NCBI GenBank assembly: GCA_036397855.1
Contig: DASWID010000018.1
Coordinates: forward strand, 1-38,568
Direction: 5' to 3'
DNA from: Thermodesulfobacteriota bacterium
Lineage (GTDB): Bacteria > Desulfobacterota_D > UBA1144 > Nemesobacterales > CSP1-2
DNA length: 38,568 nucleotides
In this document: in pieces, positions 1 through 38,568 of the stretch
Layout of the letters: the number at the start of each line of letters is the position of its first letter
How positions within the stretch are numbered: position 1 is the stretch's first letter
The notes under the pieces: model-generated
Seen by the model: the letters and a program-made list of their open reading frames with translations, nothing else
Databases searched by the model: none
Told to the model about the DNA's origin: nothing
Program-made: the position numbers and the translations under genes

Positions 1-1217
1 CACGCCTGTTAGGGACAACAGGGTACGGCACTTATGCTTATGCCTTGGCTTGGGTTAGCCTATTAAGCGTTCTATCTATTTTTGGATTGGACAAACTCCT
101 TGTTCGGGAAATAGCAGTCTATAACACTCGATCGTCCTGGAACCTGATGAGTGGTCTCCTGCGCTGGTCAAATATTACCGCATTAGTTGTTTCGCTAGGG
201 TTTGCACTCTTAGCAGGAATTACTATATGGATACTAAGTGATCGTCTCGAATCGCAGATGACCTATACCCTTTTGATTGCCCTCGTAATGTTACCTTTGA
301 TTGTGCTCTTGCGACTAAGGCAGGCCGCGATGAGGGGACTCCATCATGTGGTTGGTGGACAACTACCGGAGACGCTTATTATGCCTATCTCCTTTTTTAT
401 AGTAGTTGGTGGTATGTACCTGTTTATGAAAAATGCACTAAGTGCGCCAGCAGTTGTGATAGCCCAGGTAGTGGCCGTTGGGATTGCTTTACTTATTGGA
501 GTTCGGCAGTTACAAACAAGCCTTCCGCAATCTGCTAAAGAGGCACATCCTGTCTATCAAAGCTGGACATGGACGTACATTGTAATGCCACTTGTATTTC
601 TTGATACTATGACGATGATTAATTCTCAGATAGACATAATTTTGCTGGGATTGATGAAGAGTACGGGTATGGTGGGTGTTTATGCTGTTGCTAAGAAGGG
701 AGCGGCTCTCATTACATTTATACTCATAGCTGTAAACATTGCGCTGGCACCCACAATTGCCAGTATGTATGCGGCAGGTGAGATGGATAAATTGCAGCGC
801 ATGATTACAAAAAGCGCACGCGTGATTTTAATAGGTTCTCTGCCCATTGCTATTGTGCTCATATTATTTGGTCACTGGTTCTTGTTATTTTTCTTTGGTC
901 AGGATTTTGTTCATGGCGAAAAAGCACTTGCCATTTTAAGCGCCGGCCAGCTTATAAACGCTGCAATGGGATCGGTAGGTCTATTACTTATCATGACTGG
1001 CTACGAGCGTGATGCTGCTATGTGTGTTGGGATCAGTGCGGTACTGAATATCATACTTAACGCTTTTCTTATACCGAAGTGGGGATTGGAGGGTGCTGCC
1101 GCTGCTACGACAACTACGGTTATATTTTGGAATATCCTGTTAGCAATCTTGGTGTATAAGAGGCTTGGAATTCATTCCACAGCTCTCGGGGAGATGAGAT
1201 TGTGGAAACAAGTATGA
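1..1217 (+). CDS. Wzx-type oligosaccharide flippase, 5' truncated by the window edge
   Basis: This is an integral membrane protein of the polysaccharide flippase (MATE/MOP) superfamily, which moves lipid-linked glycan units across the inner membrane. The reading frame is open back to base 3. The residues before the first possible start (a TTG at 45) read as ordinary flippase sequence with a GTTGYGTYAYA run, so the real start lies upstream and about 404 residues are visible. The protein is an almost unbroken series of hydrophobic helices with short charged loops. A late TGYERDAAMCVG stretch followed by NIILNAFLIPKWGLEGAAAATT is typical of the Wzx C-terminal half. The stop codon overlaps the start region of the sulfotransferase gene, so the two are probably cotranscribed. 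The family call is firm; the exact substrate cannot be read from sequence. Confidence 0.85.
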   Translation, partial: RLLGTTGYGTYAYALAWVSLLSVLSIFGLDKLLVREIAVYNTRSSWNLMSGLLRWSNITALVVSLGFALLAGITIWILSDRLESQMTYTLLIALVMLPLIVLLRLRQAAMRGLHHVVGGQLPETLIMPISFFIVVGGMYLFMKNALSAPAVVIAQVVAVGIALLIGVRQLQTSLPQSAKEAHPVYQSWTWTYIVMPLVFLDTMTMINSQIDIILLGLMKSTGMVGVYAVAKKGAALITFILIAVNIALAPTIASMYAAGEMDKLQRMITKSARVILIGSLPIAIVLILFGHWFLLFFFGQDFVHGEKALAILSAGQLINAAMGSVGLLLIMTGYERDAAMCVGISAVLNIILNAFLIPKWGLEGAAAATTTTVIFWNILLAILVYKRLGIHSTALGEMRLWKQV

Positions 1218-2131
1218 GAAAACCGGACTTTTTCATAGTAGGAGCCCCAAAGTGTGGCACTACTGCGATGCAGGATTATCTAGGCCAGCATCCGGACATC
1301 TTTATGCCTGAGGCGAAGCCACCTCTTTTTCGTGGCAAAGAACTCCATTTCTTCGGGAGTGACCTTAAGGCTAATCGCAAAATGCTTACGAAAGAAGAAT
1401 ATTTCTCCTATTTCCGAGAGGCAAAATATGAGAAGCGAGTTGGTGAGGCAACCGTGTGGTATTTGTACTCTAAGCGTGCGGCTTATGAAATTAAAGCGTT
1501 CGATCCCTCTTCGAAAATTATCATTATGCTCAGAAACCCCGTGGAGATGCTATATTCTTACCATTCCCAACTAGTTTATAACGGTGATGAGCATATTGAA
1601 GATTTGAGGGCCGCCTTGGATGCAGAACTAGATAGAAAGCGGGGGTTACTTGGTCCGAGACAAGGTTTAATTCCCATTGAACGTTTTTATTATAGAGAAG
1701 TTGTGCGATATCCTGAACAAGTTAAGAGATATTTTGATGTTTTTGGCAGGGAGAATGTTCATATTATTATCTTCGACGACTTTATAACCGATAAAAATAG
1801 AGTTTATAGGGAAACTCTTCGCTTTTTAGATGTTGATGAAGATTTCGGACCGTCTTTTAAAGTTATCAACCCCAATAAAGAGGTAAGAAGCAGGTTCTTG
1901 AGAGATTTACTGAGAAGTCCACCACAAGTCGCTCAATCGGTTGCTAAGTTTTTGATACCTACAAAGTGGCATCAAGGCTTTATCGAAGTGCTCAGTAGGT
2001 ATAATACTAAGTATAAGTCCCACGAGACCATCAATTCCGAATTAAGGAAACAACTACAAGCTGAGTTTGCGTCAGAAGTTGAGGAACTTAGTGAGCTAAT
2101 GGGAAGAGATCTTACCCATTGGAATAAATGA
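1202..2131 (+). CDS. PAPS-dependent sulfotransferase family protein
   Basis: The protein probably transfers sulfate from PAPS to a glycan or other small acceptor. The 5'-phosphosulfate-binding loop GAPKCGTTAMQDYL sits near residues 14-27. The 3'-phosphate-binding region KIIIMLRNPVEMLYSYHSQ sits near 105-123, with the expected Arg and Ser (about R111 and S119). Length (309 residues) suits a bacterial single-domain member. Two starts are possible. GTG 1202 is preceded by GGGGAG at 1188-1193 with 8-base spacing. ATG 1214 overlaps the flippase stop as ATGA but has little Shine-Dalgarno. I prefer 1202. The position directly after a flippase and before methyl- and glycosyltransferases suggests it decorates the exported polysaccharide, which is inference. 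The next 253 bases hold no gene. Confidence 0.88.
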   Translation: METSMRKPDFFIVGAPKCGTTAMQDYLGQHPDIFMPEAKPPLFRGKELHFFGSDLKANRKMLTKEEYFSYFREAKYEKRVGEATVWYLYSKRAAYEIKAFDPSSKIIIMLRNPVEMLYSYHSQLVYNGDEHIEDLRAALDAELDRKRGLLGPRQGLIPIERFYYREVVRYPEQVKRYFDVFGRENVHIIIFDDFITDKNRVYRETLRFLDVDEDFGPSFKVINPNKEVRSRFLRDLLRSPPQVAQSVAKFLIPTKWHQGFIEVLSRYNTKYKSHETINSELRKQLQAEFASEVEELSELMGRDLTHWNK

Positions 2132-2384
2132 CGATAAACTTTTTTGAGAATACAGTCTTGATGAGCGGCGTATGATTCATACGTATTTTGGATAAGAATT
2201 TATCATTATGATCGTCGAAATTTAAAATGTATAAGCGTTCCCTATTTAGTCTTGCGATTATAATACCTATTACTATCTATGGTCGCCCAATACAGGTGAC
2301 TTCTAATTAACTAAAATGTAACGAGGTATATTATCATGTCTTAAAAAAGTGACTGATAATTTTTAAATCAATGGTTGAAAAATC

Positions 2385-3053
2385 ATGATGCTAATAAGAA
2401 CTATTCCCATAAAGGATTTTGTGGACTTAACCAAAATTAAGTTAATTCTTTCGGTGCGGCCTTACACGCAGATAACTTATCCAAGATTATCTAAACTCTA
2501 TGAGAAGGCTACATGGATAGAGAGAAAAGAAATTGATGGTAGTTTTGTGGAATGTGGTGTCTGTAACGGTGGAAGTGCCGGGTTAATTGCCTCGGTGGCT
2601 AAACGTAACAAGAATAGACACATTTGGCTATTCGATTCCTGGGAAGGTTTACCAGCGCCATCCCAAAAGGATGTCTCGTATCTTGGGACAAAGGGTCAAA
2701 AAGGTATGGCTTTGGGTTATGAAGATAAGGTTCGACAGTTATTGTTTAATAAGCTTAAGTTGGAGAATAAGAATATCCATCTTGTAAAAGGTTGGTTTAA
2801 CGAAGCCATTCCTCCGCGTAAAACAGAAATCGGCGGTATTGCGCTTTTGCATTTGGACTGCGACTGGTATGAATCAGTAAAATTCTGTTTGGAAGAGTTA
2901 TGTGATAGTGTAGTAAACGGTGGCTTTATTTTCATAGATGATTATGGACACTGGGAGGGATGTAGGAGAGCTGTCGATGAGTTTATCGAAGGGAGAAATT
3001 TAAAGATAAAGTTAATTAAAATTGACTATACCGGTGTTTATTTTCAAAAATAA
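2385..3053 (+). CDS. TylF/MycF-like SAM-dependent O-methyltransferase
   Basis: This resembles the macrocin O-methyltransferase family (TylF), Mg2+-dependent enzymes that methylate sugar hydroxyls. Visible motifs are a SAM loop FVECGVCNGGSA (residues about 54-65), DSWEGLP (84-90), the acidic LHLDCDWYES strand (155-164) and IDDYGHWEGCRRAVDEF (184-200). The Asp residues in the last two motifs correspond to the family's metal and catalytic positions. Length is 222 residues, slightly short. ATG 2385 is followed at once by ATG 2388 and neither has a clear Shine-Dalgarno. The 253-base AT-rich gap before the gene contains a TATAAT at 2259-2264 without a good -35, so the promoter is unresolved. Within this cluster the likely substrate is a sugar of the surface glycan. 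Confidence 0.85.
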   Translation: MMLIRTIPIKDFVDLTKIKLILSVRPYTQITYPRLSKLYEKATWIERKEIDGSFVECGVCNGGSAGLIASVAKRNKNRHIWLFDSWEGLPAPSQKDVSYLGTKGQKGMALGYEDKVRQLLFNKLKLENKNIHLVKGWFNEAIPPRKTEIGGIALLHLDCDWYESVKFCLEELCDSVVNGGFIFIDDYGHWEGCRRAVDEFIEGRNLKIKLIKIDYTGVYFQK

Positions 3054-3062
3054 GCGGGATTA

Positions 3063-3773
3063 ATGAATATGAAATATGGGTTTATTGAACATAAAGATGG
3101 GAAACTCGTAATTGATAAAACGAAGACGATGTCAATTCTAGCCAATAGACTTTTTTTAGAGGCGATGAAAGAAGTAGTAAATTATGCTAAAGGGGAATTG
3201 CTAGATGTTGGTTGTGGACAATCTCCGTTTTACCCATTATTTTTACAAAGAACTAGTGGGTATGTTAAGACGGATATGCTGACTTCTCCTGGAAAACCGG
3301 ACATATTCTCAGACATTATTGCTCTTCCGTTTAAAGATGAATCCTTTGATACTATTCTTTGCACTCACGTTTTAGAACATGTTTATGATCCATTCTGCGC
3401 TTTCCATGAAATGAAGCGCGCCCTTCGGCGCGGAGGAGTCATCATAATAGGGACTCCACTTATTTACTGGATACATGAAGCTCCTGTTGATTACCTAAGA
3501 TATACAAAATATTTTTACCAAAAAATAGCTAAAATGTATGACTTTGAAATCACTTACCTGAAGGAAGTTGGTGGAATTATGAGCGTCCTTGTTGATATGT
3601 TATCTAAGGGAATAATTCTTTTCTCGTTGAAAAGTAGATACCTGAGTTTTTTTAAATACATCTCTTTCCTTTTGCAGGATATAGGATGGGTTATTATTGA
3701 TAAAATTTTGAGAAGGGATTTTGCAATTCCCATAATGAACTTGGGTTACGTTGTAGCTTTTCGAAAAAGATAA
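3063..3773 (+). CDS. class I SAM-dependent methyltransferase (Methyltransf_11 type)
   Basis: The SAM-binding motif I LLDVGCGQSPF occupies about residues 46-56. A KTDML acidic segment follows, then the post-motif block FDTILCTHVLEHVYDPF near 100-116 and a GGVIIIGTPL strand. This is the pattern of small-molecule Methyltransf_11 enzymes. Length is 236 residues. The C-terminal third is hydrophobic (ISFLLQDIGWVIID region) and may pack against the membrane or a partner. The gene begins 9 bases after the TylF-like gene, so it is probably in the same transcript. ATG 3063 and ATG 3069 are both possible starts. The acceptor is unknown; a glycan or glycolipid acceptor is inferred from the neighbours. 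Confidence 0.85.
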   Translation: MNMKYGFIEHKDGKLVIDKTKTMSILANRLFLEAMKEVVNYAKGELLDVGCGQSPFYPLFLQRTSGYVKTDMLTSPGKPDIFSDIIALPFKDESFDTILCTHVLEHVYDPFCAFHEMKRALRRGGVIIIGTPLIYWIHEAPVDYLRYTKYFYQKIAKMYDFEITYLKEVGGIMSVLVDMLSKGIILFSLKSRYLSFFKYISFLLQDIGWVIIDKILRRDFAIPIMNLGYVVAFRKR

Positions 3774-3839
3774 TCGGTTTGAAAGACTTTTCTCATAAGT
3801 ACGAATAGTGGATAAGAAATATTAAGTTATAGAGATAAA

Positions 3840-4595
3840 ATGCATTATCGGCCTAAAATTTATTGGGAAGAAAGACTTAGACAAAGTTTTTCATTAAAAA
3901 ACACGGGTCACATTGGTTTTACCTTACTTTATAACAATTGGTCATATAAAGCAAAAGTTAGAGTCCTTCAAAAAGTATTAAGCAATTTAAAGATAAATTG
4001 TGAGGGTAAAAGTGTCTTAGATATTGGATGTGGAACAGGCTTTTGGATCGAATTTTACAAATCTCAGGGAGCAACCTCGCTTGTTGGAGTTGATATTACC
4101 AATATAAGTATCGAAAAACTAAGAGAGAAATTTCCGGAGCTTGAGTTTAATGAGCTGGATATAGGAGAGGATGAGATAAACTTGAACGGAAGATTCGATA
4201 TAATAAATGTTTTTGATGTCTTATATCATATAAGAGATAATCTGAAATTTGAGAAAGCGATTTCTAATATCGCAAAATTATCTAAACAAGGTTCTTATAT
4301 ATTCATAACAGATTCATTGATCGACAAGTCTGAAGCGGAGTACGTTACCTTTAGGAGTTTAGCTACATACAAAGAGCAATTCAAAAGAAATAGGTTAAGG
4401 TTTATCGAAGTTGCGCCACTTTTTTATCTGTTGAACCGACCTTATCCATGTCTTTTACAGGTGATTAAATTTGGTCTTATTAAAACCAAATTTAATATAG
4501 ATCACATAATGGCTCCTATGCTTTATTACCTGGATAAGGTTTTTTTATCACTTAAAAGATCGAATCTTAAGCTGATTGTTTGTGTGAAAGAATGA
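3840..4595 (+). CDS. class I SAM-dependent methyltransferase
   Basis: Motif I VLDIGCGTGFW at about residues 59-69 is a textbook Rossmann SAM-binding loop. It is followed by GVDITNISIEKLREKFP (motif II region) and FDIINVFDVLYHI, the catalytic-face strand of Methyltransf_11/12 enzymes. Length is 251 residues. The N-terminal 50 residues are rich in aromatic and basic residues, and the C-terminus has a basic, leucine-rich tail. Base composition is very AT-rich, like the adjoining genes. The stop overlaps the start of the next glycosyltransferase as ATGA (4592-4595), which implies translational coupling. Substrate is not deducible; surface-glycan modification is inferred from location. Confidence 0.84.
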   Translation: MHYRPKIYWEERLRQSFSLKNTGHIGFTLLYNNWSYKAKVRVLQKVLSNLKINCEGKSVLDIGCGTGFWIEFYKSQGATSLVGVDITNISIEKLREKFPELEFNELDIGEDEINLNGRFDIINVFDVLYHIRDNLKFEKAISNIAKLSKQGSYIFITDSLIDKSEAEYVTFRSLATYKEQFKRNRLRFIEVAPLFYLLNRPYPCLLQVIKFGLIKTKFNIDHIMAPMLYYLDKVFLSLKRSNLKLIVCVKE

Positions 4596-5845
4596 GAATA
4601 GCTTTATTTCTTACAAACTTTCCTATGCTCTCCGAAACCTTCATCCTAAACCAGATAACAGGGCTCATAAATTTGGGAATTAACTTTGATATTTACGCTT
4701 CGACTAATCCCCATGAGGAAAAGGTCCATCGTCAGGTAGAGGAGTATAACTTGCTAGAAAGAGTAAGTTATTCGGATTCAATCACCCCGGTATATAAGAG
4801 ATTAACAAAAGGCGTCAAAATAGTTTTAAAGAATTTTTGCAAAAGTCCTTTAGCATACTCCGAAGCAATGAAAAGCAAATCGCTTAGAGACATATTTTAC
4901 GTGAATGACTTCACGCTCAATAAGTCAAGAAAATCTTATGACTTGATACATGCCCACTACGGCTCTAATGGACGTATAGCGGCAATCTTAAAGAAATCGG
5001 GTGTATTTAAGGGGAAGCTTATTACTACCTTTCACGGATACGATTTCAGCAAATTAATAAATGAAAGAGGGATTCAGACTTACAAGGATCTTTTTAGAGT
5101 GGGAGACCTTTTTACTGCTAATACGAATTTTACCAAAGAGAGATTAATTGAATTGGGATGTTCCAAGGCTAGAGTTGTCAAGCTGCCCGTAGGTATAGAA
5201 ATAAAATTGTTTAATTATAGAGAAAGGTACTTAGGGGAGGTGGACATAGTTAAACTTTTGACAGTGGGGCGAATGGTCGAGAAAAAGGGGCTGGAATACG
5301 CGATTAAGGCTGTCGCTAGGGTAGCTCAGAAGTATCCAAATATTGAATATAATATAGTAGGTGATGGTTTATTAAGACAGAGGCTTGAAAACTTGATTAA
5401 GGAACTGGGGATAAGCGATAAGGTCAATCTTTTAGGCTGGAAGACACAAGAAGAATTGCGAAAGCTGTTTCAAGATGCGCACATTTTTATATTATCTAGT
5501 GTAAAGTCAACCGATGGAGATATGGAGGGGCAGGGATTGGTTCTTCAAGAAGCTCAAGCAGTGGGGATCCCTGTTTTATCTACGCTTCATAATGGAATTC
5601 CTGAAGGGGTTATAGATGGTAAGTCCGGTTTCCTTGTCCCAGAGAGGGATGTGGATGCATTAACCGACAGGCTACAATACCTAGTCGAACATCGTGAACT
5701 ATGGCCGGAAATGGGACGATGCGGTCGAAAGTTGGTAGAAGAGAAATATGATATCAAGATGTTAAATTCTAAATTAGTAAGGATCTACGATGCATTATTA
5801 ACTGAGAATACGGCTCTTTTAGAAGAGCTTCGGGAGTTGCAATAG
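4592..5845 (+). CDS. family-4 glycosyltransferase (WcaL/AmsK-like)
   Basis: This is a GT-B fold retaining glycosyltransferase. The N-terminus MRIALFLTNFPMLSETFILN matches the LSETFI signature of WcaL/AmsK-type enzymes from exopolysaccharide clusters. The C-terminal GT4 domain shows LLTVGRMVEKKGLEYAIKA, NIVGDGLLRQRLE, NLLGWKTQEEL and the nucleotide-sugar EX7E region EGQGLVLQEAQAVG. Length from ATG 4592 is 417 residues. A TTG at 4580 is in frame, but ATG 4592 gives the canonical N-terminus and overlaps the previous stop as ATGA, so I chose it. It is the last right-facing gene of the locus and meets a left-facing glycosyltransferase after a 76-base gap. Confidence 0.9.
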   Translation: MRIALFLTNFPMLSETFILNQITGLINLGINFDIYASTNPHEEKVHRQVEEYNLLERVSYSDSITPVYKRLTKGVKIVLKNFCKSPLAYSEAMKSKSLRDIFYVNDFTLNKSRKSYDLIHAHYGSNGRIAAILKKSGVFKGKLITTFHGYDFSKLINERGIQTYKDLFRVGDLFTANTNFTKERLIELGCSKARVVKLPVGIEIKLFNYRERYLGEVDIVKLLTVGRMVEKKGLEYAIKAVARVAQKYPNIEYNIVGDGLLRQRLENLIKELGISDKVNLLGWKTQEELRKLFQDAHIFILSSVKSTDGDMEGQGLVLQEAQAVGIPVLSTLHNGIPEGVIDGKSGFLVPERDVDALTDRLQYLVEHRELWPEMGRCGRKLVEEKYDIKMLNSKLVRIYDALLTENTALLEELRELQ

Positions 5846-5921
5846 GATTATTATACTTGACCCATTGCAGATGAGCTATGAGGACTTCTTTCTTTGCTAA
5901 ATTTTTATGTAAATCACGGAT

Positions 5922-7235
5922 CTACGTCTGCTGCGCTTCTAGTATTGTTTCATGTAACTTATTACCTAATCTTTCCCAAGAATAATCGTCAACATATTGT
6001 AGGTTGAAATTACGATCTAGATTTTTATTTTTCCAAAGATTGTGGAAATGTATTAAGGAATCTTTAATCATTTGAGGGTTATTTTGTACTGTGATTCCTC
6101 TGTTAAGTTTTTCCACGAGTTTTGATGCCAGATCAGCCTCGTCATTTTTTATTGATAGAATGGGCCTTTTAGCTGCTATGTACTCATAAATTTTCCCTGG
6201 GACTTGGACTCTGCCTCTATGTCCAATTAAAAGAAGTAATGAGGCTCCCTTTTGGAGTGCGATGGCTCTTTGGTGTTGAACAAAGCCAACAAAGCGAACG
6301 ATTTCGGAAAGGCCATTATTTTTTACGTAGCTCTTACAATCATCATCAACCAAATTGGCGGTGATAACTATTTCTACATCCTTCCATATTTGTTTTAACT
6401 GTTTAAGTGCGTCAAAGAATACGATTGGTTCATTAGCTTTATAGAATTTACCCGTGTGGACAATCCTGAATTTACTTGTGGTTTCAGGTGCGACCTCATT
6501 GTATTCCTCCGGAGAAAACCCCTGTGAAATTACTTTAATATTTTCGTTTCTGAGAAATGGATACAAACTCAAGTAATGATCCTTGGTCTCTTGTGTTGTA
6601 ACAATTAGTCTATTTGCCGATTTAAGAATCTTGGACTCTATTTTTTCATCAGTCCATGAACGCCATTTTGGCATTGGTAATATTGGATTGTTTACCCAAG
6701 GATCACCATAATCTGCAATCCAAGATATATCTCCGTTAAACTGTTTTAGAATGAAACCTAGAATATGGCAGGTAAAAGGAAAACCTGAAGAAATGATGAA
6801 ATCATAGCTACCTTCTTTCTTGAGTGCATATCCTTTTAACAATGCGAATGGTAGCCAGATTACTGCTTCGTCTGGTATAAACAAGTATCTTAATCCATTC
6901 TCATAAAGATTAAATAAAAGTCTTCCCATTCCTTGTCGCATTGACTCATATGAGCGAAATAGAGCGCTTCTACTGTCTCCGCTAGTTTTGCTCAAGAGAA
7001 AGCTCGAGAGATGGTGCATGATTCCGGGATAAGTTCTGAATATCCTGACTTCATCCGGTATGTTTTCTAAAAGCTCGGGGTCGTGGTTGGGGTGGTTCTG
7101 AGAGGTGCGGATAGTGAGAACATCAATTTCCCAGCCTTTTGAAGAAAGCTGCTTTACAAATTCTTTCCATCTGTAGCTTCGGGGTGTGCCTATCGGTGGG
7201 AAATAATAAGTGCATAAAAGAATTCTCCCTCTCAT
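5922..7235 (-). CDS. family-4-like glycosyltransferase
   Basis: The N-terminus MRGRILLCTYYFPPIGTPRS is the YFPP signature of GT-B enzymes with a glycosyltransferase-4 N-terminal domain. RIVHTGKFYKANEPIVFFDA marks the start of the C-terminal nucleotide-sugar domain, with a late GRVQVPGKIYEYIAAKRPIL replacing the usual EX7E segment (KIYEY is the conserved part). Length is 437 residues. The gene starts 4 bases after the stop of the upstream left-facing glycosyltransferase, so they form an operon. Its role is presumably adding one sugar to the repeat unit; donor and linkage cannot be told. Confidence 0.85.
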   Translation of the reverse strand: MRGRILLCTYYFPPIGTPRSYRWKEFVKQLSSKGWEIDVLTIRTSQNHPNHDPELLENIPDEVRIFRTYPGIMHHLSSFLLSKTSGDSRSALFRSYESMRQGMGRLLFNLYENGLRYLFIPDEAVIWLPFALLKGYALKKEGSYDFIISSGFPFTCHILGFILKQFNGDISWIADYGDPWVNNPILPMPKWRSWTDEKIESKILKSANRLIVTTQETKDHYLSLYPFLRNENIKVISQGFSPEEYNEVAPETTSKFRIVHTGKFYKANEPIVFFDALKQLKQIWKDVEIVITANLVDDDCKSYVKNNGLSEIVRFVGFVQHQRAIALQKGASLLLLIGHRGRVQVPGKIYEYIAAKRPILSIKNDEADLASKLVEKLNRGITVQNNPQMIKDSLIHFHNLWKNKNLDRNFNLQYVDDYSWERLGNKLHETILEAQQT

Positions 7236-7239
7236 GTCA

Positions 7240-8325
7240 TTAACTGGAAGAGGCCTTTTTCTGAATTATAGAGGACGGATTCGAGTTAAATCCAAGAATA
7301 TCTGCGATTGCCTTTTCAAATTGTTTTTGGCTGTCTTTTAGGTTGTATTTCTTGGCTGTTTCATAACCGTTTTTTCGCAATTTTTCTCTCAGCACCCCAT
7401 CTCTGAGTATGGTCTCAAGCTTTTCTTTTAAATTGTCAGTATCTTCAACATCTGTTACAAGGGCATTATCCGCATTTCTCACGTAGGGAACAGCTCGAGT
7501 TGTGACAACCGGACACCCGCAAGCCATTGCCTCTAGTGGCATAAGGGGAAATCCCTCATGTCGAGTTGGATAAAAAAATACGTCGGCAGCGGTAAGTATC
7601 TTCCTGAGCTCTTGAATTCCGAGCCAGCCAAAGTTCTTAACTTTGGTATTCATAATTTCGTTTTCCAATGTTTCGCCGCAGGCCCAAACCTCTATCTTTG
7701 TTTTCAAATCATAACTTAGTTTATTTATGACCTTTACTACAATATCAAGTCCCTTTCTGTAATCTTTCCTGGAAAGCACAATTACTGCTTTCCTATTTCC
7801 TTTTATTATTGATAACTTCTCGTCGGGATCGGGATAGAATGTCTCCAAGTCTATTCCATTCTCAACAAGTGTTGCACTGGCTTTGTATTTTTCTATTAGC
7901 TCTCGCACAAGCTCATTGGATACAGCTATTACCTTTATCCTCATAAGACTTAGACAGTAGAAGTAGAGGTTCCTTATAAGAAACCTTTTAAGTGAGTTCC
8001 TGTAATAAGATTCATCATAATCTTGAGCGAAGTATATGAGCCTGGAGCGGTTTCTAATCGACAATAATGATGCTAAGGGAATTATATCTACGATTATGGC
8101 ATCTGAGTGAAATTTTTTCACTAAAGAATGAATAATAGTTCCGAGTTTTGTGGGAAAAGGAATCTTTGTCAGTTTTATTTGTGGATGTAGTGTAAAGACC
8201 GTATTAATTGTGTTGTACCATAGGATAACTTTGTATCCCCGTTCAGCCAGAAAGTTTGCATATTGCACGACCATTTTGTCTCCGCCTCTGCTAAAAAGGG
8301 AATGTCTATAAAAGAGAATGTTCAC
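7240..8325 (-). CDS. family-4 glycosyltransferase
   Basis: The N-terminus MNILFYRHSLFSRGGDKMVV has the GG-D nucleotide-sugar enzyme start seen in GT-B proteins. The C-terminal GT4 domain shows VIVLSRKDYRKGLDIVVKV, NFGWLGIQELRKIL and a clear EX7E motif in HEGFPLMPLEAMACGCPVV, followed by the usual C-terminal helices. Length is 361 residues. The start is a GTG at 8325 and gives the expected N-terminus. No Shine-Dalgarno precedes it; a TATAAG at 8330-8335 is close upstream but lacks a good -35. It leads a left-facing pair with the next glycosyltransferase. The 240 bases before it hold no gene that I can see. Confidence 0.88.
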   Translation of the reverse strand: MNILFYRHSLFSRGGDKMVVQYANFLAERGYKVILWYNTINTVFTLHPQIKLTKIPFPTKLGTIIHSLVKKFHSDAIIVDIIPLASLLSIRNRSRLIYFAQDYDESYYRNSLKRFLIRNLYFYCLSLMRIKVIAVSNELVRELIEKYKASATLVENGIDLETFYPDPDEKLSIIKGNRKAVIVLSRKDYRKGLDIVVKVINKLSYDLKTKIEVWACGETLENEIMNTKVKNFGWLGIQELRKILTAADVFFYPTRHEGFPLMPLEAMACGCPVVTTRAVPYVRNADNALVTDVEDTDNLKEKLETILRDGVLREKLRKNGYETAKKYNLKDSQKQFEKAIADILGFNSNPSSIIQKKASSS

Positions 8326-8565
8326 TGATCTTATACTAATATTTTTTGATAATTAACTTTATGAAAGTTTAACTTTTTTCTACCTGTTAAACAATTAGAA
8401 TGTATATTGCTCGGATTTGTTTTAATAAAAAGTCTGCGCCAAATACTTTGACTGAGTAGATTGACCAAGACTTGCCATTAAATATTTCATATTTAAAAAC
8501 GATCTAATTTTGCATCATTTCAGGTGTTCTCTTTGACTTCAAGAAGGGAATCTCTAAACGTAACT

Positions 8566-9276
8566 TTAATTAGCTGATTTTTTCCCTCTTACCCACAGTA
8601 ATTGTGGTTTGGTGCATGGCATGTTGCTTTTTTCAAAGAAGTAATGATAAAAGTCTCTCTCTGGACCTCTTGGAGCCAGTCTATATGAGGTCAATTGGAA
8701 ACGATTAAGCAAACTTTGCTTTATTCTTTCCTCAGACAATAATTGGGGCTCTGTGAATGTAGGAGGTTCTCCGAGATTGAATGATGCAATCAATTCACCA
8801 CCTTTCGCAATAATTCTAAAGATTTCACAGCACATTTTTTCGAAATCGGACACATGATCCAAGGCGTTTAGCGTGAACAATACATCGACGTAGTCTGAAG
8901 GTAGAGGAATTTGTTTCTCTGTGGAGCATACATAACACATATCGTGCGAGGCTATATTAAAGCTTGTGTACTTTTCCGATAGCACATCAATACCGATTCG
9001 AAGCCTTGCATTCTTCGCCCAGCATAGGCTACCTCTAGGCCCACAGCCGAAGTCGGCTACAATTTTATCCTGTAGAAAGGATGCGTCTGCCTCGCCAGCC
9101 ATCCCAAGCATCAAGCGTTCGTAAAATGAGTTTTCGAACACACCCCCTCCCTGTTCCCAACGAGTTTGCCAGTAATGCAACTCCGCCATGTGTTTTGCTT
9201 TTGTAGGTACATAAATCTTTGCTATTCTGCCGATGAATGGTCGTACAGACTTTGGTATGCGATTTATAAAATCCAT
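8566..9276 (-). CDS. class I SAM-dependent methyltransferase
   Basis: VADFGCGPRGSL (about residues 67-78 from this start) is motif I of a SAM-dependent methyltransferase. It is followed by RIGIDVLSEKY, a VDVLFTLNALDHVSDFEKM block (the DHV version of the usual EHV) and KGGELIASFNLGEPPT. Length is 236 residues from ATG 9276; a GTG three codons upstream (9285) is the alternative. No Shine-Dalgarno is evident for either. The gene lies alone between two AT-rich gaps, left-facing like the glycosyltransferases beyond it, and is the outermost gene of the polysaccharide locus. The 279 bases upstream contain no supported gene. Acceptor unknown. Confidence 0.83.
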   Translation of the reverse strand: MDFINRIPKSVRPFIGRIAKIYVPTKAKHMAELHYWQTRWEQGGGVFENSFYERLMLGMAGEADASFLQDKIVADFGCGPRGSLCWAKNARLRIGIDVLSEKYTSFNIASHDMCYVCSTEKQIPLPSDYVDVLFTLNALDHVSDFEKMCCEIFRIIAKGGELIASFNLGEPPTFTEPQLLSEERIKQSLLNRFQLTSYRLAPRGPERDFYHYFFEKSNMPCTKPQLLWVRGKKSAN

Positions 9277-9555
9277 AATATACACTTGTTATTATGGGTC
9301 ATCTTACATACTTACCCGAAGCTAAATCATATCGTAAAACTTAAGTTGATAACTATAGATAAAATATCGAACATAGTTAAAAGTTACTAATAGGGGCAAC
9401 TCATAGCAAAATCTTTAGAATTTTGTTAGAAATCCGGAATCTTTCGATTCCCTGCGATGGATTTGATTCAATTCGTTGCTAATCATTCGGCTACATTACA
9501 GAAAATTTAATATTAGGTGTGTTTGAGAATCAAAGAAGCATGAAATCAATATTTT

Positions 9556-11265
9556 TCATCTCATCAATGATGCTGTTTCCACTTCGGTGGAGTACCTTTT
9601 TAACCCAGAGTATATTCCGTCAGCAATTTCGTTGACATAACTCTGGCTTCTTAATCTCTTTTCTTCCCGCGGATTAGTGATGAATGATGATTCTACGAGG
9701 ATGCTGGGTATATCAGCTCCAATTAAAACAATGAAAGGTGCTTTCTTCACGCCTTTATTGTTAACTGGTCTGTAGTTATTTGATATATTTGAAACTACAG
9801 ATGTTTGAACATGACTCGCCAGTCGTTTTGACTCTTCAATCTTTGAACTGAGGATATATTTTTGAATAATATCCTTTAAGTCGCTGAGTCCCCTTGTTGT
9901 TGTGGCATTTTCCCTGGCGGCCACAGCGAGCGCGTCTGGATCCTTTGTGAAGCTCAAAATATATGTCTCAATTCCATATGCATTCTTATTTTTTGCAGCG
10001 TTACAGTGAATAGAAACGAATAGGTCGGCGTTTAGCTTCTTGGCGATTGCCGTTCTTTCTTCTAATGGAATAAAGCGGTCATCATTTCGAGTCAGAATAA
10101 CTCTTGTTATACCTATATTTTGACCATCCTGCTCGATATTTGACTTTAAGGCTTTTGCTATCTTTAAATTTACATCCTTTTCCTTGAGTCCGGTAGGACC
10201 TAATGCTCCCGCATCATGTCCTCCATGTCCGGGGTCGATCACGACTGTTTTAACCTTGAGGCCTAGGGCTCCCCTTAGAGTTGAAATATCCTCACCGTCC
10301 TTGGGTAGGGATGCTAAAGTTTTATTGTCTTTAGGGTCTTCATCTTTAGCAAATAATTCATCTCTGTTTGATTTGTCACCATCTATATCCATTACTATCC
10401 TGAAAGGATCGTTTAATGAAAATACGCGATAGTCTTCGAAGCTCCTAATATAAAGAACAACCCTAACCTTATCAGGCGTATTCCTGCCGAATTTTATCTC
10501 TTCGAGCAGTCCTTTATCTACTGGCGCTAGGGCTAGATTCCTTTCGACGGTTGTGCCGAGAATGTCAACCAGTAGTCTTGGCGGCTTCCCCACATCTGGA
10601 TTGGGTTTTAAGAAGTAAGACTTGTACGGCATTTCCTTATCGAGATGGATAACCACCCTCGTCTTTGTGTCTGTCGACCAATGTCGGATTTCCTTGATTC
10701 GTACTAATCCGTCATCTTCTTCTTTATCAGCCAGGGTCTTCTCTTTTTTAGACGGTTTAAACGGCGATAGCTCCTTTAATTTTCCCTCAGCCGCATATAC
10801 CATATCGCCATCCGGGAAATCTTCAATTACCCTTTCGTATTCTAGGTATGCTTGTTTTTTATCCCATCCCTCGATTATCCTCGCCTTTCTTACCTGCGCG
10901 TCGTCTGCTAGATTGCTTTTTGGATAGGCCCTTATAAAAAGAGTCGAACGGTCAACCGATTTTTCAAGGTCTTCACGGGAATTAAATCTATTCCCGATCT
11001 CTTCATACATCTTTCCAGAAAAGAAAAGGGAGTCTGGAGCTGTTGAACTCTCTGGATTGTCGAGATAGATGCTGTAAAAGGCTCTGGCTAATATATCCCA
11101 AATCTCCGGATCCTTTACCTTCTCCGGGTCCGTCGTAAGGTTTTTATATAGGTTGAGGGTCTCATTAAATTGTTCTTCGGCCTGATCAATACAAAGTGCG
11201 GTTCCTTTTAAGAAAAGCAGGATAAGAAGTAGATATAAACTTAAAGCAATTGTGTTACTTTTCAT
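9556..11265 (-). CDS. N-acetylmuramoyl-L-alanine amidase (AmiC-type) with TPR-like and AMIN regions
   Basis: This is a periplasmic Zn2+ amidase that cleaves the peptide from MurNAc, used in septum splitting. It has a signal peptide (hydrophobic run in the first 26 residues, ending GTALCI), then a helical TPR/YbgF-like region to about 170, an AMIN peptidoglycan-targeting domain at about 187-297, a charged linker, and Amidase_3 from about 338. Catalytic motifs are VVIDPGHGGHDAGA, LKEKDVNL (Glu ligand), DLFVSIHCNA and SILVESSFITN (catalytic Glu). Length is 569 residues. I chose ATG 11265, not ATG 11274. A near-consensus promoter puts transcription start at about 11271, downstream of the earlier ATG. 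It is divergent from the metallo-hydrolase gene. Confidence 0.93.
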   Translation of the reverse strand: MKSNTIALSLYLLLILLFLKGTALCIDQAEEQFNETLNLYKNLTTDPEKVKDPEIWDILARAFYSIYLDNPESSTAPDSLFFSGKMYEEIGNRFNSREDLEKSVDRSTLFIRAYPKSNLADDAQVRKARIIEGWDKKQAYLEYERVIEDFPDGDMVYAAEGKLKELSPFKPSKKEKTLADKEEDDGLVRIKEIRHWSTDTKTRVVIHLDKEMPYKSYFLKPNPDVGKPPRLLVDILGTTVERNLALAPVDKGLLEEIKFGRNTPDKVRVVLYIRSFEDYRVFSLNDPFRIVMDIDGDKSNRDELFAKDEDPKDNKTLASLPKDGEDISTLRGALGLKVKTVVIDPGHGGHDAGALGPTGLKEKDVNLKIAKALKSNIEQDGQNIGITRVILTRNDDRFIPLEERTAIAKKLNADLFVSIHCNAAKNKNAYGIETYILSFTKDPDALAVAARENATTTRGLSDLKDIIQKYILSSKIEESKRLASHVQTSVVSNISNNYRPVNNKGVKKAPFIVLIGADIPSILVESSFITNPREEKRLRSQSYVNEIADGIYSGLKRYSTEVETASLMR

Positions 11266-11277
11266 CTTAAGCATTGC

Positions 11278-11306
11278 ATTATATTATATTTTTTATAATT
11301 TGTAAA
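11278..11306 (-). promoter_or_regulatory. sigma70-like promoter of the amidase gene
   Basis: On the minus strand TTTACA (11306-11301) is followed by a 17-base spacer and a perfect TATAAT (11283-11278). The predicted first transcribed base is near 11271, leaving about 6 bases before ATG 11265 and no room for a Shine-Dalgarno. This placement rules out the upstream ATG at 11274. Confidence 0.65.
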
Positions 11307-11359
11307 CCATTATTTTTATTTTTCAAGAAAATTTATTGAAATTTGATCTCCACTTTACT

Positions 11360-11388
11360 TTGCAATGATAATAACTTAATGCTAAATT
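11360..11388 (+). promoter_or_regulatory. possible promoter of the metallo-hydrolase gene
   Basis: TTGCAA (11360-11365), a 17-base spacer and TAAATT (11383-11388) would start transcription at about 11395-11396, on the ATG itself. Each box matches consensus at 4 of 6 positions, so the call is weaker than its divergent partner. Confidence 0.4.
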
Positions 11389-11395
11389 TGGTTTA

Positions 11396-12175
11396 ATGAG
11401 GGTTATAATACTTGGCTGTGCCACTTCTACCGGTGTTCCACTTATCGGTTGTGGCTGTACGGTTTGTAGTTCGGATAATCCTAAGAATAAAAGAACGCGT
11501 TGCTCATTATTCATTGAAACAAGGGAGAAGAAGATCTTAATTGATACGTCACCCGATCTGCGAATACAGGCTTTTAGACACAATATCACAAGGATCGATG
11601 CCGTCTTGTATACCCATTCCCATGCTGACCATACCCATGGAATCGATGAGCTTAGGACTTACAATTTTATGAATAAGATGGTTATTCCGTGCTATGGGGA
11701 CCTGCAGACAGTTTCAAACATTATGTCAAACTTTAAATACATTTTCGATGGGTCATTTCCCCCAGGTGGAAAGCCCAAACTATCGATAACAGCTGTTAAT
11801 CGTGATTTTGACATATACGGTATCAGGATTATTCCGATAGAAGTTCAACATGCTGATTGGCTGATTCTTGGATACAGAATAGGGAACATGGCATATCTTA
11901 CAGATTGTAGCGGAATACCTGAGAGTTCAGTAAAAAGATTGAATGGGCTTGAACTTCTGATAATAGATGCGCTCAGATATAAACCCCATCCTGCACACTT
12001 CAGCGTAGATCAAGCGGTAGAGGTCATCGGAGAGATTAAGCCAAAAATCGCGGTGTTTACGCACATGGGTCATGAACTTGAATACGAAAAGCTTTCAAAA
12101 GAGCTTCCGGAAAACATTGAACCTGCCTATGATGGAATGGAATTTGATGTTAATGATCCTCAGTTTTCAAGATGA
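11396..12175 (+). CDS. MBL-fold metallo-hydrolase, PhnP-like
   Basis: This is a metallo-beta-lactamase-fold phosphodiesterase. The N-terminus MRVIILGCATSTGVPLIGCG continues into a GCGCTVCSSDNPKNKR cluster, the Cys-rich extra zinc site of PhnP-type enzymes. The core motif HSHADHTHGIDELR carries the di-metal ligands. Later ligands are in VQHADW, YLTDCSG and FTHMGHELEY. Length (259 residues) matches the PhnP group. PhnP hydrolyses a cyclic phosphodiester in phosphonate breakdown, but no phn genes are nearby, so the substrate here is open. No Shine-Dalgarno precedes the ATG. A 47-base gap separates it from apgM, which is probably in the same transcript. Confidence 0.85.
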   Translation: MRVIILGCATSTGVPLIGCGCTVCSSDNPKNKRTRCSLFIETREKKILIDTSPDLRIQAFRHNITRIDAVLYTHSHADHTHGIDELRTYNFMNKMVIPCYGDLQTVSNIMSNFKYIFDGSFPPGGKPKLSITAVNRDFDIYGIRIIPIEVQHADWLILGYRIGNMAYLTDCSGIPESSVKRLNGLELLIIDALRYKPHPAHFSVDQAVEVIGEIKPKIAVFTHMGHELEYEKLSKELPENIEPAYDGMEFDVNDPQFSR

Positions 12176-12222
12176 TTTTATTTTGGTAATCTTAAGTTTA
12201 AAAAACTATATGAGGTCAAAAG

Positions 12223-13446
12223 ATGCAGGATATCATCAAAGAACTATTGCAGCCAAACGGTTCAAAAATAATCTTGTGCGTCCTCGATGGATTGGGTGGG
12301 CTTCCTCTAAACGGAAAAACCGAATTAGAGGCAGCCTCGACTCCCAATTTAGATGAGCTTGCGAGGAGGAGCGCTTGTGGGCTTCATGTCCCGGTGGCAC
12401 CGGGTATAACGCCGGGAAGCGGTCCATCTCATCTTGGGCTTTTCGGGTACGATCCACTTAAATATGAAATAGGACGAGGGGTTTTAGAGGCTCTGGGCTT
12501 AGGTTTGGAGCTATCACGGAACGATTTGGCGATAAGAGGTAATTTTGCGACTATCAGATATGAAGGGAATAGGCCAATAGTCGTGGATCGAAGGGCGGGT
12601 AGGATACCGACCGAGGAAAATAAGAGGATTACTAAAGAGATTCGAAAAAAGGTTAAGACCATAGATCAAGTCGAGGTTTCAATTACATCCGGGATGGAGC
12701 ACCGTTTTGTCCTTGTTCTTACGTTTCCTGAACCTCTTTTGGTTGGTTCACACGATATTTCAGATACCGATCCACAGAGGGAGGGTTTGAGTCCCCTAAG
12801 GCCTCTTGCACGAAGGAAGGAAGCAGACAGGGTAGTGAGTGTGGTGGACAGTTTGATAGACAAAATAAATCATGTGATCAAAGATGAGGCTGCGGCGAAT
12901 TATATTCTCCTTAGGGGTTTTTCGGTTTATCCTAAGCTTCCAACCTTTAGTGAAGCATATGGACTTAAGGCTGCGGCTGTTGCTGTTTATCCTATGTATA
13001 GAGGTGTAGCCAGGCTATTAGGCTTGAAAGACCTTGATGTGAAGGATAGTACAATTAATAGCGAAATAGAGACACTCCGGCAGCATTTTGATGAATTTGA
13101 TTTTTTCTATTTTCATGTCAAGAAGACGGATAGCTATGGAGAAGACGGTAATTTTGATGGAAAGGTCAAGGTAATAGAGGATTTTGATTGTTGTATTCCT
13201 GATATTATTAGTCTAAAACCGGACGTATTCGTAGTTACGGGTGATCATTCTACACCTGCGATAATGAAATCACATAGCTGGCATCCTGTACCCTTTCTCC
13301 TTTATTCTTCGAAGAATCGTGGCGTTCATGTTTCAGGTTTTTCTGAAAGGGAATGTCTGAAAGGAGAGCTTGGAATATTCAGGGCCATCGAAGCTATGCC
13401 ACTTATTCTGTCGAACGCAGGAAGACTTCAAAAATTTGGAGCCTAG
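12223..13446 (+). CDS. apgM: 2,3-bisphosphoglycerate-independent phosphoglycerate mutase, archaeal type
   Basis: The enzyme interconverts 3- and 2-phosphoglycerate in glycolysis and gluconeogenesis. It belongs to the alkaline-phosphatase superfamily: metal-binding Asp in ILCVLDGLGG (about residues 17-26), the nucleophile-serine region TPGSGPSHLGLFGYDP (63-78), GRGVLEALGLGLEL, and the C-terminal metal motif VTGDHSTPAIMKSHSWHPVP. Length is 407 residues, right for ApgM and much shorter than the 510-residue GpmI form. GAGGTC a few bases before ATG 12223 may serve as Shine-Dalgarno. ApgM is widespread in archaea and also found in many deeply branching and deltaproteobacterial lineages. It follows the metallo-hydrolase gene and is followed by tRNA-Leu. 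Confidence 0.93.
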   Translation: MQDIIKELLQPNGSKIILCVLDGLGGLPLNGKTELEAASTPNLDELARRSACGLHVPVAPGITPGSGPSHLGLFGYDPLKYEIGRGVLEALGLGLELSRNDLAIRGNFATIRYEGNRPIVVDRRAGRIPTEENKRITKEIRKKVKTIDQVEVSITSGMEHRFVLVLTFPEPLLVGSHDISDTDPQREGLSPLRPLARRKEADRVVSVVDSLIDKINHVIKDEAAANYILLRGFSVYPKLPTFSEAYGLKAAAVAVYPMYRGVARLLGLKDLDVKDSTINSEIETLRQHFDEFDFFYFHVKKTDSYGEDGNFDGKVKVIEDFDCCIPDIISLKPDVFVVTGDHSTPAIMKSHSWHPVPFLLYSSKNRGVHVSGFSERECLKGELGIFRAIEAMPLILSNAGRLQKFGA

Positions 13447-13504
13447 CCTCTTGAATCTTGCAATTTAGGGATGCTGTGCTAATTTAATTCCTCTGGAAAT
13501 ATCT

Positions 13505-13591
13505 GCCGAAGTGGCGGAATTGGCAGACGCGCTGTCTTGAGGGGGCAGTGCCCGAAAGGGCGTGCGGGTTCGACTCCCGCCTTCGGCACCA
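13505..13591 (+). tRNA. tRNA-Leu (anticodon GAG), CCA encoded
   Basis: The acceptor arms GCCGAAG (13505-13511) and CTTCGGC (13581-13587) pair fully, followed by discriminator A and encoded CCA (13589-13591). The anticodon stem CTGTC/GGCAG encloses the loop TTGAGGG, so the anticodon is GAG (Leu CUC/CUU). A long variable arm (TGCCCGAAAGGGCG region) and the GGTTCGACTCC T arm fit a class II tRNA-Leu. Confidence 0.96.
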
Positions 13592-13608
13592 TTTGGATAT
13601 TATCTACA

Positions 13609-13884
13609 TCACTGAGATTGTAATGAGCTGTATGTTTCGACATCCTTCTCGTAGCTCTTCTTATAATTTTCACATCTGGATTCGTCCTCGGGATTTTTTT
13701 TAAGGCAATTCTCATAATTCCTCCTCGATTTTTCTACCATTTCTCTTGCATCGAGTAACTTCTGTCTTCTTTTGGACGAATCCATTGGCTTATCAACCAG
13801 TATTTCCTTGCCAGTATCGTAATATCCACATCCTGCTAGAGGGGTAATCGTAATTGAGACCACAATTAATATTAACTTTATCAA
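13609..13884 (-). CDS. small lipoprotein of unknown function, TTG start
   Basis: From the TTG at 13884 the product is 91 residues. It has a basic-hydrophobic signal MIKLILIVVSITITPLAGC with the lipobox LAGC, so residue 19 would be the lipidated Cys. The mature part is short and highly charged (KRRQKLLDAREMVEKSRRNY), predicted helical, with two further Cys residues (NCLKK and SRCENY). The longer frame upstream is not needed: AGGAGT at 13896-13891 lies 6 bases before this TTG, and the signal peptide begins exactly here. I do not recognise the family. It lies 85 bases after the GldC-like gene on the same strand and ends just beyond tRNA-Leu. Confidence 0.7.
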   Translation of the reverse strand: MIKLILIVVSITITPLAGCGYYDTGKEILVDKPMDSSKRRQKLLDAREMVEKSRRNYENCLKKNPEDESRCENYKKSYEKDVETYSSLQSQ

Positions 13885-13890
13885 ATGGGT

Positions 13891-13896
13891 ACTCCT
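13891..13896 (-). promoter_or_regulatory. Shine-Dalgarno that fixes a TTG start
   Basis: AGGAGT on the minus strand sits 6 bases before TTG 13884. It is the only strong ribosome-binding site near the gene and places the start at the signal peptide of the small lipoprotein. Confidence 0.65.
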
Positions 13897-13969
13897 ATCA
13901 TGCTCGTAGCTTATAAATAATAAATTTAGAGTTCTCTTTAACCAAACGATTATTCTTAGTTTGCTTGAT

Positions 13970-14317
13970 TTATTCACTTTTATTCGAGAATTCTTCAACT
14001 GCTCTGTCGGCGAATTCTGAACCAAATCTTTTTATCATATCTGCAATTTCCTTGTTGCTTGTTGCTCGTTGATAGGTCTCAGCCATTCTGATAATTGTTT
14101 GAAAGTAGTGGATATTAATCTCTTCCACTGTCATCTCTTTGGTCCAGAGATCGATGCTTAAACTGTTTTTTCTTTCATGGTCCCAGATTGATATAAGCAT
14201 CGCGCTGCAAGGTTTTAGTCCCTCTATATCAGAATCTGTTGCATCCCAGTGAATTGACTCAGGGATGTTTTCTTCGTCTAACATAACCTTGAATATTATC
14301 TCCGCTTCTTTTGACAT
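13970..14317 (-). CDS. GldC-like protein (gliding-motility protein C family)
   Basis: From ATG 14317 the protein has 115 residues and lacks a signal peptide or membrane helix, so it is cytoplasmic. The pattern closely recalls the small GldC family named from Flavobacterium: an E-I-F-V-LDE-N-P opening, IHWDATDSD, AMLISIWDHE, SLSIDLWTKEMTVEEI, then FQTIIRMAETYQRATSNKE. That match is from memory of the family, not from a search. GldC's biochemical role is not established, and no other gliding genes are in view. I moved the start to MSKEAEI because AAAGGTC lies just upstream and the 14 residues before it do not look coding. It is followed by the small lipoprotein gene on the same strand. Confidence 0.7.
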   Translation of the reverse strand: MSKEAEIIFKVMLDEENIPESIHWDATDSDIEGLKPCSAMLISIWDHERKNSLSIDLWTKEMTVEEINIHYFQTIIRMAETYQRATSNKEIADMIKRFGSEFADRAVEEFSNKSE

Positions 14318-14448
14318 TTTTGACCTTTTATATGAATATTTAAAATTGATATTTAACATAAACTATAATTCTGTTTTTTGAAATACAAAGCATTATTGTT
14401 TGAATACGGAATTATATTGAATTTCCAATTTTGCTTGTAAAAAAATCC

Positions 14449-14478
14449 TTGTAGGTATCTTCGTAGTGTTGGTATAAA
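14449..14478 (+). promoter_or_regulatory. possible promoter of the DAAO-like gene
   Basis: TTGTAG (14449-14454), an 18-base spacer and TATAAA (14473-14478) predict transcription from about 14485, some 3 bases before the TTG start at 14488. Confidence 0.45.
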
Positions 14479-14487
14479 GAGTAGGCC

Positions 14488-15474
14488 TTGAATATAACTT
14501 TTTCCGATTATAAGAATTATGAAGTCGTTGTATTAGGTTCCGGTGTATCGGGCTTGACATGCGGCATTCAATTATTGGAAAAGGAATTCGGGGTACAAAT
14601 AATCGCCTATTCTGTGCCGCCGGATACTACTTCGGACATCGCCCCTGCTTATTGGAGCCCCTTTAGGGTATATCCAGAGGGGAGGGTCCTCAAATGGGGC
14701 AAATATTCATACAGGGAATTTATTAATTTAAGTGCAAAGACTGGTACCGGAGTTTCTCTAATTCAATTAATGGAACTTTATGATCATGAGGTGGCTAATC
14801 CATGGTGGAAGAAGGTGGTACCCGAATGTGTTCGCGCAAGTCAAAGTGAAGTACCTTCGGGATTTAAAGATGCATATCTTGTTGAGGTTCCGCTGATCGA
14901 AACCCCGATTTATATGAAATATCTTGTAAAGCGGTTCAATGAGATGGGTGGTAAGATTATCAAGCTTGCCTCAAGGATATCATCTTTAAAGGAGTTGTAT
15001 GGAGGGGAAAGGATAATCGTAAATTGCTCAGGGCTTGGGGCCTATGATGTTTGTGAAGACAAGGATACATACCCAATACGCGGTCAGATAATAAGAACGA
15101 CCAACCCCGGGATCAATCGATGCTATCATTATGAAAGTGAAAAGAACGGCATAACATACATAGTGCCAAGGACCGGGGATTGCATACTCGGTGGGACAGC
15201 AGAGGAATATGATTGGAATACAGAGATAGATATGGCAACAGCTAATGATATTTTCGAGAAATGTAAGGCATTGGAACCGTCTCTGGGTGATGCGAGGTTA
15301 TTGGAACACAAGGTCGGACTGCGTCCGGGCCGAAAGGAGGTATGTCTTGAGCTTGAAAGGGTATCGGAGGGGTGTGCTGTAATCCATAATTACGGGCACG
15401 GAGGTGCAGGATTTACATTATCATGGGGGTGTGCTGAAGAGGTAGTGGAATTGGCTGAAAGTATCTCACATTAG
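14488..15474 (+). CDS. FAD-dependent oxidoreductase, D-amino-acid-oxidase-like
   Basis: The N-terminal dinucleotide fold VVVLGSGVSGLTCGIQLLEK binds FAD. The family features of D-amino-acid/D-aspartate oxidases follow: DIAPAYWSPFRV, GGTAEEYDWNTEIDM, KVGLRPGRKEVCLELE (its Arg after GLRP matches the substrate-carboxylate Arg) and the C-terminal signature VIHNYGHGGAGFTLSWG. Length is 328 residues, close to the eukaryotic enzymes. The likely reaction is oxidative deamination of a D-amino acid. The start is a TTG at 14488; no Shine-Dalgarno is present. The gene is a single unit, divergent from the GldC-like gene and 132 bases before the antiporter. Substrate preference is not readable. Confidence 0.85.
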   Translation: MNITFSDYKNYEVVVLGSGVSGLTCGIQLLEKEFGVQIIAYSVPPDTTSDIAPAYWSPFRVYPEGRVLKWGKYSYREFINLSAKTGTGVSLIQLMELYDHEVANPWWKKVVPECVRASQSEVPSGFKDAYLVEVPLIETPIYMKYLVKRFNEMGGKIIKLASRISSLKELYGGERIIVNCSGLGAYDVCEDKDTYPIRGQIIRTTNPGINRCYHYESEKNGITYIVPRTGDCILGGTAEEYDWNTEIDMATANDIFEKCKALEPSLGDARLLEHKVGLRPGRKEVCLELERVSEGCAVIHNYGHGGAGFTLSWGCAEEVVELAESISH

Positions 15475-15606
15475 TTTTTCTAAATTCGCAGATATTATTG
15501 GGGGGGTTTCATTTTTCTATATTCGAATAAAGCTTATTTATAATTTCTATCAATCACTGAGTAAAAGCTATCTTAAGCTATTCAAACTAATTGTCTTATC
15601 ATATAA

Positions 15607-17601
15607 ATGGACATACCAATACTAAGAGATGTTGTAATTATATTCGCAATTTCGATAACTGTTATTTTTTTATTCTCTGTAATTCGAGTACCGACAATAT
15701 TGGGTTTCTTGCTCACTGGTATTCTGGCTGGCCCCCACGTTCTCGGATTAATTAAAGGTGTCGATGATGTGGAAGTGCTCGCAGAGATCGGTGTAGTGAT
15801 GTTGTTATTTACCATTGGGATTGATTTTTCCTTAGAGGGCCTTTTGCGTCTCAAGAGAGTGGCTTTGATAGGGGGGTTTCTTCAGGTTTTTCTTACTTCA
15901 TTGACTTCGTTCTTTTTGATGAAGGTTTTGGGAAGAACCCTTGGAGAGTCTGTTTTTATCGGCTTTCTCATATCTCTGAGTAGCACAGCAATCGTAATCA
16001 AACTAATTCAGGAGAGGGCGGAGGTTGAGAGTCCTCATGGTGGGGCTGCTCTGGGCATTTTAATATTTCAAGACATTGCAATCATACCGATTATGCTAAT
16101 AACTCCGATTCTTGCGGGTGCTTCAGACAAGGTAGGTCTTACATTACTGATGCTGCTTGTGAAAGGGATGACAATCGTTATTCTTGTTATAATCGCTGCC
16201 AAGTGGGTGATACCCTGGCTACTCTTTCAGATTACCAGGAGCAGAAGTAGTGAGCTATTTTTATTAGGAATTGTGGTCATTTGTTTAGCGGTTGCATGGT
16301 TTACCTCCAGCCTGGGGCTTTCTTTAGCAATAGGCGCCTTCTTGGCCGGGCTTATAATATCAGAATCAGAATACAGTCAGGAGGCGCTTAGCAAGATTTT
16401 GCCCTTCCGTGATATCTTTGCAAGCTTCTTTTTCGTTTCCATAGGGATGCTTCTAGACGTGAAGTTCCTCTTGCAGCATCCTTTCCTGATAATCCTAATA
16501 ACCTTAGCGGTATTGGTTTTAAAGATTATCACTTCATCTTTGTCTGCAATCCTTGTTGGATTCCCGCTGCGTAGTGCGATTTTGGTGGGACTGGCACTTT
16601 GCCAGATAGGGGAATTTTCCTTTATTTTGTCAGAGTCGGGGGTTAATCACGGATTATTGAATGAAAATATGTACCAAATATTTCTGTCAGTAGCAATCCT
16701 CACTATGGCTGCAACTCCATTCATATTGATGAAAGGCTCAAATTTTTCGGAATTTGTATCCAGATTACCCCTGCCAAACTGGTTGAAATCAGGTCTTTAT
16801 CCTGTAGTTATCACCAATGAAGTTATAAGCGAAGAAATATTAAAGGATCATCTAATTATCATCGGCTTTGGAGTAAATGGTAAAAATATAACGAGAGCTG
16901 CCAAAGCAGCTAATATCCCTTATGTAATAATTGAAATGAACCCTGAGACTGTTAGAGAAGAAAAGTTAAAGGGCGAGTTCATATTTTATGGTGATGCAAC
17001 TCAAGAGGAGGTTCTTAAGCGCTCCCGAATTGCAAACGCAAGGGTGCTTGTAATTGCTATATCGGATGCTGCTGCGACTAGAAGAATAACGTCCATAGCC
17101 AATTATTTAAATCCGAAGTTGCATATTATTGCCCGTACGCGTTTTGTACGTGAAGTGAAACCACTATATGATCTGGGAGCTGATGAAGTAATACCTGAGG
17201 AATATGAAACATCTATCGAGATATTTGCGAGGGTATTGATGAAGTATTTAGTACCGCGGGATGAAATTGAGGAGTTTATAGCGGTGGTGAGGTCCGATGG
17301 ATATGAGATGTTTAGAAATCTTTCCAAACAGTCTGCATTTTTATCTGATTTAAGACTTCATCTCTCAGACATGGAAATCAGTTCTTTAGAGGTTAATAGA
17401 AATTCCACCTTGATTGGCAAAACGCTGGCCCAAGTTGGTTTGAGGAACATTTACGGGGTAACAGTTCTTGCTATCCGAAGGAACACTCAATTGATACCAA
17501 ACCCTGCTGGAGATGAAAGGTTCTCCCCCAAAGACCAAGTAATTATACTGGGTTCACCAGAAAAAATAGTTGATGTTGCCTCTTTGTTCCGTGGGGTCTA
17601 G
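15607..17601 (+). CDS. KefB-type cation:proton antiporter (CPA2) with RCK domains
   Basis: This is an inner-membrane monovalent cation/H+ antiporter or K+ efflux protein. Residues 1 to about 385 form the Na_H_Exchanger domain, with many hydrophobic helices including VGVVMLLFTIGIDFSLEGL-type and SLSSTAIVIKLIQER segments. Residues about 410-530 are an RCK_N/TrkA_N domain opening LIIIGFGVNGKNITRAAKAA and continuing with YGDATQEEVLKRSRI. The last 90 residues form a TrkA_C domain (STLIGKTLAQVGLRNIYGV, PKDQVIILGSPEKI). Length is 664 residues, usual for soluble-domain-fused KefB/C proteins. No glutathione-gating partner (KefF/G) is adjacent. The ATG at 15607 has no Shine-Dalgarno. It converges on the acyl-CoA synthetase gene. 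Confidence 0.9.
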   Translation: MDIPILRDVVIIFAISITVIFLFSVIRVPTILGFLLTGILAGPHVLGLIKGVDDVEVLAEIGVVMLLFTIGIDFSLEGLLRLKRVALIGGFLQVFLTSLTSFFLMKVLGRTLGESVFIGFLISLSSTAIVIKLIQERAEVESPHGGAALGILIFQDIAIIPIMLITPILAGASDKVGLTLLMLLVKGMTIVILVIIAAKWVIPWLLFQITRSRSSELFLLGIVVICLAVAWFTSSLGLSLAIGAFLAGLIISESEYSQEALSKILPFRDIFASFFFVSIGMLLDVKFLLQHPFLIILITLAVLVLKIITSSLSAILVGFPLRSAILVGLALCQIGEFSFILSESGVNHGLLNENMYQIFLSVAILTMAATPFILMKGSNFSEFVSRLPLPNWLKSGLYPVVITNEVISEEILKDHLIIIGFGVNGKNITRAAKAANIPYVIIEMNPETVREEKLKGEFIFYGDATQEEVLKRSRIANARVLVIAISDAAATRRITSIANYLNPKLHIIARTRFVREVKPLYDLGADEVIPEEYETSIEIFARVLMKYLVPRDEIEEFIAVVRSDGYEMFRNLSKQSAFLSDLRLHLSDMEISSLEVNRNSTLIGKTLAQVGLRNIYGVTVLAIRRNTQLIPNPAGDERFSPKDQVIILGSPEKIVDVASLFRGV

Positions 17602-17700
17602 ACTGTAACTACCCTGCGTCATGGGTTAACGATATTTACTTACGATCTTGTGGAGGGATTAAATCCTGTTTTGAATTTTATATGATGTTAAAAAGAAGGC

Positions 17701-19392
17701 TCAATCAGTGAAAACCTTTTGATCAGGTTTTAAGAAAATGTTCTCAAATAGATCTCTTCTTATCTTGCGTGTCGTGGTTTTGGGAAATTCCTCGTGTAGT
17801 ATTGCAAAATTGCTTATCCTTTTATAGGCCTCAAGATGGTGATTTATCTTCCTTATGTCCGCTTTGATGAGTTCCCATACATTTTCATCAGATACCGCTA
17901 GTCCAATAGCTCCCAACCTTTCACCGACTTCTTCAATGTTTGGATATATTAAAGCCTGTATTGTTTTATCATCGGGACTAAATACCAATGCTTCTTCAAT
18001 GTAATATGATTTCGTCAGTTTTTCCTCAAGTTCTTCAGGGGATAAATTTTTTCCGCCTCGTGTTACTATCAAGAATTTTTTTCTGCCAGTTATGTAAAGA
18101 TATCCTTCATCATCAAAAAATCCAACATCTCCTGTGTATAGCCATCCGTCTGGCATCAAGACTTCTTTTGTTGCATTTTCGTTATTGTAATAACCCTTCA
18201 TTATATTGGGGCCCCGCACCACAATTTCACCATTTCCGTCTCTATCGCTATCTCTTATTTCGACCTCATCGCTTTCTATAATCATTCCGACACTTTCGTT
18301 TTTTGGCTTTGAAGGGGGATTAACACTTATAAGTGGAGATGCTTCAGATAATCCATAGCCCTGAACAATGGGAAATCCAAATTGTTCGAGTCCTCTTGAA
18401 ACCCAGGTAGGAAGGGAGGCACCGCCACAGATTATCAATTTTAACTTTTCGAGTCCTAATTTTTTCTTTATCTTTTTACCAATAATTCTTTTAGGTAGGG
18501 CTCTCATGACAATTCCTTTAAACCCTGGTTGACCCGAAATTTCTTTATTTATTCTAAGATAGAGCTTTTCCAAAATCAGCGGAGCGTTTAACCATATCGT
18601 GGGAGAGGCTATATATAAATCTTCAAGCATTTCTCTTGGCTTTATACTTCTGGCATAAAACACACTTGATCCGTTATAGAAAGATCCCAAAAGCCCACAT
18701 GTGCACTCGTAAGAATGGTGCATTGGGAGAACGGAGAAAGCCCTGTCATCGGGACTTAAGTCAAGAATTTTATACATGTCTTCTACATTTGACATGATGT
18801 TCTTGTGAGTCAGCATCACACCTTTTGGGTTACCGGTAGTTCCTGAAGTGAATAGTATTTCCGCGAGTTGCTGATCTGAAACACTCTCTCTTTCAACGCC
18901 CGAGGAATACCTCTTAAATATGTCGTCAAAGTTCTCCATTATAATCATGTGTTTCAAGCCTTTGAGTTCATGAAGTATTGGTCGGATACTGGTGAGAAAA
19001 GATTCAGATAAAAAAATCGCCCTTGCCGCCGAAAAGCCGAGGATGAACCTAAGGCTTTCCATGGATGCTCTTGAATCGAGTGGAACAGCTGTTGCACCAA
19101 TCCAGGATACCGTGAAGTATGATATGCCCCATTCAGGCCTGTTCTCGCCCAGTATTGCAATATTGTCGCCCTTGCCGATCCCTGACTCCTTTAGGTATCT
19201 GCCAATACGTTTTACATATTCCAGTACCTCCCTATAACTGAACTTATGGATATTATTGTTTCTTGGTATTAAATATGCTGTTTTGTCTTTGTACCTATCT
19301 ACACTTTTCTCGATCATTTCGGGGATTGTTTTGATTCCGTAAGGGTTTCTTACAGTGGGTATTTTTCTGATTGGCTTATTTAATTTGTTCAT
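17701..19392 (-). CDS. AMP-binding acyl-CoA synthetase (FadD-like)
   Basis: This ANL-superfamily enzyme probably activates a fatty acid via an acyl-adenylate to the CoA thioester. Visible motifs are the P-loop-like FTSGTTGNPKGVMLTH (about residues 181-196), the substrate-side GYGLSEASPLISVN, YTGDVGFFDDEGYLYITGR with the hinge GRKKFLIVTRGGKNLSPEE, and the C-terminal FPKTTTRKIRRDLF carrying the catalytic-lysine region. Length is 563 residues, fitting long-chain acyl-CoA ligases. Such genes can also load acyl carriers, so the acceptor is less certain than the family. It is a single left-facing gene between the antiporter and manC, with a possible promoter at 19408-19436. Confidence 0.9.
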   Translation of the reverse strand: MNKLNKPIRKIPTVRNPYGIKTIPEMIEKSVDRYKDKTAYLIPRNNNIHKFSYREVLEYVKRIGRYLKESGIGKGDNIAILGENRPEWGISYFTVSWIGATAVPLDSRASMESLRFILGFSAARAIFLSESFLTSIRPILHELKGLKHMIIMENFDDIFKRYSSGVERESVSDQQLAEILFTSGTTGNPKGVMLTHKNIMSNVEDMYKILDLSPDDRAFSVLPMHHSYECTCGLLGSFYNGSSVFYARSIKPREMLEDLYIASPTIWLNAPLILEKLYLRINKEISGQPGFKGIVMRALPKRIIGKKIKKKLGLEKLKLIICGGASLPTWVSRGLEQFGFPIVQGYGLSEASPLISVNPPSKPKNESVGMIIESDEVEIRDSDRDGNGEIVVRGPNIMKGYYNNENATKEVLMPDGWLYTGDVGFFDDEGYLYITGRKKFLIVTRGGKNLSPEELEEKLTKSYYIEEALVFSPDDKTIQALIYPNIEEVGERLGAIGLAVSDENVWELIKADIRKINHHLEAYKRISNFAILHEEFPKTTTRKIRRDLFENIFLKPDQKVFTD

Positions 19393-19407
19393 AATGAATG
19401 GCTAGGG

Positions 19408-19436
19408 TATATAAATCTAGCATTTTTTTAGAATAA
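19408..19436 (-). promoter_or_regulatory. possible promoter of the acyl-CoA synthetase gene
   Basis: On the minus strand TTATTC (19436-19431), a 17-base spacer and TATATA (19413-19408) predict a start near 19401, about 9 bases before ATG 19392. The -35 box is weak. Confidence 0.35.
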
Positions 19437-19555
19437 CTTCTGGAGATGGGTTTTTTAATAGATGATTTACAGATAGTTTATAAATAGTTGAAAACGTAGA
19501 TTGAAATACCTCTCGGGCTGAGAAATTATTGGTTAAATATTATTCAAATGATCGT

Positions 19556-19584
19556 TTGAGAAAAAATCGTACAGTGTTTAGAAT
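19556..19584 (+). promoter_or_regulatory. sigma70-like promoter of manC
   Basis: TTGAGA (19556-19561) and TAGAAT (19579-19584) each match consensus at 5 of 6 positions with an exact 17-base spacer. The predicted first base is about 19591, the A of the manC ATG, so the mRNA would be leaderless. Confidence 0.6.
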
Positions 19585-19590
19585 AAGGAA

Positions 19591-20673
19591 ATGCATCTGT
19601 TTGCCCTTATAATGGCAGGTGGAGAAGGAAAAAGATTTTGGCCCCTGAGCAGGAAGGATAGGCCAAAGCAATTTCTTAATCTTATCGGTGGGAAATCACT
19701 CTTAAGACAAACAGTTGAGAGGATTCTGCCATTAATTCCTTATCAAAATATCTTTGTCGTGACCGTAGAACGTTATCTTGACGAAACTCGTAGGCATTTA
19801 CCTGGATTACCTCTGCAGAACATAATTATCGAACCTGAAGGGAAGAATACTGCTCCCTGCATAGCGCTGGGTACTCTCAAGATAAAAAAGATTTCCCCCG
19901 ATTCGACGATACTTGTGCTACCCGCTGATCATGCAATCGTTGATGATCAGAGTTTCAGAGATGTTATACAATACGGGCAACGCATAGCAAATATAATGCT
20001 TCCTTCCAGCGATTACCCGCTTGTGACCCTTGGCGTAAAGCCTAGGAAGGCTGAAACAGGATATGGATATATAAAGGAATCGACCGAATTGGTAAACTCG
20101 TCTGCGCATTATAATGCCAAGAGAATTTTGAAGTTTATTGAAAAGCCAGATTTAAAAACTGCTACAAATCTTGTAAATGAAGGTGGATATTATTGGAATA
20201 GCGGTATATTTATATGGAAAACTACAGCCATATTGAACGAATTCTCTGAGATCCTTCCCGAGTGGTATAAGTATTTTGATGGAATTTTAGATTCTTTTGA
20301 GAGCAGCTACGGTAACCTTGTGTTTGAGGAATTTTATAAGAACATCCAATCCGGCTCGATTGATAAGCTTATACTCGAAAGGTCGGAGAATGGCGTCGTA
20401 ATACCTGTAGATTTTTCGTGGAGTGATGTTGGTACATGGCAGGCTCTGGATGAGTTTCTTAGATCAGATGAAGTGGAGAATATCAACATTGGAAATTGCA
20501 TTTCACTGGATTCCACTTCTTGCCTTTTATTTGCGCAAAACAGACTGATTGCTGCGGTTGGGGTGAAAAATCTGGTCATAGTGGAAACTGATGATGCAAT
20601 CTTAGTACTGGATAAGGATAAGGCTCAAGATGTTAAGGAGTTGGTAGAGAGATTAGATCTTGAAAAGGACTAA
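19591..20673 (+). CDS. manC: mannose-1-phosphate guanylyltransferase
   Basis: The enzyme makes GDP-mannose from mannose-1-phosphate and GTP for glycan synthesis. The N-terminal nucleotidyltransferase motif IMAGGEGKRFWPLSRKDRPK spans about residues 7-26. LVLPADHAI, GYGYIKES, FIEKPDLKTA, YYWNSGIFIW and DFSWSDVGTW are all in place. Length is 360 residues, so the C-terminal phosphomannose-isomerase domain of the bifunctional 470-residue form is missing. AAGGAA lies just before ATG 19591, but it is too close (1-2 bases) to act as a ribosome-binding site, and the promoter predicts a leaderless mRNA. It stands alone, 10 kb from the polysaccharide locus it may serve. Confidence 0.92.
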   Translation: MHLFALIMAGGEGKRFWPLSRKDRPKQFLNLIGGKSLLRQTVERILPLIPYQNIFVVTVERYLDETRRHLPGLPLQNIIIEPEGKNTAPCIALGTLKIKKISPDSTILVLPADHAIVDDQSFRDVIQYGQRIANIMLPSSDYPLVTLGVKPRKAETGYGYIKESTELVNSSAHYNAKRILKFIEKPDLKTATNLVNEGGYYWNSGIFIWKTTAILNEFSEILPEWYKYFDGILDSFESSYGNLVFEEFYKNIQSGSIDKLILERSENGVVIPVDFSWSDVGTWQALDEFLRSDEVENINIGNCISLDSTSCLLFAQNRLIAAVGVKNLVIVETDDAILVLDKDKAQDVKELVERLDLEKD

Positions 20674-20899
20674 GTTATGAAAATTAATTGCAAATCCACG
20701 ATGAGTTACCTAAAATATTATGTTAGGAATATGGTGCAGCTAGCAAGATAATTATGGAGTTTACCTGTATTTTATAAAATTATAGTATTGATCACAACCT
20801 TGCAAACTTAATCTCCTAAGCAAGCTTTCTGTAGAGGGCATCTGCAAAATTGAATCCTTTAAGTTAGTTATTGCTCCATCGTATTTGACTAAAGGCACG

Positions 20900-21526
20900 A
20901 TGAAAAAAGGACTACTATTTATTGTCTCTGGACCGTCAGGCAGTGGAAAGACGACTCTATCGAAAAAGGTAATCCAGAAAATTAGTGATATAAGATTTGT
21001 GGTCTCCTATACTACGAGGGAACCCAGACTAGATGAAAGAGATGGAGTTGATTACAAATTCATATCTGATGATGGGTTTAATGGCTTAATAGTGGACAGA
21101 AGATTATCTGAATGGGCTATTGTGCATGGGCATCGCTACGGGACCCCTGTCGAGCCAATCGAGGAAGCCGCATCATCGGGTATCGATCTGATTTTAGACA
21201 TAGATGTACAGGGGGCCCGAAATATTAGAGCTAAGTATAGTGAGGGTGTGTATATTTTTGTCTTACCATCGTCTCTTGATATTTTGAGAAAGAGGCTAAT
21301 GGAGAGAAAATCTGAAGGAGTAATTGAAATAGATACTAGGCTCGAGGATGCTAAAAAAGAGATACAAGAAATCGAGGATTATGATTATATTATTGTAAAT
21401 GACGTTTTGGCAGAGGCGTTAGAGAATCTTGCCGCTATAATACTTTCTGAGCGGTGCAGGAAGGAAAGAGTTCTAAGGGATTCAAGATTAGAATTCTACG
21501 AGAAAAGAAGTGATAAGATTAAATGA
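20900..21526 (+). CDS. gmk: guanylate kinase
   Basis: Guanylate kinase phosphorylates GMP to GDP with ATP. The P-loop GPSGSGKTTLSKKV is at about residues 11-24. The GMP-binding region follows with VVSYTTREPRLDERDGVDY, then EWAIVHGHRYGTP and the LILDIDVQGARNIR segment. Length is 208 residues, normal for the family. ATG 20900 gives the standard N-terminus (MKKGLLFIVSGPSG) with AAAGG a few bases upstream; a TTG at 20885 is the alternative. The last 17 bases overlap the start of the rel gene, so the two are translated from one mRNA. The 226 bases upstream of the gene show no other gene. Confidence 0.94.
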   Translation: MKKGLLFIVSGPSGSGKTTLSKKVIQKISDIRFVVSYTTREPRLDERDGVDYKFISDDGFNGLIVDRRLSEWAIVHGHRYGTPVEPIEEAASSGIDLILDIDVQGARNIRAKYSEGVYIFVLPSSLDILRKRLMERKSEGVIEIDTRLEDAKKEIQEIEDYDYIIVNDVLAEALENLAAIILSERCRKERVLRDSRLEFYEKRSDKIK

Positions 21527-23672
21527 TATAGTTGAAAAACTGAGTTCTTATCTATACCTGCCTGAAAAAGACAGGGAGTTTATCAAGAAGGCATATGTCT
21601 ATTCTGCAAAGGTTCATGCCGGTCAAAAGAGGAGCTCAGGTGAACCATATCTGAGTCATCCACTTGAAGTGACTGGGATTATAGCGGATATGAAGCTTGA
21701 TGTCTCATCTGTGGTAACGGGGCTGCTGCATGATACTGTTGAGGATACGCTTACTACTCTGAACGAAATAGAATCCTTATTTGGTAAAGATATCGCCTTT
21801 CTTGTGGACGGTGTTACAAAGATTAGCCAGCTTCCGTACACCTCTAAGATAGACGAACAGGCGGAGAGCTTCAGGAAATTGATACTGGCGACGGCAAAAG
21901 ATATTCGAGTCGTACTTATCAAACTTGCTGACCGACTTCACAATATGCGCACTTTAGAGTACTTGGCGGATGATCGTCGGAAAAGGATAGCAAAAGAAAC
22001 TTTTGAAATTTATGCTCCATTGGCCCACAGGTTTGGCATCTACTGGGTTAGAACCGAGCTCGAAGATCTATCATTCAAGTTTCTGAATACTGATGAGTTT
22101 GAACGGATTTCCAAACAAATCGAAGAGAAAAAGAAGGAGTGGGAGACATACGTTGATGAAGTTAAAAACATACTCAATGTCAAACTCGAAGAGTTTGGAA
22201 TAAAGGCCGAGATTACCGGACGGTTTAAGCACATTTATGGGATTTTTAATAAAATGAGGGTGCAAAATATTGATTTAGAAAAGGTTTATGATGTAATAGC
22301 TTTCCGACTGATCACTGATTCGTTAAGGGAGTGTTATGAAGCATTGGGAGCGGTTCATTCCACGTGGAAACCCGTACCTGGCAGATTCAAGGATTTCATT
22401 GCCTTGCCTAAGGTAAATGGATATCAAGCTCTCCACACGACTGTTATCGGTCCCATTGGCGAAAGGATGGAGATACAGATCAGAACTCGCCGCATGCATC
22501 AGGTAGCTGAATATGGCGTCGCTGCACATTGGAAATACAAAGAAGGTAAGATCGAAAGCGACGAGAGTTATAACGTATATGGCACCCTGAGACAGCTATT
22601 GGAATGGAAAGACATCAAGGATCCAAACGAATTTCTGGAAGCCATAAAAGGGGAACTTATTTCTTATGGAGTCTATGCATTTACCCCAAAGGGGGATTTG
22701 AAAGAACTTCCGGTTGGAGCAACTCCTGTTGATTTTGCTTACTCTATTCATACAGAGATTGGTAACAAATGTACAAGGGCTGTCGTTAATGGGAAACTGG
22801 TACCCTTGGACTACAGATTAAAGAGCGGGGATACGGTTGAAATTATCACGTCCCCAGAAAAGCATCCAAACCGGGATTGGCTCAAGTTTGTCTCATCATC
22901 ACGTGCAAAAAACAAAATTCGGTCATGGCTAAGAGGTGAGGAGACTAAACAGTCTCGAGTTGTCGGGAAATCAATTAGCGAAAGAAAATTCAAGCAGCAT
23001 GGTCTCGACTTTCAAAAAATGCTGAAAAATGGAGAACTCAGTGACGCGCTCTCGCAACTCAAATTTAAGGAGGTCGAGGATTTCTTCCTTGCCGTTGGCT
23101 TTGGAAAAGTTTCCGTGGCTGATCTCCTTAAACGCTTGGATACAAAAGTTAAGTTGGAACATCCCCCCGACAAAGAATCCAGAATCGATAGAATAATTAA
23201 GACAATCACACGGTCTACAGACGGGGGTGTTTTAGTTAAGGGGTATGATGATGTTATGATAAAATTTGCTCTATGTTGTTCACCACTGCCTGGAGAGGAA
23301 ATCCTTGGATATATAACTAGGGGTCGAGGTATTACCATTCATAAACATGACTGCTCGCAACTGCTTGACGTTGATCCATTAAGAAGGATAGAGGTTGAGT
23401 GGGATAAGAGCTACAAGGGATTTCGACCCGCAAAAATCTTGGTGACTTGCAGCGATCGTCCTGGCATGTTGTCTAATATCACAAACTCGATTTCCACCTC
23501 TGATATTAACATCTCAAGAGCCGAAATGCATTCAACCGATGTCGATAGCGCTATTGGGACGTTTGATATAGTTGTATCGGACCTCCATCAACTTGAGAGT
23601 GTCATGAAATCTATAAAGAAAGTTAAAGGCGTAATTTCGGTGGAGAGGATAGTTGGAGCCGATGAAGTTTGA
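21510..23672 (+). CDS. relA/spoT: bifunctional (p)ppGpp synthetase/hydrolase
   Basis: This RelA/SpoT-homologue makes and degrades the stringent alarmone (p)ppGpp. The HD hydrolase domain is intact: SHPLEV with H50, LLHDTVEDT (H74-D75, E78) and LADRLHNMRTL. The synthetase domain has YDVIAFRLITD (D261), GRFKDFIALPKVNGYQALHT (R-F-K-D at 292-295) and EIQIRT (E321). The RXKD form is that of bifunctional enzymes, not RelA's EXDD. A TGS domain (VYAFTPKGDLKELPVGATPV) and a C-terminal ACT domain complete the protein. Length is 720 residues. The GTG start at 21510 lies within gmk. In many proteobacteria rpoZ separates these two genes; here it does not. Confidence 0.94.
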   Translation: MIRLNDIVEKLSSYLYLPEKDREFIKKAYVYSAKVHAGQKRSSGEPYLSHPLEVTGIIADMKLDVSSVVTGLLHDTVEDTLTTLNEIESLFGKDIAFLVDGVTKISQLPYTSKIDEQAESFRKLILATAKDIRVVLIKLADRLHNMRTLEYLADDRRKRIAKETFEIYAPLAHRFGIYWVRTELEDLSFKFLNTDEFERISKQIEEKKKEWETYVDEVKNILNVKLEEFGIKAEITGRFKHIYGIFNKMRVQNIDLEKVYDVIAFRLITDSLRECYEALGAVHSTWKPVPGRFKDFIALPKVNGYQALHTTVIGPIGERMEIQIRTRRMHQVAEYGVAAHWKYKEGKIESDESYNVYGTLRQLLEWKDIKDPNEFLEAIKGELISYGVYAFTPKGDLKELPVGATPVDFAYSIHTEIGNKCTRAVVNGKLVPLDYRLKSGDTVEIITSPEKHPNRDWLKFVSSSRAKNKIRSWLRGEETKQSRVVGKSISERKFKQHGLDFQKMLKNGELSDALSQLKFKEVEDFFLAVGFGKVSVADLLKRLDTKVKLEHPPDKESRIDRIIKTITRSTDGGVLVKGYDDVMIKFALCCSPLPGEEILGYITRGRGITIHKHDCSQLLDVDPLRRIEVEWDKSYKGFRPAKILVTCSDRPGMLSNITNSISTSDINISRAEMHSTDVDSAIGTFDIVVSDLHQLESVMKSIKKVKGVISVERIVGADEV

Positions 23673-23746
23673 TGATGATTATATAATTTAGTTATGTTAT
23701 CCACCTGAAAATCAACTTCAAGTTGAATTGCATAATCTGCTTAATA

Positions 23747-23775
23747 TTGAAACCACTAATTTACCGATATATACT
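23747..23775 (+). promoter_or_regulatory. sigma70-like promoter of lepB
   Basis: TTGAAA (23747-23752), a 17-base spacer and TATACT (23770-23775), each 5 of 6 to consensus. The predicted start is near 23782, about 6 bases before ATG 23788, with no Shine-Dalgarno between. Confidence 0.6.
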
Positions 23776-23787
23776 CAATGTCCTTAG

Positions 23788-24717
23788 ATGATAAATATTT
23801 GGTCAAGAGAATACAGGGTTAGAAAAAAGGCGAGGCAAGTATATTCTGAAACAAAGAATCTATATGCGAAAAATAGGTCAAAGGTTCAACCTGAAATTGC
23901 TGGACTCATTAGGGAGAAGCTTGGCCAGACAGAGCTTGCGATCAGCAATGGCAATATGTCAGAGATTAAGTTAAAGACCGACGAGCTTGAGAGTATAAAT
24001 AAGGAGCATCTATCAAAGTTTGTCAAGTCGAAATTAAGACAGAATGTTGAGGCGCTGCTATTTGCAGTTGTCCTGGCACTGGTTATCAGGACATTTATAG
24101 TACAGCCTTTTAAAATTCCCTCTGGTTCTATGATACCTACTCTCCTTGTTGGCGATCATCTGTTAGTGAGTAAATTCATATATGGGACAGAGATTCCTTT
24201 TTCGGATAAAGTAGTTTTACCCTTAAGGGAAATAAAACATGGCGACGTAATAGTTTTCAGGTATCCAAACAGTGAAAGTGATCCATCGAAGAATGGGATC
24301 CATTATATTAAGCGAGTGGTTGGCCTCCCTGGCGACAAGATTGATGTGGAAGGGAGGAACCTGATTATCGATGGAGAGGAAATGCCTCTTGACTACGTGG
24401 GTGATTACAATGACGAAAGGTTTGGAACAAAATATGACGAATATCAAGAAGATCTACTGGGTAAAAAACATATCGTGATATATGAAAAGGGACGTGAGTA
24501 TACTCAAAGGGGTAATCTACCAGTGGTAGTGCCTCCGGGGCAGGTGTTTGTAATGGGCGACAATAGGGATAATAGTCAGGACAGCAGGTTCTGGGGATTC
24601 GTTCCTATTCATAACATCGAAGGTGAAGCTTTTATGACCCACTGGTCTTGGGATTTCGAGAGTAATAACTTTTTCAACAAGGTTAGATGGAATAGGATAT
24701 TCTCCTTAATTAATTAA
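23788..24717 (+). CDS. lepB: signal peptidase I with N-terminal extension
   Basis: Signal peptidase I cleaves signal peptides on the outer face of the inner membrane. The catalytic Ser is in IPSGSMIPTL (S114) and the general-base Lys is in YIKRVVGLPGD (K175). FVMGDNRDNSQDSRFWG (254-270) is box E. One transmembrane helix lies at about 88-106. The unusual feature is a charged N-terminal region of about 85 residues before that helix, rich in Lys/Glu and predicted helical, presumably cytoplasmic. Total length is 309 residues. The sequence is otherwise intact. It is probably the first gene of a transcript continuing into the DUF4845-like gene and pyrRBC. Confidence 0.93.
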   Translation: MINIWSREYRVRKKARQVYSETKNLYAKNRSKVQPEIAGLIREKLGQTELAISNGNMSEIKLKTDELESINKEHLSKFVKSKLRQNVEALLFAVVLALVIRTFIVQPFKIPSGSMIPTLLVGDHLLVSKFIYGTEIPFSDKVVLPLREIKHGDVIVFRYPNSESDPSKNGIHYIKRVVGLPGDKIDVEGRNLIIDGEEMPLDYVGDYNDERFGTKYDEYQEDLLGKKHIVIYEKGREYTQRGNLPVVVPPGQVFVMGDNRDNSQDSRFWGFVPIHNIEGEAFMTHWSWDFESNNFFNKVRWNRIFSLIN

Positions 24718-24758
24718 GCAAAGCATATATACTTCAATCGTGCTGGGGAATAAATAAA

Positions 24759-25109
24759 ATGAATATTAAGCTCATATTCTGGCTCTTGGTGATCGTTGGT
24801 GTTCTGTACGTAGGATTCAAGGTAATTCCCATATACTATAGGGGTGTTATAGGCATAAGGGGGGTGTGTAAGGAAAATGCAGATATTTATCATAAATATG
24901 GATCTAAATTTATCGCAAACGCACTTGACGAAGGGCTCACGAGAGCAGGCATACCACCCGATAAGAGGAAATTCTCTATAACTAGCACAGACGAAGCCGT
25001 GATAGTTACGATAAATTATTATGATCACGCGGATTTCTTTGGTAGATATAGAAAGGATTTTGATTTCCGCTACACATGTGAAGGGGTGCTCAGAAGCGTT
25101 TACAATTAG
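24759..25109 (+). CDS. small membrane-anchored protein, DUF4845-like
   Basis: The 116-residue product has one N-terminal hydrophobic helix (IFWLLVIVGVLYVGFKVIP) followed by a soluble alpha-beta part ending RKDFDFRYTCEGVL. The layout matches the small proteins named DUF4845: a helix, the short PIYY element, a helical stretch, then VIVTINYYDH and a DFDFRY strand. In gammaproteobacteria DUF4845 genes lie next to lepB. The position here, 41 bases after lepB, supports that reading. The assignment is from pattern and position only. Function is unknown. GGGGAATA lies 10 or more bases before ATG 24759. The pyrR start follows after 9 bases. Confidence 0.6.
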   Translation: MNIKLIFWLLVIVGVLYVGFKVIPIYYRGVIGIRGVCKENADIYHKYGSKFIANALDEGLTRAGIPPDKRKFSITSTDEAVIVTINYYDHADFFGRYRKDFDFRYTCEGVLRSVYN

Positions 25110-25118
25110 TAATAGATA

Positions 25119-25652
25119 ATGGCTAAAAAAGTTATTATGGATTCGGAGACAATTGCTCAAACTGTTTCCCGAATTACGGATGAAATAATTTCGACGAATC
25201 GCGATTCCGGAGAATTAGTTGTTGTTGGAATTAGGACCCGTGGGATCTATCTAGCCCAGAGATTAGCCGAGCAGCTCAAGAATATAACTGGTATAAAACC
25301 ACCCTTAGGCACTCTTGATATAAGCCTTTACAGGGATGACCTGCAGATTAAACGTGAGTGGCCAGAGTTAAAGAAAACGGACATCCCTTTCACAATAGAT
25401 CGAAAGACCGTTATCCTGGTCGATGATGTTATTTTCACCGGGCGAACTTCTAGGGCAGCAATTGAAGCCATCATGGATTTTGGTCGGCCTTCTTCCATTC
25501 AGCTTGCTGTCCTTGTCGATAGGGGTCACAGGGAATTGCCAATACAGGCGGATTACATAGGGAAAAAGATTGATACAAATAAGAATGAGAAAGTCAGGGT
25601 TTTACTCAATGAAACTGATGGGAAAGACGAAGTGCTAATAAATCAAGAGTAA
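25119..25652 (+). CDS. pyrR: PyrR bifunctional pyrimidine regulator / uracil phosphoribosyltransferase
   Basis: PyrR is a type I phosphoribosyltransferase that in many bacteria binds pyr mRNA leaders in response to UMP, and also has UPRTase activity. The PRPP-binding motif TVILVDDVIFTGRTSRAAIE is at about residues 92-111. LVVVGIRTRGIYLAQRLAEQ near the N-terminus, DISLYRDDL and LVDRGHRELPIQADYIGK are also typical. Length is 177 residues, standard. The gene starts only 9 bases after the previous stop, so no anti-attenuator leader can lie before it. pyrB follows 3 bases after its stop. If PyrR regulates here, the target is elsewhere, or it acts on translation. Confidence 0.93.
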   Translation: MAKKVIMDSETIAQTVSRITDEIISTNRDSGELVVVGIRTRGIYLAQRLAEQLKNITGIKPPLGTLDISLYRDDLQIKREWPELKKTDIPFTIDRKTVILVDDVIFTGRTSRAAIEAIMDFGRPSSIQLAVLVDRGHRELPIQADYIGKKIDTNKNEKVRVLLNETDGKDEVLINQE

Positions 25653-25655
25653 AAG

Positions 25656-26585
25656 ATGGTTTTTCACAGAAAGCACATTTTGGGACTGGAAGAACTCACG
25701 GCGGAAGAGATTGTCGTAATTCTCGATACAGCCGCTTCTATGAAAGAAGTTTCAGAGCGTGATGTTAAAAAGGTTCCCGCTCTTAAGGGTTTAACGGTCG
25801 TCAATCTTTTTTTTGAACCCAGTACCAGGACAAGGTCATCTTTTGAAATCGCTGAGAAAAGGCTCAGTGCTGATGTACTAAACTTTACACCCGATCAGAG
25901 TAGCGTTGTGAAAGGCGAAACCCTTCTCGATACTGCTAGAAACCTCGAAGCGATGGGAGCCGGCATAATTGTGATCAGGCACTCAATGTCCGGCGCACCA
26001 TGGTTACTGGCAAGAGAGCTTAAATCGTCGATTATTAATGCCGGTGATGGTTCCCATGAGCACCCCAGTCAAGCATTGCTTGATTTATTCACTATTAAGG
26101 AGATAAGAGGAGATATAGGAGGGCTTCGGGTGGTAATAGTGGGTGATATCAGACACAGCAGGGTCGCTAGATCAGACATTTGGGGCTTTCTCAAGCTTGG
26201 AGCCGAGGTGAGAGTTGTTGGACCCCCAACGCTAATCCCAAGAGAGATTGAGGACATGGATGTAAAGGTATATTATAAGCTTGATGAAGCTCTGAAAGAT
26301 GCAGATGTCGTAATTATGCTTCGTATTCAAAAAGAAAGACAGGAGTCGATGTTTTTTCCTTCTCTAAGGGAGTATTCAAAATTACACGGCCTTAGTCATG
26401 AGAAGTTGAGGCAGGCTAATGATAAAGTGATTGTGATGCATCCGGGACCTATAAACAGGGGGGTCGAATTATCTTCAGAAGTAGCTGACGATGTAAATTC
26501 GGTGATTTTAGATCAGGTGTCAAATGGAATTGCAGTTAGAATGGCTATGCTTTACCTTGTAGCTTCCGGAGGAAGAAAGGTATGA
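25656..26585 (+). CDS. pyrB: aspartate carbamoyltransferase catalytic chain
   Basis: The enzyme condenses carbamoyl phosphate and aspartate in the second step of UMP synthesis. The carbamoyl-phosphate site [19 protein letters not shown] lies at about residues 52-70. [12 protein letters not shown] and [18 protein letters not shown] are the other carbamoyl-phosphate and hinge motifs. [10 protein letters not shown] near the C-terminus belongs to the aspartate domain. Length is 309 residues, the usual unfused catalytic chain; no pyrI regulatory chain is in the window. The stop overlaps the pyrC start as ATGA. Gene order pyrR-pyrB-pyrC places it in a pyrimidine operon. Confidence 0.95.
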
Positions 26586-27865
26586 AGATGCTTTTAAGAG
26601 CGGGTCGCATCATAGATCCTTCCGAGAAGCTTGATATAGTTGGAAACATACTTATAGAAGACGGTAAGATAAAAGGTTACCCGTCAGACACCAAAACGAT
26701 CGAAAAAGATAAAAGGGTTAAAATAATCGATGCTTCAGGAAAAATAGTCTCGCCTGGATTCATAGACCTCCATGTACATATGAGAGAGCCCGGATTTGAA
26801 CATAAAGAAACTATTAGGACTGTTTGCGAAGCAGGAGCTGCAGGTGGATTTACTTCCCTTGTATGTATGCCCAACACAAATCCGGTTAATGATAACGCAA
26901 CCGTAACTGAATACATTCTGCTCAAAGCCCGAAAGGAGGGAATAGTGAATGTATTCCCGATTGGAGCAATTACGAAGGGAGAGGCTGGGGAATCCCTGGC
27001 GCATATTGGAGAGATGTATGAGGCTGGTTGTGTCGGAATCTCGGATGATGGGTTTCCGGTTATGAACTCAAGAGTTATGAGACATGCGATGGAATATGTA
27101 ATGGCATTTGACATTCCAGTCATTTCGCATGCGGAGGATTTAAACCTTTCTGGCGGGGGAGTCATGAATGAGGGGCATGTTTCGAATCGGCTTGGTCTTA
27201 GAGGAATACCGAATGCGTCTGAGGAAATAATGGTTGCCAGGGATATCATCCTAGCGGGGCTTACAGGAGCTCGCCTTCATATTGCTCATGTTTCCGCAGC
27301 TGGTTCAGTTCAGCTTATAAGAGATGCAAAAGCTAGAGGAATTAAAGTCACGGCGGAGGCTACACCACACCATTTTATGTTAACTGATGAAGCTATTTTT
27401 GATTATGATACAAATGCTAAGGTTAATCCTCCGATTAGAACCAAAGCGGATGTTGATGCGATAAGAGAAGGTTTAAGGGATTGTACGATAGATGTGATAG
27501 CGACTGATCATGCTCCTCATACCGAAGATGAGAAAAAGGTAGAGTTTGATCTTGCGCCTTTCGGTATTTCAGGACTTGAAACAGCTCTTTCCCTATCGTT
27601 AAAACTTGTCAAAGAAGATGTTTTGAGTCTACCTGAAGTGATTAAGAAGCTCACCATCAACCCGGCTCAAATAGTAAAGATTGGGCGAGGCACGTTAAAG
27701 GTCGGCTCAATAGCCGATGTTGTGATTTTCCACCCGGAGACTGTTTTTACGGTTGATAGAATGAAATTTCGTTCTAAAGGGAAAAACTCCCCTTTCCACG
27801 GATGGAGGCTATCTGGTCGTGTTGAATACACTATTGTTGGTGGAAGGATAGTATACGCATCCTAG
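26582..27865 (+). CDS. pyrC: dihydroorotase
   Basis: Dihydroorotase cyclises carbamoyl-aspartate to dihydroorotate, the third step of UMP synthesis. The amidohydrolase metal motif [15 protein letters not shown] is at about residues 61-75. [45 protein letters not shown] and [13 protein letters not shown] carry the remaining ligands. Length is 427 residues, matching the class I bacterial type. The start ATG 26582 overlaps the pyrB stop. GGAGGAAG at 26568-26575 and the following AAAGG form a strong ribosome-binding region inside pyrB. It is the last gene of the run; a 461-base gene-free stretch follows. Confidence 0.95.
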
Positions 27866-27872
27866 TGTCTCT

Positions 27873-28185
27873 GGTTTTATTTCACAATTTTTATAACCAC
27901 ATTATATTTCCCACTTCAATTTTGTGTTAACTAGCAAATTGCCTGTAGTTTGCTACAGGGGTACTGATGTGATTGCGAGCACTTCGCTAGACGCGGTGTC
28001 AACTCCGCGAAACAATCTTCTCCATCGGGATTGTTTCGTCCTCTTTGACCGAGGTTATCCTTAGTCCTGCGTGTAATCCAAGTGTCGAAGGACTCAGGGT
28101 TCTTCGCACAATGACTGTGAGGACTATTTTTGAATTGAAGATACCCTGCAGCTTGCTGTGAGGGTTTTATTTTACAATTTATAAA
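27873..28185. repeat. palindrome-rich intergenic repeat element flanked by a direct repeat
   Basis: The 461 bases between pyrC and the MFS gene hold no gene. They contain a near-identical direct repeat, GGTTTTATTTYACAATTT, at 27873-27890 and 28163-28180. Between the copies are several palindromes: CCTGTAG-TTTG-CTACAGG (27942-27959, perfect); AAACAATC/GATTGTTT (28010-28017 and 28029-28036); AGTCCT/AGGACT (28063-28068 and 28089-28094); and an imperfect CCCTGCAGC hairpin at 28144-28164. ATTGCGAG near 27972 and CGCACAAT near 28105 look like degraded complementary ends. The fragments resemble the ATTGCGAG-type interspersed palindromes common in environmental proteobacterial genomes. No transposase is present. 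I read it as a decayed MITE- or REP-like insertion. Confidence 0.55.
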
Positions 28186-28281
28186 TTTCCAATAAATGCT
28201 ATTTTTATGTGCTAAGGGGAGAAGTTGCTATTTTCGCAAACATTTTGACAATACTGATCCTCTAAGATCGAAGTAACTGGA

Positions 28282-28310
28282 TTGCACGTGTAATATCTAG
28301 CTTCTAGAAA
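28282..28310 (+). promoter_or_regulatory. possible promoter of the MFS transporter gene
   Basis: TTGCAC (28282-28287), a 17-base spacer and TAGAAA (28305-28310) predict a start near 28317, about 10 bases before ATG 28327. No Shine-Dalgarno follows. Confidence 0.4.
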
Positions 28311-28326
28311 TCTTTTCTGAAATGTT

Positions 28327-29517
28327 ATGAATGAAGATGTAAATGAGACTACTGAATTTGGGTTAGAAAGAGATATATCTTTTCTTAACCGGGATTTCAT
28401 TCTTATTACTATTGCCAGCTTCTTGTTCTTCTTCAATTTCCATTCCTTTATCCTTCTTCCAATTCGAATTCAGGAGCTTGGCGGTGGCGCATCTGTTATC
28501 GGTTTTATAATGGGAATAACATGGATAAGCACCATTATTTCTACTCCAGCTGTTGGCCTATTTGTTGATAGGTGGGGAAAAAAGTGGTTTGTAGCGACTG
28601 GAGGGTTAATGATGTCTCTCACAACTTTTCTTTTTGCTTATGTAAATCAATTAGATTTCTTGTTTCCACTTCTAAGGGTTATTCAAGGGGCTTCTTTTTC
28701 ATTTTTTTTTATATCAGCGGGGACACTAACCGCTGAAGTTACACCGGTGGCAAGAAGGGCTCAAGCGATTGGTATCTTTGGAGTATTTACGATTATTAAT
28801 TATGCACTTGCCCCATATATAGGGAGACTAATTCTTGAATATTATGATTTTAGGCTTTTATTTCTGTCTGTTTCTGGTTTTGGGCTTCTGTCTTTTTTAA
28901 TTGCCATGCTATTAAAGGAGCCTGAAAGGACAAAGCAGAGCGAAAGAAAAGGCGATAGCTACTTAACTATACTTCTGAGAAAAGATATCTTGATTTCCGC
29001 TATCACGATCATGATAGCCGGTTCGGGATTTATCTCAACAATCACATTTTTACCGGTGTTTGCGAAAGGGGTCAAGATCGAATCATTTCATTATTTCTTT
29101 ATAACATATACCATCGCTGTGATTTGTATGCGTCTTTTTGGAGGATGGATTCCTGATCAGTATGGAAGAAAGAAAACTTTAATGCCATCACTGTTATTTT
29201 TTTCGATAAGTATTTTTTGGTTGGGATTTACATCGAACGAGATTGATCTCATAGAGATAGGCGTCCTTTTCGGGCTAAGTCATGGGCTCCTATACCCCAC
29301 GTTTTATGCCCTCGTTATTGATATAACACCATTAGATGACAGGGGTAAGGCATTTTCGATTTGCAGTGTGGCTTTTACGGCTGGGGGGATGGTAGGTTCT
29401 TTTGCTTATGGCTGGATAGCAGAATATTATGGATTTCGTGATATGTTTGAGATTATCGCTTTTGTATGCCTGTTTGGGTTTGTCCTTTTTAGCTTGCTTG
29501 GTAGGGGGAGTAATTAG
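28327..29517 (+). CDS. MFS transporter
   Basis: This is a major facilitator superfamily protein of 396 residues with about 12 hydrophobic helices. The loop between helices 2 and 3 carries the family motif as GLFVDRWGKKWFVATGG. A second copy after helix 8 reads RLFGGWIPDQYGRKKTLMPS. RRAQAIGIFGVFTIINYALAPYIG fits helices 4-5. The N-terminal 20 residues are acidic and cytoplasmic. Transported substrate cannot be inferred; drug or metabolite efflux is usual for this type. The gene is probably a single unit, beginning just beyond the palindromic intergenic element. Confidence 0.88.
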   Translation: MNEDVNETTEFGLERDISFLNRDFILITIASFLFFFNFHSFILLPIRIQELGGGASVIGFIMGITWISTIISTPAVGLFVDRWGKKWFVATGGLMMSLTTFLFAYVNQLDFLFPLLRVIQGASFSFFFISAGTLTAEVTPVARRAQAIGIFGVFTIINYALAPYIGRLILEYYDFRLLFLSVSGFGLLSFLIAMLLKEPERTKQSERKGDSYLTILLRKDILISAITIMIAGSGFISTITFLPVFAKGVKIESFHYFFITYTIAVICMRLFGGWIPDQYGRKKTLMPSLLFFSISIFWLGFTSNEIDLIEIGVLFGLSHGLLYPTFYALVIDITPLDDRGKAFSICSVAFTAGGMVGSFAYGWIAEYYGFRDMFEIIAFVCLFGFVLFSLLGRGSN

Positions 29518-29634
29518 CATTTATTTCTTACAAAAATCGTTTATTAATAATTTTCTATCATCAATTAAGAAGTCGAGAAACTGTATAATAGAATGGAGTA
29601 TGATGTAAACTAGATATAGTGATTTTCAACAAAC

Positions 29635-29642
29635 GAGGTGAT
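29635..29642 (+). promoter_or_regulatory. strong Shine-Dalgarno before the DUF6573-like gene
   Basis: GAGGTGAT complements the usual 16S rRNA 3' end over eight bases and lies 4 bases before ATG 29647. It contains an in-frame GTG (29638) that is therefore not the start. Confidence 0.7.
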
Positions 29643-29646
29643 AAGA

Positions 29647-30045
29647 ATGACCCTTGGTAAGATGGATAGACGAAAGGCATTAGATGACGGATTACAGAGA
29701 GATATAACTGATATATCCAAGGAAGCCGGCCTTTTTTTACCTGTATTCATTACAAATAAGGTTTTGGATAGTTGGATAATGAATGAAGGGAATGATAGTA
29801 ATATTTCAGAAGATGAAAAGAGAATAATCAAGGTAATCTTAAGTAAACTCGTTTACTCACTAAGGGTTCATAGACAAACCAGTAAATCAAATTTAATTTA
29901 TTTTAATGCTTCAATTGAGAAAGATGGTAGAAATGATACTGCATTACTTTTATCTCTTTTAGGCCCCATTGATTCAGATGATCAAAGGCCCTGCATTACG
30001 ATTATGCTTCCAGAGGAATACCCTGCCGGATCGAAAAAAGCTTAA
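29647..30045 (+). CDS. hypothetical protein, DUF6573-like
   Basis: The 132-residue soluble protein has no signal or membrane segment. Several segments recall the DUF6573 proteins found on phages, plasmids and actinobacterial chromosomes: KALDDGLQRDITDISKEAG, FLPVFITNKVLDSWI, the central ISEDEKRIIKVILSKLVYSLRV and the closing RPCITIMLPEEYPAG. In that family the matching places read as DDG plus VSETAREAG, PVALTRAVW, DEEGRLWDVLWM and PVITIMLPGE. The similarity is from memory and is moderate. Function is unknown even for the family. The start is fixed by a strong Shine-Dalgarno at 29635-29642. It lies between an MFS gene and a thioesterase gene with no phage genes nearby. Confidence 0.6.
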   Translation: MTLGKMDRRKALDDGLQRDITDISKEAGLFLPVFITNKVLDSWIMNEGNDSNISEDEKRIIKVILSKLVYSLRVHRQTSKSNLIYFNASIEKDGRNDTALLLSLLGPIDSDDQRPCITIMLPEEYPAGSKKA

Positions 30046-30219
30046 AAATATCGATCGTTCCGCGTTATTGAAATTTATCTATAAAAAGTCTAAGTTACTA
30101 AGCCATTGAATAGAAGATTCTTTAAAGCGTCCCTGAAAGGTAGCATTAAAGCATAGGTATTATCTACTGATATATCTTATGGATCAGCACAGTCAATTGT
30201 ATGAGAACGGAGAAAACAC

Positions 30220-30630
30220 GTGAACAGGAGCAATGACCATAAATTGCCATTTCCATCTCCACCTATATGGAGTCTGCTCGGAATAGAAGTGGTTGAAATG
30301 AGAGACGGTTATTCGAAGCTCATTATGCCCTTTAGCGAGAAGCTAACTCAACCATACGGCATAGTTCACGGAGGTGCAGTATTTACTCTTGCAGATTCAG
30401 CAGCGGCTGTATCGATTGCTTCATTTGTCGAACCGAACAAGAAATTTGTGACCGTCGAGATGAAAATCAACTTTTTGGAACCGATTAAAGAGGGGATTAT
30501 TGAAGCAAGAGCAGTTGTGCTCAGAAAAGGACGGATCGTGCCTGCGGAAGTCGATATCATTAATAATCAGGAGCTAGTTGCAAAAGCAATCGCAACGTAT
30601 ATTATACTTGACGAAAATAAGAGATTTTGA
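30220..30630 (+). CDS. PaaI-type hotdog-fold thioesterase
   Basis: This is a hotdog-fold acyl-CoA thioesterase of the PaaI/YdiI group. The helix motif GIVHGGAVFTLADSAAAVSI (about residues 47-66) contains the HGG element and the catalytic acid Asp in LADSA. The strands KKFVTVEMKINFLEPIKEG and IEARAVVLRKGR follow. Length is 136 residues, as expected. The start is GTG 30220 with GGAGA (30209-30213) 6 bases upstream. The substrate is unknown; aryl or medium-chain acyl-CoA is usual. The 174 bases before the gene show no other gene. lysS follows 73 bases later. Confidence 0.88.
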   Translation: MNRSNDHKLPFPSPPIWSLLGIEVVEMRDGYSKLIMPFSEKLTQPYGIVHGGAVFTLADSAAAVSIASFVEPNKKFVTVEMKINFLEPIKEGIIEARAVVLRKGRIVPAEVDIINNQELVAKAIATYIILDENKRF

Positions 30631-30703
30631 CATACCTAAGCAATAATACTTTGCGGTCATATATCCATACCCTCTATGTATTTTCCCTAATAGGGTAGAA
30701 CAA

Positions 30704-32176
30704 GTGCACGATATGATGGAGAATGAACTCATAGACCAGCGAAAGCACAAAATAGAAGAACTAAAGAGGATCGGCATTGACCCCTATGGTAATTATTTCA
30801 AACCCGTACACGGTGCTTCGATGATTCTTTCTTCATATGGAAACGTTTCAGATGATAAGTTAAAAACAATTGATACAGAATTTTCCATTGCGGGCAGGGT
30901 AATTGCAATAAGGGATTTTGGAAAGAGTATGTTCGTTCATATTTTAGACGGATCAGGAAAGATTCAAGCTTATATTAGAAAAGATATTGTAGGTGAAGAA
31001 AGTTTGAAATTTATCAGGAAATTTGTAGATATTGGAGATTTCGTCGGAATAGTAGGCAATCTATTCAAGACCAAAACGGGAGAGCTGACGCTAAACGTCA
31101 AAGAAATTAGGCTCATTACCAAAACAATGAATCCTCTTCCAGAAAAATGGCATGGGTTAAGAGATGTGGAGTTAAGATACAGAAAGCGCTATCTGGATTT
31201 GATCTCCAATTTAGATGTTAAGGATGTCTTTCTGAAAAGGACAAAGATAATCAAGGCTATCAGAACCTTTCTTGATCAAAAGGATTTTATCGAGGTGGAA
31301 ACCCCGGTTCTTCATCCTATAGCGGGTGGCGCGGCTGCTCAACCATTCAAAACCTACCACAACGCGCTGGATATGGATCTTTTTTTGAGAATAGCTCCAG
31401 AGCTTTATTTAAAAAGGCTCGTTATAGGCGGATTTGATAGGGTTTATGAAATTGGAAGGACTTTCAGAAATGAAGGAATATCTACTCAGCATAATCCGGA
31501 GTTTACAATGCTAGAACTTTACCAAGCTTATGCTACTTACGAAGATTTGATGGATCTGATCGAAGAACTTATCTGTTTTGTTGCCAAAACCGTGATTAAT
31601 ACGAACCAGTTTGAATATCAAGGCGTGGAGATAGATTTGAGCCGTCCTTGGAAGAGGATTAGTATGATCGACTCATTAATAGACACCTACGGTGAAGATA
31701 TATTGAAAAATGACGAATTCCTATTTTCTAAAGCAGATTCATTTAGAATAGAGTATAAAGGGGTCAGAGGCAAAGCTATAATTGAGTTATTTGAACATAC
31801 TATAGGAAGAGACATAGTGGATCCCGCATTTGTTTACGGATTCCCAACCGATATATCTCCACTAGCTAGGAAAAATGATGAGAATCCTGAGATTACGGAT
31901 AGGTTTGAGCTATTCGTGGCGGCTAGAGAGATTGCGAACGCATTCTCAGAACTCAACGACCCTGTAGATCAGAGGGAGAGGTTTACCAATCAGTTGGAAA
32001 TAAAGGCAAGGGGTGGAGGTGAGTATCAAGAAATCGATGAAGACTTCATAGCTGCATTGGAATATGGTATGCCACCGACGGCTGGAGCAGGAATTGGAAT
32101 TGATCGTTTAGTAATGCTTCTTACTGATTCACCCTCAATAAGGGACGTTATTTTTTTTCCACAACTTAGAACCTAA
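30704..32176 (+). CDS. lysS: lysyl-tRNA synthetase, class II
   Basis: LysRS charges tRNA-Lys. The N-terminal OB-fold anticodon-binding domain is visible as [20 protein letters not shown]. Class II motif 2 is [20 protein letters not shown], and motif 3 is [20 protein letters not shown] just before the C-terminus. [20 protein letters not shown] is typical of bacterial LysS. Length is 490 residues. GTG 30704 has AGGG (30692-30695) 8 bases upstream; the tandem ATG at 30713/30716 is the alternative. The stop overlaps the next ATG as TAATG. That links translation to lolC in the order lysS-lolC-lolD-bamA, an arrangement known from deltaproteobacteria. Confidence 0.96.
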
Positions 32177-33474
32177 TGAAATACGAATTTTTTATTGGAC
32201 TTAGATATCTAAGGTCAAAAAGAAGGCAGGCATTCATATCCATAATCGGCCTTATCGCTATTCTGGGTGTTATTATTGGTGTCATGGCTCTTAATGTTGT
32301 GCTGGGTGTAATGAGTGGTTTTGAAGAGGAACTTAGGAATAAGATATTGGGTGTCAGTTCTCATCTCGTGATTTTGGATTATGATGGTCCGATAGAGGAT
32401 TACAAAGAGATAAGGGGGCGGGTCTTGGATTTTCCTGGTGTTGTGGGGGCAAGCCCTTTCATTTATGGCCAAGGAATGATTGTCAGTGAAAACAATGTAA
32501 TCGGGGCGGTGATAAGGGGTATTGATCCCAGCAGCGCGGGAACAGTAACAAACGTGGAAGAAGCTATTGGAAGGGGGGTAGTGGGTAGAGGGGAGAAAGT
32601 AAATAGCAATAAGCTCATGAATATTGGTAGTGAGCAATTGACGAGGCTAACAGGAGAAACAACTTCAGGAAAACCTCCTATAATTATTGGCAGAGAACTC
32701 GGATCTACCTTGGGTGTAACTGTCGGCGATATTGTTAGTGTCCTTTCTCCTTTGGGTAAGTATGGTCCCTTTGGTCCCCAGGCTAAGGTAAAAAAATTTG
32801 AGGTCATCGGTATTTTTGACTATGGTATGGTTGAGTATGACTCATCAATTGCCTACGTATCTCTTGAAGATGCGATGAACTTTTTTGATATGAAAGAAAA
32901 GGTATCGGGGATAGAAGTAAAGGTTAAGGATATATATAAGGCGAAGGGTATTGGGGAGAAACTCTCAGCAATCTTGGGGTTTCCTTACTTCATTAGAAAT
33001 TGGGAGGAGGTAAACCGAAGCCTATTCAGGGCGCTTCGTTTGGAGCGATTGGCGATAGCTGTTTTTCTTGGATTCATTATTCTCGTTGCCGCACTTGATA
33101 TCGTTAGTACCCTTACAATGGTAGTGATGGAGAAGGGCAAGGATATCGCAATTCTACGCGCTATGGGAGCAACACGAGGCAGTATCATGAAGATATTCAT
33201 AATTGATGGGATGATTATTGGACTTATTGGGACTGTCTTGGGTACTCTAGCTGGTTTTGGCATATGTTACTTGCTTAAGACCAACGAATCTATTAAACAG
33301 CTCATTCCATTTGACCCGGAAGTCTATCCCATCTCGGAGTTCCCGGTTAAAATTGAACCTCTGTTCTTTTTAGTGGTGGCAATTAGCAGTTTAATCATAT
33401 GTTTTATTGCTACCTTGTATCCATCTTATCAGGCGTCTTGTAAGGATCCTGTAGAAGCGTTGAGGTTTGAATGA
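32176..33474 (+). CDS. lolC: LolC/E-family lipoprotein-releasing ABC permease
   Basis: This is an inner-membrane subunit of the Lol ABC transporter, which releases lipoproteins for delivery to the outer membrane. The N-terminus [20 protein letters not shown] is diagnostic. It is followed by a first helix, a large periplasmic MacB-like domain (about residues 45-265), and three C-terminal helices with the FtsX-family ILRAMGATRGSIMKIFIIDG loop. Length is 432 residues. Only one permease gene is present, so it may work as a homodimer (LolF-like), although a second copy could lie elsewhere. It overlaps lysS by one base and lolD by four. Confidence 0.93.
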   Translation: MKYEFFIGLRYLRSKRRQAFISIIGLIAILGVIIGVMALNVVLGVMSGFEEELRNKILGVSSHLVILDYDGPIEDYKEIRGRVLDFPGVVGASPFIYGQGMIVSENNVIGAVIRGIDPSSAGTVTNVEEAIGRGVVGRGEKVNSNKLMNIGSEQLTRLTGETTSGKPPIIIGRELGSTLGVTVGDIVSVLSPLGKYGPFGPQAKVKKFEVIGIFDYGMVEYDSSIAYVSLEDAMNFFDMKEKVSGIEVKVKDIYKAKGIGEKLSAILGFPYFIRNWEEVNRSLFRALRLERLAIAVFLGFIILVAALDIVSTLTMVVMEKGKDIAILRAMGATRGSIMKIFIIDGMIIGLIGTVLGTLAGFGICYLLKTNESIKQLIPFDPEVYPISEFPVKIEPLFFLVVAISSLIICFIATLYPSYQASCKDPVEALRFE

Positions 33475-34199
33475 GCTGCTTAATAGAGGCGAAGTGCATT
33501 TGGAAAGTTTTCAAGACAAAGGGGGATAAAGTTGAAGCACTTAAGGGGATTGACTTGGTGATAAACAGGGGCGACACTATCGGCGTAGTCGGGGTCTCAG
33601 GTTCGGGAAAGAGCACCCTATTGCATATACTAGGTACACTGGATCGCCCGACGGGAGGTGAATTGATTTATTGGAATACAAGCGGCGTGCCTGATAGCAA
33701 TGGACACAACGAGCAACCACAGGAACTCAATATTTTTGAACACAGTGATGGTGAACTCGCAACCTTTAGGAATCGTGAGATTGGGTTTGTTTTTCAGTTT
33801 CATTATCTTCTTCCGGAGTTTAATGCGCTAGAGAACGTTATGATGCCTGCATTGATTCAAGGTATTGGGAGGAAGCAGGCAAAAGAGTTGTCTGAGTCAG
33901 TCCTCTTCAAAGTGGGTCTGCAAAACAGGTTATTTCACAGACCTGGGGAGTTGTCAGGGGGTGAACAACAACGAGTTGCAATAGCTAGGGCTGTTGTCTT
34001 AAAACCAAGGGTGATTTTTGCGGATGAACCGACAGGAAACCTGGATTTGGAAACAGGGATGTCGATTTTGGATCTATTTTTAAAGCTGAATGAAGAAGAT
34101 GGTATTGTTCTGGTGTTGGTGACTCATAATCCTCAAGTGGCAAGTAGGTTGGGTAGAACTATCACACTATCTGATGGATTGGTCGTTGATGAGAAATAG
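33471..34199 (+). CDS. lolD: LolD-family ABC transporter ATP-binding protein
   Basis: This is the ATPase partner of LolC/E. Walker A is GVSGSGKSTLLHILGTLDRP (about residues 40-59). The signature LSGGEQQRVAIARAVVL, Walker B VIFADEPTGNLDLETG and the H-loop VLVTHNPQVA follow in order. Length is 242 residues, about 15 more than usual. The surplus is a hydrophilic insert (SGVPDSNGHNEQPQELNIFE) between Walker A and the Q-loop, at the point where LolD/MacB proteins have a short variable loop. The start overlaps the lolC stop as ATGA, and the end overlaps bamA, so the three are translationally coupled. Confidence 0.92.
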   Translation: MSCLIEAKCIWKVFKTKGDKVEALKGIDLVINRGDTIGVVGVSGSGKSTLLHILGTLDRPTGGELIYWNTSGVPDSNGHNEQPQELNIFEHSDGELATFRNREIGFVFQFHYLLPEFNALENVMMPALIQGIGRKQAKELSESVLFKVGLQNRLFHRPGELSGGEQQRVAIARAVVLKPRVIFADEPTGNLDLETGMSILDLFLKLNEEDGIVLVLVTHNPQVASRLGRTITLSDGLVVDEK

Positions 34200-36486
34200 T
34201 AAATCATACCTTAAGCGCACAATCATAACTGCGTTTTCTCTCTTAATTAGTCTGATTTTTCTTCCTGTTCTTGCAATAGGACAGGAAAATATCGTAAAGC
34301 TCGAAATTGAGGGAAATAGAAGAATTGAGACGAATATTATCAAAAACAATCTTTCTTCAAGGGAGGGGGAGCCTCTATCTCCGGACACGGTTAGGGAGGA
34401 TATAAAAAATATCTATAAATTAGGATTTTTTGAAGACGTATCGGCGGAAGTCGAGCAAACTCCTGAAGGAGTCGTTCTGATCTATAGAGTCAAAGAAAAA
34501 CCTGTTGTAGTAGATCTCAGAATTAGAGGAAATGAGGAGATAAAAAATGAAGAGATAATTGATGTAATAGATGTCAAAGAGGGTCGCATTATCGAGCTTA
34601 ACAAGGTCAAGAAGAGTGTTGAGGCAATTGAGAAACTATATGCCGAGAAGGGTTATGTCGCGAGAAAGGTTACCTATAGCATTGAACCGAAGGGAGAAGG
34701 GACTGTAAGTGTTACCTTTGACATACAGGAAGGAAAACGAGCATATATCAAGGAGGTTAGTTATATAGGAAATGAAGCCCTTAAGACAAAGCAACTCAAA
34801 GAAGGCTTATACACAAAAACAAAAGGAATGTTTTCATTTATAACAAAAAGCGGTTTGTATAACCCGGAAGAAATTGATAATGACACACAAAGAATCAGGG
34901 CAAAATACTATAATAATGGATACCTCGATGTAAAGGTAAGCAAACCTGAGATTGAGTTCAGCGACCAAGAAGATGGCTATATAGTAACGTTTAGAATTGA
35001 AGAGGGTAAGCAGTACAAAATTAAGAATATTACTTTTAATGGAGATTTGGTTATTGCTCAGGAGGAACTGCTTTCACTCCTCAAGTTGAAAAGTGGAGAA
35101 ATATTCCGGGGTGAACAGCTGGCCGATGACATCGAAAAACTCACGACGTTTTATGGCGATAAGGGATATGCGTTTGCCAATGTCGATCCTGGTGTCAAAC
35201 AGAATAGGGAAGAACTCACGGTTGATTTGAATTTTCTAATTGAGAAGGGCCCGGAGGTATATATAAGAGATATAGATATTGTTGGTAACACTAGAACAAA
35301 GGATAAGGTTATAAGAAGGGAAATTCCCATTGAAGAAGAGCAATTGTATAGCACTTCCAAGGTAGATGCAATCAAACCGAGGGTTTCAAGGCTCGGTTTT
35401 TTTGATGAGAATGTGGAAGTTGCTACCAATCGTGTTACTGGAACCGATAATCAGGTCGATTTAAGTGTCAAGGTAAAGGAGAAACCTACCGGTTTTTTCA
35501 GTGTGGCTGGTGGATTTAGCTCGGTTGAGACTATCATATTCGCCGGTCAAGTTCAAGAGTCAAATATTTTTGGCACCGGGAAACGGGTATCTTTAAATGC
35601 CCAGATCGGTGGCGTAACACAGCTCTTTTTCATTAATTATACAGACCCCCACTTTCTCGACTCTAACTGGACTCTTGATGCAGTTGGCTTTAGATCGAAA
35701 CAGGTATTTAGGGATTTTGACAGGGAGGCATGGGGTGGATCTTTAACCGTGGGCCGCAGATTATTTAGTCAGTTAAGCGGATCGTTAACTTATAGACTGG
35801 AGAGTCTCAAAATTAGTGATGTAGATAGAAATGCTTCATTCCTTATAACTGAAAATTCACAAACCGTCAGTAGCTTCGCGCTCGGTTTTGTATGGGATAC
35901 GTTGAATAATGTACTGGATCCCACAAGAGGAAATATATCGAGGACAAGCATAGAGTATGCCGGGCCTTTTGGTGGAGATACAGATTTTATTAGATATCAT
36001 ATCTCGTCAAGACAATTCGTACCATTTTGGTATAATACGTACTTCTCCGTGTTTGGAACATATGGCATAATAGATTTTCAAAACATAGGGAATGAATTGG
36101 TTGTCGCTGAAAGGTATTACCTAGGAGGTCCTAATACACTCAGAGGCTTTGGTTTTAGGAGAGTTAGTCCACGCGTTCCTGTTCCAGATGGAGGTTTTGT
36201 TCTTATAGGTGGCGTGCAGCAATTATTGTTTCAGGTGGATTATATTTTTCCAATCCTTTCTCAGGTAGGCCTTAAGGGAGTTTTATTTTTTGATATAGGT
36301 AATGTATTTAATGATGGACAAGATCTTACGTTAAATCCTAGTGATCTAAGGAAGGATTGGGGGCTTGGTTTTAGGTGGAATTCACCTCTCGGCCCATTGA
36401 GGCTTGAAGTTGGGTTCCCGATAGGTACTCGACTTCCTGGAGAGAAATCATACGAGATTCAGTTTACAGTAGGTACATTATTTTAG
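34189..36486 (+). CDS. bamA: BamA outer-membrane protein assembly factor
   Basis: BamA folds beta-barrel proteins into the outer membrane. From ATG 34189 there is a signal peptide (MRNSKSYLKRTIITAFSLLI to about LAIGQ). Five POTRA repeats follow, each ending in a pattern like LGFFEDVSAEVE or YNNGYLDVKVSKP, then an Omp85 barrel of about 330 residues. RYYLGGPNTLRGFGFRRV contains the L6 (V/L)RGF motif. The C-terminus ends in a beta-strand closing with Phe (FTVGTLF). Length is 765 residues. ATG 34174 is in frame, but 34189 gives a cleaner signal peptide. The overlap with lolD suggests one operon for lipoprotein and barrel assembly. Confidence 0.95.
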   Translation: MRNSKSYLKRTIITAFSLLISLIFLPVLAIGQENIVKLEIEGNRRIETNIIKNNLSSREGEPLSPDTVREDIKNIYKLGFFEDVSAEVEQTPEGVVLIYRVKEKPVVVDLRIRGNEEIKNEEIIDVIDVKEGRIIELNKVKKSVEAIEKLYAEKGYVARKVTYSIEPKGEGTVSVTFDIQEGKRAYIKEVSYIGNEALKTKQLKEGLYTKTKGMFSFITKSGLYNPEEIDNDTQRIRAKYYNNGYLDVKVSKPEIEFSDQEDGYIVTFRIEEGKQYKIKNITFNGDLVIAQEELLSLLKLKSGEIFRGEQLADDIEKLTTFYGDKGYAFANVDPGVKQNREELTVDLNFLIEKGPEVYIRDIDIVGNTRTKDKVIRREIPIEEEQLYSTSKVDAIKPRVSRLGFFDENVEVATNRVTGTDNQVDLSVKVKEKPTGFFSVAGGFSSVETIIFAGQVQESNIFGTGKRVSLNAQIGGVTQLFFINYTDPHFLDSNWTLDAVGFRSKQVFRDFDREAWGGSLTVGRRLFSQLSGSLTYRLESLKISDVDRNASFLITENSQTVSSFALGFVWDTLNNVLDPTRGNISRTSIEYAGPFGGDTDFIRYHISSRQFVPFWYNTYFSVFGTYGIIDFQNIGNELVVAERYYLGGPNTLRGFGFRRVSPRVPVPDGGFVLIGGVQQLLFQVDYIFPILSQVGLKGVLFFDIGNVFNDGQDLTLNPSDLRKDWGLGFRWNSPLGPLRLEVGFPIGTRLPGEKSYEIQFTVGTLF

Positions 36487-36487
36487 T

Positions 36488-36495
36488 TAAGGAGG
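36488..36495 (+). promoter_or_regulatory. consensus Shine-Dalgarno of skp
   Basis: TAAGGAGG lies 6 bases before ATG 36502 and just after the bamA stop. It is one of the best ribosome-binding sites in the window and contrasts with the genes that lack one. Confidence 0.75.
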
Positions 36496-36501
36496 CAGTA
36501 A

Positions 36502-37011
36502 ATGAGAATTTTAATTGTTGCTTTTTTGTTTACAGTTTTGACATCGGGATTATCGTATGCCCAATCAACTGCGAAAATTGCATATATTGATCTACAACGT
36601 GTGATTCTCGAATCTAAAGCTGGAAAGACGGCAAAGAGTGCTTTTGAACGAGAGTTTAATCAAAAAGCAACATTGATCGAACAAAAGAAAGTGGCTCTGG
36701 ATCAAGAGAGGGAGAGTTTTTTGAAGCAATCTGCTGTTATGGATGAGGAAGCAAGGTTAAGAAAAGCCGATGAATTACAGAGAAAGGAGAAGGATCTCAA
36801 TAGGACTCGTGACGATTATAGAGATGAACTTCAGAGGCGTGATCTCGATCTATCAAAGCAAATATTATCTCGGGTTGTGGAGATAATAAATAATATTGGG
36901 AATTCTGAGGGTTATGAGATCATTGTAGAAAAGAGTGAGGGTGGTATCTTGTGCTGCAAAGGTGCTGATATTACCGATAGAGTCATTAAGGCTTTTGATG
37001 CCAAGCAGTGA
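36502..37011 (+). CDS. skp: Skp/OmpH-family periplasmic chaperone
   Basis: Skp holds unfolded outer-membrane proteins in the periplasm. The protein has a signal peptide (MRILIVAFLFTVLTSGLSYA, cleavage after SYA). Then comes IAYIDLQRVILESKAGKTAK, the usual start of the OmpH domain. A long charged coiled-coil follows, with heptad-like Lys/Glu/Arg (about 45-115), then a C-terminal strand region (GYEIIVEKSEGGILCCKG). Length is 169 residues, typical. Two adjacent Cys residues (GGILCCKG) are unusual for the family. It follows bamA after 15 bases and precedes fabZ, the classical arrangement except that lpxD is missing between them. Confidence 0.92.
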   Translation: MRILIVAFLFTVLTSGLSYAQSTAKIAYIDLQRVILESKAGKTAKSAFEREFNQKATLIEQKKVALDQERESFLKQSAVMDEEARLRKADELQRKEKDLNRTRDDYRDELQRRDLDLSKQILSRVVEIINNIGNSEGYEIIVEKSEGGILCCKGADITDRVIKAFDAKQ

Positions 37012-37048
37012 GAAAATTACTCAAGCGAATTACATTGCACGGTTTTTT

Positions 37049-37075
37049 TTGACATATGAGCATAAATAATAAATT
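37049..37075 (+). promoter_or_regulatory. possible internal promoter before fabZ
   Basis: A perfect TTGACA at 37049-37054 follows a run of T. The best -10 is TAAATT at 37070-37075, with only a 15-base spacer, so the promoter is doubtful. Confidence 0.25.
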
Positions 37076-37089
37076 TGTAAGGTGGAAGT

Positions 37090-37530
37090 ATGATATACAA
37101 TAAAGAGGAGATAAAAAATTTCATTCCACACCGGGATCCTTTTCTTTTTGTCGACAGTGTAATTGAGCTTGAGCCGGAGGTTAGGATCGTTGCATCAAAG
37201 CGTTTTGGCGATGAATTAGACTTTTTTAGGGGTCATTTTCCTGGGAATCCGATTGTACCAGGGGTTATCCTACTCGAAGCTCTCGCACAGGCTGGAGGGA
37301 TCTTATTTGCTTCTTCCTATCCTGAAAAAATTAAAGAGAAGGGCAGATTTAATGTTTATCTCATGGGTGTTGAAAGCGTTAAATTCAGGAAACCTGTTTT
37401 ACCTGGTGATAATGTAAAACTGGAAGTAAAACTTCTCAAAAATAGGTTACGGGGCCTGAAGTTTAGTGGCGAGGCGTTCGTAGGGAAGAATAAGGTCGCC
37501 GAGGCCCAGATCATTGCCGCAATCGTCTAG
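37090..37530 (+). CDS. fabZ: (3R)-hydroxyacyl-ACP dehydratase FabZ
   Basis: FabZ dehydrates 3-hydroxyacyl-ACP in fatty-acid elongation. The N-terminal IPHRDPFLFVDSVIEL and the active-site helix GHFPGNPIVPGVILLEALAQ, with catalytic His and Glu, are both intact (about residues 53-72). FRKPVLPGDNVKLEVKLLK follows. Length is 146 residues, standard. AAGGTGG at 37079-37085 before ATG 37090 is a good Shine-Dalgarno. In many diderms fabZ lies within the lipid A genes lpxD-fabZ-lpxA; here lpxD is absent on one side and tRNA genes lie on the other, so the fatty-acid role is the safer reading. Confidence 0.95.
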   Translation: MIYNKEEIKNFIPHRDPFLFVDSVIELEPEVRIVASKRFGDELDFFRGHFPGNPIVPGVILLEALAQAGGILFASSYPEKIKEKGRFNVYLMGVESVKFRKPVLPGDNVKLEVKLLKNRLRGLKFSGEAFVGKNKVAEAQIIAAIV

Positions 37531-37651
37531 TCCATCAAGGCTTATACTAACCGTCTAATAAATTTGATAATTTCTCGTGCCATGTTAATTTAAATTCCTT
37601 TAAATAAATCCTTTTCTCCAGTAATATTTCAATTAAGAGGGATATGATTTC

Positions 37652-37667
37652 AATTGATGTATCAATT
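37652..37667. repeat. perfect inverted repeat just upstream of tRNA-Thr(TGT)
   Basis: AATTGAT-GT-ATCAATT is a 7-base perfect inverted repeat ending 4 bases before the mature tRNA. It could be an operator, a processing hairpin in the pre-tRNA leader or chance in AT-rich DNA. A TATGAT at 37643-37648 may be a -10 box, but no matching -35 is seen. Confidence 0.5.
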
Positions 37668-37671
37668 AAAA

Positions 37672-37743
37672 GCTGGCGTAGCTCAGTGGTAGAGCAGCTG
37701 ATTTGTAATCAGCAGGTCGGGGGTTCAAATCCCTTCGCCAGCT
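37672..37743 (+). tRNA. tRNA-Thr (anticodon TGT), CCA not encoded
   Basis: Acceptor arms GCTGGCG (37672-37678) and CGCCAGC (37736-37742) pair fully, with discriminator T. The anticodon stem CTGAT/ATCAG encloses TTTGTAA, giving anticodon TGT. The T arm GGGGGTTCAAATCCC is normal. The genome reads CAA after the discriminator, so the CCA end must be added. Confidence 0.96.
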
Positions 37744-37752
37744 CAAATGATA

Positions 37753-37831
37753 TGATGCAAGATACAGGATGCACGATGCAGGATATTTCATGTACCGTTT
37801 ATGGCGAATCGTGGATCGTGCATGGTGCATC
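37753..37831. repeat. 7-bp tandem repeats between tRNA-Thr and tRNA-Tyr
   Basis: From 37753 the sequence reads as heptamers ATGCAAG, ATACAGG, ATGCACG, ATGCAGG and then degrades. From about 37806 the same type of unit appears in the opposite sense (GTGGATC, GTGCATG, GTGCATC), giving an imperfect hairpin. Bases 37761-37785 recur exactly in the next tRNA spacer at 38009-38033. Confidence 0.8.
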
Positions 37832-37843
37832 TCTTTCAGCGGC

Positions 37844-37929
37844 GGGGAGGTGGCTGAGTGGACAAAGGCAGCAGACTGTAAATCTGCCGGCGCGAGCCTA
37901 CGCAGGTTCGAATCCTGCCCTCCCCACCA
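37844..37929 (+). tRNA. tRNA-Tyr (anticodon GTA), CCA encoded
   Basis: Acceptor arms GGGGAGG (37844-37850) and CCTCCCC (37919-37925), discriminator A, then CCA (37927-37929). The anticodon stem GCAGA/TCTGC encloses CTGTAAA, giving GTA. A long variable arm marks a class II tRNA. Confidence 0.96.
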
Positions 37930-38004
37930 AGTTTTTTATAATGACAAATTATTAGCCGCGAATAGACGCCTATGAACACGAATGAAATAAGTCGTATATA
38001 CTAT

Positions 38005-38096
38005 TCACGATACAGGATGCACGATGCAGGATACACGATTCACGATGCGGAATGGAGGATACAAGATTCATCGTGGATCATGAATCATGCATCATT
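38005..38096. repeat. 7-bp tandem repeats between tRNA-Tyr and tRNA-Gly
   Basis: Heptamers run from about 38011: ATACAGG, ATGCACG, ATGCAGG, ATACACG, ATTCACG, then ATGCGGA, ATGGAGG and ATACAAG. After about 38065 the unit turns to the opposite sense (GTGGATC, ATGAATC, ATGCATC). Bases 38009-38033 are a 25-base exact copy of 37761-37785. Confidence 0.8.
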
Positions 38097-38106
38097 TTAC
38101 GGGTGT

Positions 38107-38180
38107 GCGGGAGTAGCTCAGTTGGCTAGAGCGTCAGCCTTCCAAGCTGAGGGTCGCGGGTTCGAGTCCCGTCTCCCGCT
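38107..38180 (+). tRNA. tRNA-Gly (anticodon TCC), CCA not encoded
   Basis: Acceptor arms GCGGGAG (38107-38113) and CTCCCGC (38173-38179), discriminator T. The anticodon stem TCAGC/GCTGA encloses CTTCCAA, giving TCC. The T arm GCGGGTTCGAGTCCCGT is standard. CAA follows the discriminator. Confidence 0.96.
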
Positions 38181-38193
38181 CAAAAATAGCGGT

Positions 38194-38269
38194 GCCCACG
38201 TAGCTCAGTCGGCAGAGCACATCCTTGGTAAGGATGAGGTCAGCGGTTCAAGTCCGCTCGTGGGCTCCA
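38194..38269 (+). tRNA. tRNA-Thr (anticodon GGT), CCA encoded
   Basis: Acceptor arms GCCCACG (38194-38200) and CGTGGGC (38259-38265), discriminator T, then CCA (38267-38269). The anticodon stem CATCC/GGATG encloses TTGGTAA, giving GGT. It is the fourth tRNA of the Thr-Tyr-Gly-Thr cluster that precedes tuf. Confidence 0.96.
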
Positions 38270-38431
38270 AAATGTTTAATGGAAAGAAAGCACCAAATCT
38301 CAAATTACAAATTCCAAATGATATGGACTGGCACTACTGTTTGGTATTTTAGAATTGAGGAATTGAAATTTATTTGTAATTTGGTACTTGGTGCTTGGAA
38401 TTTGAGTTGATTAATTTGGGAGGTAAAGAGA

Positions 38432-38568
38432 ATGTCGAAGGCGAGATTTGAGAGGGGTAAGCCGCACTTAAACATAGGTACGGTAGGGCATGTGGATCAT
38501 GGTAAGACGACGTTGACGGCGGCGATAACGAAGGTATTGGAGAAGCAGGGCAGGGCGAAGTATGTGTC
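38432..38568 (+). CDS. tuf: elongation factor Tu, N-terminal part (cut by the window end)
   Basis: EF-Tu delivers aminoacyl-tRNA to the ribosome. The 45 visible codons begin [20 protein letters not shown] and continue into the P-loop [14 protein letters not shown], which is unmistakable. GGGAGGTAA (38418-38426) before ATG 38432 is a strong Shine-Dalgarno. Codon use differs sharply from the neighbours: 28 of 45 codons end in G, all five Thr codons are ACG and all four Ala codons are GCG, in an AT-rich genome. Position after the tRNA cluster matches the classical tRNA-tufB transcript, in which the tRNAs are processed out of one precursor with the tuf mRNA. Confidence 0.96.

Follow-up and report, generated by a model that had tools for sequence, protein, structure and literature searches.

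Layout of the tRNA cluster and its spacers

The window (the whole stretch of DNA that was analyzed, 38,568 nucleotides) spans its entire contig and ends in a cluster of four tRNA genes, tRNA-Thr(TGT), tRNA-Tyr, tRNA-Gly, and tRNA-Thr(GGT), followed by the start of tuf (span 37672 to 38568; Table 1). Spacer 1, between tRNA-Thr(TGT) and tRNA-Tyr (37745 to 37843), and spacer 2, between tRNA-Tyr and tRNA-Gly (37930 to 38106), each hold a tandem array of the degenerate heptanucleotide GATNCAN followed by inverted units. Both arrays had been correctly located and read in the original prediction, whose unit, AT(G/A)CA(G/C)G, is a rotation of GATNCAN, the better spelling. The left arm in spacer 1 consists of GATGCAA, GATACAG, GATGCAC, GATGCAG, and a partial unit, GATA. 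A third spacer, from tRNA-Thr(GGT) to tuf (38288 to 38396), carries units of a second family, CAAATNN, with an inverted arm of their own.

Table 1. Features of the tRNA cluster, with positions in the window
Feature	Position	Strand	Basis
tRNA-Thr(TGT)	37672..37744	+	ARAGORN; Rfam RF00005
GATNCAN array, 4.4 units (hairpin 1, left arm)	37754..37785	+	Lag-7 P < 0.005
Inverted array NTGNATC (hairpin 1, right arm)	37808..37831	+	Pattern, fold
tRNA-Tyr(GTA), with hairpins 1 and 2 on either side	37844..37929	+	ARAGORN
CACGAAT-type left outer arm, tattagccgcgaatagacgcctatgaacacgaatgaaata	37950..37989	+	Sequence, comparison with relatives
GATNCAN array, 5 clean plus degenerate units (hairpin 2, left arm)	38009..38070	+	Sequence
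Inverted array NTGNATC (hairpin 2, right arm)	38070..38093	+	Pattern, fold
tRNA-Gly(TCC)	38107..38181	+	ARAGORN
tRNA-Thr(GGT)	38194..38269	+	ARAGORN
CAAATNN array, second heptamer family (hairpin 3, left arm)	38288..38319	+	Sequence
Inverted CAAATNN array, NNATTTG (hairpin 3, right arm)	38370..38404	+	Sequence
tuf (EF-Tu) start; the contig ends inside the gene	38432..38568	+	Product recognized by eye

The lag-7 scores of spacers 1 and 2 were matched by none of 200 dinucleotide shuffles of either spacer, and only one other stretch of the 38.5-kb window (14048), outside the cluster spacers, scored equally high. The 25-nucleotide identity between 37761 to 37785 and 38009 to 38033 that had been pointed out earlier is exact, but a local duplication is ruled out as its source: two more copies of the 25-mer, in L241 and L258, turned up in the 630 kb of this genome that was sampled, and the identity therefore reflects a common order of common units. 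In an Rfam search, the tRNAs alone reached the gathering score, and the other matches were weak (E of about 0.04 to 0.8) and far below it. No terminator-like site was found in 37500 to 38450, which makes it plausible that the arrays are transcribed jointly with the tRNAs and tuf.

Distribution within the genome and across phyla

The heptamer family is genome-wide and not peculiar to the tRNA cluster. A four-unit GATNCAN pattern had 172 exact matches in this 3.1-Mb genome (G000; 91 forward and 81 reverse), versus 0 for the reversed pattern used as a control. Among other genomes of the same family, G001, G003, G005, and G006 have 51 to 82 matches each, G004 has 4, and G002 has none; a few genomes of the same order carry up to 24, and another family of the class, whose genomes are small, had none. 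Absence from close relatives and from the rest of the genome was what the original prediction had named as counting against it, and since the family is present in both, that objection falls away. The distribution of the family is uneven: in an arbitrary 185 kb taken from other contigs, of which 2.8 kb was masked, the search pattern detected no GATNCAN elements, and lag-7 arrays were few. Within array-bearing stretches, lag 7 dominates intergenic tandem periodicity.

When one genome per species was searched across bacteria and archaea, the pattern GATRCASGATGCASGATGCASGAT was found in at least 118 stretches, compared to a chance expectation of about 0.03 (a rough figure from pattern length and collection size). 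Among the matches listed, hosts included Bacteroidota, Nitrospirota, Gallionella, Nitrosomonadales, Verrucomicrobia and other PVC bacteria, Chloroflexi, and others, and the GAT.CA core is conserved across arrays and phyla. The LysS encoded in the window is 65% identical to that of a named Candidatus Dadabacteria MAG (the one holding L075) and 64% identical to that of a same-order genome, while LysS proteins of the other named phyla tested are 45 to 56% identical to it. On this basis, the source organism is most likely related to Candidatus Dadabacteria.

The genomic placement of elements was assessed in stretches from G000 and from G003 and G006, which are two species belonging to a single other genus, with simple open reading frames (ORFs) as gene calls. 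These stretches were mostly picked because they hold elements, which biases per-genome rates and any enrichment near tRNAs. They contained 41 (G000), 33 (G003), and 38 (G006) elements, mostly outside ORFs of ≥100 amino acids and mostly in gaps between codirectional genes. In codirectional gaps, 30 of 59 elements lay ≤15 nucleotides from the upstream stop codon (15.2 expected by random placement). The rplK-rplA and rpsN-rpsH spacers were among the sites (products recognized by eye), and the genes flanking the elements had no common function.

In G003 and G006, an additional, outer inverted repeat, TTAGCCACGAATnnACACGAATGAAAA ... TTCGTGTnnATTCGTGGCTAA in type, encloses many of the GATNCAN hairpins. 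Its left half, the CACGAAT-type arm at 37950 to 37989, precedes the second array in the window. G001, G003, G005, and G006 also contain a separate dispersed inverted repeat, TTAGCCACGAATnnACACGAA / TTCGTGTnnATTCGTGGCTAA, with 38 to 73 matches per genome, which is found with or without a heptamer hairpin inside.

Turnover between relatives

Aligned blocks of G003 and G006 share about 92% identity, and indels between the two genomes are multiples of 7 in 8 of 9 cases inside arrays versus 2 of 46 elsewhere. Whole families also differ at shared sites. At two sites where G006 has GATNCAN, G003 has another family: ..TCAG in the rplK-rplA spacer and a CAAATNN-like one at the second site. Within the tRNA cluster, GATNCAN occupies spacer 1 in G000, G003, and G006; G001 has one GATNCAN unit pair there, and G005 has a GGTGTTN-like array. 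In spacer 2, G000 has GATNCAN, and G001, G003, G005, and G006 have an ATCCGNA-like family. Before tuf, G000 has CAAATNN and G003 has GATNCAN, and G001 and G005 have no arrays. G002 has the same tRNAs, as do G008, G017, and G023, which are more distantly related; in all four, the lag-7 signal was absent from the spacers tested. Different heptamer families at orthologous spacers mean that a hairpin persists at the site while one sequence gives way to another. Of the 41 G000 elements, 4 lie between orthologous genes at an intergenic site that also has an element in the other genus, and the tRNA spacer is a further shared site. The suggestion that the cluster spacers are hypervariable is borne out by these changes in unit number and swaps of whole families.

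The rplE-rpsN spacer of G003 (L181, upstream of rpsN) has the hairpin GTAGGGGCAGGTTTCAAACCTACTCC, with a GTAG start like that of tagged REPs; the site opposite in G006 (L194, about 3650 to 3760) has a GATNCAN hairpin.

Arm order

Opposite-sense arrays within 90 nucleotides of each other were convergent, with GATNCAN first, in all 76 pairs found by strict pattern, 17 of them from other genomes of the cross-phylum scan (17/17). An ab initio lag-7 search gave 76 purine-first pairs versus 4 for the GATNCAN family and, for other heptamer families, 18 purine-first, 2 not, and 1 tie; the purine-first counts include related copies, and the cross-species counts are not phylogenetically independent. A scan of viral contigs with matched patterns, in which some records were duplicates, found 9 GATNCAN and 11 CAGAANN sites in convergent order and none in divergent order, and a control scan of viral contigs with the Xanthomonas unit gave 0 matches in either order. 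Because reverse complementation leaves a convergent pair convergent, the rule is valid on both strands and cannot have its source in the direction of transcription. No explanation for a fixed arm order was found in the literature that we consulted on such repeats.

Folding and arm pairing

All three cluster spacers are predicted to fold better than shuffled sequences (z = −2.3, −2.8, and −2.4 for spacers 1, 2, and 3), in agreement with the fold-back potential originally proposed for the first two. The arms of spacers 1 and 2 can also pair with each other across tRNA-Tyr over about 44 bp, a structure predicted to be 12 kcal/mol better than the local hairpins; the predicted fold of the whole precursor prefers this stem, with acceptor stems intact. 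As a conserved structure the long stem was rejected, being possible in this genome only: spacers 1 and 2 of G001, G003, G005, and G006 carry different families that are unable to cross-pair.

Compensatory change between the arms was considered as proof of a selected RNA hairpin and likewise rejected. At the free positions, the two arms agreed in 41% of cases compared to 51% for random arm pairing, and all 500 permutations gave a higher value. The arms mismatch more than random arms because purines are favored at free position 7 in both arms on the sense strand (G000, G003, and G006). The low arm match, together with the nonmatching families in other genera, argues against selection for pairing.

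Spacer 1 of G006 forms a near-perfect predicted hairpin of about 31 bp (z = −10.5), with arms complementary at about 30 of 31 positions. Its G003 ortholog has an identical left arm and a right arm with about 8 changes over the 31 positions. This difference fits a candidate case of one arm having been copied from the other, in a direction that cannot be polarized.

Comparison with known repeat systems

Heptamer arrays are overrepresented in bacteria, and their origin and role are described as open (PMC4692102). Xanthomonas carries GGGAATC/GGGANTN heptamers and Nostoc carries GGGGA(C/T)T; the former occur in about 185 arrays per genome, about 90% of them intergenic and a mean of 28 nucleotides behind the upstream ORF, with 70 to 75 convergent pairs able to form stem-loops, array lengths that vary between species, and a proposed G-quadruplex structure (PMC4692102). 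The elements described here resemble the Xanthomonas repeats in being degenerate heptamers that are dispersed, intergenic, close to the upstream ORF, variable in length, and arranged in convergent pairs, but their unit differs and GATNCAN lacks G tracts. Family swaps at one site and arrays in tRNA-cluster spacers, both found here, are not reported in the sections of that account considered here (PMC4692102). The purine-first order across families and phyla is an addition of the present analysis.

The P6b stem of the Nostoc trnL(UAA) intron contains Class I TDNGATT and Class II NNTGAGT repeats (PMC4476775, PMC3488679). Like our cluster elements, it is a hairpin of a tRNA precursor whose two sides are built of degenerate heptamers and whose copy number changes in steps of 7 nucleotides. 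Its heptamer classes have repeatedly replaced one another at one site, a parallel to the family swaps in the tRNA spacers. The P6b repeats belong to one cyanobacterial intron, whereas those described here are intergenic, genome-wide, and in a noncyanobacterial lineage. The degenerate heptanucleotide hairpin class represented by Xanthomonas and trnL P6b has a 7-nucleotide unit with fixed and free positions, dispersal near the upstream ORF, convergent pairs, unit steps, and class replacement, all of which were found here.

The STRR sequences of cyanobacteria, reportedly the subject of work by Mazel in 1990, are said to be tandem heptanucleotides in many copies. The resemblance to STRR that had been noted for the cluster spacers holds in kind, in that both are heptamer arrays, but not in sequence: the STRR units are reportedly different, and so is the host group, the LysS comparison having placed the window outside the filamentous, heterocyst-forming cyanobacteria. 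The elements are the same, little-studied kind of repeat as the Xanthomonas and Nostoc heptamers, trnL P6b, and STRR, with a different unit, host, and setting. No description of the GATNCAN unit itself was found in our literature search.

Two further systems are less close. The TAACTGA repeats of Beggiatoaceae are intergenic heptamer arrays scattered over phyla (PMC4679880), but they are nearly all direct repeats (one indirect) with an invariant unit and lie mostly just upstream of start codons. REP/REPIN elements, associated with RAYTs, are extragenic hairpins downstream of genes that occur as paired copies (PMC3733652, PMC3116915). Our elements are likewise extragenic hairpins behind genes in paired copies, in a genome with RAYT genes, but they have heptamer periodicity instead of a constant 20- to 40-bp palindrome and a GTAG/CGTC tag; by inspection, array borders had no shared tag or constant palindrome.

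Origin of the heptamer hairpins

Any account of these elements has to accommodate a dispersed family of heptamer hairpins, 7-nucleotide steps, replacement of families at fixed sites, and a fixed arm order. The reading that we favor, with moderate confidence, is a REP-like family of heptamer hairpins that is driven by slippage and foldback and tolerated in transcribed spacers. The cluster spacers would then hold three such dispersed hairpins, two of the form (GATNCAN)n-loop-(NTGNATC)n and one of the form (CAAATNN)n-loop-inverse, each lying between cistrons, where it would be cotranscribed with the neighboring genes and fold into an imperfect hairpin. Arrays would change by replication slippage, the 7-nucleotide steps themselves being evident between relatives. 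The opposed arm would most likely arise when the purine-rich nascent strand folds back and copies itself, a quasi-palindrome template switch; such copying would place the purine-rich arm first on either strand, as observed. Whole hairpins would be exchanged at one site for those of another heptamer family, as the comparisons document. The behavior would be REP-like in that the hairpins fill spacers, often directly 3′ of a stop codon, and are tolerated in tRNA and ribosomal-protein operons, with effects that may at most be generic, on RNA stability or termination of translation. Four points weigh against this reading. The arm change between G003 and G006, from which foldback synthesis might be read, cannot be polarized; a common mobile ancestor would likewise yield one arm order; the arms are not kept complementary, contrary to conversion acting continuously; and related copies make the purine-first counts nonindependent.

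Family swaps at fixed spacers, indels in sevens, and, across phyla, a purine-first order on both strands are three testable regularities. Jointly, they point toward a mutational process of a general kind and open it to direct tests. More tentatively, one bacteria-wide replication process (7-nucleotide slippage plus self-templated foldback of a purine-rich nascent strand) might continually make, convert, and swap heptamer hairpins in intergenic DNA. We regard this extension as possible but doubtful; if true, it would explain the shared units in unrelated phyla, the purine-first arms, and the different families at orthologous spacers.

The main rival, which we consider unlikely, is that the elements are miniature transposable elements (REPIN/MITE-like) moved by RAYTs (REP-associated tyrosine transposases; Y1_Tnp). 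This genome has 17 Y1_Tnp matches and other array-rich relatives have 6 to 12, but only 2 of the 17 were seen near an array; G002 has 2 Y1_Tnp matches and no arrays, and G004 has 13 with only 4 array matches. In partial support, a flank resembling the sequence before the RAYT gene on contig C86, ACAATTGACAAATG or a close variant of it, is common to five elements. That RAYT-like gene (L236, 5374 to 6331) has an array about 0.5 kb upstream, and AATTGACAAATG precedes arrays at five places (also in L237, L254, and L255). The outer inverted repeat around many G003 and G006 elements and the wholly different spacer contents of close relatives at some sites would also suit transposition. However, no constant ends were found family-wide, with unit number, loop, and outer arms all varying, and the compared sites yielded no target-site duplication or clean empty site.

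A special role in processing the tRNA-tuf precursor, as had been proposed for the cluster, appears improbable. On that reading, RNase III/E would cut the spacer hairpins or the stem across tRNA-Tyr, and the hairpins or stem would direct maturation. The folding of the three spacers and the predicted cross-tRNA-Tyr stem, which leaves the tRNAs intact, are in its favor, as is the higher frequency of arrays in tRNA-adjacent gaps (13 of 50 versus 75 of 680; P = 0.005), although that comparison is biased by stretches having been chosen for arrays. Against it, arrays occur genome-wide, mostly outside tRNA clusters, and in protein operons too; G002, G008, G017, and G023 retain the four tRNAs with array-free spacers; the spacer families of G001, G003, G005, and G006 rule out cross-pairing there; and the variable arm positions pair worse than random arms. 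Since relatives without arrays keep the cluster and the arms do not covary, the arrays are unlikely to be a required processing signal. The heptamer hairpin is not a conserved requirement for tRNA processing, but it may have a strain-level role in this genome. More generally, a hairpin in a spacer of a tRNA or ribosomal-protein operon is not necessarily a processing signal.

It is very improbable that the heptamer is the binding site of a putative regulator: the conserved GAT.CA core would suit such a site, but unrelated heptamers replace GATNCAN at identical sites, the flanking genes share no function, and the elements lie behind genes, not at promoters. Repeats often break or collapse short-read assemblies, but the chance that the arrays are an artefact of a metagenome-assembled genome is negligible, given that independently assembled relatives hold corresponding arrays in the same spacer and that named genomes of other phyla, some of them isolates, carry the GATNCAN family.

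Two minor observations concern other contigs. In G004, the tRNA cluster on contig C88 (L172, 1970 to 2010; the relative with the most similar FabZ) has a tRNA-Thr that breaks at the anticodon, with unrelated DNA beyond, and ARAGORN found no tRNA in this stretch; it looks like a mobile element integrated in a tRNA gene. Two IMG/VR contigs (L294 and L295), possibly misassigned bacterial chromosome, each contain four CAGAANN heptamer hairpins within about 15 kb.
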